NCBI RefSeq assembly: GCF_029360645.1
Contig: NZ_JARDUA010000003.1
Location: 62,001 to 126,000 of the forward strand
DNA length: 64,000 nucleotides
Source of the DNA: Pontibacter litorisediminis
GTDB taxonomy: Bacteria; Bacteroidota; Bacteroidia; Cytophagales; Hymenobacteraceae
Reading direction: 5' to 3'
Shown here in pieces: positions 1-64,000 of this stretch. The position numbers were made by a program, and so were the translations under genes. Numbering within the stretch: position 1 is the stretch's first letter; each line of letters opens with the position of its first letter. The notes below the pieces were generated by a model. It made no database searches, was not told the DNA's origin, and was given only the letters and a program-made list of their open reading frames with translations.

Positions 1-156
1 CACTTTTATTGCTCCTCCGGTGCCCCCAGTTAGTCAGGCTGCAGGCGCCGGCCCACTCTTCAAAGCCTTGTGGCTGCCTTAGTCAGAGGCAGCAAATAAG
101 ACCCTCGAAATCATGGGGCAAAATAACTGCATTACTATTACTGCTGCTTTACCGCA

Positions 157-176
157 ATGTTAAGCAAATGTTAAGC
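157..176 (+). promoter_or_regulatory. Pho-box-like tandem repeat upstream of TonB receptor
   Basis: The 9-mer ATGTTAAGC occurs twice (157-165 and 168-176) with an 11-bp period, so two TGTTAAG heptamers are separated by 4 bp. This matches the 7+4 layout of binding sites for OmpR/PhoB-family response regulators. It lies about 270 bp upstream of the receptor start. The geometry is seen in the sequence; the PhoB assignment is inference. Confidence 0.4.
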
Positions 177-407
177 TTTCAGTGGGTTCGCCTTTTTCAG
201 GAATTTGGTGGAAGCCCTGTAAATGAAGGTGTAAAACCCCGTGGTTTGGGCAAAGGCCGTGAAAACACTGGAAATCAGCTATACTTAATATTGAGGTAAT
301 ACTGTGGTAAAATATGCATAAAAGTGCAGTAACTGTTGCGTAACAAACCGCTGCGATACTTAACTGTAGCATAATCCCGCCTTAAACATCAGGTAAAGTA
401 GCCGCTC

Positions 408-415
408 TACTTTTG
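408..415 (+). promoter_or_regulatory. Bacteroidota -7 element (TACTTTTG)
   Basis: TACTTTTG fits the Bacteroidota consensus TAnnTTTG and lies 26 bp before the ATG of the TonB-dependent receptor at 442. No good -33 TTTG was found at standard spacing. Confidence 0.5.
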
Positions 416-441
416 CAGCGAGACTAAACAACAGTATTTCC

Positions 442-3234
442 ATGAAAGCTTTATTCACGTTTCTCACCATGCTGGCCGCCACCGTTTGCGGCTTTGCCCA
501 GCAAGGCACCTTAAAAGGCAAGGTCACAGACAAGCTAACCGGCGAAGAGGTTATCGGGGCGGTCGTCTTTATCAAAGGCACCCCTAAAGGCACTACCACC
601 GATTACGAGGGTAACTTCACGCTGCCCCTGGAGGCGGGCACCCACAACATTTCTGTTACTTTTCTCTCTTATAAGCCTTACGAGCAGGCCGTGCAGGTAA
701 CGGCGGGGCAGGTGAAGGAGCTGAACGTGCAGCTAGAGGAAAACACCACCCAGATACAGACAGTGGAGATAGTTGGTACCCGCCAGACCAATACCGAAAT
801 GGCTGTGCTGGAGAGCATACGCCAGAGCGAGGTAGTGGTGAGCGGTGTGGCCGGCGAGCAGATCGCCAAGTCGCTGGACCGTGACGCGGCGGCGGTAGTA
901 CGCCGCATACCAGGTGTAACCGTGATGAACGACCGCTACATCATGATTCGGGGCCTGAGCGAGCGTTATAATACCGTAATGCTGAATGACGCTTTGACGC
1001 CAAGCACCGAGCCGGACTCACGCGCCTTCTCCTTCGACATTCTTCCTACCAGCGTGCTGGACAGGATAATGGTATTCAAATCAGGTTCACCGGAGCTGCC
1101 CGGCGAGTTCGGGGGCGGGGTGATCAAAGTATACACGAAGAACTTCGCCAGCGAGAATACCACAAGCTTGGGTGTTTCAGGCGGCTACCGTGGCGGCACC
1201 ACGTTCAACACGATCCGCACACAGCAAGGCAGCAGCACCGATTTCCTGGGCTTTGACAATGGAAAAAGGGCTTTACCCGGTTCCTTCCCGTCGCACTTGG
1301 ACAATGTCAGTGGCGAGAGCCTGGTTAACGCAGCCAAGCAGCTCGACAGCGACTGGTCGATCAAGAGCAAACATGCCTTGCCGGACCTTCGCCTTTCCTT
1401 TGGTCTCACGCGCCGCTTCTTCCTCGGTAATACAGAGGCCAGCAACCTGACGGCGCTTTCTTACAGCAATACCAGCCAGCTAATTGAGGCGGAGCGGTAC
1501 CGCTACACCGCCTTTGATGAGCAGCAGCAGCGCAGCCCGCTGGAGTACAGGTACTTCGATACCGAGTCGAGCCAGAACACCCGCCTGGGCGTGATCAGCA
1601 ACTGGGCCTTCCGGCTAAATAATAACAACAAGATCGAGTTCCGGAACCTGTTCAACCAACTGGGCCAGTCGCAGGTGATTGAACGCGTAGGGCAGGAGCT
1701 GCAAGGCAAGGACGTAGACGTGCGAAACATCGCCCAACGCTACGAGAGCAGAACCATTTACTCCAGCCAGCTGCAGGGGACACATGATGCCGACAATGAG
1801 CGCACCACCTATACCTGGACGGCAGGCTATAACTACACCAATCGTAACGAGCCGAACTACAAGCGCGTCAGGTCGCAGCGTAACATTGGGAGCGAGGAGC
1901 CTTTCCGCTGGGTGATCCCTTATGCCGCCAACACCTTTGATGCAGGCCGCTTCTATTCTCAGATGCACGAGAACACGGTAATGGCAAGCGGGCAGGTAGA
2001 GCACAGCTTTGCAGGCAAGGACACACTTTCAGAAGCCAAGCCGAAGCTAAGAGCCGGTTTTTATGCCGAAAACAAAGCCAGGTCTTTTGATGCCCGCTGG
2101 ATGTCTTACACGGCTTCTGACCCATCACAGCTCAATGAAAGGTTGTTGACGCTGCCACTGGCAGAGCTTTTCCGCCCGGAGAACATCAGCCAGTCTGGCT
2201 TCAGGCTACGGGAAGGCACGAACCCGACGGACAAGTATGATGCCTCTGGCCTGTTGGTAGCAGGTTATGTGGGCGGTAACCTGCCGGTAAACGATAAGTT
2301 GAATCTGTCAGGCGGTGTGCGGGTAGAGCATAACAAACAGCAACTCACCTCCTCGCAGTATGGTGGTGCCAAGCTGGAGGTGAACAACCCGATCACCAGC
2401 GTGCTGCCTTCCCTGAACGCCACCTACAACTTTAACGAGCGGTCGCTGGTGAGAGGCGGGTACAGCCTGAGCGTGAACCGCCCCGAGTTCAGAGAGCTGG
2501 CACCGTTTGCTTACTACGATTTCCAGCTGAACGCCGAGATACAGGGTAACAAGGACCTGACCACGGCCACCATTCACAACGCGGACCTGCGTTACGAATT
2601 CTACCCGAACCCGACCGAGATACTTTCTGTGGGTGTATTCTACAAGTACTTTAAGAACCCGATCGAGATCTACAGCCTGCCAACTTCTGGCAACCCGATC
2701 TACAGGCCAGGTAACGCCGCCAATGCGCAGAGTTACGGTATCGAGACAGAGATCCGGAAGTCGTTCCTGAACCTGTCCAACAGCAGCTTTATCCAGAACC
2801 TGAGCCTGGTGCTCAATGCTTCCCTTATTGAAAGCAAGGTAGACCTGGGCGAGCAGTCGGAAGGGCAGGAGCGAAACAGGGCCATGTACGGCCAGTCGCC
2901 TTTCATTGTGAACACCGGCCTTTACTATCAGGATGATGAGCGGAACCTGCAGGTGAACCTGCTCTACAACGTGATCGGCAAGCGCATCTTCACGGTAGGC
3001 GACGACCAGGCGCCAACGGTGTACGAGATGCCACGCAACGTGCTCGATCTGTCAGTGACCAAGGCCCTGGGCCAGCATTTTGAGCTGAAAGCCGGCGTGC
3101 AGGACATCCTGAACCAGCAGGAAAGGCTTATCCAGGACTCTAACCGCGACGCCAAGGTCGACGGCACAGACGAGGACTTTATCAAGTTCAGGCGCGGTAG
3201 CTACACCACGCTCGGTGTCAACTACAAATTCTAA
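442..3234 (+). CDS. TonB-dependent outer-membrane receptor with carboxypeptidase-like N-terminal domain
   Basis: A 930-residue protein with a signal peptide (residues 1-20, ending CGFAQ). A CarboxypepD_reg-like beta-sandwich follows (about 22-100), then a plug domain (about 125-235, with VVRRIPGVTVMNDRY and a GEFGGG turn), then a long C-terminal beta-barrel ending in Phe (YTTLGVNYKF). Such receptors take up a ligand through the outer membrane using TonB/ExbB/ExbD energy. The domain order is not that of SusC, since there is no SusC signature and the downstream partner is not SusD. It is followed after 50 bp by a beta-helix lipoprotein, so the two are probably co-transcribed and may form a receptor/surface-protein pair. 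The Pho-box-like repeat upstream suggests phosphate-responsive expression (inference). The substrate cannot be told from the sequence. Confidence 0.92.
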   Translation: MKALFTFLTMLAATVCGFAQQGTLKGKVTDKLTGEEVIGAVVFIKGTPKGTTTDYEGNFTLPLEAGTHNISVTFLSYKPYEQAVQVTAGQVKELNVQLEENTTQIQTVEIVGTRQTNTEMAVLESIRQSEVVVSGVAGEQIAKSLDRDAAAVVRRIPGVTVMNDRYIMIRGLSERYNTVMLNDALTPSTEPDSRAFSFDILPTSVLDRIMVFKSGSPELPGEFGGGVIKVYTKNFASENTTSLGVSGGYRGGTTFNTIRTQQGSSTDFLGFDNGKRALPGSFPSHLDNVSGESLVNAAKQLDSDWSIKSKHALPDLRLSFGLTRRFFLGNTEASNLTALSYSNTSQLIEAERYRYTAFDEQQQRSPLEYRYFDTESSQNTRLGVISNWAFRLNNNNKIEFRNLFNQLGQSQVIERVGQELQGKDVDVRNIAQRYESRTIYSSQLQGTHDADNERTTYTWTAGYNYTNRNEPNYKRVRSQRNIGSEEPFRWVIPYAANTFDAGRFYSQMHENTVMASGQVEHSFAGKDTLSEAKPKLRAGFYAENKARSFDARWMSYTASDPSQLNERLLTLPLAELFRPENISQSGFRLREGTNPTDKYDASGLLVAGYVGGNLPVNDKLNLSGGVRVEHNKQQLTSSQYGGAKLEVNNPITSVLPSLNATYNFNERSLVRGGYSLSVNRPEFRELAPFAYYDFQLNAEIQGNKDLTTATIHNADLRYEFYPNPTEILSVGVFYKYFKNPIEIYSLPTSGNPIYRPGNAANAQSYGIETEIRKSFLNLSNSSFIQNLSLVLNASLIESKVDLGEQSEGQERNRAMYGQSPFIVNTGLYYQDDERNLQVNLLYNVIGKRIFTVGDDQAPTVYEMPRNVLDLSVTKALGQHFELKAGVQDILNQQERLIQDSNRDAKVDGTDEDFIKFRRGSYTTLGVNYKF

Positions 3235-3284
3235 CAAAGTATAAAACGCAATCCATAACCTTTCAACCCAAACCTTTATTAACA

Positions 3285-4616
3285 ATGAAAAAACTCAGCA
3301 CATTCTTACTGCTCGCTTTACTTGGTGTTGCCAACGTATCCTGCGACGATGACAACGGTTCTACACCGGCTCCAATCGATCAGTCAACGGAAGTTGTGGA
3401 ACTGAGCGGTGCTATCACTTCTGACATGACGCTTAAGGCTGATAAGAAATATTTGCTGAAAGGCTTTATTTATGTACAGGCCCCCGCAAAACTGACGATT
3501 GAGCCAGGTACCATCATAAAAGGTGATAAAACAACGAAAGGGTCTTTGATCATTGAGCGCGGTGCGCAGATCATCGCCCGCGGTACGGCGGATAAGCCGA
3601 TCGTCTTTACATCTAACCAAGAAAAAGGCTCGCGCGCTGCCGGGGACTGGGGCGGGTTGATCATACTTGGTAAAGCTCCTGTAAACCTTGGCAGCAATGC
3701 AGCCATTGAAGGCGGCGTGGACAGAATGTATGGCGGAGACCAGGCTGCCGATAACTCGGGCGTGCTGAAGTATGTGCGCGTTGAGTTTGCCGGGATCGCA
3801 TATCAGCCAGACAACGAGATCAACGGGATCACGTTCGGGGGCGTAGGAAGCGGCACGGAGGTGGATTATGTGCAGGTGTCTTACAGCGGTGACGACTCTT
3901 TTGAGTGGTTCGGCGGTACAGTAAACGCAAAGCACCTGATCGCCTACAAAACGGTAGACGATATGTTTGATACCGACAACGGCTACGCAGGCACGATCCA
4001 ATTCGCAGTAGGTATCAGCGATCCTAGCGTGGCTGACGTATCTAAGTCCAACGGTTTTGAGTCTGATAACAACAAGGCCGGCGATACAGCTACTCCTAAC
4101 ACCACTGCCAGATTTTCTAACGTGAGCCTGTTCGGGCCACTGGCTACAGCAAGCACAACTGCCAACTCTAACTACGGTAGCGGCATCCACTTCAAGAAGA
4201 ACACCAAAATATCTGTTTACAACTCTGTGATAGCCGGTTGGCCAACAGGCATTTACCTGGACGGGTCTGCCGTGGAGGGTGGTGCTACAAACAACGAGCT
4301 GAACTTTAAGAACAACTATGTGGTAGCGTCGGCTACTCCTCTGAAAGTTGCCTCCGGAAGCAGCTTCAACATCCAAAACTGGTTTGACACAAACAGCAAC
4401 ATGCTGAGAGCAGCCAACACAGACGTGAAGGTGGAGAACTCCTACAAGCAGAACGGCGCTCCAACCCTGCTGCCAGGTTCTGGCTCAGAGCTGCTCTCCG
4501 GTGCCTCCTTCACGAACCTGAGCGGATTTGAGCAGGTGCAGTACGTAGGAGCCTTCGGCACGACCGACTGGACTGCAGGCTGGGCAAACTTCGACCCGCA
4601 GAACACCGATTACTAA
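3285..4616 (+). CDS. Secreted lipoprotein with right-handed beta-helix-like repeats
   Basis: A 443-residue protein. The N-terminus (MKKLSTFLLLALLGVANVSC) is a lipoprotein signal with the lipobox Cys at residue 20, followed by an acidic DDDNGS stretch typical of Bacteroidota surface lipoproteins. The body has evenly spaced short beta-strands (LTIEPGTIIKG, LIIERGAQIIARG, GGLIILGKAPVN, FSNVSLFGP, ISVYNSVIAGWPTGIYLDG), the pattern of a parallel beta-helix. Databases often call this family simply hypothetical, or mislabel it multidrug transporter. It is the downstream partner of the TonB receptor and is followed by a strong terminator, making a two-gene unit. The ligand is unknown. Confidence 0.8.
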   Translation: MKKLSTFLLLALLGVANVSCDDDNGSTPAPIDQSTEVVELSGAITSDMTLKADKKYLLKGFIYVQAPAKLTIEPGTIIKGDKTTKGSLIIERGAQIIARGTADKPIVFTSNQEKGSRAAGDWGGLIILGKAPVNLGSNAAIEGGVDRMYGGDQAADNSGVLKYVRVEFAGIAYQPDNEINGITFGGVGSGTEVDYVQVSYSGDDSFEWFGGTVNAKHLIAYKTVDDMFDTDNGYAGTIQFAVGISDPSVADVSKSNGFESDNNKAGDTATPNTTARFSNVSLFGPLATASTTANSNYGSGIHFKKNTKISVYNSVIAGWPTGIYLDGSAVEGGATNNELNFKNNYVVASATPLKVASGSSFNIQNWFDTNSNMLRAANTDVKVENSYKQNGAPTLLPGSGSELLSGASFTNLSGFEQVQYVGAFGTTDWTAGWANFDPQNTDY

Positions 4617-4700
4617 CAAGACTGAAGTTACTGGTTGTGCATGTGTTGGTGAGAAGCATCGTGGCAACCAGAAGCAGACGGCTTAGTCTCCCGCTCTGCG

Positions 4701-4730
4701 AAAACCCGCCGAAAGGCGGGTTTTTTGTTT
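4701..4730 (+). terminator. Rho-independent terminator after the receptor/lipoprotein unit
   Basis: Stem AAAACCCGCC/GGCGGGTTTT with a GAAA tetraloop, then a T-run at 4721-4726. Confidence 0.9.
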
Positions 4731-4734
4731 TGCC

Positions 4735-4929
4735 CTAAAAGGTAGAGGTAGGCGCATCGCCGCCGCAGGAGCGCAGCAGCAGAAAGGCTACCACCACAAT
4801 GGTTATTAGTGCTACCACGCCCAGGCAGCCGCAGCCGCCCTTGCCGCCAGTTCTGCCCCCGCCGCCAGTTCTGCCCCCGCCGCCCAGCAGTTTCCGCAGG
4901 AAGTATAGTTTCAGTAGTCCTCTCCACAT
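4735..4929 (-). CDS. Small glycine-rich single-pass membrane protein
   Basis: A 64-residue ORF: a basic N-terminus (MWRGLLKLYFLRKLL), two GGGGRTG repeats, a GCGCLG stretch, a strong transmembrane helix (VVALITIVVVAFLLL) and a short polar tail. The repeat is an exact 18-bp tandem duplication at 4843-4878. A TACTTTTG element (4937-4944, minus strand) lies only 7 bp before the ATG, which supports real and possibly leaderless expression. Family unknown. The GCGCLG-plus-helix design resembles other tiny Bacteroidota membrane peptides, but no function can be given. Confidence 0.55.
   Translation of the reverse strand: MWRGLLKLYFLRKLLGGGGRTGGGGRTGGKGGCGCLGVVALITIVVVAFLLLRSCGGDAPTSTF
4843..4878. repeat. 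18-bp tandem duplication inside the Gly-rich small gene
   Basis: Two exact copies of an 18-bp unit beginning GCCGCCAGTTCTG (4843-4860 and 4861-4878), with a partial third. On the minus strand it encodes the repeated GGGGRTG motif. Confidence 0.85.
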
Positions 4930-4936
4930 GTTCTTA

Positions 4937-4944
4937 CAAAAGTA
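4937..4944 (-). promoter_or_regulatory. -7 element (TACTTTTG, minus strand)
   Basis: Reads TATACTTTTG on the minus strand, 7 bp upstream of the ATG at 4929. The transcript would have almost no 5' leader. Confidence 0.4.
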
Positions 4945-4953
4945 TAAATGTTA

Positions 4954-4991
4954 AAAACCTCCCGCTGCAGCAGGGTGCAACGGGAGGTTTT
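4954..4991 (-). terminator. Terminator after MoxR gene
   Basis: Inverted repeat AAAACCTCCCG (4954-4964) / CGGGAGGTTTT (4981-4991). On the minus strand it is followed by a T-run, matching the end of the MoxR gene. Confidence 0.75.
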
Positions 4992-5029
4992 GGTACGGGA
5001 GAGGCCTAGCCAGTGTTATGGATGCTCCT

Positions 5030-5989
5030 CTAGCTGATCGGCACCTTCCGAAGTATAGACTCAATAAAGTCCTTGGTGCGGATGCCGTCGGCCTCAGCCT
5101 CGTAGTTTAGGATGATACGGTGGTTCATCACATCGTAAGCCACCTCCTTTATGTCCTCGGGCAGCACGTAATCGCGGTTATCGAAGTAAGCAACGGCCTT
5201 GGCGGCACGGTTCAGGGCAATGCTTGCCCTTGGCGAAACCCCAAACTGAATGTAGGGCGCAAACTCCAGCAGGTCGTAGTCGGCGGGGCGGCGGGAGGCA
5301 AACACCAGCTCTATGATGTACCGCTCCAGCGTCTCGGAGATCTGCACCTGGTTTATCTCGTTGCGGATGGCGAAAATGTCTTCCTTGGAGAGCACCTTGG
5401 CTACCGTGTCGGTAAAGCTCATGTTGGCCATGCGGCGCATGATTTCCAGCTCGTCTTCCTTTTTAGGGTAATCGATGTATACCTTCATCATGAAGCGGTC
5501 TACCTGCGCCTCAGGCAGCGGGTAAGTACCCTCGTGCTCCACGGGGTTCTGGGTGGCCAGCACCAGGAAGGGCAGGTCCAGCCTGTAAGTCGTCTCGCCA
5601 ATGGTTACCTGTTTCTCCTGCATGGCCTCCAGCAGCGCCGACTGTACCTTGGCAGGGGAGCGGTTCACCTCGTCGGCAAGTATAAGGTTGGCAAAGATCG
5701 GCCCCTTCTTCACCTCGAAAACAGAGGCGTTCTGGTTGTAGATCATGGTGCCGATAAGGTCCGAGGGAAGCAGGTCGGGGGTAAATTGGATGCGCTGGAA
5801 GTCGAGGTGCAGCGCCTTGGACAGGGAGTTGATGGTAAGTGTTTTAGCCAGCCCGGGCACGCCCTCCAGCAGAATATGGCCGCCGGTGAAAAGGCCGATC
5901 AGCAGGCGGTTCACCATATAGGATTGGCCCACCACCACCTTGCTTACCTCGCTTAAGACCTGTTTTATTTTTAGTTGATATGCGTTCAC
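5030..5989 (-). CDS. MoxR-family AAA+ ATPase
   Basis: A 319-residue protein with Walker A GVPGLAKT (43-50), Walker B LILADEVNR, sensor-1 LATQNP and a C-terminal lid. Length and motif order are those of MoxR ATPases, cytosolic chaperone-like enzymes that mature or insert partner proteins, usually von Willebrand A-domain proteins. In Bacteroidota moxR normally heads a cluster with DUF58 and BatA/BatB genes. Here no such genes flank it: the next gene downstream is a small membrane peptide and upstream is an unrelated acidic protein. Its partners must therefore lie elsewhere. A 14-bp palindrome at 6038-6051 lies just upstream of the start. Confidence 0.95.
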   Translation of the reverse strand: MNAYQLKIKQVLSEVSKVVVGQSYMVNRLLIGLFTGGHILLEGVPGLAKTLTINSLSKALHLDFQRIQFTPDLLPSDLIGTMIYNQNASVFEVKKGPIFANLILADEVNRSPAKVQSALLEAMQEKQVTIGETTYRLDLPFLVLATQNPVEHEGTYPLPEAQVDRFMMKVYIDYPKKEDELEIMRRMANMSFTDTVAKVLSKEDIFAIRNEINQVQISETLERYIIELVFASRRPADYDLLEFAPYIQFGVSPRASIALNRAAKAVAYFDNRDYVLPEDIKEVAYDVMNHRIILNYEAEADGIRTKDFIESILRKVPIS

Positions 5990-6037
5990 GTCTTCAAAAT
6001 AAGTAGAAACGCCTCACTTTCTGCAGTTGCGGCAGTG

Positions 6038-6051
6038 TTTAGGCGCCTAAA
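6038..6051. promoter_or_regulatory. 14-bp perfect palindrome upstream of MoxR
   Basis: TTTAGGCGCCTAAA is a perfect palindrome 49 bp before the MoxR start codon. A related core (AAGGCGCCTAA) is found at 46302-46312 upstream of the DEAD-box helicase. Possible operator; function unknown. Confidence 0.3.
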
Positions 6052-6183
6052 TATAGCGATAATACGTTTGTGGTGCCAGTATATTGCCCGCCGGAGCACA
6101 AAACAAAAGGCACCCGTGCGGGCGTGGTCAGAAGGTAGGGGCGTGCCTGTCAGGCAGGTTCGCTGCTGTGAGAGGCAGGCATA

Positions 6184-6220
6184 AAAAAGCCTGGGCTGCC
6201 AAAAGAGCAGCCCAGGCTTT
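6184..6220 (-). terminator. Terminator after acidic protein gene
   Basis: Stem AAAGCCTGGGCTGC (6186-6199) / GCAGCCCAGGCTTT (6207-6220), with a T-run on the minus strand, 23 bp past the stop of the gene at 6243. Confidence 0.9.
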
Positions 6221-6242
6221 GCAGTTAAATTTTACCAACGGG

Positions 6243-6632
6243 CTAGGCCGTCAGGTATAACTCGCCCTCGTAACCATGCGCGCGCTGGTTTTTAAAGCGG
6301 GCAATATCGGTTTGCATATTGTCATAGATCTCCTGAATCTCCTCCGAGTCCTGCGCCAGGGGCTTGATGTGCTCGCTCAGGAGCTTGGCCGCCAGCGGGT
6401 AGAATTTAGAGTCATCCGTGTTTTTGGCGTTCACCTTAAACGAGCTAACGGCGCTTTCCAGCTTTTTCAGGGCAGGGTACTGGCTTTTGTACTCCTGAAT
6501 GGTGTCGCGGAGCTTCTCCCGTATCATCAGGTATAAATCCTCCTCAAACGTCATTCCGAAGTCATCATCCTCATCCTCATCGTCGAAATCGTTATAGGCG
6601 AAGTCGTCATCGTAGTCAAAATCGTCTCTCAT
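6243..6632 (-). CDS. Hypothetical acidic cytosolic protein
   Basis: A 129-residue protein with a very acidic N-terminal 30 residues (repeated D/E/F: DDFDYDDDFAYNDFDDEDEDDD), then a mostly helical domain with amphipathic heptads (YLMIREKLRDTIQEYKS, KLLSEHIKPLAQ, EEIQEIYDNMQTDIARF). No signal peptide or membrane helix. Family not recognised. It has its own terminator and no clear operon partner. The acidic tail suggests interaction with a basic partner, which is speculation. Confidence 0.7.
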   Translation of the reverse strand: MRDDFDYDDDFAYNDFDDEDEDDDFGMTFEEDLYLMIREKLRDTIQEYKSQYPALKKLESAVSSFKVNAKNTDDSKFYPLAAKLLSEHIKPLAQDSEEIQEIYDNMQTDIARFKNQRAHGYEGELYLTA

Positions 6633-6952
6633 GGCTGATAATCAGGTTGCTTTTTAGTTGTTACGGGTTAAAACTCTGTTTGTGTCAGGCCGCTGCTACT
6701 TTTTGCCCGCCTTTTTAGGAGTGGGGACGGGGCGGTTTGCTAAGGCAGCACACAAAGCAAAGTGCATAATTAGTACTTCGTGCCTTTATTTGCAATGCCT
6801 ACGGATGCACTTTTAGCCGTGTTGCCAAACTTTTACTTATACTTTGCCAGCCTTGCAGCAGGCGGCGGCGGTTGCGCAGCGGGAAACTGCCTGAAAGCAG
6901 CAGGAGCCGCTGTTTTGGCAGCGGCTCCCGTTATACTTTGTGCTTTAGCAGC
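6633..6952. other. Intergenic region
   Basis: About 320 bp between two minus-strand genes. It holds the leader of the acidic-protein gene and a GC-rich hairpin at 6903-6928. Nothing else recognised. Confidence 0.5.
6903..6928 (-). terminator. Hairpin after hypothetical gene, likely terminator
   Basis: Stem GGAGCCGCTG/CAGCGGCTCC, located 25 bp past the stop of the gene at 6953. It lacks a clean T-run on the minus strand, so this is a weak call. Confidence 0.5.
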
Positions 6953-8071
6953 TTAGGAAAACTTGCGCTCTATCAGGCGCAGCAGCTTGTGTACGTGGTC
7001 CTGCTTTTTGCTCCAGTCGTACTTGCTGGCCAGGGTGCCGGTCACGTATTGCATCGCCGATTCCGCATCGTTAAAATTATCCAGCGTCTGGATGGTCTGG
7101 TAGTAGCTCAGGTTATCGCCGTCGAACAGCTCGTTGATAAAGCTGAAGCGCTGGTTGATTGAGATCGAGTTTTTCAGTGAGTCGATCTTGCGGTTGCTGT
7201 GCGCATCGGCCAGCGACGACGGTGCCGCCTTGCGGAAGTTGTCGTTCAGGGTTGGGCGCACGTTGGCTGCCGCCTCCTCCAGCTCGTCGTCCTCGTCTTT
7301 GTACATAGCCGGGCGCGCCACAGGGGCGGCGGCAGCCTCTCGCTGGGCTGTGTGTATGGGGGCCACCACGTCCTTCTCCTGCACAGGGGCGGCGGGAGCT
7401 GGTTTGGCCGCCGGGCGATCCGGCTTGTCCAGGAATGATGGCGCCTTGGCCTGCTCCGTGATTTCGGCCTCGGTGATTGGCAGCAGCGCGTTAAACTGCT
7501 CCACCAGTTGGTGCAGCGGCATGCGCATCTCCTGGTTAGCGTTCACATAGAGCTTAAAGCGGCTCAGGATATACTCGCGGTCCCGGCTGCTTGGCGAGAG
7601 CGTATCTACGAAACCTGCAAAAAGGCGTTTGTCAATGTCAATGTACTTCAGGTTTTCCTGCAGCTTGGGCAGCGTGATCTCTTCCTGTATGCGCAGGAAC
7701 TTCTCCTCGAAAGTGGGAACCGGGGCCAGCACCACCAAAAACGTGTCGTAGATGGCCTTCTGCAGCAGGGGCTCAAAGGCGTTGCGCTTCATCAGGATCT
7801 TGCGCGAGAGCACGTTCATAAAGTTCACCAGGGCTTCTTTTACCTCCTCGTGCTCATAATCAAAGTAGGGGCTGCGCAGGTTGGCCATCTCGTGGTGCCA
7901 CTTCAGCAGCAGCTCTTTAATCACGAACAGGTTAACTTGCTTGATGGGCGTGAAACTGATCAGCTGCGGGCCGTTCAGGGTGTCGTGAGAGGCAAAGTGA
8001 CGGTCGCAAAGCAGATTTGCCAGCTCTTTGCTGTACCGTTCCAGGCGTAATTGATTATATTTGTCTTCCAT
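6953..8071 (-). CDS. Conserved hypothetical protein, helical, with proline/alanine-rich linker
   Basis: A 372-residue cytosolic protein with no signal or membrane helix. An N-terminal helical domain (about 1-190) is followed by a Pro/Ala-rich linker (about 205-255, PDRPAAKPAPAAPVQEKD) and a C-terminal helical domain (about 275-372) ending LLRLIERKFS. The length and two-domain layout suggest a Bacteroidota-specific protein. I do not recognise a family and no catalytic motif stands out. It is divergent from the ferredoxin gene, whose start lies 33 bp away. Confidence 0.75.
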   Translation of the reverse strand: MEDKYNQLRLERYSKELANLLCDRHFASHDTLNGPQLISFTPIKQVNLFVIKELLLKWHHEMANLRSPYFDYEHEEVKEALVNFMNVLSRKILMKRNAFEPLLQKAIYDTFLVVLAPVPTFEEKFLRIQEEITLPKLQENLKYIDIDKRLFAGFVDTLSPSSRDREYILSRFKLYVNANQEMRMPLHQLVEQFNALLPITEAEITEQAKAPSFLDKPDRPAAKPAPAAPVQEKDVVAPIHTAQREAAAAPVARPAMYKDEDDELEEAAANVRPTLNDNFRKAAPSSLADAHSNRKIDSLKNSISINQRFSFINELFDGDNLSYYQTIQTLDNFNDAESAMQYVTGTLASKYDWSKKQDHVHKLLRLIERKFS

Positions 8072-8104
8072 TGCTGTCGCTTTCTCCTGTAAAGTTATAA
8101 AATT

Positions 8105-8428
8105 ATGCCGAAGTTAAAGGTGCAAAACCTTGCGAACCTTGAGGTAACGGTGGCCGAGGGGCAAACGCTGCTGAAGGCGCTGCAGGCTGTAGGCACCGAC
8201 TGGATGCACGCCTGCGGGGGGAAAGGCCGCTGCACCACCTGCCGCATTATTGTGTTGCAGGGGATGGAGCACACCGGGCCGCTTACGGCTGCCGAAATCC
8301 GCTACCGCGACAGGGGCCGCCTAAAGGATAACGAACGGCTGACCTGCCAATGTACATTGCCCGGCGGCGAAATTATCGGGAAAGTGCCCGAGCAAACCAA
8401 GCTGCCGCACATGAGCTATAGTAGTTAG
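8105..8428 (+). CDS. 2Fe-2S ferredoxin (plant/vertebrate type)
   Basis: A 107-residue electron carrier. The cluster ligands are Cys37, Cys43 and Cys46 (ACGGKGRCTTC) with the fourth at Cys81 (RLTCQC), as expected for a beta-grasp 2Fe-2S fold. No partner reductase is adjacent, so the electron donor and acceptor cannot be named. It is divergent from the helical hypothetical gene, with only about 33 bp between starts. A short hairpin (8481-8500) follows. Confidence 0.92.
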   Translation: MPKLKVQNLANLEVTVAEGQTLLKALQAVGTDWMHACGGKGRCTTCRIIVLQGMEHTGPLTAAEIRYRDRGRLKDNERLTCQCTLPGGEIIGKVPEQTKLPHMSYSS

Positions 8429-8480
8429 AGAGTTAGAAGATTAAAAAGCTGCAGAGGCGCAATCCGTTGCGTCTTTTATA

Positions 8481-8500
8481 TTGTAAATCCTGATTTACAA
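8481..8500 (+). terminator. Short AT-rich hairpin after ferredoxin
   Basis: TTGTAAAT-CCTG-ATTTACAA forms an 8-bp stem. There is no GC-rich base or T-run, so termination activity is uncertain. Confidence 0.3.
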
Positions 8501-8551
8501 TTATCCGCAGCAGCACATTAGCCTATTATCACATTAGCACATCAAGTATAA

Positions 8552-9148
8552 ATGTTTATTGAACCACGCGTAGGCAACAAAAGCCACGTTCATAGAAAGG
8601 GTTGGATTGAGGTGATCTGCGGGTCTATGTTTTCGGGCAAGACCGAGGAGCTGATCAGGAGGTTGAACCGTGCCAAGATCGCCAGGCAGAAGATCGAGAT
8701 TTTTAAGCCTACCGTAGACAAGCGCTATCATGAGGAGGATGTGGTGTCGCACAACGCCAACGCCATACGCTCCACGCCGATAGACTTTGCCCAGGACATG
8801 CTGCTTTTGGGCGGCAGCTGCGATGTGGTAGGCATAGACGAGGCCCAGTTTTTCGACGAGGGTCTGGCCGAAGTATGCGTGAAGCTGGCCAACAGCGGCG
8901 TGCGCGTCATTGCCGCCGGCCTGGATATGGATTACCTCGGCAAGCCCTTCGGCCCGATGCCGGCGCTGATGGCCGTGGCCGAGTACGTGACCAAAGTGCA
9001 CGCCGTGTGCGTGCAGTGCGGCGACATTGCCAACTACTCCTTCCGAAACGCCGCCGACGAGAAGCAGGTGCTGCTGGGCGAGACAGACTCTTACGAGGCC
9101 CGCTGCCGCCACTGCTTTTTGGAGGGCATGAAGCAGAAGAAAAGCTGA
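8552..9148 (+). CDS. tdk: Thymidine kinase
   Basis: A 198-residue type II (TK1-like) thymidine kinase that phosphorylates thymidine with ATP in pyrimidine salvage. P-loop GSMFSGKT is at 24-31, the Walker B-like DEAQFF at about 90, and the lasso region holds two CxxC pairs (CVQC and CRHC) that bind structural zinc. Length is normal. The ATG at 8552 gives a roughly 17-residue N-terminal extension before the conserved core, common in Bacteroidota homologs. An AAGTATAA word lies just before the start. Confidence 0.96.
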
Positions 9149-9282
9149 TTTTATAGTTGCGGAAGTATAGAGAAATGTAAATACCTGTGGCCGAAGTACA
9201 GGGGCAGCTCACGTAGCTGCCTCAAATTGAAAACAGGTATACCTTGGCGGATAGAAACACGCGTAGCTCAGGTTAACATAGT

Positions 9283-9318
9283 CATTTGTCCTTTGTCAAG
9301 ATGTCCTTTGTCCGAAAA
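9283..9318 (+). repeat. TTTGTC-rich dispersed repeat, copy 1 (porZ 5' end)
   Basis: Contains CATTTGTCCTTTGTCAAG followed by TGTCCTTTGTC. A closely similar stretch occurs at 30988-31024 (TTTTGTCCTTTGTCAAAAAA then CTTTTGTCAAGG). Here it overlaps the start of porZ, supplying the ATG and the first few codons. Confidence 0.6.
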
Positions 9319-11610
9319 ATAGTACTTGCCCATCGCACTAAATGCTTGCCCTGCCTGCTGCTGGTGTGGCTGTGCTGGAGCAGTGTGGCGCAGAGCCAGG
9401 TGCCGATAGGCGGCTGGCAGGTGCACGTGCCTTACCACCAGGGCAGGGCCGTGGCCGTGGCCGGCGACAAAGTATACCTGGCCGCCGAGCGGGGGCTTTT
9501 CTTCTATGATGCCGAGTTCAACACCACCGAAACCATCACCAAGGTTGACGGGCTGAGTGAGCAGCAGATCAGCGACATTGCCTTTAACGAAGGCGCCAGC
9601 ACACTTATCATTGCCTACCACAACACCAAAGTAGACCTGCTGCAGGGCAACCGCATCCACGCCATCAACGACATTTTCCGGAAGAGCATCCCCGGAGAGA
9701 AGAAGATCAACCGCATTTATACCCATAATAAGCTAGCCTACCTGGCCTCCAGTTTTGGTGTGGTGGTGCTGGACCTGCAGAAGCGCGAGGTAAAAGACAC
9801 TTACAGCAGCCTCGGCCCCAACGGCGAAAGTATAAATGCCACCGATGTAGCCATACTTGGAGATAAGATCTACCTGGCCACCAGCCTCGGTATACTTTCT
9901 GCGCCACTGTCCGGGGCAAACCTACAGGATTTCCGAAGCTGGAGAAACGAGAGCAGTGGCTTGCCAGATGGCACAGTGGTTACAAGTCTGGCGGCTTTCG
10001 GGGGGCAGCTGTATGCGGGCACCGGCACCGGTGTTTATACCTTGCGCAGCGGTAGCTGGAGCGAAACGGCTTTGTCGGCCGGGGCGGCGGTGCAAAGCAT
10101 GAATGCCACGGATGCCTACCTAAGTATCACCTCCGCCGAGGGGGTGCAGGTGCTGGATAAAGGCGGCCAGGTATATACCTTAAGTCATGCCTTGCTTGTG
10201 CAGCCCCACGAGGCCATCACCACAGCCACTGGCCAGGTATGGCTGGCCGACCAGGCAAAGGGTTTGGTAAAGATGAGCCTGAGTAGCACCGATGCCGCTG
10301 CCTTTGCGCCGGGCGGCCCCTACGCCAGCGACGGTTTCCGGATTTATACTTATGGCGGCAAAGTGTACGTGCTGAGTGGCGGCTACACAGAGAACTATGA
10401 GCCTCTCAACAGCTGGAACGGCTTCTATACTTACAGCGACGGCCAGTGGCAGAGTTTTAACCGTGCGCTGTATCCTCAGCCTTCCTTTGTAGCGGGGCAG
10501 GACCTGGTAAGCGGCATGCTCAACCTCACCACCAATAAGTTATACCTGGCCAGCTACGGCAGTGGGCTGGTGGAGTGGGAGGGGCCGGAGAAAGGCACTC
10601 TTTACAACGCACAGAATAGTCCGTTGCTGCCAACCGTCGCTACCGGGCAAGTAAGGGTTACGGATGTGGCCGTAGATTTCCAGGGCAATGTATGGGCAGT
10701 GAATCCTAACCAGCAACCCGGCGCACCCGGACTGCACCGGCTAGGCCCCGACGGCAGCTGGCAGTCTTATACTTTAGCAGGCACTCCGGATGCCAGTAAC
10801 TTCAACCTGCTGGTGCTGGATGACTATGGGCAGAAATGGCTGTCCATCTCCAGAAGCGGGAACACGCGCAGCGGCCTGGTGGTGTACGACGAGCAGCAGA
10901 ACCGCACCAAAACACTGGGCATAGGCGAGGGGAACGGCGGCCTACCGAGCGGCGCTGTTTATAGTGTGGCCAAAGACTTTAACGGCGATATTTGGGTAGG
11001 CACGGCGAACGGTGTCGGTATCTTTTACAACACGGCACTGGTTTTTGAGCCGGGGCGCTACGATGCCCGCATTCCTATAATAGATGGGCGGCCGCTGCTG
11101 AACGGGCAGGTTGTCAGAAGCATAGCCGTGGACGGCGCGAACCGCAAGTGGGTTGGCACCGACAACGGCCTCTGGCTTTTCAGCGCGTACGGCGATGAGC
11201 AGATCCACCACTTCACTGCGCAAAACAGCCCGCTGCCATCAGATAAAGTTTATGCGGTAGGCGTGGAGCACCAGACCGGGGAGGTGTTTGTGGCCACCGA
11301 TGCCGGTGTAGCCTCTTTCCGCTCCAACGCTACCATCACCGAGGGCAAGCCCGAATGCGCCATGGTGTTCCCGAACCCGGTGCGCCCGGATTTTACCGGA
11401 GAAGTGGGGGTTTCCGGTTTGCCAAACAATGCCGATGTGCGTATCACAGATGTGGCGGGCACGTTGGTGTACAAAGGGCAGGCCAATGGCGGCACTTTCG
11501 CCTGGAATGTGCGCGACTACAACGGCAACCGTGTGAAGGCCGGGGTGTACCTGGTCTTGAGCAGCAATGGCGAGCAAACCTGTATCAGTAAAATAGCCGT
11601 ACTGGAGTAA
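9301..11610 (+). CDS. porZ: Type IX secretion system attachment-complex protein PorZ
   Basis: A 769-residue protein from the ATG at 9301 (a TTG at 9286 would add five residues that repeat the following sequence). A signal peptide (about 1-31, LLLVWLCWSSVAQS) is followed by repeated propeller blades of the two-component-regulator type (KVYLAAERGLFFYD, LYAGTGTGVYTL, IWVGTANGVGIFY, KWVGTDNGLWLF, VFVATDAGVASF). The last 85 residues form a T9SS-type C-terminal domain (MVFPNPVRPDF ... GVYLVLSSNGEQTCISKIAVLE). This matches PorZ, which works with PorU, PorV and PorQ at the cell surface to attach T9SS cargo to anionic LPS. recO begins one base after its stop, so the two are translationally and transcriptionally linked. 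Confidence 0.85.
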   Translation: MSFVRKIVLAHRTKCLPCLLLVWLCWSSVAQSQVPIGGWQVHVPYHQGRAVAVAGDKVYLAAERGLFFYDAEFNTTETITKVDGLSEQQISDIAFNEGASTLIIAYHNTKVDLLQGNRIHAINDIFRKSIPGEKKINRIYTHNKLAYLASSFGVVVLDLQKREVKDTYSSLGPNGESINATDVAILGDKIYLATSLGILSAPLSGANLQDFRSWRNESSGLPDGTVVTSLAAFGGQLYAGTGTGVYTLRSGSWSETALSAGAAVQSMNATDAYLSITSAEGVQVLDKGGQVYTLSHALLVQPHEAITTATGQVWLADQAKGLVKMSLSSTDAAAFAPGGPYASDGFRIYTYGGKVYVLSGGYTENYEPLNSWNGFYTYSDGQWQSFNRALYPQPSFVAGQDLVSGMLNLTTNKLYLASYGSGLVEWEGPEKGTLYNAQNSPLLPTVATGQVRVTDVAVDFQGNVWAVNPNQQPGAPGLHRLGPDGSWQSYTLAGTPDASNFNLLVLDDYGQKWLSISRSGNTRSGLVVYDEQQNRTKTLGIGEGNGGLPSGAVYSVAKDFNGDIWVGTANGVGIFYNTALVFEPGRYDARIPIIDGRPLLNGQVVRSIAVDGANRKWVGTDNGLWLFSAYGDEQIHHFTAQNSPLPSDKVYAVGVEHQTGEVFVATDAGVASFRSNATITEGKPECAMVFPNPVRPDFTGEVGVSGLPNNADVRITDVAGTLVYKGQANGGTFAWNVRDYNGNRVKAGVYLVLSSNGEQTCISKIAVLE

Positions 11611-12324
11611 ATGTTAGTCAAGACAAGGGGGATCGTTCTCAACAACATCAAGTATAGGGAGACGTCCATCATCACCAAAATCTATACAGAGGCGCTGGGC
11701 GTGCAGTCGTATGTGGTTAACGGCGTGCGCAAGAAGGGCAATGGCTCGCGCGTGGCGCTGTTTCAGCCGTTCACGCTGCTGGAGATGGTGGTGTATTCCT
11801 CCCACCGTGGCGGCCTTTCGCGCATCTCAGAGTTCAAAACCGACTATTCCCTGGTTTCCATTCCCTTTGATATCCGCAAGAGCAGCATCGTGCTGTTCCT
11901 GTCGGAGGTGGTGTCGCGCACGGTAAAGGAGGAGGAGGAGAACCTGCCGCTGTTCCATTTCCTGTACAAGGCCATTACCACCTTTGATGAGATGGAGCGC
12001 GGTTTTGAGAACTTCCATCTGGTGTTCCTGCTGCAGCTGAGCTTCCATTTGGGCTTCGCGCCGAGCTCTGGGGCGGAGGTGGTGGAGCAGGTGGCTTTCT
12101 CGCCGAACGCGCAGGCGGCAAGCTCTGCGCCCACGGTACTGGCCATGCAGGTGCACGAGAAGTACTTCGATGAGCTGCTGCAGGAACCTGACTATGCCAC
12201 CATCCCCAACGGCCGGGTGCGCCGCGAGCTGCTCGACATCCTCATCCGCTACTACCAGCTGCACGTAGACAGGCTGGGGGAGGTAAAATCTCTGGCTATT
12301 CTCTCGGAGGTGCTGGCCGAGTAA
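11611..12324 (+). CDS. recO: DNA repair protein RecO
   Basis: A 237-residue protein with the N-terminal OB-fold typical of RecO (MLVKTRGIVLNNIKYRETSIITKIYTE) and a C-terminal helical domain (DILIRYYQLHVDRLGEVKSLAILSEVL). RecO loads RecA on SSB-coated DNA together with RecR. The zinc-binding Cys cluster of many bacterial RecO proteins is absent here. It starts directly after the porZ stop codon and is followed by a hairpin terminator at 12357-12394. Confidence 0.93.
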   Translation: MLVKTRGIVLNNIKYRETSIITKIYTEALGVQSYVVNGVRKKGNGSRVALFQPFTLLEMVVYSSHRGGLSRISEFKTDYSLVSIPFDIRKSSIVLFLSEVVSRTVKEEEENLPLFHFLYKAITTFDEMERGFENFHLVFLLQLSFHLGFAPSSGAEVVEQVAFSPNAQAASSAPTVLAMQVHEKYFDELLQEPDYATIPNGRVRRELLDILIRYYQLHVDRLGEVKSLAILSEVLAE

Positions 12325-12356
12325 CAGAAGTATAAAGTATACATCCTGAAGTATAA

Positions 12357-12394
12357 AAAAAGCCGCCGGGAAAGTATACCCTGGCGGCTTTTCT
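12357..12394. terminator. Bidirectional terminator between recO and FKBP gene
   Basis: Stem AAAAGCCGCCGGG / CCCTGGCGGCTTTT with one bulge, enclosing an AAGTATA word in the loop. A- and T-runs on both sides serve the converging genes. Confidence 0.85.
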
Positions 12395-12415
12395 GTTGCT
12401 GTTGATCAAGTATAC

Positions 12416-12922
12416 TTAGGGCAGAATCTCCAGTACCTCAATCTCAAAAATCAGAGGGGAGTTTGGTGGAACTGAGCCACCGCCCATGCGGCCATAACCT
12501 AAGTGGGATGGGATGAACAAACGGGCTTTCTCGCCTTCTCTCATGTAAGGCAAGCCTTCATCCCAGCCAGGGATAACGCCACCTACTCCAACTTTAAACT
12601 CAAAGGGTTTCCCCCTGTCAACGCTGGAGTCGAATTTGGTGCCGTTCAGGAAAGTGCCGGTATAATGTACAACAACGCTATCGCCCGGAAACACTTTGTC
12701 GCCGGTGCCTGCTTGCTGTTGTTGGTAGTATAAACCGCTGCTGGTCTTGGTTACAGTGGCAGGGTCTATGCCGTTGGCCTGGAAGTACTGCTGTATCTGC
12801 TTGTCGTCCTTCTCCCGCTGCGGTGTGTTATCTTTCTTGCAGGCAGCAAAACCAAGTGTTATGAAAAGCAGCAGAAGCGCCTGTCGCAGGCCGCCTCTGT
12901 TGCTCTTTAAAATAGAAATCAT
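12416..12922 (-). CDS. FKBP-type peptidyl-prolyl isomerase lipoprotein
   Basis: A 168-residue protein with a lipoprotein signal (LLLLFITLGFAAC, Cys about 27). One FKBP domain follows (about 80-168: VVHYTGTFLNGTKFDSS, GVIPGWDEGLPYM, SHLGYGRMG, LIFEIEVLEI), with a short helical region before it. These enzymes speed cis/trans isomerisation of proline bonds, here probably in the periplasm. It lies 9 bp after a longer FKBP lipoprotein in a DHH-FKBP-FKBP operon. Confidence 0.93.
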   Translation of the reverse strand: MISILKSNRGGLRQALLLLFITLGFAACKKDNTPQREKDDKQIQQYFQANGIDPATVTKTSSGLYYQQQQAGTGDKVFPGDSVVVHYTGTFLNGTKFDSSVDRGKPFEFKVGVGGVIPGWDEGLPYMREGEKARLFIPSHLGYGRMGGGSVPPNSPLIFEIEVLEILP

Positions 12923-12931
12923 ACTTGTCGC

Positions 12932-13912
12932 TTATTGTTTTGGCTGTTTCTCAATGTCAACCAGCTCCACGTCGAAGCGCAGGATGGTGTTGGCCGGGAT
13001 GTCCGGGCTTGGCGCCTGCTCGCCATAAGCAAGCGGTGAAGGAATCAGCAGGATAGCCTTAGAGCCTTTGTTCAGTTCGGCAATGGCGTCGTCCCAGCCC
13101 TTGATAACGCGCTGCTGGCCTATCGGGAAACGGATCGGCTCGCCGCCGGCCATCGGGTTGTCATAAGAAGAGTCGAACTGTTTGCCATCCAGGCGGGTGC
13201 CTTTGTAGTGTACGGCCACCACGTCGCCAGCCTCCGGCTTCTCGCCCTTGCCCTGCTCTGTTACGATGTAGTACACACCGGATTCGGTTTTCTGCACGTT
13301 CTCCAGGTTCTGCTCCTTGATGTACTGCTGGATCTTCTCGTCGTCTGTTTTGATCTGCTTCTCAGCACGGGCCTTGGATTCCTCCTGGTAGCGCTGCATC
13401 AGTTCCTGCTGGAAGGTCTCGGCCTCAGCACGGTTCATGATGCGCTCGTTCTTGATACGGAAGGTGAGGTCGGAGCCGGGCTTCACGTGCTCAGGCAGCG
13501 GGCTTCTGAAGATGTTCGTAAACACCGTGTCGGCATTCATACGGAACACGCCGCTGTCGCCGGCTGATAGCATCATCACGGCATCCTCCAGGCCACCCTT
13601 CATCATAGGGGCCATCACCGGAATTACCATTGGCAGGTGCGGTGGGTTGTTGCGGGTGTCTACAAAAACAGAGTCATCCGCGTTCAGGATTTGCCAGTGG
13701 AAGGCAATGAACTGGCCCTCTTTGGCGCCGCTGGTGGTGTCGTCAGCAGCAACCTCGCCTTTGTACTTATACTCGCCTTTGCCGGTCTGCTCGTAGATTT
13801 TATACTCCAGGCCGTCGGCCGTTGTATGGAAATCGTCGTTGCCTTTGTTGCATCCCTGCAACGCTAATGCTCCGGCCAGAACCGGCAGCATGAATTTAGT
13901 TTTAGATAGCAT
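12932..13912 (-). CDS. Two-domain FKBP-type peptidyl-prolyl isomerase lipoprotein
   Basis: A 326-residue lipoprotein (LAGALALQGC, Cys about 21). An N-terminal degenerate FKBP-like domain (about 45-155, with FIAFHWQILNADDSVF and MKGGLEDAVMML) is joined by a charged helical linker (about 160-205) to a canonical C-terminal FKBP domain (about 225-320: VAVHYKGTRLDGKQFDSS, VIKGWDDAI, PLAYGEQAP). The N-terminal copy has lost several active-site aromatic residues and may act as a chaperone module. Middle gene of the operon, 24 bp after the DHH phosphoesterase gene. Confidence 0.92.
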   Translation of the reverse strand: MLSKTKFMLPVLAGALALQGCNKGNDDFHTTADGLEYKIYEQTGKGEYKYKGEVAADDTTSGAKEGQFIAFHWQILNADDSVFVDTRNNPPHLPMVIPVMAPMMKGGLEDAVMMLSAGDSGVFRMNADTVFTNIFRSPLPEHVKPGSDLTFRIKNERIMNRAEAETFQQELMQRYQEESKARAEKQIKTDDEKIQQYIKEQNLENVQKTESGVYYIVTEQGKGEKPEAGDVVAVHYKGTRLDGKQFDSSYDNPMAGGEPIRFPIGQQRVIKGWDDAIAELNKGSKAILLIPSPLAYGEQAPSPDIPANTILRFDVELVDIEKQPKQ

Positions 13913-13936
13913 CTAGTATGGTTTGATAGTAAGGTT

Positions 13937-14959
13937 TTATCTGTCTGTGGCGTGCTGCAGCTGGTCTTTGTACTGCGGCAGCAGGCGCTCGAACTTGGCT
14001 ACGGTGCTCTCCAGGGAGTCCAGCGACATGCCGCCAGCTGCGTTCTTGTGGCCGCCCCCGTTAAAGTGCGCGCGGGCAAACTCGTTAACCGAGAAGTCGC
14101 CCACGGAGCGGAACGACATCTTCACGGCTTGCGAGCGGTCGATGATCAGGGCCGCAAAAACGATTCCCTCTATGGAAAGGGCATAATTTACAAGGCCTTC
14201 CGTATCGCCGGTCTTGGAATCGTAGGCCTTCAGCTCGTCTGCCGTAATGGCGATGTAGGCGGTATTGTACTCGCGCAGCACCACCAGCTTGTCCTTCAGG
14301 GCATAACCCAGAAAGCGCAGGCGCAGTTCCGAAGAGCTGTCGTAAATAAGGCGGTGGATGTTCGAAGTGTTCACACCGATGTGCAACAGGTCGGCAATGA
14401 TCAGGTGCACGTTCTGGGAGGTGCTGGGGTGGCGGAACGAGCCGGTATCGGTCATGATGCCAGCATAGAGGCACTCGCCAATGCCCGTGTCGATCAGTTC
14501 GCCGTCGCCCATCGCCTTAATCAGGTCGTACACGATCTCGGCGGTAGCGGCAGCGTTGGTGTTGGCAAAGTCCAGGTCGGCGAAGTCCTCCGGCTGCAGG
14601 TGGTGGTCTACCAGCACCTTGGTGCCGTTGGCCTGGCGAATGTACTCGCCCATCTCGTTGATGCGCGATAGGTTGTTAAAGTCAAGGCAGAAGATCACCT
14701 GCGACTCCTGGATGATACGCTGTACCAGGGCATCGTTCTGCGCCGAATATACCATCACATCGTCGTTGCCCTGCATCCAGTTCAGGAAGCTGGGGTAATC
14801 CGACGGCGTGATGACCGTTACGCGGTGCCCCTTCTTTTTCAGGTAGCCGGCCAAGCCAAGTGAAGAGCCCAGCGCATCAGCGTCAGGTTTGTGATGTGTG
14901 GTGATCATCACCTCTTTAGGCTCTTTCAAAAGCTCTTTCAGAGCGTTGATATCATGCAT
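13937..14959 (-). CDS. DHH-family phosphoesterase (NrnA-like oligoribonuclease / pAp phosphatase)
   Basis: A 340-residue cytosolic enzyme. Metal-binding motifs of the DHH superfamily are present: THHKPDADALGSS (about 21-33), CLDFNN (about 90), VDHHL (about 116) and the DHHA1 glycine motif FNGGGHKNAAGG (about 298). Length and motif order match NrnA, which degrades nano-RNAs and dephosphorylates pAp. First gene of the operon with two FKBP lipoproteins; the arrangement is common in Bacteroidota though the functional link is unclear. Confidence 0.92.
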   Translation of the reverse strand: MHDINALKELLKEPKEVMITTHHKPDADALGSSLGLAGYLKKKGHRVTVITPSDYPSFLNWMQGNDDVMVYSAQNDALVQRIIQESQVIFCLDFNNLSRINEMGEYIRQANGTKVLVDHHLQPEDFADLDFANTNAAATAEIVYDLIKAMGDGELIDTGIGECLYAGIMTDTGSFRHPSTSQNVHLIIADLLHIGVNTSNIHRLIYDSSSELRLRFLGYALKDKLVVLREYNTAYIAITADELKAYDSKTGDTEGLVNYALSIEGIVFAALIIDRSQAVKMSFRSVGDFSVNEFARAHFNGGGHKNAAGGMSLDSLESTVAKFERLLPQYKDQLQHATDR

Positions 14960-15127
14960 AGGGTACGTATAAATCCTCTGATTTTTAAGGATATAAGGCG
15001 CGAATTTCTGAATAAAATACGTCTAAAGCAACAGTAGGCGTGTTTACCGAGGCAGTGGCCCCGCTGCGCATCGCGGGCAGTTTGCTAAAGTTAGCGGAAA
15101 AGTGTACCAATATTGGCTGAAATGCGC

Positions 15128-15135
15128 TACTTTTG
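15128..15135 (+). promoter_or_regulatory. -7 element of ndk (TACTTTTG)
   Basis: TACTTTTGC matches TAnnTTTG and lies 43 bp before the ndk ATG. A TTGG lies 12 bp further upstream, closer than the usual -33 spacing. Confidence 0.6.
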
Positions 15136-15178
15136 CAGGCTAAAGTAGACATTATAAACGATAAAGTAAAAAGAGAAC

Positions 15179-15598
15179 ATGGCCGGAAACAAGACATTCA
15201 CCATGATTAAGCCTGATGCGGTGGCAGAAAACCATATTGGCGGCATTACCCAAATGATCGAGGCAGGCGGCTTCCGTATTGTGGCGATGAAGAAGACAAA
15301 GCTGACTGAGGAGCGCGCAGGCAAGTTTTACGAGGTGCACAAAGAGCGTCCGTTCTACGGCGACCTGGTAAAGTACATGTCCTCTGGCCCTATCGTGGCG
15401 ATGATCCTGGAGAAAGACAATGCGGTAGAGGATTTCCGCAAGCTGATTGGCGCCACTAACCCGGCTCAGGCGGAGGAAGGCACTATCCGTAAGAAATATG
15501 CCAAGTCTATCGAGGCAAACGCTGTGCACGGCTCCGACTCAGACGAGAACGCACAGATCGAAGGCGACTTCTTCTTCGCCGCCGACGAGCGTTTCTAA
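15179..15598 (+). CDS. ndk: Nucleoside diphosphate kinase
   Basis: A 139-residue enzyme that balances nucleoside triphosphates by transferring the gamma-phosphate through a phospho-histidine. The active-site motif NAVHGSDS puts the catalytic His at about 117. The N-terminal [10 protein letters not shown] motif is present and the length is typical. It stands alone with its own promoter and terminator, divergent from the DHH operon. Confidence 0.97.
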
Positions 15599-15623
15599 GC
15601 TTAAAAGGATACTTATTGATCGG

Positions 15624-15658
15624 AAGCCCGCCAGGTGTCATGCCTGGTGGGCTTTTTT
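15624..15658 (+). terminator. Terminator after ndk
   Basis: Stem AGCCCGCCAGG / CCTGGTGGGCT (one G-T pair) followed by a T-run at 15653-15658. Confidence 0.9.
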
Positions 15659-15690
15659 GTTTATCTTCATACTTCCATAATAACCTTTAC

Positions 15691-16086
15691 ATGAAAACAA
15701 CTTTACTCCTGGCAGCTGCCTCTATACTGCTTTGCCTCGGCGGTTGCCAGCCCGAAGCAGCAGATCCGAATTACGCCGGCCTGCCGAATGTTACCTACAG
15801 TGTGCAGCAGGGTACGGGCAGTGCGGCCGCTGCTGACCCGCAGGTGACGGTAAGCCCTAATCCTTTTTTCGATGATTTTACCGTGAACCTGCATGCTCCT
15901 GCCCCAGCGCAGGCCACAATTTACGTTACCGATGAGAAGGGCAAGTACCGCAAAGAAATCGAGACAAGTGTGACGGGTTACGCCACAGTTAAGGTGAATT
16001 TCGGTGCCATGCCCAAAGGCGTTTACCTCTGCGAGGTGCATCTGGCGGGGCAGGTAAACCGTTTTCGTATGATTAAAGCCTGGTAA
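15691..16086 (+). CDS. Small lipoprotein with a T9SS-like C-terminal domain
   Basis: A 131-residue protein from the ATG at 15691, chosen because it gives a clean lipoprotein signal (LLLAAASILLCLGGC, Cys about 18). After a linker of about 30 residues, nearly all the rest (about 50-131) looks like a Por-secretion/T9SS type A sorting domain: VSPNPFFDDFTVN, ATIYVTDEKGK, then MPKGVYLCEVHLAGQVNRFRMIKAW. Sec lipoprotein anchoring and a T9SS tail are normally alternative surface routes, so the combination is odd. The next gene starts 2 bp downstream. Confidence 0.8.
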   Translation: MKTTLLLAAASILLCLGGCQPEAADPNYAGLPNVTYSVQQGTGSAAAADPQVTVSPNPFFDDFTVNLHAPAPAQATIYVTDEKGKYRKEIETSVTGYATVKVNFGAMPKGVYLCEVHLAGQVNRFRMIKAW

Positions 16087-16088
16087 GT

Positions 16089-16742
16089 ATGAGAAAGTGG
16101 ATTTTTATACTTGCGCTGCTCTTTTCGGTTAGCGCCCACGCGCAAGACCTGACTTATGGCTTTACCGGCCGATTTGGGATATACGAGACACTGGTTAGCA
16201 GCAGTGAGCCGGTGGGGCAGGATGATATGCTCTACAAAACCGGGCTTCAGCTGGAAGTGGGGGCTTGGGTGCGCAAGCCTGTTACGGATGCAGGGTACTT
16301 GCAGTTTACGCTGCTACAAGTGCTTGAGCGGCAGGGCGGCGGTAGCGTCAGGCTGATGGACGCCCAGCAGAACCCCGTAGCGGACGCAAAGACCAGGTAC
16401 GGCAGTTTGGGCACAGCGGCATCGCTGCAGTACTTCTTTACGCTCCGCGAGAAGCTGGCCTTGGGAGGTGGTGTGGGGGCGAAGTATAAGTATGCCGCCA
16501 TCATGGCCATTCAGCAGCCAGCACACGCGGGCAGCAGCACAGGTGTGGATGACTATTACCAGAACCGCTATCACCGCAGACTGCAGGTGTATGTGCCGCT
16601 GGAGGCGCAGATGGCCTTGCTGCCCAGGCTGGAGGTGGTAGGCCAGGTACAGGTGCCCCTTACGAGTAAAGTTGCCGACTCATCAGTCTTTAAGGAGCTT
16701 GATCTTGGCGTTAGCGTAGGCGTTAACTACCTGCTCTTGTAA
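16089..16742 (+). CDS. Predicted outer-membrane beta-barrel protein
   Basis: A 217-residue protein with a signal peptide (WIFILALLFSVSAHAQ). Alternating amphipathic strands follow (LTYGFTGRFGIYETL, LQLEVGAWVRKP, YLQFTLLQVLER, LGGGVGAKYKYAA, LQVYVPLEAQMAL, LDLGVSVGVNYLLL), ending in a hydrophobic strand. It is probably an 8- to 10-stranded outer-membrane barrel. It is tightly coupled (2-bp gap) to the small lipoprotein before it. No enzyme motif is seen. Confidence 0.65.
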   Translation: MRKWIFILALLFSVSAHAQDLTYGFTGRFGIYETLVSSSEPVGQDDMLYKTGLQLEVGAWVRKPVTDAGYLQFTLLQVLERQGGGSVRLMDAQQNPVADAKTRYGSLGTAASLQYFFTLREKLALGGGVGAKYKYAAIMAIQQPAHAGSSTGVDDYYQNRYHRRLQVYVPLEAQMALLPRLEVVGQVQVPLTSKVADSSVFKELDLGVSVGVNYLLL

Positions 16743-16756
16743 CCTGCAAAAACAAA

Positions 16757-16784
16757 CAGCCAACCCCAGAAAGGGGGCTGGCTG
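16757..16784. terminator. Hairpin between convergent barrel and LysM genes
   Basis: Stem CAGCCAACCCC / GGGGGCTGGCTG with loop AGAAA, lying between two converging genes. No long T-run. Confidence 0.6.
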
Positions 16785-16810
16785 CTCTACCTTAACACAA
16801 ACAGGTATCT

Positions 16811-17179
16811 TTAGTCTCTTGGAATCACAAAGCGCTGGCCCGGGCGGATCAGGTCTGGGTTGTCGCCGATCTTATCTTTGTTCGCATTGTAGATCTTCTT
16901 CCAGTCGTTGGCGTTGCCGTAGTGCTTTTGGGCAATCTTCGAGAGCGAATCGCCGCTCTGCACAGTATACACATCCTGGTTCGGCCCCGGGTCAGTGACC
17001 TTGTTCATGTCGTTTTGGTTGTAGAAGCCCTGCTCCGGATGGCCCGGTGCACGCGAGGTGCTGCCCTGGCTTACAGGCTGTGTGCCCGAAGGCGTCTGCA
17101 CGTTCTTGGACGATGTGATATTGCTGGATGGCTTAGCGGGTTCTTTCTTTCCCTTCTTAAAAAAATCTGACAGTCCCAT
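16811..17179 (-). CDS. LysM domain protein
   Basis: A 122-residue protein. Residues 1-65 are low-complexity (Lys, Ser, Pro, Gln). A single C-terminal LysM domain (about 70-119) carries the signature VYTVQSGDSLSKIAQKHYG and ends LIRPGQRFVIP. LysM domains bind peptidoglycan N-acetylglucosamine. There is no signal peptide, as in the BON/LysM YgaU-type proteins, so its location is uncertain. Confidence 0.88.
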   Translation of the reverse strand: MGLSDFFKKGKKEPAKPSSNITSSKNVQTPSGTQPVSQGSTSRAPGHPEQGFYNQNDMNKVTDPGPNQDVYTVQSGDSLSKIAQKHYGNANDWKKIYNANKDKIGDNPDLIRPGQRFVIPRD

Positions 17180-17348
17180 ATTTAAATACTTTTGAAATCT
17201 AACTTGTTTTCATAGCAGCGACGGCACTTATAAGTGAGCCGCATACAAGTAAGATACGCCGGAAGAGGCACTTAGTTGTGCCAGGCCATGCAACGACAAA
17301 GGCGGGCAGGCCGTAAATCCTCCATCAGAACAACACTAAGATAAAACT

Positions 17349-17762
17349 ATGGAAACACTGAAGAAGAGTTGGCACGGCCTGTTGGCCCTGCTGCTGGCCA
17401 TAACCATAACAAGCTGCGGCGGAAACAAAGAAGAAGTAGGGTCCGAGAGCATGATATCCGGCTCGAGCAGCAAAACCTGGGTAGCCGATAAAGAAATGAA
17501 CGCCACGGGTGATAAGGATAAGCTGACAGATGCAGAGAAGCAGCAAACGATGCAGTTTTATGCCGATGGCCGCTTTGCGCTAGGCGCAGGCTCTTCCCTG
17601 CAGACAGGCACCTGGTCTTTCGATCAGGCGGCCAAGCGCCTTTCGTTGCAGTTCGAGGGGGCAGAGATGACCGAGAACTTCGAGGTGCTGAAGCTGGACG
17701 ATGATGAGATGGACCTTCGTGCCTCCGACGGAACCGTCATGGAGATGGAGCTGAGGGACTAA
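17349..17762 (+). CDS. Lipoprotein, lipocalin-like
   Basis: A 137-residue protein with a lipobox (LLLAITITSC, Cys about 24). The mature part has the pattern of short Bacteroidota lipocalin-like lipoproteins: KTWVADKEMN, MQFYADGRFALG, GTWSFDQAAKRLSLQF, FEVLKLDDDEMDLRASDG. These are small beta-barrels of unknown ligand at the membrane surface. Single gene, convergent with the MFS carrier. Confidence 0.75.
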   Translation: METLKKSWHGLLALLLAITITSCGGNKEEVGSESMISGSSSKTWVADKEMNATGDKDKLTDAEKQQTMQFYADGRFALGAGSSLQTGTWSFDQAAKRLSLQFEGAEMTENFEVLKLDDDEMDLRASDGTVMEMELRD

Positions 17763-17836
17763 CTATTTTCCCCGAACTACAGTATAGAGAATGGTTTCGA
17801 TTTTAGCGGCAGCCTGCTTTGTGTGGGCTGCCGTTT

Positions 17837-19018
17837 TTACTTGCGCAGCAGCGGACGCATGGCACGCAAACCTACCGCGGGGCCAATAGCCAAAAGTATA
17901 AATACCGCTTGCGCCGGCAGCACCGTGAGCAGGTAGCCTGTTAGCTGTATGCTGAAGATGGTGATGGCAAATCCGATGGAGGTAACCACCGTAAGCGCCG
18001 TGCCCACCAGCTGCGGTGGCGCTGTACGAGCCGTTAGCGCGGAAAACTGCGGTGAGTCGCCGGCTACCACCACCCCCCAGAACACCAGGAAAGGCAGGAG
18101 CAAGGCAGGAGCCTGCAGCACCCACACACTGGCCACGCAGCAAAGCCCCGACAGCAAGAGCTGCACAAAGGCCACGCGCTCGCTGCCCCAGCGCTGCGAC
18201 AGGTAACCCCCCACAACACAGCCCACGGCCCCGGCGGCAATCACCACAAAGCTAGCTACCGACAGCTGCCCCGGCAGCCACTCTGGAAAGGCCATGGCAA
18301 GTATAAAGGGCACAAAAGCCCACAGCGTGTACAGCTCCCACATATGGCCAAAGTAGCCGAATGCCGCCGCCCGCAGCTCTTTCACCCGGAAAACCCGCAG
18401 CAAGTTGCTGGCCTCGAACCTGGCGCCTTTGGCTAGATAGGGCCCGTCGGGCACGAGCAGGTACATCAGCAGGCCACCGCCAGCCGCCAATACGCTTATG
18501 GCCAGCAGCATCGTTTGCCAGGGCAGGTCGGCGCCCAGCCCACGCAGCAGGTGCGGAAAAGCCGTGCCCAGCACCAGCGCCCCCACCAGGTAGCCAATGG
18601 CCTTGCCCAGTTTGCCGCTGTACCAGCTGGCGGCTATCTTCATGCCCACTGGGTAAATGCCAGCCAGCAGGAAACCCGTGATGCCGCGCAGTAACAGGAC
18701 GCCTGTTATACTTGTGGCCGTAAAGAGCACCAGCGCGTTGGCCACCGCCCCCAGCAGCGCGCACAGCAGGAACAGCAGCCGCGGCGACACCCTGTCGGCC
18801 AGCGAAAAGAAGGCGAAGCAGAGCGTGCCCAGTATAAAGCCCAATTGTACCGAGGAGGTCAGCAAACCCAGCGCCTCCTGCTGCAGCCCCAGCGAGGCCT
18901 GCAGCTCGGGCAGCACCGCATTACCGGCAAACCACAGCGAGGTGCCCGCAAACTGCGAGAACACTATGGTCGGTAGGATACGGGCAGGCGCCGGCGCAAG
19001 GGTGGCAGAGTGTGTCAT
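17837..19018 (-). CDS. Major facilitator superfamily transporter
   Basis: A 393-residue integral membrane protein with about 12 hydrophobic segments in two six-helix halves. A loop of MFS character occurs after helix 2 (FFSLADRVSPRLLFLLCALLGA) and again in the second half (GGYLSQRWGSERVAF). It probably exports or imports a small solute using the proton gradient. No neighbour indicates the substrate. The N-terminus is normal; the ATG at 19018 follows an AAGTATAA word. Confidence 0.88.
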   Translation of the reverse strand: MTHSATLAPAPARILPTIVFSQFAGTSLWFAGNAVLPELQASLGLQQEALGLLTSSVQLGFILGTLCFAFFSLADRVSPRLLFLLCALLGAVANALVLFTATSITGVLLLRGITGFLLAGIYPVGMKIAASWYSGKLGKAIGYLVGALVLGTAFPHLLRGLGADLPWQTMLLAISVLAAGGGLLMYLLVPDGPYLAKGARFEASNLLRVFRVKELRAAAFGYFGHMWELYTLWAFVPFILAMAFPEWLPGQLSVASFVVIAAGAVGCVVGGYLSQRWGSERVAFVQLLLSGLCCVASVWVLQAPALLLPFLVFWGVVVAGDSPQFSALTARTAPPQLVGTALTVVTSIGFAITIFSIQLTGYLLTVLPAQAVFILLAIGPAVGLRAMRPLLRK

Positions 19019-19123
19019 GAGGCATCGCTAGTGAAGTATAAAGATACACTTGGTTTTGATTCTGCAAAAAGCGCAGCGGGCGGTGCTCCTGGCAACTTAC
19101 AGCTATGCTTTCGGAGTGACTAT

Positions 19124-19230
19124 ATCTTCGGGTAGGCAATCGTACGGGGTTTGCCCTATTACGTCTGTTTTACAACCAGCAGGTAGAGTCGCAGCAGCAG
19201 CAGCAGCAGCAGTACGAACTACCCGAAGAT
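19124..19230. repeat. 12-bp inverted repeat flanking a (CAG)7 tract
   Basis: ATCTTCGGGTAG (19124-19135) is the exact reverse complement of CTACCCGAAGAT (19219-19230). The second copy forms the last codons and stop of the hydrolase gene. Between them is a run of seven CAG units (19192-19212). Possible terminator remnant or local duplication. Confidence 0.5.
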
Positions 19231-19992
19231 CGTCTCAGCAAATTTCTCTATAGCCTTGCGTGTCTCATAAGGGCGCTCGAACATGCCCATGTGGCCGGTC
19301 TTCTCCAGGAAATATACCATGCTGTTGCCGGGCAGGTGGCACTGCTCCAGCGCCTTCTCCAAGGGCACGGCCCCATCCTCTTTGCCAAAGATAAATAGCA
19401 CCGGGAATTTTGCCCCGCGCAGCACGCCGGTGCGGTCAGGGCGGTCGCGCATGGCGGCGAGGGCACCTTTTATACTTTCTTTCGGGGTGGCCTTGCCGAT
19501 GTTCTTCATCAGCTCAATTTCCTGCTGCAGCCGTTCGCGGTTGCCCTGGTAGAAGAGTGGTTCCGTAAACGGGTTGATAAAGTTATCCACCCCGTGGCGC
19601 TCCACGAAGTCAATACTCTTGCTGCGCTGCTCCTTCTTCTCGTCCGTGTCGGGCAGGGCAGAGGAGTGGAAAAGGCAGAGACCGCTGAGCATGTGGCCAT
19701 ACTTTTCGGCAAAGGCCATGCTAACATAGCCGCCCATGGAGTGGCCAATCAGAATGCACTTCCTTACACCCAACTTCTCCAGCTCTTGCTTCACATCATC
19801 GGCCATACTTTCCATGCTGTAGCGCTGGGCGCCTTGCGTATTGTCGCCAAAGCCCGGCAGGTCCAGGGCGATGATGCGGAACTTCTGCTGCAGTGGCTGC
19901 GTGAACTCCGCCCATACTTGCTTGCTCTCGCAGAAGCCGTGCAGGAAAACCAGCGTGTCGCCGGAGCCGTGGTCGGTGTAGGTGTTTGCCAT
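19219..19992 (-). CDS. Alpha/beta hydrolase
   Basis: A 257-residue cytosolic enzyme with the alpha/beta-hydrolase fold: oxyanion region VFLHGFCESKQVW (about 15-27), nucleophile elbow GHSMGGY (Ser about 85), a late Asp (FGKEDGAVP, about 205) and catalytic His (KTGHMGMFE, about 238). The sequence resembles esterases and haloperoxidase-like enzymes; the substrate is unknown. Its ATG (19992-19990) touches one arm of the 44-bp inverted repeat, so its native promoter may have been displaced by that element and it may be read through from the GxxExxY gene. Confidence 0.92.
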   Translation of the reverse strand: MANTYTDHGSGDTLVFLHGFCESKQVWAEFTQPLQQKFRIIALDLPGFGDNTQGAQRYSMESMADDVKQELEKLGVRKCILIGHSMGGYVSMAFAEKYGHMLSGLCLFHSSALPDTDEKKEQRSKSIDFVERHGVDNFINPFTEPLFYQGNRERLQQEIELMKNIGKATPKESIKGALAAMRDRPDRTGVLRGAKFPVLFIFGKEDGAVPLEKALEQCHLPGNSMVYFLEKTGHMGMFERPYETRKAIEKFAETIFG

Positions 19993-20035
19993 TTGTCTGA
20001 ATCAGGATTTTCAGGATTAGTGGATTGACAGGATT
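19992..20035. repeat. 44-bp inverted repeat, left arm
   Basis: Begins TTTGTCTGAATCAGGATT. Its reverse complement matches 20486-20529 at 43 of 44 positions (one A/G difference). It abuts the hydrolase start codon. Confidence 0.95.
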
Positions 20036-20060
20036 CCCTTCAAAAGTATAAAATTGGGAA

Positions 20061-20438
20061 TTACCCCTTATACCTGCTGTTGGATATCTTTTTATACTGG
20101 AGGCTACTTGCTCCAAAATTAATAAGAAGGCCTATGGGCATGTTATAAGCAACAGCATCGTTCTTCGCCTGTGCCCAATGAACATCTTCTAAGTTGACCA
20201 ATGCTTTAAGTTCAACCACAATGTTATTCTCAACTACAAAGTCAGCTCCGCGATGACCTACTTCAGTGTTGTTGTAAAACATTGTCTGGTCTTTCTCCCG
20301 CTCAAAACCTAATCCAGCAAGCTCTAGCTTTATCGCTAAGCAACGCTGATAAGTTACCTCCTGAAAGCCATTGCCCATAGTAGTATGTACCTTCATGGCA
20401 CAGCCAATTACTTTATAGGTGATGTCATCCAATTGCAT
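20061..20438 (-). CDS. GxxExxY protein, PD-(D/E)XK nuclease superfamily
   Basis: A 125-residue protein. The family signature GxxExxY is GFQEVTY at residues 24-30. A PD-(D/E)XK-like core follows: Asp66 (RGADFVV), then Glu76 and Lys78 (VVELKA), and a later Gln90, consistent with a nuclease fold. This family (TIGR04256, Pfam PDDEXK_3) is common and often multicopy in Bacteroidota, with no established function. The gene is enclosed by a 44-bp inverted repeat. Its A+T-rich composition differs from its neighbours (dxs and the hydrolase), suggesting a separate origin. It is read towards the hydrolase gene. Confidence 0.9.
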   Translation of the reverse strand: MQLDDITYKVIGCAMKVHTTMGNGFQEVTYQRCLAIKLELAGLGFEREKDQTMFYNNTEVGHRGADFVVENNIVVELKALVNLEDVHWAQAKNDAVAYNMPIGLLINFGASSLQYKKISNSRYKG

Positions 20439-20485
20439 GAAGTACTATACGACATCAACTATAAGTATGTGAATTTAGTAATAGA

Positions 20486-20529
20486 AATCCTGTCAATCCA
20501 CTGATCCTGAAAATCCTGATTCAGACAAA
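20486..20529. repeat. 44-bp inverted repeat, right arm
   Basis: Begins AATCCTGTCAATCCACTG and ends ATTCAGACAAA. Reverse complement of 19992-20035 with one mismatch. Confidence 0.95.
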
Positions 20530-20560
20530 AAAAGCCCCGCAGCTTTTACACTGCAGGGCT
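20530..20560 (-). terminator. Terminator after dxs
   Basis: Stem AGCCCCGCAG (20533-20542) / CTGCAGGGCT (20551-20560) with one mismatch. On the minus strand the T-run merges into the outer edge of the 44-bp repeat. Confidence 0.85.
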
Positions 20561-20595
20561 CTGCTCTGGAATAGTCTTTATCAGAATTTTATTTC

Positions 20596-20632
20596 ATCCT
20601 GTTCATTCGCTAATCCTGTAAATCCCGATCAT
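20596..20632. repeat. Decayed third copy of the AATCCTG repeat
   Basis: CATCCTGTTCATTCGCTAAT and the following TCCTGTAAATCCCGATC align with the right arm at roughly three quarters of positions, in the same orientation. It ends at the dxs stop codon. Confidence 0.6.
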
Positions 20633-22545
20633 ACTTTCACCGGCACACCCACCAACTCCCGTACGGCATTTTCGATGTCGATCGGGGCAAAGCCAGCCTC
20701 GTGCTGCAGCTCCAGCTGGGAGCCGTGCTCAAAAATAGCATCCGGAATACCGAGGCGCTTCACCTGGCAGGTATAGCCGTTGTCTACCATGAACTCCAGC
20801 ACCGCGCTTCCGAAGCCGCCCTGCAGGCAGCCATCTTCCACGGTCACCACCTTCTCATACTTGCTGAAGATGTGGTGCAGCAGCTCTTCGTCCAGTGGCT
20901 TGGCGTAGCGCATGTCATAGTGGCCCGGCATGATGCCGTCGTGCGCCAGTTTCTGGCAGACGTCCACGGCATAGTTGCCCACATGGCCGAAGGTAAGGAT
21001 AGCGACCTCTTCGCCTTCCTGAATGGTGCTGCCTTTGCCCACCTGCTGCAGCTCCAGCGGCGTGCGCCACTGTGGCATCACACCCTCGCCGCGCGGGTAA
21101 CGAATCGTGAACGGGCCCATGTCCTCCTGCGAGGCAGTGTACATCATGTTGCGTAGCTCCTGCTCGTTCATCGGGGCGGCCACCACCATGTTCGGGATGC
21201 AGCGCATGTAGGCGATGTCGTAAGCGCCGTGGTGTGTGGGGCCGTCGGCACCGGCAAAACCGGCCCTGTCGAGGCAGAAGACCACGTTCAGGTTCTGCAG
21301 GCACACATCGTGCACCACCTGGTCGTAGCCGCGCTGCATAAAGGTGCTGTAGATATTGCAGAACGGCACCAGCCCCTGCGTGGCCAGGCCAGCGGAGAAG
21401 GTAACCGCATGCTGCTCGGCAATGCCCACGTCAAACGCACGGTCGGGCATGGCCTTCATCATGATGTTGAGCGAGCAACCGGATGGCATGGCAGGCGTCA
21501 CACCCATGATCTTCGGGTTCTGCTCGGCCAGCTCCACCATCGTATGGCCGAACACATCCTGGTACTTTGGCGGCTGCGGCTGGTCGTACTGCTTTTTATA
21601 GATCTCGCCGGTAATCTTGTCGAAGGTGCCAGGGGCGTGCCATTTGGTCTGCTCTTTCTCGGCCAGGGCAAAGCCTTTGCCTTTAGTAGTAAGCACGTGC
21701 AGGATCTTTGGGCCTGGGATGTGCTTCAGGTCTTCCATCACCGATACTAGGTGGTTGATGTCGTGACCGTCTATCGGGCCAAAGTAGCGGAAGTTCAGTC
21801 CCTCAAACAGGTTGCTCTGCTTCAGGATGGCTGCCTTTACGCCGCTCTCAATCTTAGAGACAATGGTGCGGGCATCCGGACCAAATTTGCTGATCTTGCC
21901 CAATATCTTCCACACCTCGTCGCGCATCTTGTTATAAGTGCGGGAGGTGGTGATGTCTGTTAAATATTCTTTGAGCGCGCCCACGTTCGGGTCGATGCTC
22001 ATGCAGTTGTCGTTGAGCACCACCAGCAGGTTCGCGTTGGCCACGCCGCCGTGGTTCAGGGCCTCGAATGCCATACCGCCCGTCATGGCGCCATCGCCGA
22101 TCACGGCAATGTGCTGGCGTTTTTCCTCGCCCTTATACTTAGAGGCCACGGCCATGCCCAGTGCCGCCGAAATAGAGGTGCTGGAGTGGCCCACGCCAAA
22201 GGTATCGTACTCGCTTTCTTTGCGCTTCGGAAAACCGGAGATGCCGCCATGCTTGCGGTTGGTATGGAACACGTCGCGGCGGCCCGTCAGGATCTTGTGC
22301 CCGTACGCCTGGTGCCCCACATCCCACACCAACTGGTCGTAAGGCGTGTTAAACACGTAGTGTAACGCTGTGGTAAGCTCCACCACGCCCAGGCTGGCCC
22401 CAAAATGGCCGCCATGGATCGATACAACGTCGATGATATACTGCCTTAGCTCCTGTGTTACCTGCAGTAGTTGCTCCGGCTTCAGGTTCCGCAGGTCGGC
22501 AGGCGAGTTGATGGAGGCAAGCAGCTCTCCGGGTTTGATTATCAT
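20629..22545 (-). CDS. dxs: 1-deoxy-D-xylulose-5-phosphate synthase
   Basis: A 638-residue enzyme from the ATG at 22545 (MIIKPGELLASINSP); an upstream in-frame start at 22659 would add a hydrophobic stretch foreign to the family. It condenses pyruvate and glyceraldehyde-3-phosphate in the first step of the MEP isoprenoid pathway, using thiamine diphosphate and Mg. The ThDP motif is GDGAMTGGMAFEALNHGG with a later LNDNCMS. The transketolase pyrimidine domain has GIAEQHAVTFSAGLA and DRAGFAGADGPTHHG. The C-terminal domain has TVEDG. Length is normal. It has a terminator at 20530-20560; a repeat relic touches its stop. Confidence 0.97.
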   Translation of the reverse strand: MIIKPGELLASINSPADLRNLKPEQLLQVTQELRQYIIDVVSIHGGHFGASLGVVELTTALHYVFNTPYDQLVWDVGHQAYGHKILTGRRDVFHTNRKHGGISGFPKRKESEYDTFGVGHSSTSISAALGMAVASKYKGEEKRQHIAVIGDGAMTGGMAFEALNHGGVANANLLVVLNDNCMSIDPNVGALKEYLTDITTSRTYNKMRDEVWKILGKISKFGPDARTIVSKIESGVKAAILKQSNLFEGLNFRYFGPIDGHDINHLVSVMEDLKHIPGPKILHVLTTKGKGFALAEKEQTKWHAPGTFDKITGEIYKKQYDQPQPPKYQDVFGHTMVELAEQNPKIMGVTPAMPSGCSLNIMMKAMPDRAFDVGIAEQHAVTFSAGLATQGLVPFCNIYSTFMQRGYDQVVHDVCLQNLNVVFCLDRAGFAGADGPTHHGAYDIAYMRCIPNMVVAAPMNEQELRNMMYTASQEDMGPFTIRYPRGEGVMPQWRTPLELQQVGKGSTIQEGEEVAILTFGHVGNYAVDVCQKLAHDGIMPGHYDMRYAKPLDEELLHHIFSKYEKVVTVEDGCLQGGFGSAVLEFMVDNGYTCQVKRLGIPDAIFEHGSQLELQHEAGFAPIDIENAVRELVGVPVKV

Positions 22546-22919
22546 AGTGTTATCCTTATAGACCCCTAACAAAAAATATGGGCTAAAGTTTAAAAAGCAC
22601 AAACTGTACCCTTTCTTCCAAAAGGTAAAGTTAGTAAATAAAAAAACACAAGCCGCCACCTAATGTGGCAGAACACTTGTACGAATTATATAGGTAAAAG
22701 TATATGTATGCCGGAAAAAGGCTGCAAGGGCAAAAAAGCAGACCTCTGCTGCTGTGCCCGCCGCCCTATGTTTTGCTGTATACCCTGCCGCTGCCAAATA
22801 GTTGTGAACCATGGCCCGCCTGTTTAGGTTGAAGCAGGGAAGCCGGAAGTATGCAATCCGCTGAAAATGTTTATTTTTGCCACCTGCGCAGCCACACGCG
22901 CCCATAATGAGTTGATAAG
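22546..22919. other. Divergent intergenic region between dxs and scpA
   Basis: About 370 bp between divergent starts. It holds the dxs leader and a TATTTTTG promoter element for scpA. An 81-codon minus-strand ORF here has no recognisable protein character and is not called. Confidence 0.5.
22872..22879 (+). promoter_or_regulatory. -7 element of scpA (TATTTTTG)
   Basis: TATTTTTG matches TAnnTTTG, 40 bp before the GTG start of scpA. Confidence 0.5.
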
Positions 22920-23690
22920 GTGAGTTTCGAGATTAGATTACCGCTGTTTGAGGGTCCGTTCGACCTGCTGCTGTTCTTTATTGAGCGCGATGAGCTTGAC
23001 ATACACGACATTCCGATCTTCCGGATCACGACGGAGTTTGTGGGCTACCTGCAGCAGCTGGAGCAGCTGAACATAGAGGTAGCCAGCGACTTTATACTTA
23101 CCGCCGCCACCCTGATGCGCATCAAGGCCAAAATGCTGCTGCCGCGCGTGGAGAAGGACGAGGAAGGCAATGAGATTGACCCGCGTGAGGAGCTGGTGCA
23201 GCACCTGCTGGAGTACAAGAAGTATAAAAGCGCCGTGCCGGACCTCTCTTTAATGGAGGACCAGCGCATGGCACAGGAAAGCCGTGGCAACATACACCAG
23301 GAGCTGCAGCAGATCGCCAACGCCAACCATTTTGAATACGAGCTGCAGGACCTGAGCCTGTACAAGATCATGCGCGTGTTCGAGAAGGTGATGGTACGCT
23401 TTGAGGAGGAGCAGAACAGGCCGAAGCATACCGTTATCCAGTACCCGTACACCATCGAGGGGCAGCGCGATGTGATCCTGAGCATGGTGCATGCGCGCAA
23501 CCGGCTGGCTTTCTCCAAACTGATAGAGGAGTTCCCGGACAAGATCGGCATGATCTTCAATTTCCTGGCCATCCTGGACATGCTGCAGCTTAACCTGATC
23601 GGCATAGAGGTAGGCGAGGGGTTCAACGATTTCATCATTACCGAGGCCGAGGGGCAGGCTGCCCAGGTAACGCAGCTGTTGGTAGAGTAA
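22920..23690 (+). CDS. scpA: Segregation and condensation protein A
   Basis: A 256-residue kleisin that bridges SMC heads with ScpB in chromosome condensation. The start is a GTG at 22920, giving the canonical N-terminus MSFEIRLPLFEGPFDLLLF. The SMC-binding region includes DIHDIPIFRITTEFV and MRIKAKMLLPR, and the C-terminal winged helix includes FNFLAILDMLQLNLI. scpB is not adjacent. The stop lies about 100 bp before the flippase-like gene. Confidence 0.95.
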   Translation: MSFEIRLPLFEGPFDLLLFFIERDELDIHDIPIFRITTEFVGYLQQLEQLNIEVASDFILTAATLMRIKAKMLLPRVEKDEEGNEIDPREELVQHLLEYKKYKSAVPDLSLMEDQRMAQESRGNIHQELQQIANANHFEYELQDLSLYKIMRVFEKVMVRFEEEQNRPKHTVIQYPYTIEGQRDVILSMVHARNRLAFSKLIEEFPDKIGMIFNFLAILDMLQLNLIGIEVGEGFNDFIITEAEGQAAQVTQLLVE

Positions 23691-23790
23691 CCGCCAACTT
23701 AGCCGCACTTTGGGCGTAGTCTTACAATTGTTCATAGCTTTACGTGTGCCTTGGCCCGGAGCCGCTTCAAGAGGCAGATCACCACTTTAG

Positions 23791-24870
23791 ATGGATCAGA
23801 ACAAGAAAACGATACTCAAGAGCTTTAGCCCGGTAAAGGTGCTGATCCCGGTTTTGCTGGGCTTGGCCGCCACGGCCTGGTTGTTCATAAAAGACGATAA
23901 GGTAAGCGAGCTGAAAGGCATTGCCCAAGCCAACATTTGGTGGCTGGCGGCGGCGCTGGTGGTGCTGGTGATCCGCGATGCCGGCTACATGTACCGCATC
24001 CGCTCGCTGACGGACAAGTTCCTGACCTGGCGCAACAGCCTAGATGTGATCATGCTCTGGGAGTTTGCCTCGGCCGTAACGCCTTCTGTGGTGGGCGGTA
24101 CCACGGTGGCCACCATCATTCTCAACAAGGAGGGCATCCCGCTGGACAAGTCGCTGGCGTACGTGATGCTGACGGCGGTGCTGGACAACATGTTCTTTAT
24201 CGTGGCCGCGCCCATTGCCCTGCTGCTCACGCAGGGGCAGGTGTTCCCGACCTTCAACCTCGACCCAACGGACGTGGCCAAGCTGCAGTCGGCTTTTTAC
24301 ATCAGCTACGGTCTGATCGCCGTCTATACGTTCATCATGATCTATGCGCTATTCGTGCGCCCGCGGGCGTTCAAGTGGCTTTTGCTTAAGATCACCTCTA
24401 TTGGTTTCCTGCGTAAGTGGCGCGTAAACGCGTTCCAGCACGGCAACGAGATTGTGTGGGCATCGGAGCAGCTAAGGGGCAAGGATTTTAACTACTGGGC
24501 CCGCGCCACGCTCTCCACAGTGTTTGTCTGGAGCGCCCGCTACTTCCTGCTCAACTGCCTCATCGCCGCCTTCGTGGACGTAACCTTCAGCGAGCACCTG
24601 CTCATCATCTCCCGCAACCTGATCTTCTGGATCGTGATGCTGATTGCCATCACCCCGGGCGGGGCAGGCATCGTGGAGATGGCTTTCCCGAGCTTCTTTG
24701 GCCTGTTTCTGGGGGGCTTTGCCAGTGTGGTGGTGGTGCTCTACCGCCTCATCACCTACTATCCATACCTGATCCTGGGTTCTTTCTTCCTGCCGAAGTG
24801 GGTGGCGAAAGTGTTTGGCCGGCAGTCGGAGGAGCAGGAGGCGCCGGCGCAGGAGGAGTACAAGCACTAG
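23791..24870 (+). CDS. Lysylphosphatidylglycerol synthase TM region / UPF0104 flippase-like protein
   Basis: A 359-residue membrane protein with about eight hydrophobic segments and the UPF0104 pattern: SFSPVKVLIPVLLG, WRNSLDVIMLWEFASAVTPSVVGG and, near the C-terminus, ITPGGAGIVEMAF. It has the membrane half of MprF-like proteins without the synthase domain and may flip or transport lipids or lipid-linked molecules. The C-terminal tail is charged (EEQEAPAQEEYKH). A small lipoprotein gene follows after 79 bp. Confidence 0.85.
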   Translation: MDQNKKTILKSFSPVKVLIPVLLGLAATAWLFIKDDKVSELKGIAQANIWWLAAALVVLVIRDAGYMYRIRSLTDKFLTWRNSLDVIMLWEFASAVTPSVVGGTTVATIILNKEGIPLDKSLAYVMLTAVLDNMFFIVAAPIALLLTQGQVFPTFNLDPTDVAKLQSAFYISYGLIAVYTFIMIYALFVRPRAFKWLLLKITSIGFLRKWRVNAFQHGNEIVWASEQLRGKDFNYWARATLSTVFVWSARYFLLNCLIAAFVDVTFSEHLLIISRNLIFWIVMLIAITPGGAGIVEMAFPSFFGLFLGGFASVVVVLYRLITYYPYLILGSFFLPKWVAKVFGRQSEEQEAPAQEEYKH

Positions 24871-24949
24871 CCGCCAGCTATGGCCTGTTTGTAAGGTATA
24901 CCCGAAAGCCGTACCTTCAGCTGCACAAAGTATAAAGTATAGATTGGTG

Positions 24950-25474
24950 ATGAAACGATACATCTTGCCGCTGCTGGCACTGCTCTGGCTGGCCGGCTGC
25001 AACGGCAGCAATACCGCCCTGAACGAGAAACTGAAAGCCGCTGTAACAGAAGGCGAGGCCGGCCCGGAAGGCTACAAAACCATCAACATGGCCGAGCTGA
25101 CAGATTTTGACTGGGACATGCTATACTTCTTTCAGCCAAACGAGGACGAGCAGGCCATCAGCGACGTGATCGGGTTTACTTGGGATGGTGCCGAGGTGCC
25201 GGAGAACCACCGCCGCCTGCTGTTCGTGAAAGGGGAGGAAGTAGTGTCGTATGTGGATTACTATTACAATGATTTCCCGCTGTTTGTGTATGGCTGTGGC
25301 GATGACAAGTGGGTGTACCCAAAGAGCCGCTCTGAGTTCGCCAGTTTCAAGTACTGCAGCGGAGAGCAGGAGATCTATACCTTTATACCGGTGCCCTGTG
25401 TGGATAACATCCGGCTGCTGATGGACAATAAGTGCCCGGAGAAAAATGGTGAGGCAGCTGCTGTAGCCGAATAG
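24950..25474 (+). CDS. Hypothetical lipoprotein
   Basis: A 174-residue protein from the ATG at 24950, which gives a proper lipoprotein signal (ILPLLALLWLAGC, Cys about 17); longer frames start inside the preceding gene. The mature part has WDMLYFFQPNEDE, FVKGEEVVSYVDYYYND and a Cys-containing C-terminal third (VYGCGDDKW, KYCSGEQE, VPCVDN, NKCPE) that may form disulfides. No family recognised. A terminator follows at once. Confidence 0.72.
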   Translation: MKRYILPLLALLWLAGCNGSNTALNEKLKAAVTEGEAGPEGYKTINMAELTDFDWDMLYFFQPNEDEQAISDVIGFTWDGAEVPENHRRLLFVKGEEVVSYVDYYYNDFPLFVYGCGDDKWVYPKSRSEFASFKYCSGEQEIYTFIPVPCVDNIRLLMDNKCPEKNGEAAAVAE

Positions 25475-25477
25475 AAT

Positions 25478-25503
25478 AAGCCGGTTTTATGCCGGCTTTT
25501 TTG
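25478..25503 (+). terminator. Terminator after hypothetical lipoprotein
   Basis: Stem AAGCCGG/CCGGCTT with a short loop, then a T-run. Confidence 0.88.
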
Positions 25504-25647
25504 TGCCCTATAAGTTAGCTTTGCCTACTGCCTTGTAAGTAAGTTACAAAGGCAGGCAAAATTCGTAGTTGATAATAAGGCGCATCTTAAGGGCAGTGCC
25601 TGCAGCTGGGGAGCCTTGGCAAAAGGTGCGACATAAAAAACAGCCAT

Positions 25648-26790
25648 ATGAAAGCGATTGTGATTGGCGGCGGAATCGGAGGGCTATGTACGGCCCTGGC
25701 CTTGCAAAACGCAGGCATAGCCACCACTGTGTACGAGGCGGCCCCTAAGTTCCGGGGCTTGGGGGCGGGTGTTGGCCTGGCCGCCAACGCCATGCAGGGG
25801 CTGGCGCGGCTAGGCGTGGCCGACGAGGTGGTGGCGCGCGGCAAGCAACTGGAGGCGCTGGTGATTTTTGATGAGCACGGGAAAGTGATCCATAACATGG
25901 ACACCCGCCCGCTTAGCAACAAGTATGGCATCAACAACTTTGTGATACACCGCGCCGACCTGCATGAAGTGCTCAACAGTCATCTGCAGCCCGGCTCGGT
26001 AATATTGGGCAAGCGCTGCGAAGAAGTAAGGCAGGAGGGGGAGCAGGTGGAGGTGTTGTTTACCGATGGCAGCTCCGACTCGGCTGATGTGCTCATAGCC
26101 GCTGATGGCATCAGCTCGGTGGTGCGGCAGCAACTGGTGCCGCAAAGCATGCCGCGCTATGCCGGTTATACTTGCTGGCGCGCCGTTATCGATAACCCGG
26201 GCGTGGAGATAAACAACATGATCTCGGCGGAGACCTGGGCACCTGAAGGACGGGTTGGGATAGCGCCACTGCAGGACGATAAAATCTACTGGTATGCCTG
26301 CATCAATGCCCCGCAGCGCGACGAGAAAATGCGCCGCATGACGCCCGAAAGACTTGCCCGCCACTTCGAGAAAGTACACGCGCCGGTAGAAATGGTGCTG
26401 GCCTCCACCGCTCCGGAGCAACTTATCTGGAACGACATAGCTGACCTGAAGCCGCTGAAGCGCTTTGTGTACGGCCGTGTGGTGCTGCTGGGCGATGCCG
26501 CCCATGCCACCACACCCAACATGGGCCAGGGAGCCTGCCAGGCTATAGAAGACGCCGTGGTACTGGCGCAGTGCCTGCAGCAGGAGCCGGTGCTGGCAAA
26601 AGCCCTGAAGCAGTATGAAAAGCGCCGGATGGCTAGAACCGCTAAAGTGATCGAGCTATCGAGGAGGTTGGGCGAAGTGGCGCACTGGCGGCACCCGCTG
26701 CTGGGCCGGCTACGCAATACGTTGTTCAGGGCCATGCCGCGGTTTGTTACCCAGCGGCAGATGGAGAATCTGTATAAGGTGGACTTTTAA
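25648..26790 (+). CDS. FAD-dependent monooxygenase (class A flavoprotein hydroxylase)
   Basis: A 380-residue enzyme with an N-terminal FAD-binding GxGxxG motif (VIGGGIGGLCTALAL, about 5-19), the middle ADVLIAADGISSVVR motif (about 150) and the flavin ribityl motif GDAAHATTPNMGQGACQAIEDA (about 283-304). These place it among single-component hydroxylases that insert one oxygen atom using NAD(P)H, such as salicylate, urate or 3-hydroxybenzoate hydroxylases. The YTCWRAV segment recalls urate hydroxylase HpxO, but the substrate cannot be fixed. It is monocistronic, with chrA starting 59 bp downstream. Confidence 0.9.
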   Translation: MKAIVIGGGIGGLCTALALQNAGIATTVYEAAPKFRGLGAGVGLAANAMQGLARLGVADEVVARGKQLEALVIFDEHGKVIHNMDTRPLSNKYGINNFVIHRADLHEVLNSHLQPGSVILGKRCEEVRQEGEQVEVLFTDGSSDSADVLIAADGISSVVRQQLVPQSMPRYAGYTCWRAVIDNPGVEINNMISAETWAPEGRVGIAPLQDDKIYWYACINAPQRDEKMRRMTPERLARHFEKVHAPVEMVLASTAPEQLIWNDIADLKPLKRFVYGRVVLLGDAAHATTPNMGQGACQAIEDAVVLAQCLQQEPVLAKALKQYEKRRMARTAKVIELSRRLGEVAHWRHPLLGRLRNTLFRAMPRFVTQRQMENLYKVDF

Positions 26791-26849
26791 GGTGCAGCAA
26801 GGCACGGCCATACCTGCTGCGCTAGCCTGCAAGCCTCCGCGCCTTTGGC

Positions 26850-28244
26850 ATGGGTTTTTTATCGCATATCTTGCACACTACAGCTAAAACCATGCAAGCC
26901 GATACTTCCGCTATTGCGGCCCCTACAAACAAGCCAAGCTTCCGGGAGGCTTTCTTTTTTTGGCTGAAGCTTGGCTTTATCAGCTTTGGAGGCCCGGCCG
27001 GGCAAATCGGCATCATGCATGAGTTTATCGTGGAGCAGAAGAAGTGGGTGTCAGAATCCAGGTTTCTGCATGCGCTGAACTACTGCATGCTGTTGCCGGG
27101 GCCCGAGGCGCAGCAGTTGGCCACCTACATCGGCTGGCTGTTGCACGGTGTTAGAGGAGGCCTAACGGCGGGAGTCCTGTTTGTGCTGCCATCTGTGTTC
27201 ATTCTGCTGGCTTTGAGCATCGTGTACGTAACCTATGGCAGCATACCCTGGGTAGCCGCGCTGTTTTATGGGCTCAAACCTGCCGTAGTGGCTATAGTGG
27301 CGCTAGCCTTGATCAAGATTGGCAAAAGAGCGCTTGTCAGTTGGCTGCATTACGTGCTGGCTCTGTTGAGCTTTGTCCTGATCTTTTTCCTGAATGTGCC
27401 TTTTCCACTCATCATCCTGGGGGCCATTGGTGTGGCGGTGCTGATGCTGAAGGCCTTCCCAGCTGCCCTTCAACGGCGTGACGGAGACGAACAGAAAGCA
27501 GCTGATGAGTCAGGCTATTACGTTAATGCCGCCACCGTGCTGCCTGATGCGGTATTTAGCTGGAAAAGAGCCAGGAAACAGGTAGCAGTTGCCGCCTTGC
27601 TTTGGGGAATTCCTTTTTTATTCTTTTACTTCCTCCGGCAGGACAGCGGCTTCTGGAGTAACCTTTCCCTGTTTTTCACCAAAGCTGCTCTGGTGACCTT
27701 TGGCGGCGCCTATGCCGTGTTGCCGTATGTGGCGCAGGTTGCCGTAGAAAAGCTCAACTGGCTCAGCAACTATCAGATGATCGACGGCCTGGCCTTGGGC
27801 GAAACCACTCCCGGTCCCCTGATCATGGTGCTGGCCTTTGTAGGGTTTATGGCAGGGTACAACCACTTTGCCGGCTCGCTGTTGATGGGCACGCTCGGGC
27901 TGTTCGTGACCACCTACTATACCTTTTTGCCTTGCTTCCTGTTCATCCTGGTAGGGGCGCCGGTTGTTGAGCGGACGCAGAGTAATGCCACCATCAAAGC
28001 TGTTTTAAGCATTGTGACGGCTGCTGTCGTGGGTGTTATTCTGAACCTGACCGTATACTTTGGCAAAGCCGTAGTTATCAGGGAAAGTGCCGGAACAACA
28101 GCTGTTGATTATTTTAGCCTTGGCTGGATCATTATCTCTATACTGGCCATGTACCGGTTCAAAGTTGGTATGATTCCCTGGATAGCAGTAAGTGCATTGG
28201 CGGGTTTGGTGATATACCTGTTGGGTTACTTTCAGCCCGTTTAA
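26850..28244 (+). CDS. chrA: Chromate efflux transporter, ChrA family (two CHR domains)
   Basis: A 464-residue membrane protein made of two homologous CHR halves. The N-terminal half has FWLKLGFISFGGPAGQIGIMHEFIVEQKKWV and the LLPGPEAQQLATYIGW motif. The C-terminal half repeats the theme in inverted form (FFTKAALVTFGGAYAVLPYV, LGETTPGPLIMVLAFVGF). ChrA proteins export chromate or related oxyanions. An internal ATG at 26892 is an alternative start that would drop a 14-residue N-terminal extension. It is followed after 78 bp by a DUF1259 protein. Confidence 0.92.
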   Translation: MGFLSHILHTTAKTMQADTSAIAAPTNKPSFREAFFFWLKLGFISFGGPAGQIGIMHEFIVEQKKWVSESRFLHALNYCMLLPGPEAQQLATYIGWLLHGVRGGLTAGVLFVLPSVFILLALSIVYVTYGSIPWVAALFYGLKPAVVAIVALALIKIGKRALVSWLHYVLALLSFVLIFFLNVPFPLIILGAIGVAVLMLKAFPAALQRRDGDEQKAADESGYYVNAATVLPDAVFSWKRARKQVAVAALLWGIPFLFFYFLRQDSGFWSNLSLFFTKAALVTFGGAYAVLPYVAQVAVEKLNWLSNYQMIDGLALGETTPGPLIMVLAFVGFMAGYNHFAGSLLMGTLGLFVTTYYTFLPCFLFILVGAPVVERTQSNATIKAVLSIVTAAVVGVILNLTVYFGKAVVIRESAGTTAVDYFSLGWIIISILAMYRFKVGMIPWIAVSALAGLVIYLLGYFQPV

Positions 28245-28322
28245 ATAAATACGATGTATGTGCCTTCTGAGAGGTTGATTAGCAGTAAGTTGTCGTAAAA
28301 GGGAGTATACCTATACCTTTCG

Positions 28323-29261
28323 ATGACTATGAAAAGAATAACCGCTTTATTGTTCTTATGCCTCTGGCTCGTATCTGTTGCTGTGAGCCAGCATGCCGCT
28401 GTGAATCAGCAGGCAAAGAAATTAAATGTAGCAGCCATCGAGCAGGTGCTCGGCATGAAAGGGCAGGAGAACAACGGGGAGTACAAAATAACGGTGCCAC
28501 AACACGATCTGAAGGTGGAAGTAGATGGCTTTAAAATCATTCCGCCGATGGGTATGGGAAGCTGGGCTGCATTCAGCCCTACACCGAACGGTGCTATGGT
28601 GATGGGCGATGTTGTGCTGAAAGAAGAGGAGGTCGCGCCGGTGCAACAGGTGGTTATCAGCAATGGCTTAACCATTACAGGTTTGCACAACCACTTCGTG
28701 CGGGAGAAACCCAGTATCATGTACATGCACATAGGGGGCAGCGGAACAGAGGAAGTTTTGGCAAAGGGAGTGAAAGCCGTGTTGGATAAGATAACAGCGT
28801 TAAGAGGCGGAGACCCTGCCAAGGCAAAAGCGGAGCAAGTGGATAACTCCCTGGATGTGCAGCAGATTGCCTCTATACTTGGGCACGAGGGAGAAAGGAG
28901 CAGCGGTGTTTATAAAGTCACGATAGGCCGGCCCGATGTAAAGCTGCAGGAGCATGGGCAAAAGGTAAGCAGTTTTATGGGGTTCAACACCTGGGCCGCC
29001 TGGCAGGGCACACCGGAACGTGCTGCTGTGGCCGGCGACTTTGCCATGCTGGAAGATGAAGTGGCACCCGTGATCAAAGCCTTGGTAGAAAATGGAATAG
29101 AAGTAGTAGCCGTGCACAACCACATGGTGCACGAGGAGCCGCGTATCTTCTTCCTGCACTACTGGGGCGTGGGACCTTCCGAGAAACTGGCAACGGGCTT
29201 AAAAGCTGCCTTGGATCAGACAAGGAAACCGCACAACAAACAAGGCAGCGGGCACCGGTAG
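28323..29261 (+). CDS. Secreted double DUF1259 (LppY/LpqO-family) protein
   Basis: A 312-residue protein with an N-terminal signal peptide (ITALLFLCLWLVSVAVSQ); an ATG at 28329 would also serve. It contains two tandem DUF1259 repeats (about 35-160 and 175-300). Each carries G.Y.. and the motif GLHNHFVREKPSIMYMHIGG or VHNHMVHEEPRIFFLHYWG, so an HNHxxxxxP...H pattern is conserved in both halves and could bind metal (inference). The family has no established biochemistry. It lies directly downstream of chrA and shares its terminator, suggesting co-transcription. Confidence 0.88.
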   Translation: MTMKRITALLFLCLWLVSVAVSQHAAVNQQAKKLNVAAIEQVLGMKGQENNGEYKITVPQHDLKVEVDGFKIIPPMGMGSWAAFSPTPNGAMVMGDVVLKEEEVAPVQQVVISNGLTITGLHNHFVREKPSIMYMHIGGSGTEEVLAKGVKAVLDKITALRGGDPAKAKAEQVDNSLDVQQIASILGHEGERSSGVYKVTIGRPDVKLQEHGQKVSSFMGFNTWAAWQGTPERAAVAGDFAMLEDEVAPVIKALVENGIEVVAVHNHMVHEEPRIFFLHYWGVGPSEKLATGLKAALDQTRKPHNKQGSGHR

Positions 29262-29294
29262 AGAAATCTCCTTTTGATGAGTATGCTTCATAAA

Positions 29295-29334
29295 GAAGGC
29301 ACCGGCTATACTTAGCCGGTGCCTTCTTCTTTTA
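29295..29334. terminator. Strong bidirectional terminator
   Basis: A 13-bp perfect stem GAAGGCACCGGCT / AGCCGGTGCCTTC with an ATACTT loop, between the DUF1259 gene and the convergent SH3 protein gene. Confidence 0.9.
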
Positions 29335-29374
29335 TGGACCCGGAATGGGAGCAGTGCATGCGCAGGTTTTGGCT

Positions 29375-30052
29375 CTATGTGCAGCTGTACCAGGTCAGCA
29401 CAGTTTCGCTGCCGTCTTTGCTGATTTCCACGTCCTGCACGGCATCGCCATGCAGCAGCATGCGTTCGATGAGCCAGTAAGCCTCGTTGAACGGAAAACT
29501 GAACGTATACTTTAGGTTGTGACAGCTGTCAAAAAGGGTATACTCTTCTACTATTCCCTTTGGGTAGGTCTTAACCACGGTTTCGTAGTCAACTTTATGG
29601 CCTTCTACTACTTCGGTCTTGGGGATGACCTTTTCTGCAGGTGTGCCGAAGGTAGCGGCGTAGTACGGCTCGTCCTGGAGCACCCCTAGCGCCAGCCCCT
29701 TGAACCGGGAAAGCATGCCGTCAAAAGCATACCCTGTGCTGTTGCCAGCCTTCACTTTTATCCAACCGCCGTGCAGCGTCAGGAATCCCCCGCTAAAATC
29801 GCTCACTTTTACCTGCAGCGGCTCTGCTGGCAGCGAATCAGCGAGTACCGTGACTATAGTGTTGTAGGGTAGCTTCGCCAGCACCGGCGCCTGCAAAGAA
29901 GGCCGGGTTCTGATGTTCACTCCGGATGTGGGTGCAACATAAAGCTTATCACCTTGCCTGTAGCTTTCCATCGCGAAAGTAAGCTGTGGCAGCAGGCAGG
30001 TGAGGAAGAGAAATATAGCTGTTAGTTTGGTGCAGGCTAGGCTCGGTGTCAT
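29375..30052 (-). CDS. SH3-domain secreted protein
   Basis: A 225-residue protein with a signal peptide (TAIFLFLTCLLPQLTFA). A bacterial SH3 domain follows (about 35-105: GVNIRTRPSLQAPVLAKLPYNTIVTVLAD), then a beta-rich C-terminal region (DSCHNLKYTFSFPFNEAYWLIERMLLHG) with Cys residues and no enzyme motif. Such proteins bind the envelope or peptidoglycan. Monocistronic. Confidence 0.8.
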   Translation of the reverse strand: MTPSLACTKLTAIFLFLTCLLPQLTFAMESYRQGDKLYVAPTSGVNIRTRPSLQAPVLAKLPYNTIVTVLADSLPAEPLQVKVSDFSGGFLTLHGGWIKVKAGNSTGYAFDGMLSRFKGLALGVLQDEPYYAATFGTPAEKVIPKTEVVEGHKVDYETVVKTYPKGIVEEYTLFDSCHNLKYTFSFPFNEAYWLIERMLLHGDAVQDVEISKDGSETVLTWYSCT

Positions 30053-30201
30053 AGGGGAAGCATCTTGTTAAGAGATTACAATTAAGTTCTACTATGATTT
30101 TTAGCTGGGCCAATCCTACCAAACATGCCGTCGTTAGTCTTGCTTTTGCAAAGCAAAGCAGTTGCAAACTGCTGCTAAGGTAACCACAAATTGCGCTGTC
30201 G

Positions 30202-30807
30202 CTAAACTTTCGGTATGGGGTGAGGGATTAAAGCCATTTTCTCTGTTATTACTTCATTAACTTCAGTAATCATTTCTTGTATCCATTGGTGGAAGCTAAC
30301 CGCACGTCTTAAGAAAAGAACACTAAGAACGACAGAACTTGTAATGACAATTATCTTCTCTTTGTCCAGTCCGCTGCTTAGCAAGCTATACACCATAGAT
30401 ATGATTCCAAATACTAATAGAGAAAAAAATAGATTGTAGCACATTGTCCGTAGTGCAAGAAAGGTATTGATAACTTTAAAGTTTTCTGGACTAAGGTCTC
30501 ATATACGAGAGATTTCTTTACCTCTTTTTCCTATACTTATGGGTAAGCCTTTAGTGCGCTTTTGCCCCCAAAGACTTACAAGAGGTTTAAAAATTTCATA
30601 CGATAGATATTGCATTGGGAAACCTATCATATAGCAAGCTATCAAAATTAATAGAGATTGGCTTACTGATAAATGTGACGTAAAAGTTGAAACACTCTCA
30701 ATGGATAAATTTTGGCCACCTATTACAAACCCAAGTATGATAAAAAGCGGGAGTCCGGGTAAAATGGCTCCAAATACATCAAAAACACCAAATTTTATAT
30801 TATCCAT
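30202..30807 (-). pseudogene. Membrane-protein gene interrupted by one in-frame TGA
   Basis: Reading from the ATG at 30807, the frame codes 102 residues with two membrane helices (FDVFGAILPGLPLFIILGFVIGG and SLLILIACYMIGFPM) and stops at a TGA (30499-30501). The same frame continues without a shift for 18 codons (DLSPENFKVINTFLALRT) into a 80-codon segment (from 30444) with two more helices. The total is 201 codons, so a single nonsense codon splits one membrane protein. The local DNA is A+T-rich relative to its neighbours. It may be a recent pseudogene, a sequencing error, or a read-through gene. The family is not recognised; the protein ends IPHPIPKV. Confidence 0.8.
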
Positions 30808-30905
30808 GTTTTATACCTTATTGATATGATCTCTAAGCACTTCAATGCTCATAGCTTAATATGAAATATTTAAATTAATATACTAAAATCTTACTATAAC
30901 CACAA

Positions 30906-30934
30906 ATAAAAAACGGGGACTAAATAGTCCCCGC
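30906..30934 (-). terminator. Terminator after asd
   Basis: Stem CGGGGACT / AGTCCCCG with a T-run on the minus strand, about 90 bp past the asd stop. Confidence 0.88.
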
Positions 30935-30987
30935 CAGACAGCTTCTGGACTTTCCAGCCCGGAAGAGTAGTCATTATTCTAAATCAG

Positions 30988-31024
30988 TCTTTTGTCCTTT
31001 GTCAAAAAATCTTTTGTCAAGGAA
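30988..31024 (+). repeat. TTTGTC-rich dispersed repeat, copy 2 (asd 3' side)
   Basis: Contains TTTTGTCCTTTGTCAA and a following CTTTTGTCAAGG, closely related to the copy at 9283-9318. It ends just before the asd stop codon. Confidence 0.6.
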
Positions 31025-31026
31025 GC

Positions 31027-32016
31027 CTACACCAACTCGTGCTTCACCAGGTACTCGGCAATTTGTACGGCATTGGTCGCGGCGCCTTTGCGCAGGTTAT
31101 CCGCCACGATCCATAGGTTCAGGGTGCGCGGCTGCGTTTCGTCTAAGCGCACGCGGCCAACCAGCACCTCGTCCTTGCCATGCGCGTCTTTTGGCATCGG
31201 GTACTGCAGGTTTTTTACGTCATCTACCACCTTCACACCTTCAGTCTGGTTCAGGATGCGGTATACTTCGTCCAGCGTAAAGTCTTTCTCAAACTCCACG
31301 TTCACCGACTCGGAGTGTCCGCCCATGACCGGAATGCGCACCGCTGTGGCTGTCACGCGAATCGAGTCGTCGCCCATGATCTTCTTGGTCTCCAGGATCA
31401 TCTTCATCTCCTCTTTGGTATAGCCGTTTTCCTGGAACACATCGATGTGCGGCAGCACGTTCAAATCGATCGGGTAAGGGTAGGCCTTCTCGCCATCTTT
31501 GCCGGCGCGCTCGTTCATCAGCTGCTCCACCGCCTTCACGCCTGTGCCCGTTACCGACTGGTACGTGCTCACCACAATGCGCTTGGCCTTCAGCTCCTCG
31601 TGCAGCTTGTTCAGGGCCACCACCATTTGTATGGTAGAGCAGTTCGGGTTGGCGATGATCTTATCTTCTTTCGTTAGTTCTTTGGCATTAATCTCCGGCA
31701 CCACCAGCTTTTTAGATGGGTCCATGCGCCAGGCCGAGGAATTGTCCACGACCACGGTGCCTGCTTCGGCAAACTTTGGGGCCCACTCGGTGGACGTGCT
31801 GCCGCCGGCCGAGAAAATGGCAATGTGCGGGGCAACCGCAATCGCGTCCTGCATCCCGATAACCTTTATCTGTTTACCCTTAAACTCCATCTGTTTACCA
31901 ACAGATTTCTCAGAAGCAACCAACATTAATTCTGTCACCGGGAAGTCGCGCTCCGCCAGTACTTTCAAAATTTCGCCGCCTACCAAACCGGTAGCGCCTA
32001 CTACTGCTACTTTCAT
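31027..32016 (-). CDS. asd: Aspartate-semialdehyde dehydrogenase
   Basis: A 329-residue enzyme that reduces aspartyl phosphate to aspartate semialdehyde with NADPH, the branch point to lysine, threonine and methionine. NADP-binding GATGLVGG is at 7-14 and the active-site Cys126 is in NPNCST. The catalytic His region is VRIPVMGGHSESV. Length is typical of the Gram-negative/Bacteroidota form. Single gene with its own terminator. A 14-bp palindrome lies 62 bp upstream of the start. Confidence 0.97.
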   Translation of the reverse strand: MKVAVVGATGLVGGEILKVLAERDFPVTELMLVASEKSVGKQMEFKGKQIKVIGMQDAIAVAPHIAIFSAGGSTSTEWAPKFAEAGTVVVDNSSAWRMDPSKKLVVPEINAKELTKEDKIIANPNCSTIQMVVALNKLHEELKAKRIVVSTYQSVTGTGVKAVEQLMNERAGKDGEKAYPYPIDLNVLPHIDVFQENGYTKEEMKMILETKKIMGDDSIRVTATAVRIPVMGGHSESVNVEFEKDFTLDEVYRILNQTEGVKVVDDVKNLQYPMPKDAHGKDEVLVGRVRLDETQPRTLNLWIVADNLRKGAATNAVQIAEYLVKHELV

Positions 32017-32315
32017 TTAGGGTATATATTTAAATTGTTTAATGGTTGAATTGTTGGCCGCTGGGGTGCAATGCGCGCAGGTTGCAACCTGTTTCTACAA
32101 AAAGCTAACTCTTTAACTCCCAAACACGCTAACGCTCCAGCTTCCTTAACCAACGCCCCGGCCTCCCGTAATAGTTCTAAAATCACAAAAGCGGTTGCAC
32201 TGTCCCAGGCACCACAGCGTTTTCCAAACCAGTAAGAATCACTAGTTGCTCAAAATTAATGGAATATTGCTGATGCGGCTGCTAAGTTCGTAAGTTTTCA
32301 TCACAATTTCTGCGC
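32017..32315. other. Divergent intergenic region between asd and lamin-tail gene
   Basis: About 300 bp with no gene. It contains the palindrome CAGGTTGCAACCTG (32078-32091) upstream of asd; nothing else stands out. Confidence 0.5.
32078..32091. promoter_or_regulatory. 14-bp palindrome upstream of asd
   Basis: CAGGTTGCAACCTG is a perfect palindrome 62 bp before the asd ATG. It could be an operator or one copy of a dispersed palindromic repeat. Confidence 0.35.
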
Positions 32316-35000
32316 ATGAAACAAACTTTACGCCAAGCTGTTAACCAAATCTTAAAAGCGATACGTTGCCTTGCGGTTGAAATTCGTAAGGGCCTTGTTC
32401 CTCCTCCTGCTCTTAAGAGGGGCGTAGGGGGAGGTCTGCTGCTTCTGCTCCTCCCATATTTCGCCGCAGCCCAGTTGCAAGACAGCTTCTCTGATGGCAA
32501 CTTCACCCAAAGCCCTGCCTGGACCGGAGATTCAGAAAGCTTCATCATCAATACTCAAAACCAACTGCAAAGTAACGGTCCTGCCGTAACCGGAACAATG
32601 CTGCAACTCGTCACGCCATCACAGACAGCGGTAGGCGCCACCTGGGAGTTTTGGGCGAATCTGAAGCTGACTACCTCCTCCAGCAACTATGCCGATGTGT
32701 GGCTCATCTCCAACTCCGAAGACCTGAAAAATCCCAGTACCAGCGGCTATTTTGTGCGCATCGGCGGTACGGCCGATGAAGTGAGCCTGTTCCGCAAGGA
32801 CGCCGGCAAAGCCGCCGTGAAGGTTATTGATGGCCAAGACAAGACTGTGGCCACCAGCAGCAACGTGGTGCGCGTGCGGGTAAGCCGAAGTATAAACCAT
32901 GCATGGGAACTACGCATAGACGTGACCGGCACCGGCGAAAACTTTGTGAGCCAAGGCACCGCCACTGACGCCACCTACACCCGCTCGGCATACTTTGGCG
33001 TGCTGCTCAGGTACAGCTCAGCCAACAGCCAAAAGTTCTATTTCGATGATTTCGCCATTACCGACACGCAGCCACCTATGCTGCAGGAGCTGCAAACGGT
33101 AAGCCCGCAGGAACTGACGCTGCAGTTCAGCGAGCCGCTGCAGCCGGAAAGGGCGCAGCAAATCCGCAACTACACGTTGAATGGAAGTATAAACCCCCTG
33201 ATCGCGGAGTTGGTGGAGCCGGTGAAGGTGCGGCTGGTGTTCAGCCAGAACTTCAGGAGCGGAACCAATGAGCTGCGCATCAGCAACCTGCAGGACCTGT
33301 ACGGTAACGCGATTGCCGAGCCTGTACTTGCCAATTTCAGCTTTACACCGCCTGCCGTGCTTCCGGGCTACAACGAGTTGCTGATAACAGAGATCATGGC
33401 TGATGAGAGTCCTGCGGTGGGGCTGCCGCCGCAGGAATATATCGAGCTGTATAACCCCACCGACAAGGTGCTGAGGCTGCAGGGCGTAAAATACTCCGAT
33501 GCTACCTCCACGGCCACATTTCCAGATGTGCAGCTGCTGCCCCAGGAGTATGCCGTGGTGGTGCCCAACAGCCAGGTTACCAACTTCAGCGAGTACGGCC
33601 GGGTGATCGGCATCAGCAATTTTCCGAGCCTGAACAACAGCGGGGAGCTGCTGCAGCTGCGCCAGCCAAACGGCAAGCTGATCTACGCCGTAAACTACGC
33701 CGACACCTGGTACAAGAACAGCAGCAAGCGCGATGGCGGGTGGAGCCTGGAGATGATCGATGTGCACAACCCCTGCGCCGGCATGGAAAACTGGACGGCC
33801 TCTGAAGACCCGCGCGGCGGCACCCCGGCACAAGCCAGCTCCGTAGCCTCCTCAAACCCCGATAACACACCGCCTGCTCTAACAGATGCCACTGCCGCTG
33901 CGCCAGATAAAGTTATACTTCGCTTCAGTGAGCGGTTGGACAGCACGCAGGCAGCCAACATAGCCAACTACAGCCTCAACCCGGATATAAGTATAAATCA
34001 GGCGGAGGTGCCGGGGCCGCTGTTCTCCGAAGTTATACTTACGCTTGGCAGCCAGCTGCAGGAACGGCAGGAGTATACCGTAACCGCCACAAGTATAACC
34101 GACTGCTCCGGCAACACGAGCACGAGCCCCTTAACCTATACTTTGGCGCTGCCCTCAGCACCCGCGCCCGGCGATGTGGTGATCAACGAAATCCTGTTTA
34201 ACCCACGCACCGGCGGATCTGATTTTGTGGAGCTGGTAAACCGCAGCGACAAGTACCTTAGCCTGAAAGACTGGAAGCTGGCCAATACCTCCGGCGACAC
34301 CATCAGCAACCTTAAAAGTATAACCACCGCCAATTATGTGCTGGCGCCGGGGCAGTACGTGGTGCTCAGCCCCAACCCCGATAACATCAAGCAGAACTAC
34401 CCACTGGCAAGGCAGGAAACCTTTATCAGGATGAGTAGCCTGCCCAGCTACCCCGACGACGCCGGAACCGTGGTGGTAGTGCAGCCGAATGGCGAGGTGG
34501 CGGATAGATTCAGCTACGATGCCAAAATGCATTTTGAACTGTTGGATGATGTAAACGGCGTGTCGCTGGAGCGGGTGCGGCTGGAGGGACCAAGTACAGC
34601 CAGCAACTTCCACTCGGCGGCTACCACGGTGTTTGCCACGCCGGGCTATAAAAACTCGCAGTCGCAGGAAGGGGTGCAGGCGCAGCGGGTATTTGAGGTC
34701 TCGCCCAAGGTATTTTCCCCGGACGGCGACGGCTATGAAGACTTTGCCACGATCAACTACCGCACCGATAAAAACGGGTTGGTGGCCAACATCACGGTGT
34801 ATGACGCAGCGGGGCGGGAGATACGCAAACTGGCTCGCAACGAGCTACTGGAGGCAAACGGCTTCTTCCGCTGGGATGGCCTGCGGGAGAATGGCGCCAA
34901 GGCCAATATCGGCTATTACCTGTTCCACATCGAGCTGTTTGGGCTGAATGGGGAGAAAAGCGAGTATAAGGAGAAAGTAGTGGTAGGCGGCAGGCTCTGA
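32316..35000 (+). CDS. Secreted lamin-tail domain protein with T9SS-type C-terminal domain
   Basis: An 894-residue surface or secreted protein. The signal region is unusual (LKRGVGGGLLLLLLPYFAAAQ, residues about 34-54) and partly encoded by a repeat-like hairpin. The mature protein has an N-terminal beta-sandwich (about 60-250), Ig-like SbsA-type domains (about 255-345 and 520-620) and two lamin-tail domains (about 350-500, with ELLITEIMADES and YIELYNPTDKVL; and about 620-760, with DVVINEILFNPRTGG and FVELVNRSDKYLSL). The C-terminus (about 800-894, VFSPDGDGYEDF ... GYYLFHIELFGLNG) is a FlgD/gliding-type T9SS domain. It carries at least ten AGTATA/TATACT words. A calcium-binding DGDG motif is present. 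Confidence 0.88.
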   Translation: MKQTLRQAVNQILKAIRCLAVEIRKGLVPPPALKRGVGGGLLLLLLPYFAAAQLQDSFSDGNFTQSPAWTGDSESFIINTQNQLQSNGPAVTGTMLQLVTPSQTAVGATWEFWANLKLTTSSSNYADVWLISNSEDLKNPSTSGYFVRIGGTADEVSLFRKDAGKAAVKVIDGQDKTVATSSNVVRVRVSRSINHAWELRIDVTGTGENFVSQGTATDATYTRSAYFGVLLRYSSANSQKFYFDDFAITDTQPPMLQELQTVSPQELTLQFSEPLQPERAQQIRNYTLNGSINPLIAELVEPVKVRLVFSQNFRSGTNELRISNLQDLYGNAIAEPVLANFSFTPPAVLPGYNELLITEIMADESPAVGLPPQEYIELYNPTDKVLRLQGVKYSDATSTATFPDVQLLPQEYAVVVPNSQVTNFSEYGRVIGISNFPSLNNSGELLQLRQPNGKLIYAVNYADTWYKNSSKRDGGWSLEMIDVHNPCAGMENWTASEDPRGGTPAQASSVASSNPDNTPPALTDATAAAPDKVILRFSERLDSTQAANIANYSLNPDISINQAEVPGPLFSEVILTLGSQLQERQEYTVTATSITDCSGNTSTSPLTYTLALPSAPAPGDVVINEILFNPRTGGSDFVELVNRSDKYLSLKDWKLANTSGDTISNLKSITTANYVLAPGQYVVLSPNPDNIKQNYPLARQETFIRMSSLPSYPDDAGTVVVVQPNGEVADRFSYDAKMHFELLDDVNGVSLERVRLEGPSTASNFHSAATTVFATPGYKNSQSQEGVQAQRVFEVSPKVFSPDGDGYEDFATINYRTDKNGLVANITVYDAAGREIRKLARNELLEANGFFRWDGLRENGAKANIGYYLFHIELFGLNGEKSEYKEKVVVGGRL
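32395..32440 (+). repeat. Repeat-like hairpin within the lamin-tail gene 5' end
   Basis: CTCCTCCTGCTCTTAAGAGG followed by GGCGTAGGGGGAGGTC, with an inner palindrome CTCTTAAGAG (32410-32419) and a C-rich left and G-rich right shoulder. This layout is like short CCTCC/GGAGG intergenic repeats of Bacteroidota. It is read as the VPPPALKRGVGGG part of the signal region. Confidence 0.45.
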
Positions 35001-35106
35001 TTATACTTTTTTTAGCAACAGCAGCTAAAATATTTAGAGGGCAGGCTAAAAATGTTAGCAACTTTGTGGACAAGCGATGTTATCCACACTTTGATAGCCT
35101 CCTAAA

Positions 35107-35137
35107 AGAAAGCGGCCTCTTGTGTAAGAGGCCGCTT
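35107..35137 (-). terminator. Terminator after IPT/TIG gene
   Basis: Stem AAGCGGCCTCTT (35110-35121) / AAGAGGCCGCTT (35126-35137) with a T-rich tail on the minus strand. Confidence 0.88.
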
Positions 35138-35160
35138 CCAAATGCAAAACCTGCTTGCGG

Positions 35161-36855
35161 TTAATTCGTCACCACAAAGTTGTCTGCGCTAATAAGGGTT
35201 TGCCCGTTATGGATCACACTTATTTTCATAGAGCCGGTAACGTTAGAGGGCACCACAGCCCGTATGGTATTCTCCGTCACACTCAGTACCGAGGTCGAAA
35301 CCGTGCCGAACCTTACACTTGTGTAGGAGTTGGGGGTAAATCCAGAAGTGGTGATAGTTACCACTGAGCCTGCTACGGCAGAACTCGGAGAGAAGGATGC
35401 GATAGAAGGCGCCAGCACCGTGAACTCCTCCTCAGCCTCCAGAAGCTGGCTGCCGTGCCTTACCTTTAGCTTTACCTTGCCCGCCTCAATGCCTGACGGA
35501 ACATAAACCCGCAGCGATGTTCCTGTTGAACTGTGCGTGTTAACGGCCACCGACCCGAAGTAAACCGTGTAATACTGGTTTGGCAGGAATTTTCCGCTGA
35601 TCACCACCTCTTTGCCGATACCGCCGGAAGCAGGCGAAAAACCTGTAATAGCAGGGGCTATCACTTGGTACTGCTCGGGCGCATCCACCGTGTGAGGCCC
35701 TGCCGTTACACGTACTTTATAGCTGCCAACAGGCAAGTCATGGGGTACGGTAACGGTAAGTTGACCAGACGATACCACTGAAACACTAGCAGGTACTTCC
35801 CCAAGCTTTACAGATATGTTATTGTTGTAGTAGTAGGAGCCACTGATAGGGAAGTTACCGAAAACAGAGAAAGAGCTCCCCGTAAGGCCAGAGGCCGGCG
35901 AAACAGAAGACACCGTGTGCGGCGTTACCACAAACTCACCAGGCAAGACGGTTGTCACGCCGTCAACTGTTATGGATATGACTACCCTCTCGCTGCTCAA
36001 AGTATAAGGCACCTGTACCTGAAGGCCGCTGGGGCTATAACTGGTAACCGACACTTCCGTCTGGTTCATGTATACCCTGGCTGAGCTGTAGTAGTAATAT
36101 GAAGAAGACGGCATGTTATCGCCGGTGATGGTTACTGTTGTGCCAATCGTACCGGTTTTAGGGGCAAAATCCTTAGGCGTAGCGACTATCTTGAAGTTAG
36201 TTGTAACACTGTGTTCTCGGCCAGCTATCCGGAGTTTTACCTGCACCTGGTTGTAGCCGTAGTAGCTGTTCGTTTCAACGCCGTTAGGCACCTCTGCCAC
36301 CACTTTGGAAGAGGATACTTCCAGGACTTTGGCCGGCGTGTTGGCAAACAGAACCTGTATCTCTTCTTTTGTGCTGTTGAAGAAGCTCCCGCTTATCGTA
36401 ACCCTGTCGCCTGCTTTGCCGCTGTTGGGAGAGATGCCCTGCACGTTAGGCGAAGGCAGGGTAACATTGGAAATCTGGCCAAAAACGGTCCCCTTCTCGT
36501 TAGTCAGGTATGCTCTGGCGTATATGGTTCGGTCATAGTAGTAGCCAGACTCATACAAGCCAGTCACATCGTAGGTGAAATCTCCTATCTGCGCATCCTT
36601 GCCCAAAGAGGCTTTGGTGCCTCTGGTTTCGTTTAAGTCAGAGTTGAAGCCATAGACAAAGCCGTAGTCAATTACCTTGATGTCTCCCTTGTTAAGGATA
36701 TGGCCTTTAAGCTTGACGCTTGTCGGCGAAAGAGCTTGCGCCTCCAGTGTCTGTACTTCGGGGTGCTTTACTTCGTCTTTCTCGCAAGCCTGAAGCAGCA
36801 AAGTGAAAAGCAGTACAAGCAGGAGAGGGCTTTTTGAAAAGTATGAACGCATCAT
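35161..36855 (-). CDS. IPT/TIG-repeat cell-surface lipoprotein
   Basis: A 564-residue lipoprotein (LLVLLFTLLLQAC, Cys about 24). An N-terminal fibronectin-like domain (about 35-130) is followed by five IPT/TIG Ig-like repeats, each opening with a phrase such as ISPNSGKAGDRVTISGSFF, FAPKTGTIGTTVTITGDNM, VSPASGLTGSSFSVFGNF, FSPASGGIGKEVVISGKF and FSPSSAVAGSVVTITTSGF. Tyr-rich insertions (SSSYYYYSSA, GSYYYNNN) are notable. Such repeats serve binding or adhesion at the surface. It lies 17 bp upstream of a beta-barrel gene in the same direction and probably forms an operon with it. Confidence 0.9.
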   Translation of the reverse strand: MMRSYFSKSPLLLVLLFTLLLQACEKDEVKHPEVQTLEAQALSPTSVKLKGHILNKGDIKVIDYGFVYGFNSDLNETRGTKASLGKDAQIGDFTYDVTGLYESGYYYDRTIYARAYLTNEKGTVFGQISNVTLPSPNVQGISPNSGKAGDRVTISGSFFNSTKEEIQVLFANTPAKVLEVSSSKVVAEVPNGVETNSYYGYNQVQVKLRIAGREHSVTTNFKIVATPKDFAPKTGTIGTTVTITGDNMPSSSYYYYSSARVYMNQTEVSVTSYSPSGLQVQVPYTLSSERVVISITVDGVTTVLPGEFVVTPHTVSSVSPASGLTGSSFSVFGNFPISGSYYYNNNISVKLGEVPASVSVVSSGQLTVTVPHDLPVGSYKVRVTAGPHTVDAPEQYQVIAPAITGFSPASGGIGKEVVISGKFLPNQYYTVYFGSVAVNTHSSTGTSLRVYVPSGIEAGKVKLKVRHGSQLLEAEEEFTVLAPSIASFSPSSAVAGSVVTITTSGFTPNSYTSVRFGTVSTSVLSVTENTIRAVVPSNVTGSMKISVIHNGQTLISADNFVVTN

Positions 36856-36872
36856 CTTGTTCCGCTTTAGCC

Positions 36873-37637
36873 TTAAAACACGTATCCTATTCTCACCCCG
36901 TTCATCAGGCTAGGGCCGAACGTAAATGAGGTGTTGGTCACATCAGCCGTATTGGAAGGCGAGTTAGAAGAGTCGCTCTGCTTCACCTCTATGTCTTCCA
37001 TAGACTTTTTGCTGAAGCCAAAGCTTACCTCATATCCAAAGAACAGGTTCTTGGCCATGTAAAAGTCGAAGCCAGTCACCACGTTAAGGCCGTAGCGGGA
37101 GTACCCCTGCTGCGTGTAAGTATAGTAGATGTGCGGCGGGTACCCATTGGAGTAGCTGCTCTCGCGCCATGCGCCCGTAATGGTGGTAGTGGTGTTGTCG
37201 GAGGTGATTTCCTGCTCTGATGTCTTCTTCTCAAGGATAAGATCAGCACCGAGGTAAGGAGACAGCCTTCTGGTGCCCTTAAAGTGCTTTTCGATACCGA
37301 TGTTCACGCCGATCGTAGTGCTGCTGCGCTCATCCTTGCTGTTGTAAGAGTTGGTGCCGTAAGGGTTGGAGCTCTCGTTAAGCCTGCTGTCCTTGCTACC
37401 GTTAAAGCCGAGGCGCAGGGCCAGGTCAGGTTTGGCGAAGTAGCGGAACTTCAGTTGGTTAAGCGAGTTGTTCAGGCTGATGGTGCCATTAAATGGGTTT
37501 ACATTTAGCTCTGTGGCTAACTGCTTCGCCTGCGGTTTCAGTGTTGCCTCAGCTACGCTGTCTGGCTGGGAAGTTTGTCCATAGGAAGTAAAGGCGGCTA
37601 CTGTACAAGCCGAGAGTGCGAGTAAAAATGTTTTCAT
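36873..37637 (-). CDS. Outer-membrane beta-barrel protein
   Basis: A 254-residue protein with a signal peptide (LLALSACTVAAFTSYGQ). Transmembrane strands follow (LKFRYFAKPDLALRLGFNG, TTIGVNIGIEKHF, LSPYLGADLILE, YGLNVVTGFDFYMAKNLFFGYEVSFGF, SFTFGPSLMNGVRIGYVF), the usual layout of a small outer-membrane barrel. The C-terminus ends in Phe as barrel proteins do. The IPT/TIG lipoprotein gene lies 17 bp downstream in the same operon, so the two may act together at the surface. Confidence 0.8.
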   Translation of the reverse strand: MKTFLLALSACTVAAFTSYGQTSQPDSVAEATLKPQAKQLATELNVNPFNGTISLNNSLNQLKFRYFAKPDLALRLGFNGSKDSRLNESSNPYGTNSYNSKDERSSTTIGVNIGIEKHFKGTRRLSPYLGADLILEKKTSEQEITSDNTTTTITGAWRESSYSNGYPPHIYYTYTQQGYSRYGLNVVTGFDFYMAKNLFFGYEVSFGFSKKSMEDIEVKQSDSSNSPSNTADVTNTSFTFGPSLMNGVRIGYVF

Positions 37638-37837
37638 AAAAAAGATTATATAATTGGAGGCGCGAATATAGGAACTTAAAGTATACTATTTGGTATATGT
37701 TTATGAATTCAGTGCAATTCTCCAGTCTGAAAGAAGCCGCTAAGACAAGGCGCAGACACAGAAGAGGGCATTCCAGGTGGTATTGCGCGCGCAAGCAGGT
37801 GTATGCTAGGAATCAGGCAAGCGTATAAGTGGCACAA

Positions 37838-37868
37838 AAAAGCCCCGCAGCATAAGGCTGCGGGGCTT
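37838..37868 (-). terminator. Terminator after lipase-like gene
   Basis: Stem AAGCCCCGCAGC (37840-37851) / GCTGCGGGGCTT (37857-37868) with a T-run on the minus strand. Confidence 0.9.
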
Positions 37869-37894
37869 CGAGTATCTACTCTAAAAATCCTGCT

Positions 37895-39121
37895 TTAAAA
37901 TTCTTGAATCCAGGGCACCAGCGACTGCAGCATCGGTTCAAAGGCAGAACCATGGCCTTTCCCTTCTATGGGGAGGAACTCCAGCTGTTTGGCACCGCCG
38001 GCTATAAAACGATCGTAGGTTTTCTGAGAGTTGCTGAAGGGCACCACCTCGTCGGCGGTGCCGTGGTAGAGGCGGGTAGGGCTTTGCGGCACCCAATCGT
38101 AGAAGCTATTGGCCTGTAGCGCCTTTTTCAAGGCGAGCTCCTGCTGGTTGTCCTGCAGGGCCGCGAAGAAGGCTGGGTTAAAAAGTGCCTTTGGGTCTTT
38201 GGTCAGCTCCCTGTTGATGGCGCTACCGCTCTTGCTGCCGTCGAACAGGCCGGGCATCTTAGAGGCGTAAGGCTCCTGGAAAAAGTCTGACATCGGGCGG
38301 TTCCACTTGTTGGTGATGTTGTAGGCCTGCAGCACGTAGGCCAGGTAAGCAGGGTAGGAGTAGGCCTTGCCTGATTTCACCAGGCTCAGCATCTCTACCA
38401 TGTCGTAGCCGCCTGCCCCCGCTGCCGAGGCTGTTACCTTCAGGCCGTGCGCCGGGTTGGTTTCGATCTCCTTCTGTGCAGCCAATGTCACGTAGCCACC
38501 CTCCGAGTAGCCCACCAGGAAAAGCTTTTCGCTTACAGGCACCGCTTTCTCCTTGCAGAGCGTCTTGGCTGCCTTGATCATGTCCACCACGGCCAGGGCA
38601 GAGTGCTTCTGGTCGTAGTAAGGGTGCAGGATGTTTTTCGATTCGCCGAAGCCGATGTAGTCGGGCACCAGCATTACATAACCGGCAGAGGCAAAGAACT
38701 CAAAGCCGGAAAGGCCCTCGAAGTTGGACGGGGCGTCGCGGTGGGCGAAGTTAGTGCCGTGCTGTGCGCTGATAACCGGAGCCGGGGTGGTCATGTTTTG
38801 GGGCAGGCAAACCAGTCCGGAGGCCTTTATCTCCTGGCCCAGGTAGGTGGTATGATACACCAGCCTGTACACCGAGATGCCATACTTTATCTCGCCGCCA
38901 TAAGTGCCGTACCCTTGTGAGGAGGCAAGCTGCTGCAGCATTCCTTGGGGCACGCTCAGGAGCAGCTCCGACGACACGTACAGGTCCTTCCCGGCTACGG
39001 GTGGTGCCGCTACGGGTGTCTCTTCCGCAACAGGCGCCGCGGCAGCGGCTTCCTTCTCGCAGGAAGTATGGCTCAGCAGGGTGCCGAGCAATAATGTATA
39101 GATAAAGAATTTCTTGAACAC
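37895..39121 (-). CDS. Lipase-like alpha/beta-hydrolase lipoprotein
   Basis: A 408-residue secreted enzyme. I chose a GTG at 39121 because it gives a compact lipoprotein signal (FFIYTLLLGTLLSHTSC, Cys about 21); an ATG at 39163 would give a 14-residue longer leader. An Ala/Pro linker follows. The hydrolase domain has HGTNFAHRDAP (oxyanion), VPDYIGFGES, the nucleophile elbow GYSEGGY (Ser about 200), an Asp in YHGTADEVVPF and a His in EGKGHGSAF. It resembles secretory lipases and other large alpha/beta hydrolases. It has no operon partner. Confidence 0.85.
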   Translation of the reverse strand: MFKKFFIYTLLLGTLLSHTSCEKEAAAAAPVAEETPVAAPPVAGKDLYVSSELLLSVPQGMLQQLASSQGYGTYGGEIKYGISVYRLVYHTTYLGQEIKASGLVCLPQNMTTPAPVISAQHGTNFAHRDAPSNFEGLSGFEFFASAGYVMLVPDYIGFGESKNILHPYYDQKHSALAVVDMIKAAKTLCKEKAVPVSEKLFLVGYSEGGYVTLAAQKEIETNPAHGLKVTASAAGAGGYDMVEMLSLVKSGKAYSYPAYLAYVLQAYNITNKWNRPMSDFFQEPYASKMPGLFDGSKSGSAINRELTKDPKALFNPAFFAALQDNQQELALKKALQANSFYDWVPQSPTRLYHGTADEVVPFSNSQKTYDRFIAGGAKQLEFLPIEGKGHGSAFEPMLQSLVPWIQEF

Positions 39122-39279
39122 GGGTGATGTCTCTTTAATATGCAAGAAGGCAACAGCAGGCAAGCCGTAGAAGTGCCATCAGGCTGGGCAAAAATCGATT
39201 AGAGATTTTTTAAGGCAGGGGAGAATCAGGTAAGGGCCTGGCGCCGTAACTTGTGCCGCTTTTATACTTTATACTTCAA

Positions 39280-40101
39280 GTGGAAGAGATTCTTTACCTG
39301 TGCCTGTTCGCCTTTATGGCAGGCTTTGTTGATTCGGTGGTGGGTGGCGGCGGGCTGATACAGGTGCCGGCCCTGCTGGTGTTTCTGCCCGGCGTGCCGC
39401 TGCCCACGGTATTTGGTACCGGCAAGTTTGCGGGCATTGCGGGCACCACGGCGGCCATGGTCAAGTATGTGCGTAGCGTCAGGATCAATTACCTGGCTAT
39501 ACTTCCGGCGGCCGCGGCGGCCTTCGTGTGCTCCTTCCTGGGAGCCCGCGCCCTGAGCCTGCTCGATGCCAGCCTGCTGAAGCCGCTCATCCTGGTGCTG
39601 CTGGTGCTGGTGGCGGTGTATACTTTTATCAAAAAGGATTTTGGGGCCTTGCATGCGCCCAGGCTCACTGAGGCTAAAGAGCGGCTGTATGGCCTGCTGA
39701 TTGGGGCTGCAATCGGTTTTTATGACGGTTTCTTTGGGCCAGGCACCGGCAGCTTCCTCATCTTTATCTTCATCGGGCTGTTCGGCTTTAACTTTCTGGC
39801 GGCCTCGGCGGTGGCTAAAGTGGTGAATGTGGCCACCAACCTATCGGCGCTGCTATACTTTGCCTGGAACGGGTACGTGCTTTACGAGGTGGCCGTGCCC
39901 ATGGCTGTCTGCAGTATACTGGGTTCGCAGTTGGGCACGCGCACCGCCCTGAAACGCGGCGTAGGCTTTGTGCGGGTGCTGTTCCTGGTGGTGGTCACCG
40001 GCATCATCCTCAAATTCGCCTACGACACCTACGGCTCCGGCGGCAGCGATTTTGCCAAAGTGGCTGCCTCGGTAGAGCAGTGGTTCGGTAGGAAAGGGTA
40101 A
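39280..40101 (+). CDS. TSUP (TauE/SafE-type) membrane permease
   Basis: A 273-residue membrane protein from the GTG at 39280 (a GTG at 39253 would add nine residues). About eight hydrophobic segments carry the TSUP motifs DSVVGGGGLIQVPALL near the N-terminus and GFYDGFFGPGTGSFLIF in the second half, a clear internal repeat. TSUP proteins export sulfite, sulfonates or similar anions. No sulfur gene is adjacent, so the substrate is open. Confidence 0.92.
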   Translation: MEEILYLCLFAFMAGFVDSVVGGGGLIQVPALLVFLPGVPLPTVFGTGKFAGIAGTTAAMVKYVRSVRINYLAILPAAAAAFVCSFLGARALSLLDASLLKPLILVLLVLVAVYTFIKKDFGALHAPRLTEAKERLYGLLIGAAIGFYDGFFGPGTGSFLIFIFIGLFGFNFLAASAVAKVVNVATNLSALLYFAWNGYVLYEVAVPMAVCSILGSQLGTRTALKRGVGFVRVLFLVVVTGIILKFAYDTYGSGGSDFAKVAASVEQWFGRKG

Positions 40102-40113
40102 TCCGCTTAAATG

Positions 40114-40170
40114 ATAAAAAGACAGGCGCCATACCCTATGTATAAAAGATATGGCGCCTATCTTTTTGCC
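40114..40170. terminator. Bidirectional terminator
   Basis: Long stem AAAAAGACAGGCGCCAT (40116-40132) / ATGGCGCCTATCTTTTT (40151-40167), with one mismatch, serving convergent genes on both strands. Confidence 0.9.
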
Positions 40171-40179
40171 GCTTTCCGG

Positions 40180-40626
40180 TTAGTTTTTCGGAAGCTTCCC
40201 TTCTGCCTGCATTCTCTGGATAACACGCATGGCTACTTCCTGGCCGTACTGCTGCCCTTTCAGCATAGATTCCTGCATGATAACGGGCATCTTGTCCAGC
40301 AGCTTCTGGCCCAGCGGTGTGTTGTACAAAGCGATCAGGTCTTTTATCTCCTGATGCGTGAAGTGCTTGTCATAGATGGGCACCGTCAGGTTTACAAGGT
40401 CTTCCACTGTGAAGCTTTTCTCGAACTCGTCCCACAGCTCAGCGGGAACAGAAGTGTTTGTTCTGCGCACAGTCTCCATGCTCGTATTGATAGCCTGCAT
40501 GCCTAGTTCGCCGGCCTTTGTTAAACGGAGCAGTTCTCTGATGTCTTTTGTTTTGGCATTGTCCTGAGCGAAGGCTGATGCGCAGCTTACCAGCAGCACA
40601 AGCAGGAGGGTGTAAAGTTGTTTCAT
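40180..40626 (-). CDS. DUF2059 domain periplasmic protein
   Basis: A 148-residue protein with a signal peptide (LLVLLVSCASAFAQ). The mature helical part contains the DUF2059 pattern: IRELLRLTKAGELGMQ, LVNLTVPIYDKHFTHQEIKDLIALYNTPLGQKLLDKMPVIMQESM. Function unknown; the family is widespread as a small periplasmic protein. Single gene. Confidence 0.9.
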   Translation of the reverse strand: MKQLYTLLLVLLVSCASAFAQDNAKTKDIRELLRLTKAGELGMQAINTSMETVRRTNTSVPAELWDEFEKSFTVEDLVNLTVPIYDKHFTHQEIKDLIALYNTPLGQKLLDKMPVIMQESMLKGQQYGQEVAMRVIQRMQAEGKLPKN

Positions 40627-40790
40627 GTTAACGTATAAAAGGTATAAAAATGCAGGCTAAGATAAGCAGGCTGGGCGCCTTGGTGGAGACAGCTTGTTTT
40701 TATGTTAGGTTGAGTAGGTTGTGCTGCGTAAATATAGCATTATAGAATTACTGTTATGCTTTTGTATCCGAAAAGGAAGGGGGGAAAGGG

Positions 40791-40835
40791 CAGTTCCTGC
40801 TTTTTCAGGCCTAGTGTGCTGAAAAGCAGGAACTG
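40791..40835 (-). terminator. Hairpin after TolC-family gene
   Basis: CAGTTCCTGCTTTTTCAG (40791-40808) pairs with CTGAAAAGCAGGAACTG (40819-40835). No T-run on the minus strand, so termination is likely but not certain. Confidence 0.55.
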
Positions 40836-40854
40836 TATCAGGCTAACAGCCAAA

Positions 40855-42297
40855 CTACTCCACTTCTATACTTCCCGCAGACCAGTAGAGAAAGGTGCGG
40901 GCCTTGGCATACTTGGTCAGGAGGCTGTAGAGCTTCGCCTGGGCCTCCATCAGCTTCATCTCGCGGGAGTTCACCAGGAACAGCGAGCTCTCGCCGTTCT
41001 GAAACCGGATCACCTCGCCGTTGCGCAGCGTATTGGCGTTCGCCATCATTTGCTCCTGCAGCCGTATCTGCTCCTCCAGCGCCAGCCACTCGTTATAAGC
41101 GGCCAAAATACCGTTTTCTACCTCGCGGGCAGTTTGGGTCAGTTCCAGGGCGTTGGCCTGCTGCTTAACTTTGGTGAGCTGCAGCTTGCCGCGCTCCTGC
41201 CGCAGGAAAAGAGGTAGGCTAAAGCTGAGGCCCAGCTTATAGTTGTTGCCCAAGTAGGCACCGTCAACCGCCTCGGGTCTCCTGTAAAAATCGTTTTGCA
41301 GCAGGTTGTACTCTGCATTGAGCTTGGGCTTTAGTTTGTCGGTGGCCACGCGCCGGTCCAGTTGCAGCTGCTCCCCCTTTAGGCTGAGCTTGCGCAGGTC
41401 CGGGTGGTTGGCCTTGGCCGTTTCCAGCAGCTGTTGCAGCTCGGGTTGCGCCAGGGTTACGATCTCGCTGCCTGTGAGGGCGGGTATAGTTTGCTCCTGC
41501 AGCTCCAGCGGCGTTTCATCCTCAGCCCACAGGTGGGTGGCCACCACCAGGCGGGCGTTGTTGTAGCCCAGCGTGGCCTCCTGCAGCAGAACCTGGCGCG
41601 TTTGCACCTCTGTCAGGGCCTCCACGGTGTCAATAGCCGCCAGGTCACCCTCCTGCACCCGCGCGCGCACGGCCTGCAGCCTGAAGTTAGCCAACTCAAC
41701 CGCCTCTTGGTACAGCTGCACTTGCCTAAAGTATAAAAGCCAGTCCCAGTAGTCTTTGGTGGCCTGCAGCAGCAGCTTGTTGATGAGTTTGATGCGCTCT
41801 GCCTCAGCAATGTCCTGCATCAGGCGGGCCTGCCGGATGGTGGCGCGGCGCTCATCAATAAACAGGCCCTGCCCCAGCGGCACCGATATGCCCACCGAGC
41901 TCAGGCCTTCCGAAGGAGTATAATCCTCCGGGTTAAGGTAAGAACCGCTGTTTTTGTCGAAGCCCGCCCGCAGCTCCGGGCCGAACCAGAGCGGCACGCG
42001 CAGGGTGTTGCTCCAGAGGTTATAGTACTCCTTGCCGCCAAACTCCTTGCGGTACACCTTGCTGGAGATGACCGGGTCGAGGGTGCCGCGGGCAATGCGC
42101 AGTTCCTGCCGCGCCTGCTCCGACAGCAGCGCCGCCTGCGAGGCCACCGGGTGGTGCTGCAGCACCACCCGGTGAAACTCCTGCAGCGTAAGCACCTGCT
42201 GCGCCGAGTCGGGCTGCTGGGCGCTGGCGGCAACCCTGCCAAGTATAAGCAGGCTAGCCAGTGCTACCAAGGCATGTATAGTGATGTTGATGCGCAT
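40855..42297 (-). CDS. TolC-family outer-membrane efflux protein
   Basis: A 480-residue protein with a signal peptide (VALASLLILGRVAASA) and the two long coiled-coil hairpins of TolC: helices at about 145-235 and 350-470, with LTEVQTRQVLLQEATLGYNNARL and LTQTAREVENGILAAYNEWLALEEQIRLQEQ. It forms the outer-membrane channel of a tripartite exporter. Last gene of the TetR-ABC-HlyD-TolC operon, 8 bp after the HlyD gene. Confidence 0.94.
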   Translation of the reverse strand: MRINITIHALVALASLLILGRVAASAQQPDSAQQVLTLQEFHRVVLQHHPVASQAALLSEQARQELRIARGTLDPVISSKVYRKEFGGKEYYNLWSNTLRVPLWFGPELRAGFDKNSGSYLNPEDYTPSEGLSSVGISVPLGQGLFIDERRATIRQARLMQDIAEAERIKLINKLLLQATKDYWDWLLYFRQVQLYQEAVELANFRLQAVRARVQEGDLAAIDTVEALTEVQTRQVLLQEATLGYNNARLVVATHLWAEDETPLELQEQTIPALTGSEIVTLAQPELQQLLETAKANHPDLRKLSLKGEQLQLDRRVATDKLKPKLNAEYNLLQNDFYRRPEAVDGAYLGNNYKLGLSFSLPLFLRQERGKLQLTKVKQQANALELTQTAREVENGILAAYNEWLALEEQIRLQEQMMANANTLRNGEVIRFQNGESSLFLVNSREMKLMEAQAKLYSLLTKYAKARTFLYWSAGSIEVE

Positions 42298-42305
42298 GCT
42301 TCAGG

Positions 42306-43670
42306 TTATTCCTTTTTAGAGGCTTCCGCCGTTTTCTTAGCGTCTGCTGCTGTGGCCCCCTGTCCTTCGGTATAATCCGGGGGGAAATTGTTGAGCTGGC
42401 GCCACAGCTCGTACCAGATCGGCACCGTGTTCAGCATGGCCCAGCCGTACACGCCGGAGCCAACCCGAAGCGGGTCAGGCCAAGGTTCTGCGTTGGGGTC
42501 TGGCACGACCAGCATGCGGTAGCGGCCGTTGGTGCCAGTGTTGTCTATCACGGCCACTTTGCCGCCAAAGGTGCCGAAGCTCGCCCCCGGCCAGCCCGAG
42601 AACACCAGCGTGGGCCAACCCTCGAACTGCAGGCGCACCTCGTCGCCGGGTTCTATCAGCGGCAGGTCCAGGGCATCGATGTACAGCTCTGCGGCCAGCT
42701 GGGGGTCGCGCGGCATGATGGTGGCCAGCGGCTCCCCTTCCTTGATCGTCTCGCCGATGCCGGCTTTCAGGGTCTGCACCACGTAGCCGTCCTGGGGGGC
42801 CACGATCTGGTAATACTGGCTGCGGATTTGAGTGCTGCTGAACTCATTCTGCAGCTTGGCCACATCAGCCTGTGTGGCATAAGTATAAGAGCGGGTGGCG
42901 CTGAGCTCGGCCTCGGCCTTGGCAATCTTGTCGCCGTACTCTGCGCGCAGTGAGTTCAGCTCGGTGCGGGCGTTCTGCAGCTCGGCCTGCGTAGCCTCAT
43001 ACTTGTTTACGAGCGACAGCAGCTTGGCCTGCGCCTCCTGCAGCTTCAGGCGGCGCTGCTCCAGCTCTGTCAGCGACTTCAGGCCCTGCTTGTAGAGGTT
43101 CTCCTGTCGCGCAAACTGCGACTCGGCAACGGCCAGCTCGGTGCGCTGCGCCACCACATCCATGCTATCGCTCTGCAGCTTCAGGCGCGTTTGCCCTACT
43201 TTGTTGCGGGCCTTTTGTAGGCTGTAGCTCAGGCCCTCGCGCAGGGCCTGTATCTGCTCCTGCATGGCCTCAGCCTTGGCTTCGTTTGCCTCCAAGGCTC
43301 CTTGCTTGGCCTGCACCTGCTCCTCCAGGCGCACCAGCAGGTTGGGGTCCATGTACTTTTCCTTTACCTCGGACAGGCTGGCGATAGTGTCTCCCTTCTT
43401 CACCAAGGCTCCTTCCATTACGTGCCACTGCTCGATGCGCCCGGCGATGGTCGCCTCCACCGTCTGCGGCCTGTCTTGTGGGGTGAGCGCTGTTAGTGTG
43501 CCTTGGGAGCGGATGTTCTGGGTCCAGGGCAGGAATAGCGAAAGGAGCACGAGCAGGAAAATGCCCCCGATCCAATAGGCGAGGGTACGGCCCATGTGCG
43601 GGGTTTGCACCTCACGCATGACCTCCAGCTGGTGCTCTGTGTTATCAAACTCTTTTAGCTCAGTGGCCAT
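42306..43670 (-). CDS. HlyD-family membrane-fusion (periplasmic adaptor) protein
   Basis: A 454-residue protein with one N-terminal membrane helix (GRTLAYWIGGIFLLVLLSLFLPW, about 28-50). A lipoyl half (RPQTVEATIAGRIEQWHVMEGALVKKGDTI) is followed by a long coiled-coil region (about 110-285) and the second lipoyl half with beta-barrel domain (IVAPQDGYVVQTLKAGIGETIKEGEPLATIMP). It links the inner-membrane ABC protein to the TolC channel. The C-terminal tail is Ala/Lys-rich. Third gene of the operon. Confidence 0.94.
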   Translation of the reverse strand: MATELKEFDNTEHQLEVMREVQTPHMGRTLAYWIGGIFLLVLLSLFLPWTQNIRSQGTLTALTPQDRPQTVEATIAGRIEQWHVMEGALVKKGDTIASLSEVKEKYMDPNLLVRLEEQVQAKQGALEANEAKAEAMQEQIQALREGLSYSLQKARNKVGQTRLKLQSDSMDVVAQRTELAVAESQFARQENLYKQGLKSLTELEQRRLKLQEAQAKLLSLVNKYEATQAELQNARTELNSLRAEYGDKIAKAEAELSATRSYTYATQADVAKLQNEFSSTQIRSQYYQIVAPQDGYVVQTLKAGIGETIKEGEPLATIMPRDPQLAAELYIDALDLPLIEPGDEVRLQFEGWPTLVFSGWPGASFGTFGGKVAVIDNTGTNGRYRMLVVPDPNAEPWPDPLRVGSGVYGWAMLNTVPIWYELWRQLNNFPPDYTEGQGATAADAKKTAEASKKE

Positions 43671-43673
43671 ATG

Positions 43674-45413
43674 CTAGCTGGTTACGTCTGTTAATTCCCG
43701 TAGGATGTCAAGGTGCTTTATCTGCTCATAGTTCCCGAAGGCAACCTGGCGGCCATCCTGCAGCAACAGCGTGTGGTCGCAGAGCTGCATCACCTCAATG
43801 TCGTTAGACACGATGATCATGGTCCAGCCAAACTGCGGGCTGGTAAGCAGGCGCAGGAATTCTATTTTGTCCTTTTTCGCCATGCCTGCCCAGTAATTGT
43901 CTACTATCAGGAGCTTAGGCCGTTGCACCAGGCTGCGGGCCATCACAATTTTGCGGGCCACGCTAACAGGCAGGCGCATGCTGCCGCCGGTAAGGTAGGC
44001 GTGCAGGCCGTCCGGCAGCGCATGCACAAAGGACGTGAGGCCGGTGACCTCCACTGCCCAGAGGATGTCCTGCATGGGCAGGTCGCGCCCCAGGGTGATA
44101 TTCTCCAGCAAGGTGCCATCGAACACTTGCTCGCGGGAAATGTTGTCGCCGATGAGGCTGCGCAGGTTGCCCTTGTGCAGGTCGCGCATGGAGATGCCGT
44201 TGTAGCTCAGGCTGCCGCTGTAGGATGGCAAAAGCCCCAGCAGGACACTGATCAGGGTGCTTTTTCCCGAGCTGTTAAAGCCCGCCAGGCACACGCGCTC
44301 CGAAGGCTGTATCGTGAAATTCAGGTCTTCGAGCGCCACTTTTTTGGTGTCCTGAAATCTATAGTTCAGGTCTTTGGCTTGTATGCTCAAGCCCCCGTTC
44401 AGGGGCAGCTCTTCCAGCTTGATGCCTTTCGCCTCCTCTATGGGCAGGTCGGTTACCATACCGATTTTATCGAGGCTCGTCATCACATCGTACACCGTGT
44501 CCAGTTTTATGATGATCTTTTCCACGGCCGTCATGATAAGGATGATGATGATCTCGGAGGCAACGAACTGGCCGATGTTGATCTCCTGCTGCACCACCAG
44601 GATACACCCGAGCACCAGCAAACCGCCGGTGATAAAAGTCTTAAAGCCCACGAAGCTGTAGTACTGCGTCATCAGCACGTCAAAATGCTTCCGGCGCACA
44701 TCCAGGTAGCTTTTCACGTAGCTGTTGGTACGCTCCATGGGCAGGTTGGTGTGGCCCACCAGCTTAAAGGTGCTCAGGGAGCGGGCCATCTCTTCCAGCC
44801 AGGCCACCAGCTTATACTTATACTTCGACTCTTTGATACTGGTGTCGATGCCCTTGCCACCCGTGGCCCAGATAATGAAGGTGAGTACCAGCATCAACAG
44901 CAGGCCCAGGAAAATGAAGTAAGGGTGGTAAAAGGAGAGCAGGATCAGGCCAAAGACGATCTGTATCACTGCCGTGGAGAAATCCACCAGGATCTTGGCC
45001 ACGCCTTTCTGCAGCGTCACCACATCAAAAAAGCGGTTCATAAGTTCCGGCGGGTTATGCTTTAGCAACGCCTCCTGCTGTAAGCGCGGAATGCGGTAGG
45101 CAAACTCGGAGGCCGTGCGGGCAAACAGGCGCTGCTGTATAAACTCCACCAGCCACAGCTGCATTACCTGCAGGCCGCCCACAATCAGTAGGGCCAGCAC
45201 AATCAGGCTGATGAGCACTACCACCGAGGTGGTCACCTGCCCGCTCGACACGAAGCCAATGATGCTTTGGATCCCCAGCGGGATCACCAGGGTGATGAGG
45301 CCTGCCGCCAGGGCATACACATACATGTACAGGATTTCCCGGCGCTCTATGGAAAGCAGCTTCAGGAAACGCTGCATAGGGGTTGGCGTCTTACTCGCTT
45401 TGGTGGAATCCAT
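43674..45413 (-). CDS. ABC exporter subunit with degenerate ATPase motifs
   Basis: A 579-residue fused permease-ATPase. Residues 1-310 carry five to six membrane helices of an ABC type 1 exporter. The nucleotide-binding domain (about 340-579) has an intact Walker A (GFNSSGKST, 378-386), but several catalytic motifs are altered. The signature LSGGQ reads LPVSV (481-485), the Walker B catalytic Glu is Asn (LLIVDN, N506), and the switch His is Asn (VSND, N537). There is no peptidase C39 domain. ATP hydrolysis is therefore doubtful unless another ATPase partners with it. The start codon overlaps the TetR stop by one base (TGATG). Second gene of the operon. Confidence 0.9.
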   Translation of the reverse strand: MDSTKASKTPTPMQRFLKLLSIERREILYMYVYALAAGLITLVIPLGIQSIIGFVSSGQVTTSVVVLISLIVLALLIVGGLQVMQLWLVEFIQQRLFARTASEFAYRIPRLQQEALLKHNPPELMNRFFDVVTLQKGVAKILVDFSTAVIQIVFGLILLSFYHPYFIFLGLLLMLVLTFIIWATGGKGIDTSIKESKYKYKLVAWLEEMARSLSTFKLVGHTNLPMERTNSYVKSYLDVRRKHFDVLMTQYYSFVGFKTFITGGLLVLGCILVVQQEINIGQFVASEIIIILIMTAVEKIIIKLDTVYDVMTSLDKIGMVTDLPIEEAKGIKLEELPLNGGLSIQAKDLNYRFQDTKKVALEDLNFTIQPSERVCLAGFNSSGKSTLISVLLGLLPSYSGSLSYNGISMRDLHKGNLRSLIGDNISREQVFDGTLLENITLGRDLPMQDILWAVEVTGLTSFVHALPDGLHAYLTGGSMRLPVSVARKIVMARSLVQRPKLLIVDNYWAGMAKKDKIEFLRLLTSPQFGWTMIIVSNDIEVMQLCDHTLLLQDGRQVAFGNYEQIKHLDILRELTDVTS

Positions 45414-46114
45414 CAGGATGTGGTGTTAAGGTGTTGGTGGTGTTGGTCTACAGCTGCAAAAACCATCTGCTTCAGAAAGCCCACTGTTTCTGTGTACTGC
45501 TCCGCCTTCACATCGGTTAAGGAAGGCAGGTGCTGCGCAAAGAACAGCTGTTGGTGCGCCGCCTCCAGCAGGGTGCTCATCAGGGCGTGCGGGTAGGGGT
45601 AAGCTGGGTTAATCTCCAGCACCATCAGCGCCAGGTAATGGCAAAAGTGCTTCATCTCCAGAAAATAACCGGCCTTGTTCTCTGTGTCCACAGCTTTGGT
45701 GTAGTATACTTTAGATGATTCAGCCACCACCACCCGGTGCAGCACGCGCTCATCAATGTGCACCACCGTGGGGTCATCCGCCTCTCCGGCCTTCGAGATT
45801 ACCTCTAAGGCGCGGCTCAGGCGCTCACGCGGGTTCGGGATGTTCTGCGTCTGGAACATGACCAGGTAATGCAGCCAGGCCCAGTACCACGACACCAGGT
45901 ACACCAGCAGCTTGTGCTTGTTCTCAAAGTACCGGTAGATAGAGGCCTCCGTGGAGCCTATCTCGGCAGCCAGCTTTTTGAAGGTGAAGTCCTCAAAGCC
46001 AAGCTCATCGATCATTTTTATACTTTCCGACACGATCTTACGGCCCAGTTCGGTGGCCTCTGGCTCACGAAGGTAAGACTGGTGCTTTAGGTTTATCTGT
46101 ATGCTGGTAGCCAT
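45413..46114 (-). CDS. TetR/AcrR-family transcriptional regulator
   Basis: A 233-residue protein with an N-terminal TetR DNA-binding domain (about 25-75: SIKMIDELGFEDFTFKKLAAEIGSTEASIYRYFENKHKLL) and a C-terminal ligand domain of low conservation. It heads the export operon and probably represses it in response to an exported or toxic compound. A palindrome ATAGTAATACTAT (46209-46221) and a second TACTAT half-site (46240-46245) lie upstream as candidate operators. Confidence 0.93.
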   Translation of the reverse strand: MATSIQINLKHQSYLREPEATELGRKIVSESIKMIDELGFEDFTFKKLAAEIGSTEASIYRYFENKHKLLVYLVSWYWAWLHYLVMFQTQNIPNPRERLSRALEVISKAGEADDPTVVHIDERVLHRVVVAESSKVYYTKAVDTENKAGYFLEMKHFCHYLALMVLEINPAYPYPHALMSTLLEAAHQQLFFAQHLPSLTDVKAEQYTETVGFLKQMVFAAVDQHHQHLNTTS

Positions 46115-46208
46115 ATAGTATGGGGCGTTAGGTTGTCGTGGTTCCGTCTGGTTATACTTCCTGTAAAACAGCTTTCGTCAGGCAAAGTTATGCAAGCTTT
46201 CGTGTATA

Positions 46209-46245
46209 ATAGTAATACTATCAAAAAAGTTTACCTTACTACTAT
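46209..46245. promoter_or_regulatory. Candidate TetR operator
   Basis: ATAGTAATACTAT (46209-46221) is a perfect odd palindrome. A further TACTAT half-site follows at 46240-46245, 24 bp on. It lies about 95 bp before the TetR start, in the divergent region shared with the DEAD-box gene. Confidence 0.4.
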
Positions 46246-46329
46246 ATTTTTTTAGCTGGTAAAGGCTAGGCGGCGCAGGCCAGGGAATAGCGGGTAACAA
46301 TAAGGCGCCTAACAGTTAGTAATAAACCG

Positions 46330-46337
46330 TACCTTTG
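46330..46337 (+). promoter_or_regulatory. -7 element of DEAD-box gene (TACCTTTG)
   Basis: TACCTTTG matches TAnnTTTG and is followed by CATCCTG, 47 bp before the helicase ATG. Confidence 0.6.
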
Positions 46338-46384
46338 CATCCTGTGTATGCCGTATGTATAGGCATCACGTATAAAACATCCGC

Positions 46385-47650
46385 ATGAAGTTTGAAGATT
46401 ACCGCATCTCCGACGAGATAAAGAAGAGCCTGAGCAAGCTAGGCTTTAGGAGGCCGACCGACATTCAGTTTAAAGCCATTCCACCGATTATGAAAGGCGA
46501 GGACGTGCTGGCCATTGCCCAGACCGGAACGGGCAAAACCGCTGCCTTTGCCATTCCGGTGCTCGACAGGCTGCAGTTCAGCAAGAACCGGAAGCGGGGT
46601 GATGGCATCAAGTGCGTGGTGATGGTGCCAACCCGCGAGCTGGCGCTGCAGATAACGGAAGTCTTTAACGAGATCGGCCGCGGCACCCGCGTGAAGACGT
46701 TCTGCGTGTTTGGGGGAGTAGAGCAGGGGCCGCAGATCGCGAAGCTGGAAGATGGCATCGACGTGCTGGTGGCTACTCCGGGCCGCCTGTTTGACCTGGT
46801 AAGCCAGGGCCACCTGCACCTGCACCGCGTGGAGACCCTGATCCTGGACGAGGCTGACCACATGCTGGACCTGGGCTTTATACACGACATCCGGCAACTC
46901 ATCACCAAGCTGCCGCGCAAGCGCCAGACGCTGTTCTTCTCGGCCACGATCAACGAAAAGATAAAGGAGCTTGCCTACTCGCTGGTGAACAAACCGGTGC
47001 GCATCCAGATCTCGCCGAAAGACCCGGTGTCGAAGAATGTGGACCACTCGGTGATGTACGTGGAGATGGACGATAAGCGCTTCTTCCTGGAGCGCGTGGT
47101 GAAGGAGAACCCGGAGAAAAAGATTCTGGCCTTTGTGCGCACCAAAGTGCGTGCCGAGCGTGTGGTGGCAGCCATGGAGCGTGTGGGCATCAAAGCGGAA
47201 AGCATACATGGGGGCAAGGAGCAGACAGACCGCCTGGAGGTGATGCGCCGTTTTAAAAAAGGGGAAGTGAAGCTGCTGATCGCGACAGATGTGAGTGCAC
47301 GCGGCATCGATATTCCCGAGGTGGAGTACGTGGTGAACTACGACCTGCCGGAGCAGCCGGAGAATTACGTGCACCGCGTGGGCCGCACAGGCCGTGGCAG
47401 CGAGAAAGGCATTGCCATTAGCTTCTGCTCTTTGGAAGAGCGCCCTATACTAGAGGAGATACAGCAGTACCTGACAAAAGATATCAAAGTGTTGGAGGTG
47501 GAGAAGGAAGACTATGAGGCTACCCTTGATTTTAGTGCCGATGCCAAGTATGACTGGCAGGCGCTGCTGAAGGAGGCCGAGCAGGAGGAGAAAAAGGTGA
47601 AAGCAGCCAAATCAAAAAAAGCAAAAGCGAAGGCAAAGAAAAAAAAGTAG
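46385..47650 (+). CDS. DEAD-box ATP-dependent RNA helicase
   Basis: A 421-residue helicase with all core motifs: Q motif (GFRRPTDIQFKAIP), Walker A AQTGTGKTAAF, PTRELALQ, TPGRL, DEADHML, SAT (FSATIN), ARGIDIPEV and HRVGRTGR. The C-terminal tail is short and strongly basic (KAAKSKKAKAKAKKKK), suited to RNA binding. Its role is probably ribosome assembly or RNA turnover, like RhlE/CsdA relatives. Monocistronic, divergent from the TetR operon. Confidence 0.96.
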   Translation: MKFEDYRISDEIKKSLSKLGFRRPTDIQFKAIPPIMKGEDVLAIAQTGTGKTAAFAIPVLDRLQFSKNRKRGDGIKCVVMVPTRELALQITEVFNEIGRGTRVKTFCVFGGVEQGPQIAKLEDGIDVLVATPGRLFDLVSQGHLHLHRVETLILDEADHMLDLGFIHDIRQLITKLPRKRQTLFFSATINEKIKELAYSLVNKPVRIQISPKDPVSKNVDHSVMYVEMDDKRFFLERVVKENPEKKILAFVRTKVRAERVVAAMERVGIKAESIHGGKEQTDRLEVMRRFKKGEVKLLIATDVSARGIDIPEVEYVVNYDLPEQPENYVHRVGRTGRGSEKGIAISFCSLEERPILEEIQQYLTKDIKVLEVEKEDYEATLDFSADAKYDWQALLKEAEQEEKKVKAAKSKKAKAKAKKKK

Positions 47651-47679
47651 GCTGGTTACCGCCTTGCCTGCCATAACAC

Positions 47680-47716
47680 GGCCTGTACCGGTGCAAACCA
47701 GTACAGGCCTTTTTAT
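47680..47716 (+). terminator. Terminator after DEAD-box gene
   Basis: Stem GGCCTGTAC (47680-47688) / GTACAGGCC (47701-47709) followed by TTTTTATT. Confidence 0.9.
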
Positions 47717-47901
47717 TGTACCGATATGATGTGCGGGTTTGTAGATAAGATAGCTGCGTTGGTCGGTGTTTCCTGATTCTTACTCATAAAAAATGCCGTG
47801 CAGGGGCATTTGCTGCCATTCTTTCTGCAGTACTTCATTTCTGATGACGCAAGAAAAAATTGTATTAATTCATCTCTTCTTGTAATCTCTTTTAGTAACA
47901 T
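47713..47901 (-). CDS. Possible small Cys-containing protein
   Basis: A 62-residue ORF with no known family. It is polar with a cluster of three Cys residues (MKYCRKNGSKCPCTAFF). The region is A+T-rich and lies between a terminator and a plus-strand small gene. Evidence for expression is weak: no clear -7 element or ribosome site. Confidence 0.25.
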   Translation of the reverse strand: MLLKEITRRDELIQFFLASSEMKYCRKNGSKCPCTAFFMSKNQETPTNAAILSTNPHIISVQ

Positions 47902-48001
47902 ACTCGTATAATAAAATGTAACTAACCAGTAAATTTTTAACCTATTTCAGGTTGGTTGCTGCAATCAAAGTGTTCAATAATGTAAGAAAGGAGCGGGAGA
48001 G

Positions 48002-48232
48002 ATGAAACGACACAGAAGAACCTCGACAGGCTCGATTTCAGACACCTGGAATTACAGCCTAAGCACAGTGGGTGAGAGCCTTGGCTTCACCAGAAGCTTC
48101 ACGGATGCCCTGAATCAGGAAATGCTTGACGAAGAGCGCGTGCTGCGCAAGCACAGACTGGAAAAAGAACAGGCAGCACAACAGGAACCCTACCCAAGCT
48201 GCAGCATGGATGAACGGCCTGAAGTGGCTTAA
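48002..48232 (+). CDS. Small hypothetical protein
   Basis: A 76-residue protein with a basic start (MKRHRRTSTG), an amphipathic centre (NQEMLDEERVLRKHRLEKEQ, likely helical) and a Cys near the end. The sequence AGGAGCGGGAGAG just before the ATG could act as a ribosome binding site, unusually clear for this genome. Family not recognised. A terminator-like hairpin follows at 48285-48331. Confidence 0.55.
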   Translation: MKRHRRTSTGSISDTWNYSLSTVGESLGFTRSFTDALNQEMLDEERVLRKHRLEKEQAAQQEPYPSCSMDERPEVA

Positions 48233-48284
48233 GAGCATTTGCGTGCCAGTACAGAAAGACTACGAACCCTGAAGACATTTACAG

Positions 48285-48331
48285 ACAGCAGTTCCCACAG
48301 ACAAAGACAGAACGTGGGGCTGCTGTTTTAT
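48285..48331 (+). terminator. Hairpin terminator after small gene
   Basis: ACAGCAG...CCCAC pairs with GTGGG...CTGCTGT around a 15-base loop, followed by TTTTATTTT. Confidence 0.65.
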
Positions 48332-48858
48332 TTTGTCGCCAGCCACAGCTGCACAAAGCCGTTAGTATAGCTCTTGCTCTCCAGAACCTGCAGTTGCCGC
48401 TCTTGTGCCCCGTGGGCAAACAGGGGAACTCCGCTGCCAAGTATAACCGGCACATAAGTCAGTATCATTTCATCCACGAGCCCCGCATTTAGCAGCAACG
48501 TGTTGATCTGCCCGCCGCCTATAAGCCAAATGCTCTTCCCTTGCTGCTGCTTTAGCTGCCGTACAAACTGAGGCGCGTCTTCCTGCACAAACTGTACATG
48601 CTCGGCAGCGGGCTGAGCGGAGCGGCTGAAAACGTAGTTGGTTTTGTCGGGGTAGGGGAAAGGCATATCGAACCCTAATATAACCTTGTAGGTGCTGTGG
48701 CCCATCAGCGTGGTGTCTATATGCTGCATTAAGGCGCCGTAGCCAAAGTCCTCACCTTCTTGTGCGTACCTTTCGTCGTGCAGCCAACTGGTGTCACCAT
48801 TGGAGCGGGCAATGTAGCCGTCGAGGCTAGCGGCAATGTAGAGGATCACCTTGCGCAT
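48328..48858 (-). CDS. Dihydrofolate reductase / RibD C-terminal domain family protein
   Basis: A 176-residue protein matching the DHFR-like fold of RibD reductase-type proteins: N-terminal KVILYIAASLDGYIARSNG (NADPH/substrate start), TTLMGHSTYKVIL, the nucleotide-binding IWLIGGGQINTLLLNAGLVDEMILTYVPVILGSG, and a C-terminal LESKSYTNGFVQLW. These small reductases are widespread; the substrate is not known and it is probably not the primary folate enzyme. It precedes a DCC-family gene in the same direction. Confidence 0.92.
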   Translation of the reverse strand: MRKVILYIAASLDGYIARSNGDTSWLHDERYAQEGEDFGYGALMQHIDTTLMGHSTYKVILGFDMPFPYPDKTNYVFSRSAQPAAEHVQFVQEDAPQFVRQLKQQQGKSIWLIGGGQINTLLLNAGLVDEMILTYVPVILGSGVPLFAHGAQERQLQVLESKSYTNGFVQLWLATK

Positions 48859-48881
48859 GATATGTGGCAGAAGCTAAATGT

Positions 48882-49283
48882 TTACACTTGTCTGGGCTCG
48901 TCTCTGAAAAAAAGCTTGGTTAGCTTAAAGAAGAAGTCACGGTTGTCAGCCACTGTGCGGTAACCAGCTTCGGCTATGGTGCCAGCCAGCGGCAGGCGGT
49001 GGTACAGCCAGTTCCAGGTGCTGTAGCCGCTCAGCTGCAGCAGTGCCGCTACCGCCTCGGCACCGTGCAGGCGCCGCCCATACGTGGTAAACAAATACAC
49101 AGATCGACGGAACTGCGCATGGGACGTGCCCCGGAAGCCGTCCGGCACCTCCTGGTAAGGCACGTACTTTACCTTATTTCCGGTGTTGCGCCTCCACCTG
49201 CTTACCCAATACTTGCAGAAACTGCAGTCGCCGTCATACACCAGCAGCGGCTGCGGCAGGGCTTCTAAAGTGCTGTTTGCCAT
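48882..49283 (-). CDS. DCC-family thiol-disulfide oxidoreductase-like protein (DUF393)
   Basis: A 133-residue protein with the family motif YDGDCSFCKYW (about 16-26), a CxxC redox pair placed as in thioredoxin folds, and the late RLPLAGTIAEAGYRTVADNRDFF segment. It may handle thiol-disulfide exchange. It lies 3 bp after a DUF2892 gene, so the two are probably co-transcribed. Confidence 0.92.
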   Translation of the reverse strand: MANSTLEALPQPLLVYDGDCSFCKYWVSRWRRNTGNKVKYVPYQEVPDGFRGTSHAQFRRSVYLFTTYGRRLHGAEAVAALLQLSGYSTWNWLYHRLPLAGTIAEAGYRTVADNRDFFFKLTKLFFRDEPRQV

Positions 49284-49286
49284 GTG

Positions 49287-49478
49287 CTACATGCTCCCCT
49301 TGCACCCGTTGTACCCTAAGGCCGCATTCAAAGGGCACCAGCGCAGCATACCAGTCAGTATTGGGATGAGGCCCACCGCTGCCACCGGTTTTGAATTATA
49401 ATATGCGCCAACGCCGATCAGCGCCAAACCGGCCAGTACACGAGCCTTCTGCTCAACAATTCCTACGTTGCATTCCAT
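49287..49478 (-). CDS. DUF2892 (YgaP-like) small membrane protein
   Basis: A 63-residue protein with two hydrophobic segments (ARVLAGLALIGVGAYY, AVGLIPILTGML) and a CPLNAALGYNGC motif, as in the inner-membrane domain of YgaP. These are short Cys-containing membrane proteins often tied to sulfur or thiol chemistry. The partner DCC gene starts 3 bp downstream. Confidence 0.9.
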   Translation of the reverse strand: MECNVGIVEQKARVLAGLALIGVGAYYNSKPVAAVGLIPILTGMLRWCPLNAALGYNGCKGSM

Positions 49479-49791
49479 AGCTATCAGGTTTAAGGTTGCT
49501 TGCTAAAGATTATACTTTACAGGGCCGCTTTAGTTCGGGTGTCGCAAAGGTGGCCGACTAATAAATTTCGCAGGGGAGCGGTTTGTGGGAGTAAAGGTGT
49601 AGACAATTTCCACAAGTTGTGGAATTATGGCACAGGTTGCCAACGAGGTTCTACAATCTTTGCCTGTTGCCATAGGGAGCTATAGGGCTTAAAACCAGTA
49701 ATCTAGGCTAAAAGCCGTTTTTGGCACGGTTCTGTCACTACTGGAAGCGATTACATTTTTGAACGACACTTATTACAATACAGAATAAGAC
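49479..49791. other. Intergenic region
   Basis: About 310 bp with no supported gene; a 61-codon plus-strand ORF lacks protein character. Nothing else recognised. Confidence 0.5.
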
Positions 49792-50142
49792 ATGAAAAAA
49801 GCAACATTCTTTGCAGCAGCAATCGCCATATTAGGATTTACCTCACTTGATGCAAACGCTCAGACGCAGGGCCAAACTCAAGGCCAGCAAACAGAGCAAG
49901 CACAGCAGCAGGGTAACCGCGAGGTAGTAACGCAGGACCAACTGCCAGAAGCCGTACAGAACGCACTAAAAAGCGACGTGTACAAAGACTGGACAGTAGG
50001 CGAGATCACCAAAATTACTCCAGAGGAAGGTGCTGCCAACGCTGAGGTAGTGTATGAGGTTAAGTTGACCAATGCAGAAGGCCAAGAAGGCGTGGTAAGA
50101 ATGAATGAAAAAGGCGGTGCCGCCGAATCGGATCAAGAATAA
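49792..50142 (+). CDS. Small secreted PepSY-like protein
   Basis: A 116-residue protein with a signal peptide (AAAIAILGFTSLDANA) and a Gln-rich linker (QTQGQTQGQQTEQAQQQG). The C-terminal half is like small Bacteroidota PepSY-like/BLIP-fold proteins: LPEAVQNALKSDVYKDWTVGEITKI, then VVYEVKLTNAEGQEGVVRMNEKG. It is periplasmic or secreted, with no known partner. Confidence 0.78.
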   Translation: MKKATFFAAAIAILGFTSLDANAQTQGQTQGQQTEQAQQQGNREVVTQDQLPEAVQNALKSDVYKDWTVGEITKITPEEGAANAEVVYEVKLTNAEGQEGVVRMNEKGGAAESDQE

Positions 50143-50166
50143 CTGTGAACGTCATATAGTAAGCTT

Positions 50167-50198
50167 AAAAAAGCTCCATTTTGTGGAGCTTTTTTTTA
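50167..50198 (+). terminator. Terminator after PepSY-like gene
   Basis: Perfect 12-bp stem AAAAAAGCTCCA / TGGAGCTTTTTT with a long T-run. Confidence 0.92.
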
Positions 50199-50318
50199 TG
50201 CCTATACTTTTAGCAAAGGGCTAAGTATATAGTAAACATCCAGGTGGAGTTTTGATTATCAGAATTTTATATTACATTAAACCTTTATAAGAGTGTAAAA
50301 GTGAGAGGAACAGTGTAG

Positions 50319-50648
50319 ATGCAGTACCGCCCCGCCATTATGGAGCTCTGGCGAAAAATAAGGCAAGCAGTGCCGCTGGAGATGTTGCTGTGGCTTACAG
50401 GGCTTCTCCTGCTTGCGCTGATGGACCCACACGGCGATCATTTGCTCAGCTTCTGCCCTTTTAGCTGGCTGTTGGAGAATGGCTGCCCAGGCTGTGGCCT
50501 GGGGCATGGCATTGCGTTTCTGGTGCGCGGTGAGTGGCAGGCGTCGTGGGCGGCGCACCCTTTGGCGGGCCCAGCTGTGCTGCTGCTGCTTTGGCGCTGC
50601 GGCAGGCTTTTGTACTTCTACCGAACACATACAAGAACAACAAAATAA
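50319..50648 (+). CDS. DUF2752 membrane protein
   Basis: A 109-residue protein with three hydrophobic segments and the family motif CPFSWLLENGCPGCGLGHGIAFLVRGEW (paired Cys, CPGCG). An internal ATG at 50340 is an alternative start. It precedes a TM2-domain gene by 11 bp, a common pairing in Bacteroidota, which suggests the two act together in the membrane. Confidence 0.9.
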   Translation: MQYRPAIMELWRKIRQAVPLEMLLWLTGLLLLALMDPHGDHLLSFCPFSWLLENGCPGCGLGHGIAFLVRGEWQASWAAHPLAGPAVLLLLWRCGRLLYFYRTHTRTTK

Positions 50649-50659
50649 GACTATATTAT

Positions 50660-51019
50660 ATGGCAAGTATACTCCACCTGATGCCGGACCTGGAGCCGGA
50701 TGAAATGGGATACCTCCAGTCATTGGTGCAGCCTATGACCGATGAGGAAGCAATGCAGTTCGTGAACATGTACAGGCCGCGCCGCCGCGATCCGATGCTG
50801 ATTCTGGCCACGACGATCCTGGGATTTTTCGGGGTGGCTGGTGTGCAGCGCTTTCTTGTTGGGCAAATCGTGATGGGGGTGCTCTACTTCTTTACTGCCG
50901 GGCTGTGCTTCATCGGTACGATCATCGACCTGATAAACCATAAGCGGCTTACGTATGAATACAACGTGAAGGAGGCCGACAAGGTGATGATGATGATGCG
51001 CCACGGCCGCGCCTACTAA
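50660..51019 (+). CDS. TM2 domain membrane protein
   Basis: A 119-residue protein from the ATG at 50660 (MASILHLMPDLEPDEMGYLQSLV); a longer frame begins inside the DUF2752 gene. The TM2 domain is at about 45-100: two membrane helices (LILATTILGFFGVAGVQRFLVGQI and GVLYFFTAGLCFIGTIIDLI) with a charged turn. The C-terminus is basic and polar. The tight spacing with DUF2752 supports an operon. Confidence 0.93.
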   Translation: MASILHLMPDLEPDEMGYLQSLVQPMTDEEAMQFVNMYRPRRRDPMLILATTILGFFGVAGVQRFLVGQIVMGVLYFFTAGLCFIGTIIDLINHKRLTYEYNVKEADKVMMMMRHGRAY

Positions 51020-51050
51020 GGCATAGCCATGCTTCTGAGCTAAGAAAGAA

Positions 51051-51083
51051 GGGCAGGCGCAGCCTTGGCTGCACCTGCCCTCT
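51051..51083 (-). terminator. Hairpin between TM2 and TraB/GumN genes
   Basis: GGGCAGGCGCAGCC (51051-51064) / GGCTGCACCTGCCC (51067-51080), near-perfect stem; a T-rich tract follows on the minus strand. Confidence 0.75.
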
Positions 51084-51107
51084 TGAGCATTTTATTCCTG
51101 CCAGTGG

Positions 51108-51992
51108 CTATTTATGAACCGGCGTGACTTTATAGCCTTGCTTGCGCAGCAGGGCCAATACACCGTTCTCACCGGCAAGGTGCGCGGCCCCCACGGCAAA
51201 AAGTGTTGGCTTTTCCCTGGCCATGCGCTCCATCACCGGTATCCAGTTTTTGTTGCGCTGCACTAGAAACACCTCACTAAACTTGTTATAGTTCTCCTCG
51301 GAGTAGTCGCGCTTCATGAGCTCCTGTAGTCCCTTCAGGTCCTGGGCCAAATATAGGGTCACCATCTCCTGGTAATCGGCCTTGGACTGGGGAAGGTCAG
51401 TGGCAGTGCGCACCAGCATATCGGCATAAATCTCGTTTGGCAGCTTGTCTACAGCTTCCATCTGCTGCTGCACGCTTTCAATGCCTACCACCTCTTTCTG
51501 CTGGCTGTGTGCCAGCTCCATCAGCTTCTGCTCATAAGACTCCGGCGTGCATTCCGTCATTACCGGTATAAGCATGGTATATAGCATAAAGGGCTTCATG
51601 TTGTCCAGGTGCTGGATGTCCATGCCATAGCTCGTCGAAAAGAGATCTGCCAGCGCTTTGTACTGCTCTTCGTTAAACATGGCCTTCAGCGACTGCCCCG
51701 CTGGTAGCTTCACCAGCTGCATGATCTGTGCCGTCATCTCAGGGTCATCCATATCCAGCTCCAGCGACAGCTGTTCCGTTTGGCTCACGGAAGCTCGCAG
51801 GGCCTCCGAAATCGCCATTTTGTCCGGGCAAATGGCGTGGATGGTGCCATAAAGGTAAGACGGCTTCTTTAGTCCTTTGCCCGTAATCTTCCAGAGCAAC
51901 GCGTTTTCATCTTTCCCGGGGCCGGCCCAGGCAGGGGGCAGCTGCGTCAGCACCAGCAGCAGGGCCAGCAGTAAGTTTAATTTTCTTTTCAT
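51108..51992 (-). CDS. TraB/GumN-family protein
   Basis: A 294-residue protein with a signal peptide (LLLALLLVLTQLPPAWA). It carries the two family motifs: an N-terminal GTIH (SYLYGTIHAICPDKM, about 48-62) and a C-terminal GAAHLAGENGVLALLRKQGY (about 268-287). TraB/GumN proteins (Tiki-like) are thought to be metalloproteases acting at the cell surface, using the conserved His and Glu residues. No substrate can be inferred. Confidence 0.93.
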   Translation of the reverse strand: MKRKLNLLLALLLVLTQLPPAWAGPGKDENALLWKITGKGLKKPSYLYGTIHAICPDKMAISEALRASVSQTEQLSLELDMDDPEMTAQIMQLVKLPAGQSLKAMFNEEQYKALADLFSTSYGMDIQHLDNMKPFMLYTMLIPVMTECTPESYEQKLMELAHSQQKEVVGIESVQQQMEAVDKLPNEIYADMLVRTATDLPQSKADYQEMVTLYLAQDLKGLQELMKRDYSEENYNKFSEVFLVQRNKNWIPVMERMAREKPTLFAVGAAHLAGENGVLALLRKQGYKVTPVHK

Positions 51993-52191
51993 GATTTAGG
52001 TTGATAACAGGCGCAAACTAATGAATTTCTGGAAGAATGCTGGGAATAAACTGAATTGTGACGCCTGGCTGGCGCGGCTGTTGGCAACTTAGGCTATGCT
52101 GTTATGCTTGGTGGAAGAGGGCAGGCTGGGATGGCTTCTCTTATTTGTGCGGCAAAATACTTATCTTAGAAGGTTCAAACTCCTAAACTAC

Positions 52192-53865
52192 ATGAAAAAC
52201 AGAACCATTGCCTTACTTGGCGCCGCCTGCTTTCTGTCAGGTGCTTTCGTGGCCAGGGTGGCAGACGATAAGATAACCGTAGAGGTGCTGCAGGATGCCC
52301 AGAAGCTGATCGGGCTCAACTTTACGGATGCCCAGCTCGACTCTACCATATCCGAGTTGGAAGAGCTGAAAGAAAGCTACGAGGTAATCCGCAAGCAGAA
52401 CCTGCCCAACAGCGTACCGCCTGCGCTCACGTTCAACCCAATCCCGGTAGGCTATACTTTCCCAACAGGCAAGTCGGCCTTTGAGGCGGAGCGGCCGCAA
52501 AATGTGAAGCTGCCGAAAAGGCGCGAAGAGCTGGCTTTTTACAGCATTCCGCAGCTGGCGGAGCTGATCCGGACGCAGCAGATATCTTCCGAGGAACTCA
52601 CGAAGTTCTACCTCGCCCGCCTGAAAAAGTATGGCCCCACGCTGGAGTGCGTGACCACCTTAACCGAGGAGCTGGCGCTGCAGCAGGCGCGCCAGGCAGA
52701 CCAGGAGATAAAGGCCGGCAAGTACAGAGGCTTGCTGCACGGAATTCCGTTCGGGGTGAAGGACCTGCTCTCCACGCGCAAGTATAAAACCACCTGGGGC
52801 GCCATGCCTTATAAAGACCAGGTGATAGACGAGGACGCTACCGTGGTGCAGCGCCTGCAGGATGCCGGTGGCGTGCTGGTGGCCAAACTGACCTTGGGCG
52901 CGCTGGCGATGGGTGACGTGTGGTATGGCGGCAAGACGCGCTCGCCTTGGGATATTAACCAGGGCTCCAGCGGTTCCTCCGCGGGGTCGGCGGCGGCAGT
53001 GGCCGCAGGCCTGGTGCCTTACGCTATCGGCACCGAAACACTGGGCTCGATCGTGTCGCCGGCTACGGCCACAGGCGTAACGGGGCTGCGCCCGACCTAT
53101 GGCCGCGTAAGCCGCCACGGCGCCATGGCCCTGAGTTGGTCTATGGATAAGATAGGGCCTATGGCGCGCTCCGCCGAGGACTGCGCCATCGTGTTCAACG
53201 CTATCTATGGCCCGGACGGCAAGGACCAGTCGGTGTATGACGCGCCGTTTAACTATAACCAAAGTATAAACCCGAAGAAACTGCGCGTCGGTTACCTGAA
53301 AAACGACTTCGCCAAAGAGTATGGCTTTAAGCAAAACGACCAGGCGGCGCTGGATGCGCTGCAGAAGGCAGGCGTGGAGCTGGTGCCGATCTCGCTGCCG
53401 GACTTGCCGGCCCGCGAGCTGACGCTGACCATATCGGTAGAGGGAGCCGCCGCCTTCGACGAGCTTACCCGTAGCGGCCGCGACAGCCTGTTGGTGGCGC
53501 AGCACAAAAACGCCTGGCCGAACATCTTCCGTACAGGGCGCTTTATACCTGCCGTGGAGTACCTGCAGGCGCAGCGCGTGCGTACCCTGCTGGTGCAGCA
53601 GATGCAGGAGACGCTGAAGGACGTGGATGTGTACATCAGCCCGTCTTTTGCCAGCAACAACCTGGTGGTAACCAACCTTACCGGCCACCCCTGCGTGGTA
53701 GTGCCAACAGGCTTCCAGAAAAACGGTATGCCTACCACCATTACGTTCATGGGCAAGCTGTTCGGAGAGGCGGAGTTGCTAAGCTTTGCCAAGCTCTACC
53801 AAAGTATAACGCCGCATGAGGAGCAGCACCCAAGTATGAACTTCAGTAAAAAGAGGAAATCTTAA
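52192..53865 (+). CDS. Amidase (amidase signature family)
   Basis: A 557-residue protein from the ATG at 52192. A Sec-type leader (TIALLGAACFLSGAFVARVA) suggests export. The amidase-signature core has the catalytic Lys in HGIPFGVKD (about 185-193), Ser/Ser in QGSSGSSAGSAAAVAAG (about 260-276) with the nucleophile in the TLGSIVSPATATGVTGLRPTYG stretch. It hydrolyses amide bonds; the natural substrate is unknown. A long upstream frame (from 52096) is not the likely start. Terminator at 53883-53921. Confidence 0.93.
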   Translation: MKNRTIALLGAACFLSGAFVARVADDKITVEVLQDAQKLIGLNFTDAQLDSTISELEELKESYEVIRKQNLPNSVPPALTFNPIPVGYTFPTGKSAFEAERPQNVKLPKRREELAFYSIPQLAELIRTQQISSEELTKFYLARLKKYGPTLECVTTLTEELALQQARQADQEIKAGKYRGLLHGIPFGVKDLLSTRKYKTTWGAMPYKDQVIDEDATVVQRLQDAGGVLVAKLTLGALAMGDVWYGGKTRSPWDINQGSSGSSAGSAAAVAAGLVPYAIGTETLGSIVSPATATGVTGLRPTYGRVSRHGAMALSWSMDKIGPMARSAEDCAIVFNAIYGPDGKDQSVYDAPFNYNQSINPKKLRVGYLKNDFAKEYGFKQNDQAALDALQKAGVELVPISLPDLPARELTLTISVEGAAAFDELTRSGRDSLLVAQHKNAWPNIFRTGRFIPAVEYLQAQRVRTLLVQQMQETLKDVDVYISPSFASNNLVVTNLTGHPCVVVPTGFQKNGMPTTITFMGKLFGEAELLSFAKLYQSITPHEEQHPSMNFSKKRKS

Positions 53866-53882
53866 ACGATAACCTCCTTGCC

Positions 53883-53921
53883 GCCGCCCCTAAGCGACAC
53901 GCTCTTAGGGGCGGCTTTTTG
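53883..53921 (+). terminator. Terminator after amidase gene
   Basis: Stem GCCGCCCCTAAG (53883-53894) / CTTAGGGGCGGC (53904-53915) followed by TTTTT. Confidence 0.93.
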
Positions 53922-53988
53922 TATACTTCGTGTTTATACTTTATTTTGAGGATCGAACCTAACAAATCTACCTAAACCTAAACCAATC

Positions 53989-56394
53989 ATGCAACTGAAA
54001 CAAAGAGTTGTGGCGCTTGCGGCCCTGCTGCTACTGGGCAGCGCCGAACTGCAGGCGCAGAACGACAAGCTGGAGCTCAGCGTGGAGAAGATCATGCGCG
54101 ACCCGAAGTGGATCGGCACCTCTCCGAGCAACGTGTTCTGGTCTGAAGACGGCAAGAAGATCTACTTCAGCTGGAATCCGGACGGCAACCGGTTTGACTC
54201 CCTGTACAGCGTGAGCGCCGACGGCAGAAACCTGCAGAAGGTGAGCCCGCAGGAGCGCCGCAGCCTGCCTGCGCAGCGCGGGGTGTACAACCGTGCCCAA
54301 AACAAGAAAGTGTACGAGAAGAATGGCGACATCTACTTGTATGACGTAAAGTCCGGGAAAACGCAGCAGGTAACCAACACCGTAGAGCGCGAGAGCAACC
54401 CTGCCTTTAGCCACAACGAGCAGAAGGTGGTGTATACCAAAGACAGCAACCTTTTCTCCTGGAGCATCAGCAGTGGGCAAACAGCACAACTAACCGACTT
54501 CAAGAAAGGGCGCAAGCCGGCAGAGGAAGGCAAAAACCAGCAGCGCGACTGGCTGAAGGAGCAGCAGCTGACCCTGCTCCAGATTGTGCGCGACCGCAAA
54601 GAAAGCAAAGAGGCCAACGAGAAGCAGCAAAAGCTGGACGCACCCAATAGACCGAAAGAAATCTACGTAGAGGAGAAGGTCGTGAACAACGTGACGCTGG
54701 GGCCCAATGAGCGCTTTATCACGTATCAGCTGATCTCACGCCCGAAAAATGCCAAGGTGGCCATCGTGCCGGATTTTGTAACAGAGTCGGGCTACACGGA
54801 GGATATCAACACCAGGACCAAGGTGGGGGATGCGCAGAACGGCTACGAGTTCTTTGTATACGATACCCAGCGCGATACAGCCTATGCGGTGTTGATGAAC
54901 GATGTGGAAGGCATTTACGACCAGCCTGCTTACCTGCTGCAGCAGGAGGCAAAGGCCAGCGCCTCGTCCAGTGCCGCCGACAGCAAGACCAAGAAGCCCG
55001 AGCCACGGGCAACCGCCATCTATGGCCCGTACTGGTCTGACAATGGCAAGCATGCGGTGGTGGTGGCCCGCTCCGCCGATAACAAGGACCGCTGGATCAT
55101 GAAGCTGGACCCGGCAACCTCCAAGCTGACGGTGCTGGACCGCCAGCGCGATGAGGCCTGGATCAACGGCCCCGGCATCAGCTATGGGCCTGGGGAGATT
55201 GGCTGGATGCCGGACGGCGAGAGCGTGTGGTTCCACTCTGAGGAGAGCGGATATTCGCACCTGTACGCTGTAAACGTGAACAGCGGCAAGAAGAAAGCCC
55301 TTACTAGTGGCAAGTTCGAGGTGTCGGATGTGCGCCTGTCGGACGATAAGAAGCATTTCTACTTCACGGCCAACAAAGTACACCCGGGTGAGAAGCATTT
55401 CTACCGCATGCCGGTAAACGGCGGCGAGATGGTGCAGCTGACCAGTTTGCCAGGCGCCCACGAGGTGGAGCTGTCGCCGGACGAGAAAAAGCTGGCTATA
55501 CGCTACTCTTACAGCAACAAGCCGTGGGAGCTGTATGTGATGGATAACAAGAAAGGGGCGAAGCCTAAACAGGTTACCAACTCTCTGACAGAGGAATTCA
55601 AGTCCTACAGTTGGCGGGAGCCGGAGGTAATTACCTTTAAAGCGCAGGACGGAGCGGATGTGTATGCGCGTGTGTATCAGCCTAAGAACCCGCAGCAAAA
55701 TGGCCCTGCCGTTGTTTTTGTGCACGGAGCCGGTTATTTGCAGAATGCGCACAAGTGGTGGAGTTCCTATTTCCGCGAGTATATGTTCCACAACTTCCTG
55801 GCAGACCAGGGCTACACGGTGTTAGACATTGATTACCGCGGCAGCGCCGGCTACGGCCGTGACGTGCGCACGGGCATTTACCAGTTTATGGGCGGTAAAG
55901 ACCTGAGCGACCATGTGGACGGGGCCAGGCACCTGGTGGAGAAGTACAACGTGGATCCGAAGCGCATTGGTATCTACGGCGGCTCCTACGGTGGCTTCAT
56001 CACCCTGATGGCCATGTTCACGGAGCCTGATGTTTTTGCTGCTGGTGCCGCGCTACGCTCTGTAACCGACTGGGCGCACTACAACCACGGCTATACTTCC
56101 AACATTCTTAACACCCCATACACGGACAGCACAGCCTATGCCAAGAGCTCCCCGATCTACTATGCCGAGGGGCTGCAAGGTGCCCTGCTGATCTGCCACG
56201 GTATGGTGGATACCAACGTGCACTTCCAGGACGTGGTGCGCCTGACGCAGCGCCTGATCGAGCTGGGCAAAGACAACTGGGAGCTGGCAGTGTACCCGGT
56301 AGAGGACCACGGCTTCACAGAGCCAGCCAGCTGGACAGACGAATACAACCGTATTTTTAAGCTGTTTGAGGAAAATCTGAAAGAGACGAAGTAA
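53989..56394 (+). CDS. S9-family peptidase (DPP IV/oligopeptidase-like)
   Basis: An 801-residue secreted peptidase. A signal peptide (LAALLLLGSAELQA) is followed by a WD-like beta-propeller (about 30-540) and a C-terminal alpha/beta hydrolase domain. Catalytic Ser is in GGSYGGFITL (about 665), with Asp in HGMVDTNVHF and His in VEDHGFTEP near the end. S9 enzymes cleave short peptides, often after proline, and would feed amino acids to the cell. Terminator follows. Confidence 0.95.
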   Translation: MQLKQRVVALAALLLLGSAELQAQNDKLELSVEKIMRDPKWIGTSPSNVFWSEDGKKIYFSWNPDGNRFDSLYSVSADGRNLQKVSPQERRSLPAQRGVYNRAQNKKVYEKNGDIYLYDVKSGKTQQVTNTVERESNPAFSHNEQKVVYTKDSNLFSWSISSGQTAQLTDFKKGRKPAEEGKNQQRDWLKEQQLTLLQIVRDRKESKEANEKQQKLDAPNRPKEIYVEEKVVNNVTLGPNERFITYQLISRPKNAKVAIVPDFVTESGYTEDINTRTKVGDAQNGYEFFVYDTQRDTAYAVLMNDVEGIYDQPAYLLQQEAKASASSSAADSKTKKPEPRATAIYGPYWSDNGKHAVVVARSADNKDRWIMKLDPATSKLTVLDRQRDEAWINGPGISYGPGEIGWMPDGESVWFHSEESGYSHLYAVNVNSGKKKALTSGKFEVSDVRLSDDKKHFYFTANKVHPGEKHFYRMPVNGGEMVQLTSLPGAHEVELSPDEKKLAIRYSYSNKPWELYVMDNKKGAKPKQVTNSLTEEFKSYSWREPEVITFKAQDGADVYARVYQPKNPQQNGPAVVFVHGAGYLQNAHKWWSSYFREYMFHNFLADQGYTVLDIDYRGSAGYGRDVRTGIYQFMGGKDLSDHVDGARHLVEKYNVDPKRIGIYGGSYGGFITLMAMFTEPDVFAAGAALRSVTDWAHYNHGYTSNILNTPYTDSTAYAKSSPIYYAEGLQGALLICHGMVDTNVHFQDVVRLTQRLIELGKDNWELAVYPVEDHGFTEPASWTDEYNRIFKLFEENLKETK

Positions 56395-56418
56395 GAGACT
56401 GCAGCTTAGTACAGGAAA

Positions 56419-56450
56419 GGCGTGTGGGCGAAAGCCCCCACGCCTTTTTT
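56419..56450 (+). terminator. Terminator after S9 peptidase
   Basis: Stem GGCGTGTGGGC / GCCCCCACGCC with a GAAA loop and a T-run. Confidence 0.93.
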
Positions 56451-56454
56451 ATTG

Positions 56455-56835
56455 CCTGAGTGCTGTGCAAGAGGTAAATATAGGTAAAAATGTATATGTG
56501 AAAAGTATAAAATAGCTAAAGGAGGGGGCTAGCTGTGCCTGAGGAGAGCTGTTTTGTGAATGGTGAAAGAAAATAGGATGGTAAATAGAACATATACCTT
56601 GTTTTATAAATGTTTTAACACTGCAGAGGAATAGTAATAATTAGTTTTGGGACAGTGGCAACTGTCTAGAAAATAGGTGTTTAGTCTGCGCATGAACATG
56701 GCTTTGGCATTAAAATATGCCTTTGGTTCATTGGCAGCGGCAATTTTTTTGATTTGGAATGGGAAGTGTTGCAACATTGATATATATTTGAAAAACAACC
56801 AATAACTATTTTACCAAACAATCTAATCTAACTTT
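56455..56835. other. A+T-rich leader region of the SusC/SusD unit
   Basis: About 380 bp without a gene, clearly A+T-richer than the flanking coding DNA. It ends in a -7-like TATATTTG at 56783-56790. No hairpin or repeat is evident. Confidence 0.5.
56783..56790 (+). promoter_or_regulatory. -7 element of SusC gene (TATATTTG)
   Basis: TATATTTG fits TAnnTTTG, 45 bp before the SusC ATG. A TTG (56769-56771) lies closer than the usual -33 spacing. Confidence 0.55.
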
Positions 56836-59800
56836 ATGAGAAAAGTTCTATTATTTAGTTTGGTGATGCTCCTAACGCTTGTTAACCAGGCATGGGCGCA
56901 AAGCCAAACTGTAACAGGTAGAGTGACCGACGCCAGTAGTGGGCAACCATTACCTGGAGTTGCTGTCATTGTAAAAGGTACCACAACAGGTACGACAACC
57001 GGGATAGAAGGCAATTACAGCGTGAATGTGCCTTCTGGAGATGCAACGCTTATATTTAATTTTCTGGGTTATGTAGCGCAGGAGGTTAAAGTATCTGGCA
57101 GAAGCACTATCAATGTGACTCTTTCTGAGGATGCCAAAGCACTGGAAGAGGTAGTGGTAGTAGGTTACTCTACGACAACAAAAGAATCCTTTACTGGTAC
57201 TGCGAAAGTGGTAAGCGCGCAAAAGCTGGAAACCAAGAGCGTATCAAACGTTTCGCAGGCGCTAGCCGGTGAGGTTGCGGGTGTAAGAATCGTAAACACA
57301 AGCGGCCAGCCAGGTACCGAGGCTACGGTGCGTATCCGTGGTATCGGCTCTGTGAACGGTAACCGTGATCCGCTGTACGTAGTAGACGGTGTTCCTTTCA
57401 ATGGTAGCATCAACTCTATCAACCCAGCTGACATCGAGTCTACCACAGTGCTGAAAGACGCTGCCGCGACAGCTATCTACGGTTCAAGAGGTGCGAACGG
57501 TGTAATCGTGATCACCACAAAAACAGGTAGAGGCAAAGACAACTACATCGAGGTAGATGCCAACTTTGGTACTAACCAGGCGCTGCTCCCTCGCTACAAC
57601 ACTATCAAGTCTCCTGAGCAGTTCATTGGCTTAGGCTGGGAAAGTTTGTACAATTATGGCGTGGCTGCAGGCAACTACAACGACGCACAAGCAACAGCTT
57701 ATGCAAACTCAAGACTATTCTCAAACTCAGGTATCAACCCTAAGTATAACCTCTGGAGCGCCACTGGTGCTGAACTTATTGATCCAGCGACAAGAACAGT
57801 TAGACCAGGTGTAACAAGAAAATATAACCCAGAGAACTGGGAAGACTATGGTTTTCAGAACTCGGGCCGCTCTGAGGTGAACGTGAAGTTCGGCGGTTCT
57901 TCTGATAAAACACACTACTACTCTTCTTTCGGTTACCTGAAAGACGTAGGTTACCTGATCAACTCTGATTACGAGCGTCTTTCAGCTCGTTTAAACCTGA
58001 CCCAGGAAATTAACAACTGGCTGACAGGTGCTTTTAACTTCAACTATGCCCGTTCTGAGACAAACAATAATGGTCAATCTTCAGACTCAGGAAGCATCTT
58101 CTGGTTCGTAGATAATATTCCATCTATCTACCCGCTGTACAGCAGAGATGCAGAAGGTAACTTCGTGTCAGACCCTATCTTTGGTGGCAATCAGTTTGAT
58201 TATGGTGTAGGCCGTGGTTTTGGCGCTCTTACGAACGCTATCGCCGATGCTACTTATGATACGAACAGAAGCAACCGTAACGAACTGAATGGTAATGCCA
58301 GCCTGAACGTGAACATTGCTGAAGGCCTGACACTGGAGAATAGAATTGGTGCGCAGTACTACCACAATAAGTTTCTAAACAGAGGCAACAAATACTATGG
58401 TGGCTCTGCGTCACAAAATGGTAGCCTGTTCCACCAGAGAACAGAGGTTTTCTCTTACAACCTGCTGAACTTGCTGCGCTATAACAAAAGCTTTGGCCAG
58501 CACAATGTTGAGGCGCTTGCTGCCCACGAGGTAACAGATTGGGAGCTTAACCGCATCACTGCTTCAGGACAAAACTTGGTTGATCCAAACATCGAGGATC
58601 TTAGCAACGCAGTAGTGCATAACCCATCTGCTGGTTTTACAGAGCAGTATACTCTGGAAAGCTACTTTGCCCAGGTTAATTACGACTTCAGCAACAAATA
58701 CTTCTTGTCTGCTACTATCAGAAGAGACGGTTCTTCCCGCTTCAGAAAAGACAAGTGGGGTACATTTGGCTCAGTTGGTGCCGGTTGGATGATCACAAGC
58801 GAAGATTTCATGAGCAACCAGAATATCTTTGATATGCTGAAACTGAAGGCGAGCTACGGCCTGATTGGTGACCAGGCCGGTGTAGGATACTATCCAGGTT
58901 ATGACATTTTCAATATTGATAATCTAAATGATAATCCTGCTTTCTCTTTCTCTACGAAGGGTAACCTCGATCTTACTTGGGAGACTTCAAGACAGTTCCA
59001 GACAGGTATTGACTTTGAAGTGGCTAACAACCGCATCTATGGTTCCGTGGACTATTACATCAAGAACACGACTGACTTGATCTTCGAGAGAAGAGTAGGT
59101 CCATCACTTGGATACGCTTTGATTCAGGTAAACGACGGTAACCTGAGAAACCAAGGTCTGGAGTTTGACGTGACAGGTGATGTGTTCCAGGGTAAGGATT
59201 ACCGCTTGAGTCTAGGTGTGAACGGTGAGATTTTCTCTAACAAGATTACTGAAATGCCTACCGATCCTGTAAAAGGTCAACCTAAGCCAATCGACGTGCA
59301 GGGACAGTATGCTTGGTCTAAAGGCCACTCTATCTACGATTTCTATCTGCGTGAGTGGGCTGGTGTAGACCCTCAGGATGGTACTGGTATGTGGAATGTG
59401 GTTTACAACGATGCTAACGGTAACGACATGCTGGACGATGGCGAAGGCATTGCAAACCTGAACGACTATCTGTACAACAACCCTGATGTAAGCGAAGGTG
59501 ACCTGAAGACAACGACTACCAAAAAATATTCAGCTGCTACGCTGAAGTACAACGGTAAGTCTGCTATTCCAGACGTACGTGGTGCGGTTAACCTGAGCGG
59601 TGGTTACAAAGGCTTCGACCTGAGAGTTCAGATGCTGTACAGCTTTGGTGGCTACGCTTATGACGGCGCTTACGCGAACTTGATGCACAACGACCTAGTT
59701 GGTAGCAACAACTGGCACCAGGATATCATGAACAGATGGCAGAAAGAAGGCGACGTAACAGATGTGCCGCGTCTGTCTCGCGGCTACGATGCAAACGTTG

Positions 59801-60057
59801 CTTCTTCATCTACTCGCTTCCTGACCAAGGCTAACTACATGGTGCTGAACAACGTGCGTCTGACGTACACGGTGCCTAGCAACTTCGTGAGCAAGTATGG
59901 TATCGGTGGTCTATCTGTTTGGTTGTCTGGTGACAACCTGTGGATTAACACTGCGCGTGATGGCTTCAACCCATCAACTGCAGAAGCAGGTAGCTCCAGC
60001 ACATACCGTTATTCTCCGCTGTCTACTTTCACGGCAGGCTTAAGAGTTAAAATTTAA
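56836..60057 (+). CDS. SusC/RagA-family TonB-linked outer-membrane receptor
   Basis: A 1,073-residue receptor with a signal peptide ([17 protein letters not shown]). A CarboxypepD_reg-like domain (about 22-100) is followed by a TonB-box-like EEVVVVGY, the SusC plug signature ([79 protein letters not shown]) and a C-terminal barrel ending in aromatic/hydrophobic residues. SusC proteins import large oligosaccharides or peptides with a SusD lid. The SusD gene lies 14 bp downstream. The gene has more T/A-ending codons (GGT, GTA, TCT) than most neighbours, as expected for a highly expressed gene. Confidence 0.97.
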   Translation: [1073 protein letters not shown]

Positions 60058-60071
60058 TTTGACTGATTATC

Positions 60072-61655
60072 ATGAAGAAGAATTTATATATAATTGGCGC
60101 GGCTGCTCTCACTCTTACGCTGAGCAGTTGTGAAAAAGACTTTCTGGATGTAAAGCCTTCCGGTAACGAAATTTCGCCGGAGCAGTTGGCTGAGGCAGCA
60201 GAAAAAGATCCATCACTCCTGAACGGTAACATTGCTGGTTTATACTCCACTATGTACAACACAGGTACAGGTGGCACAGACCTGAACCACGATGACTTCG
60301 GGCAGAAGAGCTGGGATATGTACATGGACTTCATATCCTCTGACATGGTGTTGGCTGGTGCAACGTATGGTTGGTATGAAGGTGTCGTTAGGTATCAGGA
60401 TACAAAAGACTATACGCAGACTGAAGGTTACATGCCATGGAGATACTATTATCGTATCATCTTTGGTGCCAACACTGTAATTGATGCTTTGGGTGGAACT
60501 GATGCTGAGCAGACAGAGCCGCTGCAGCGCCACATTATGGGCCAGGCAAAGGCTATGCGTGCCTACGCATACTTCTACCTTGCTCAGCTGTACTCCAAAG
60601 GATATGGTACAGGGTCGGAGAAGATCCTACCAATCTATACAAACACCCAGGTTCCAAACCAGCCGAAGGCTACCTCTGAAGAGGTCTACAACCTGATTGT
60701 GGATGACCTTACTCAGTCAATTGAATATTTATCAGACTTCAACAGGACTTCTAAAGACCAGATAGATCAAACTGTAGCAAAAGGCTTGTTAGCTTACACG
60801 CTTGCCGCTAGAGGAACACAGGCTGACCTGCAGCAGGTTGTAACTCTGACTGATGAACTGATAGCTAGCAAGTACCGCATCACAAACAAGGGGGAGCTCT
60901 TTGCTCAGATTAACCCTACTACAGGTGTGTTGACTAACCCACAGTCAGGCTTCAACAACGTAGCTACTCCAAGCTGGATGTGGGGTGTAGACCTAACACT
61001 GGCAAACGGGCTGGATCTGGTTTCATGGTGGGGTCAGATGGACGTTTTTACCTACAGCTATGCTTGGGCCGGAGATCCTAAAACTATCGATATCAACCTG
61101 TACAAGGCCATTCGGGCAAATGACTACAGAAAGAACTGGTTTGATCCAGAAGGTGGTGGCTTAGAGGCAGCTTATGCGGAAGATGGTTACGAAGAGGGTG
61201 ATTTCGACTTGATGCCACTCAATAAGTTCTTTGATCCGAACAGAGTAATTGGTGGTCAGAGAAACGTTACCACCGACTATGTATACATGCGTGTTGAAGA
61301 GATGGTCCTGCTGAATGCTGAGGCACACGCAAGGCTTGGACAGGATGCGCAGGCAAAAGATGCACTGAAACTGCTGATGCAGGAGAGATTCGACGCTGAG
61401 GCATACGCAGAGTATGAGACTTACCTGAATGGACTTGGCGGACAGTCGCTGAAAGATGAGATCCTGCTGCAGACTCGTATCGAGTTGTGGGGTGAAGGTA
61501 AGACTTACCTGGCTATCAAGCGAAACAAGGTGAATGTAACCAGAGGTGAGAACCATATCTTCCTTCCTGGGCAAACCTTCGCATGGGACTCTGATGAGTT
61601 GACATTCGAGATTCCACAGGCAGAGGTATTGAACAACCCTGTTCTGAATCAGTAG
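60072..61655 (+). CDS. SusD/RagB-family nutrient-binding lipoprotein
   Basis: A 527-residue lipoprotein (IIGAAALTLTLSSC, Cys about 20) with the TPR-rich SusD architecture: an N-terminal LNGNIAGLYSTMYN, the helical core (ALGGTDAEQTEPLQRHIMGQAKAMRAYAYFYLAQLYSKGYG) and a C-terminal region (YMRVEEMVLLNAEAHARLGQ) with the ligand loop. It caps SusC on the cell surface and binds the nutrient. No glycoside hydrolase or peptidase is adjacent, so the substrate is not indicated. Confidence 0.96.
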   Translation: MKKNLYIIGAAALTLTLSSCEKDFLDVKPSGNEISPEQLAEAAEKDPSLLNGNIAGLYSTMYNTGTGGTDLNHDDFGQKSWDMYMDFISSDMVLAGATYGWYEGVVRYQDTKDYTQTEGYMPWRYYYRIIFGANTVIDALGGTDAEQTEPLQRHIMGQAKAMRAYAYFYLAQLYSKGYGTGSEKILPIYTNTQVPNQPKATSEEVYNLIVDDLTQSIEYLSDFNRTSKDQIDQTVAKGLLAYTLAARGTQADLQQVVTLTDELIASKYRITNKGELFAQINPTTGVLTNPQSGFNNVATPSWMWGVDLTLANGLDLVSWWGQMDVFTYSYAWAGDPKTIDINLYKAIRANDYRKNWFDPEGGGLEAAYAEDGYEEGDFDLMPLNKFFDPNRVIGGQRNVTTDYVYMRVEEMVLLNAEAHARLGQDAQAKDALKLLMQERFDAEAYAEYETYLNGLGGQSLKDEILLQTRIELWGEGKTYLAIKRNKVNVTRGENHIFLPGQTFAWDSDELTFEIPQAEVLNNPVLNQ

Positions 61656-61695
61656 AATTATAAGCGCTATCTGCAATCAGTTGCAGTAGTTTTAG

Positions 61696-61728
61696 GAAAA
61701 GGCCACCCAATTGGGTGGCCTTTTTTAT
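61696..61728. terminator. Bidirectional terminator between SusD and PAP2 genes
   Basis: Stem AAAGGCCACCCAA / TTGGGTGGCCTTT with A- and T-runs on both sides. Confidence 0.92.
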
Positions 61729-61737
61729 TGCCATACT

Positions 61738-62541
61738 TTAGAACGTATACGTTACAGCCATCCCGTCATACCACCCATTGCTCTCGGGTGCCAGCGAGAA
61801 CCTGGAGCCCCGCTTGTGCAACTCCGGCACCAGTATGCCAATGGTGGTGCCGACAGCATAACCCACCAAGTTGTCGCTGAGGAAATGCTTGCCTGCCTTC
61901 AAGCGCAAAAAAGCCACAGCAGCCGGAACAGTGGCCGCGGCGGCCCATACGTAAGGCCGGGCCGGGGAGTCCGGGTTGAAGTCGTGGTACACTTTGGCGA
62001 GAAAGAACGTAGCGGTGGCCGTGGCGGCGGTGTGGCCGGCGTAGAAAGAGTTTGTTGCCTGTTTGTCTGTTTTCAAGCCTACAGGAGCATCGGCGGCATA
62101 CACGTAGGGGCGCTTGCGTTTGGTAAGGCCGGCCGTCATGCTGTACATGCCGCCTGCGATAGACAATGCCTGCCCATACAGCAAGTATACTTGTGGCGCG
62201 TTCTGCTTTATGTCGTCATCCAGCAGGAGCAGCAGCGGGGCAAGGAAAGAGCCATAGAACGGAAAGTCGCTTAAGGTCTCGGCGCTGGTGCTGTAGTTGC
62301 CTGCCGCAAATCTGTCAAACCCATTCACATCGTTTTTAGACAAGGCTGCCAGGTCGGCAGTGCTAACCCTGTCCTTCTTTCCAATCAGTATGTTTCCGGC
62401 CACGGTGGCCCCTATAGCTCCAACCGTGATGCCTCCATCGCGCAGCCAATCCGTTTGGTAAGGCGAGGCAGCACCATCCTGTGCATTGGCAGCAAGCGGT
62501 AAAAGCACAACCGCCAAGAAGAGACACAGCCGCCGTTTCAT
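61738..62541 (-). CDS. PAP2-family phosphatase-like protein, copy A
   Basis: A 267-residue protein with a signal peptide (LCLFLAVVLLPLAANA) and several membrane-like segments. PAP2 motifs are seen in order: a KX6RP region (GLTKRKRPYVYA), NSFYAGHTAAT in place of the usual PSGH, and RLKAGKHFLSDNLVGY for the SRX5HX3D motif. It is a membrane phosphatase acting on lipid phosphates or undecaprenyl pyrophosphate. It follows a close paralog after a 2-bp gap and has the same length, so the pair arose by tandem duplication. Confidence 0.9.
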   Translation of the reverse strand: MKRRLCLFLAVVLLPLAANAQDGAASPYQTDWLRDGGITVGAIGATVAGNILIGKKDRVSTADLAALSKNDVNGFDRFAAGNYSTSAETLSDFPFYGSFLAPLLLLLDDDIKQNAPQVYLLYGQALSIAGGMYSMTAGLTKRKRPYVYAADAPVGLKTDKQATNSFYAGHTAATATATFFLAKVYHDFNPDSPARPYVWAAAATVPAAVAFLRLKAGKHFLSDNLVGYAVGTTIGILVPELHKRGSRFSLAPESNGWYDGMAVTYTF

Positions 62542-62543
62542 GT

Positions 62544-63347
62544 TTAGAAAGTGTAGGTCATGAGCGCGCCGTTGAAGTACCTGCCCGAAACCGGCATCAG
62601 GCTGATGTTGCGCTTGTTGGATTTCTTGTGGAGCTGCGGCACCAGTATACCGGCGGCGGCTCCCATGGTATAACCCAGCAGGTTATCTGTCAGGAAGTGT
62701 TTACCGGCTTTCAGGCGCAGGTAGCCCACTGTGGCAGGTATGGCGGCCGCGGCGGCCCATACATAGGGGCGTGCCGGGGAGTCCGGGTTAAAGTCGTGGA
62801 AGATCTTGGCGGCGAAAAACGTGGCGCTCGCGGTGGCGGCGGTGTGGCCGGCGTAAAACGAGTTAAGCGCGTTCGCGTCGTTCTTGTCTGAAATATCCAC
62901 CTCATCACTGTAAACGAGCGGGCGCACGCGCTCCACATTGCCGTTCGTCATCGTGAAAAAGGCGCCTGTTACAGCCATGGTCTCTACGTACAGCACCAGT
63001 ACCTGGCCGGCTTTGCCGCCCACATTTTTGTTCAGCATCATCAGGAGCGGGGTAGCAAAGGAGCCATAGAACGGGAAGTCGCTAAGCTTTTTGGCGTTGT
63101 CAGAGTCATAGCCTGCCGAAAAACGGTCAAAGCCGTTCACGTCCTTCTTGCTTAGGGCCATGATCTCTTCTTGGCTCATCCCGCTCTTGTCCTTCATCAG
63201 GGACAAACCATAGGCGCTTAGGCCCATGCCCGCCGCAATAATGGGGGCGTCTACTTTAAAAGACGTTTCATAAGGAGAGTCGTTTTGGGCAAATGCGCTG
63301 CCTGTTAGAAAAGTTATAAGGCAGAATATAGTTAATATGCGTTTCAT
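62544..63347 (-). CDS. PAP2-family phosphatase-like protein, copy B
   Basis: A 267-residue protein from the ATG at 63347, chosen over 63356 and 63371 because it gives a clean signal (ILTIFCLITFLTGSAFA) and the same length as its paralog. Motifs: KX6RP near NVERVRPLVY, LNSFYAGHTAATASATFF and RLKAGKHFLTDNLLGY. The PSGH Ser is replaced by Ala, as in copy A. First gene of the tandem pair. Confidence 0.9.
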   Translation of the reverse strand: MKRILTIFCLITFLTGSAFAQNDSPYETSFKVDAPIIAAGMGLSAYGLSLMKDKSGMSQEEIMALSKKDVNGFDRFSAGYDSDNAKKLSDFPFYGSFATPLLMMLNKNVGGKAGQVLVLYVETMAVTGAFFTMTNGNVERVRPLVYSDEVDISDKNDANALNSFYAGHTAATASATFFAAKIFHDFNPDSPARPYVWAAAAAIPATVGYLRLKAGKHFLTDNLLGYTMGAAAGILVPQLHKKSNKRNISLMPVSGRYFNGALMTYTF

Positions 63348-63371
63348 AAAGGGCATTTTCAAATGATACAA

Positions 63372-63605
63372 TTTTTGTAGATGAACGGACTGCTATTTTA
63401 AAAGGTTGTGCCAAGACCCCTGCCGCACCACTGCCAACAAGGGGCGTGGCGCATGCCTCAGGGTGTAACTTTTTGTGGCTAAATCGTTACAAGCCATTGT
63501 GCAGGCCTGATAATCGTTTTAAGTATGGCAGATTTGTCTTAGCTTTGTACCCGCTGCCAAGGGGGGCAGCCGGTTTATACTTTGTACCTAAACCCAAAGA
63601 AAAAA
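63372..63605. other. Intergenic region upstream of metK
   Basis: About 230 bp between divergent starts. It holds a TAGCTTTG element at 63540-63547 and a TTATACTTTG word at about 63573. I saw no clear SAM-riboswitch secondary structure, though this was not tested by folding. Confidence 0.5.
63540..63547 (+). promoter_or_regulatory. -7 element candidate of metK (TAGCTTTG)
   Basis: TAGCTTTG matches TAnnTTTG, 58 bp before the metK ATG. A TTATACTTTG about 30 bp before the ATG is an alternative. Confidence 0.4.
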
Positions 63606-64000
63606 ATGCCTTATTTATTTACATCTGAGTCTGTGTCAGAAGGACACCCGGATAAAGTGGCTGATCAGATTTCGGATGCCCTTCTGGATGAGTTCCTGAA
63701 GCAAGACCCGCAGTCCAAAGTAGCCTGTGAGACCTTGGTAACCACTGGCTTGGTGGTGCTGAGCGGGGAGGTGAAGACAGAAGCCTACGTAGACGTACAG
63801 AAAGTTGCCCGAAACGTGATCAAGCGTATCGGTTATACAAAGTCAGAGTATATGTTCGATGCAGATGCCTGCGGTGTGATCTCCGCCATCCACGAACAGT
63901 CTGCTGATATAAACCAGGGCGTAGAGCGCGCCAATCCCGAAGATCAGGGGGCCGGAGACCAGGGGATGATGTTCGGCTACGCTACTGACGAGACGGATGA
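63606..64000 (+). CDS. metK: S-adenosylmethionine synthetase (partial, cut at window end)
   Basis: The reading frame from the ATG at 63606 gives [20 protein letters not shown] and continues open to the last base (131 residues seen). Diagnostic motifs are [18 protein letters not shown] (ATP and Mg binding) and [17 protein letters not shown] near the edge. The enzyme makes S-adenosylmethionine from methionine and ATP. The C-terminal two thirds lie outside the window. Confidence 0.97.

Follow-up and report, generated by a model that had tools for sequence, protein, structure and literature searches.

A GxxExxY nuclease-fold gene between inverted repeats as a candidate minimal mobile element in Pontibacter and other Bacteroidota

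Introduction

Mobile elements are classed largely by their enzyme. In REPtrons, a small enzyme gene encoding a RAYT, or TnpA-REP, lies alongside its cognate repeats, the REPs and REPINs. The tnpA-REP genes are described as accompanied by dispersed REPs, with doublets as the proposed replicative unit (PMC3116915), and as mostly single copy, with no evidence of mobility (PMC8266576). Insertion sequences and MITEs offer a second comparison, with a single gene within terminal inverted repeats and short gene-less derivatives that keep the same ends. A further arrangement is the intervening sequence (IVS) of Coxiella 23S rRNA, in which a small open reading frame of the S23 protein family sits in the loop between terminal inverted repeats, heptamer repeats lie upstream of the frame, and the whole is termed a selfish element (PMC4990558).

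The present analysis concerns a unit found in a 64,000-nt stretch of the genome of Pontibacter litorisediminis, a member of the Bacteroidota (hereafter the window; assembly GCF_029360645.1, contig NZ_JARDUA010000003.1, forward-strand positions 62,001 to 126,000). It consists of one gene of the GxxExxY family between two inverted arms. In organisation, its nearest working analogue appears to be the REPtron. Both combine a small enzyme gene with cognate repeats alongside, many dispersed repeats, gene-less inward-facing doublets and a repeat type that co-varies with the protein type. The enzyme, however, is of the PD-(D/E)XK type (PDDEXK_3) and not a HUH Y1 transposase; the arms are about 44 nt of motifs with an 8–11-nt period and have no GTAG head; and the gene, placed within the doublet, has travelled together with it, unlike the situation just cited for tnpA-REP. 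The unit likewise differs from insertion sequences in having no DDE or other known transposase, its only gene being PDDEXK_3. On balance, we consider it probable that the 538-bp unit is a minimal mobile element, made of a GxxExxY nuclease-fold gene and its inverted arms and working like a REPtron with an unrelated enzyme.

The unit in the window and its neighbours

The features of the locus are collected in Table 1. The original prediction of two near-perfect inverted arms enclosing a single gene, fitted exactly between the start codon of a hydrolase and the T-run of the dxs terminator, was borne out on reading the sequence. The left arm begins at 19992, the same base at which the hydrolase ATG starts; the right arm shares bases with the A-run (the minus-strand T-run) beside the dxs terminator hairpin, and the unit occupies the gap between the hydrolase gene and that terminator. 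The arms are 450 nt apart, and a search of the 64-kb window with 12-nt seeds turned up only this inverted repeat among those of 28 nt or longer with a spacing of up to 3 kb. The last one or two bases of the 44-nt arm are probably a chance extension, since the conserved outer end in relatives is TTGTCTGAATC. No RNA family scored above its gathering score in 19400–21200.

Table 1. Features of the unit and the adjoining genes (positions in the window)
Feature	Position	Strand	Remarks
Alpha/beta hydrolase gene, left neighbour	19219–19992	−	Matched in 50/50 genomes of the genus
Whole unit	19992–20529		538 bp; homologues at unrelated sites, homology ending at the arms
Left arm	19992–20035		44 nt; GTCTGAATCAGGATT core at 19995; CAGGATT-type motifs every 8–9 nt
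GxxExxY (PDDEXK_3) gene	20061–20438	−	125 aa; sole gene between the arms
Right arm	20486–20529		Reverse complement of the left arm at 43/44 positions
Terminator-like hairpin of dxs	20534–20560	−	Read from the sequence; minus-strand T-run enters the right arm
Degenerate extra arm material	~20574–20632		Between the dxs terminator and the dxs stop codon
dxs gene, right neighbour	20629–22659	−	

The extra arm material beyond the terminator comprises a degenerate third arm (a match at 20596–20629, 82% to the left arm) and an arm core with three mismatches at 20574–20589, in the stretch before the dxs stop codon; it was not seen in the closest relative. The arms of 19 units begin GTCTGAATC or a near variant of it. 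Two arms, one of them taken on both strands, fold no better than shuffled sequences (z −0.64, −0.87 and 0.85).

The genome of P. litorisediminis contains one GxxExxY gene and 12 places with the 25-nt outer part of the arm (at most 3 mismatches; control 0). Two of its arms, L013 and L018, adjoin GGTCCAACCACCCC-type elements, and L013 also adjoins a GGACAGGTCGCGACCTGTCC palindrome, so that several repeat families are nested in the same gaps.

The GxxExxY protein is a predicted nuclease

The gene product is a plain member of its family, as had been proposed from the sequence alone, matching the models TIGR04256 GxxExxY (E=1.7e-34, 118.7 bits against a curated cut-off of 35) and PF13366 PDDEXK_3 (E=1.6e-32), which give no function. 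Thirteen residues are invariant in 36 aligned members: H18, Y55, Q90, G103, L105, N107, F108, the motif residues G24, E27 and Y30, and the D66, E76 and K78 whose integrity the original prediction had noted. Y94 is nearly invariant and forms with Q90 a QxxxY pattern, the motif of RecB-type nucleases. In the window copy, K replaces E37 and D replaces Y94, both at nearly invariant positions of the family, and the protein may for that reason be impaired.

The predicted structure of the protein (pLDDT 95.9) has as its closest solved fold in the VIA-align list the protein SSO0001 (4IC1; Z 10.4, the next entry 8.0). Only this Cas4 row stands clear of the rest, and families outside the list may be related as well; the resolvases and restriction enzymes at Z 6–7 may reflect a shared arrangement only. 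Foldseek alone returned no match under 0.001 (best 1.0e-03), and a search by sequence found no solved relatives up to E=10. A PD-(D/E)XK core (D66, E76, K78) set in a matching alpha-beta fold makes the protein a predicted nuclease. The titles of two papers name SSO0001 a Cas4 protein (PMC7513108) and Cas4 a 5′ to 3′ DNA exonuclease (PMC3466216). In common with Cas4/RecB-family nucleases, the family has the D...ExK signature and Q90 invariant and Y94 nearly so, together with the nearest solved fold. Whereas Cas4 has four cysteines for an Fe-S cluster, none occurs among the invariant or nearly invariant columns of the GxxExxY family, so no cluster of the Cas4 type is expected and the family is not Cas4 itself; the unit also has no cas genes.

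Ratios of dN/dS between related units lie at 0.03–0.10 in 13 of the 15 pairs with a computable dS, which is near saturation in several of them, and show that the protein is under purifying selection. A role as a defence gene was rejected: two members gave no PADLOC match at E≤1, and PHROGs returned weak, mostly unnamed matches (best E 0.001). Phage or plasmid origin was likewise set aside, one query protein having matched 0 of 50,697 phage records and 8 of 72,556 plasmids; a pattern scan of viral contigs gave 1 match.

Recurrence of arm–gene–arm units

Within the genus, GxxExxY genes are present in 25 of 50 genomes, at 38 places and in some cases decayed. The 38 places derive from 41 rows, three of them having been split over two rows each. 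Bracketing was assessed at 37 of these places as an inverted-arm score of at least 14 within 400 nt; a decayed copy at the window locus, in genome G044, was left to the census given below. Inverted arms bracket the gene at 30/37 places, and at 27/37 when a score of at least 24 is demanded. By flank clustering the 37 places represent 15 chromosomal sites, and the 30 bracketed ones fall at 11 of these. Controls scored lower. Reversing the right flank gave no score above 9 in 30 loci, and pseudo-gene windows beside the unit reached at most 10 and 12 in 30 genus loci and 30 phylum loci, respectively. With the hydrolase as a control gene, a score of at least 14 was reached in 2 of 29.

In the phylum as a whole, 149 of 296 genomes have a GxxExxY protein over the cut-off. 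Of 30 best matches, 13 were bracketed at a score of at least 14 (control 1); the figure was 31 for 72 named loci (control 1) and 29 for 56 further phylum loci (control 0). All three sets consist of best-scoring matches and not of random draws. Eight of 80 named loci had been left out for short flanks, and four of 60 further loci because two were cut by contig ends and two were tandem; two of the 56, L252 and L270, are loci already present among the first 30, and there is partial overlap between the named and unnamed sets, as seen in the identical arms of L145 and L211. A clear bracketing repeat thus accompanies only about half of the sampled loci outside the genus, which counts against the preferred explanation. 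The arms there are mostly CACAGAG- or CGCAAAG-type repeats, also inverted. Bracketed named loci occur outside the Bacteroidota in Anaerolineae (L210), Opitutaceae (L236) and a gammaproteobacterial bin (L248), all of them metagenome bins that may be mis-binned.

Some loci show other arrangements. At L402, L061 and L074, a full short doublet stands on either side of the GxxExxY gene, a second architecture like that of RAYT between REPINs. Two genomes contain tandem GxxExxY units (L282 and L289); apart from these, units sharing a genome never exceed 75% identity over 300 nt in the set of phylum loci retrieved, and the lack of any sign of a recent within-genome burst counts against the preferred explanation. 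At the site shared by L058, L063, L064, L066, L069, L071 and L072, a coding gene ends (3′) directly at the unit, and the arm sequence GTCTGA appears, by eye, to provide the stop codon of that gene.

The arms of a unit change together

If the arms were independent copies of an intergenic repeat, the alternative that the original prediction had itself raised, the two arms of one unit should match no better than arms drawn from different units. Across 19 main-type units, left and right arms agree at 798 positions, compared with a mean of 756 (s.d. 8, largest 796) over 10,000 permutations in which right arms were shuffled among units of the same site and those of the single-site units L068 and L075 were swapped. 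Both arms of L063 share a 2-nt difference in length. The arms of a unit therefore change together, either through selection for pairing or through copying of one arm from the other, and the independent-repeat reading is ruled out by this permutation and by the ending of homology at the arms (see below).

Arm type also follows protein type. Arm and protein similarity are correlated over 55 units (Mantel r=0.65, p≤0.0002) and still so once the units of the genus are removed (r=0.47, p≤0.0005), neither value being corrected for phylogeny; the set comprised units with a score of at least 16 and a readable protein, one per genus site and two for one site. The periodicity of the arms is weak: self-match in the genus is 0.38 at distance 9 (distal DNA 0.28), and the phylum set gives 0.36 at distance 10 (distal DNA 0.25).

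Movement as a block and the state of empty sites

Ninety-eight pairs of units at different sites and 90 pairs at the same site were compared, both members being bracketed (score at least 14) with at least 450 nt aligned; the pairs are not independent. Between different sites, homology never continues more than 11 nt past an arm end (median 2); 31 of the 98 pairs are homologous from arm to arm at all four ends. Same-site alignments continue for a median of 1362 nt. A different site was defined by the lack of a flank match of at least 250 nt, so only extensions well under that length are a free result. Since homology between sites stops at the arms, arms and gene have moved between chromosomal sites as a block. 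The clearest pair joins L065, at the window locus in G015, to L068, at another site in G038 (89.2% over 581 bp, unrelated flanks); L075, at a third site in G028, is 83.6% identical to L065 over 568 bp. Together with the bracketing of 30 of 37 places over 15 sites, these boundaries support the mobile unit that had been proposed, and the empty or gene-less site versions that the original prediction had suggested looking for are present in close relatives.

One gain is clear from the sequences compared. G018 and G038, whose flanks are 91% and 90% identical, have an armless spacer of 89–90 bp at the L075 site, as do three further relatives. The spacer is absent from G028, where a 559-bp unit stands in its place; the unit evidently replaced the spacer of about 90 bp. 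The same intergenic space contains gene-less doublets of about 127 bp in G022 and about 144 bp in G035. No target duplication is visible at this one clean empty site, a possible difference from insertion sequences and MITEs, and other sites are too diverged to be read in this way. A second gain may have occurred at the L068 site. Here G009, G028, G018, G015 and G045 lack the gene and show a GGGGTAGGGG-type insertion in their right arm, while G013 is empty. Only in G038, though it is sister to G009 (99.1/98; deeper forks weak, 52–64), do clean arms occur together with the gene, and its complete unit may have displaced a degenerate version that had no gene. Arms at other loci (L362, L378, L398) contain an insertion of this kind too, however, so that it may have originated repeatedly.

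A short GGGGTAGGGGCCC-type sequence lies inside the arms at L311, L312, L313, L316, L321, L362, L378 and L398. It seems to be a further repeat that either targets or tolerates one and the same place in the arm.

The hydrolase–dxs gap itself is readable in 49 genomes of the genus, P. litorisediminis included (G033 was left out at a contig end). With an arm counted as the 16-nt core at up to 3 mismatches, 4 genomes have an intact GxxExxY gene at this locus (the window and three others), 1 has the decayed copy (G044), 4 have a DUF559 gene and at least one arm, 6 have both arms and no gene, 13 have one arm and no gene, and 21 have no arm. Arms present without variation in all relatives would have spoken against mobility, and this is not what the locus shows. 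On a species tree built from the hydrolase and part of dxs, the four intact genes are scattered over distant parts, which implies either an ancient insertion followed by many losses or insertion more than once. In the closest relative (hydrolase 93% identical), each arm is reduced to about its outer 20 nt, and a different palindromic element lies in the space enclosed.

These site histories bear on an alternative in which the doublets are independent repeats and GxxExxY behaves as a parasite resembling a homing endonuclease, cutting gene-less doublets so that repair copies in the gene together with the donor arms. PD-(D/E)XK homing endonucleases exist, and the L068 site, with gene and clean arms in one species and degenerate gene-less arms in five relatives, is what such a parasite would leave, albeit with a lesion that recurs elsewhere. 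The 19 of 49 genomes that have one or both arms at the window locus, and neither a GxxExxY nor a DUF559 gene, are likewise consistent with it. The L075 unit, on the other hand, brought its own arms, because five relatives have none there. Arm type moreover tracks protein type across species, and the same changes are common to both arms of a unit. Homing of this kind consequently seems unlikely to us.

The arms form a dispersed repeat family

A 23-nt arm pattern with up to 2 mismatches has 1,366 matches in 49 of the 50 genomes (0–104 each); the reversed pattern has none in the 50. In the six genomes whose places are completely listed (132 of the 1,366 arms), all 12 neighbouring pairs of arms within 700 nt of each other face inwards and none outwards. 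Five are of gene size (536–589 bp) and hold a gene, and seven, at 108–208 bp, are too short for one; L397 and L400 are likewise gene-less doublets with the ends of the unit. In a sample of 30 arms, one per genome, 5 have an inward partner, 0 an outward one and 2 a same-strand neighbour, so most arms (25 of 30 without an inward partner) are solitary or have lost their partner, a further point against the preferred explanation.

Genomes with a GxxExxY gene contain a median of 26 arms and those without it 13 (one-sided p=0.0023, not corrected for phylogeny). When two arms per gene are subtracted, the medians are 23 and 13 (p=0.010, again not phylogeny-corrected), a calculation in which G007 had five places subtracted and not four. 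The difference is modest and counts against the preferred explanation, as does G018, with 87 arms and no GxxExxY gene. Arms that were common and unlinked to the gene had been named as grounds for abandoning the original prediction. They are indeed common and mostly gene-less; the gene, for its part, is seldom found without arms in the genus. RAYT and REP likewise combine repeats that mostly lack a gene with a gene that seldom lacks repeats.

The abundance of arms in genomes with no GxxExxY gene (G018, G009 and G012) is what one would expect if the arms were moved by another enzyme of the host or of an element, or by ordinary recombination, with GxxExxY as cargo serving a different cellular role. 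All five gene-size inward pairs among the 12 close pairs nevertheless hold GxxExxY, and the arm type follows the protein type. Mere cargo would not readily explain why the same family recurs within CACAGAG- or CGCAAAG-type arms elsewhere in the phylum. We therefore regard a passenger role as improbable, and the preferred account, in which the protein would act on its own arms, as better suited to these data.

Other one-gene systems with arms of their own

Two further gene families of the genus occur in a comparable setting. The four-helix S23 protein (TIGR02436) is encoded in 47 of 50 genomes and a DUF559 nuclease in 46 of 50. Among the 30 best loci of each, an inverted-arm score of at least 14 was reached by 21/30 for S23 (L079–L108; control maximum 13) and 27/30 for DUF559 (L109–L138; control maximum 11). 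S23 arms have a strong 7-nt period (0.56 against 0.26), built of TAGATGT, GACACAA, GTATCAC and other types of repeat, and DUF559 arms are hairpin-like in appearance, of GACCTCCCCCTGCCCCCTCCTAAAAACAGGAGGGGGT and GGTCCAACCACCCCT types. At the window locus, L022, L023, L025 and L026 each combine one or more remaining arms of the GxxExxY type with a neighbouring DUF559 gene that has inverted arms of its own; this gene points one way in two of the species and the opposite way in the other two. On a bolder reading taken up below, at least three parallel systems, with arm grammars that are periodic at 9–11 nt (GxxExxY), periodic at 7 nt (S23) and hairpin-like (DUF559), would coexist in these genomes.

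The 7-nt repeats of the S23 arms recall the heptamers of the Coxiella IVS, which carries the same protein family. An alternative for the GxxExxY unit is an RNA-level element like the 23S rRNA IVSs, the arms of which would pair in the transcript and be kept matching for folding or for RNase III processing. The anatomy of a gene within a stem-loop, as in the Coxiella IVS, and the co-variation of the arms of a unit accord with it. The protein, however, is a different one, and while the IVS sits in 23S rRNA, the window unit (between the hydrolase gene and dxs) and the flanks that were read lie between protein genes. The units also show mobility as DNA blocks, although IVSs may spread as DNA too, and we judge an RNA-level origin very improbable. 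That two independent copies of an intergenic repeat merely happen to flank an ordinary gene, as the dispersed and mostly gene-less arms might suggest, has a negligible chance of being correct given bracketing at 30 of 37 places with a reversed-flank control of at most 9 in 30 loci, homology boundaries at the arms and co-variation within units.

A possible mechanism and its significance

We infer that GxxExxY drives the movement of its unit. That the protein may act on its own repeats, as the original prediction suggested, has indirect support from the joint change of the two arms, from arm periodicity and selection on the protein, and from the agreement of arm type with protein type. In the mechanism we propose, the protein, as a Cas4/RecB-like PD-(D/E)XK nuclease, would recognise the periodic, phased motifs of the arms and cut DNA at or near them. 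Repair or strand invasion would then copy the unit, or a gene-less doublet, into a new intergenic site without target duplication, the insertion replacing the local spacer or an older arm site. Such cut-and-repair fits better than the staggered cut of a transposase, because, at the one clean site, no duplication is visible and a spacer was lost.

The arrangement points to a hitherto undescribed kind of minimal mobile element. In the open-access literature searched (by name, repeat terms and arm sequences), no description was found that links the GxxExxY family to such arms, and a unit with a Cas4-like nuclease as its sole gene was not met. On a bolder reading, which could well be right but which we hold with less than even confidence, GxxExxY elements would constitute a separate autonomous mobile class and belong to a set of three or more parallel one-gene systems that differ in their arm grammars; the presence of three unrelated one-gene systems with three arm grammars in a single genus is the most surprising lead of this work.

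A widespread orphan family, found in about half of the phylum genomes surveyed, would gain a testable role, and a large class of intergenic repeats a candidate source. Candidate cognate arm DNA is now known for several subfamilies, which makes direct experiment possible. Should the bolder reading be true, a single Cas4/RecB-like nuclease would stand in for a transposase on periodic inverted arms and would move both itself and gene-less doublets throughout the Bacteroidota and beyond; the parallel one-gene systems would then account for a large part of the intergenic repeats of these bacteria that lack an explanation.
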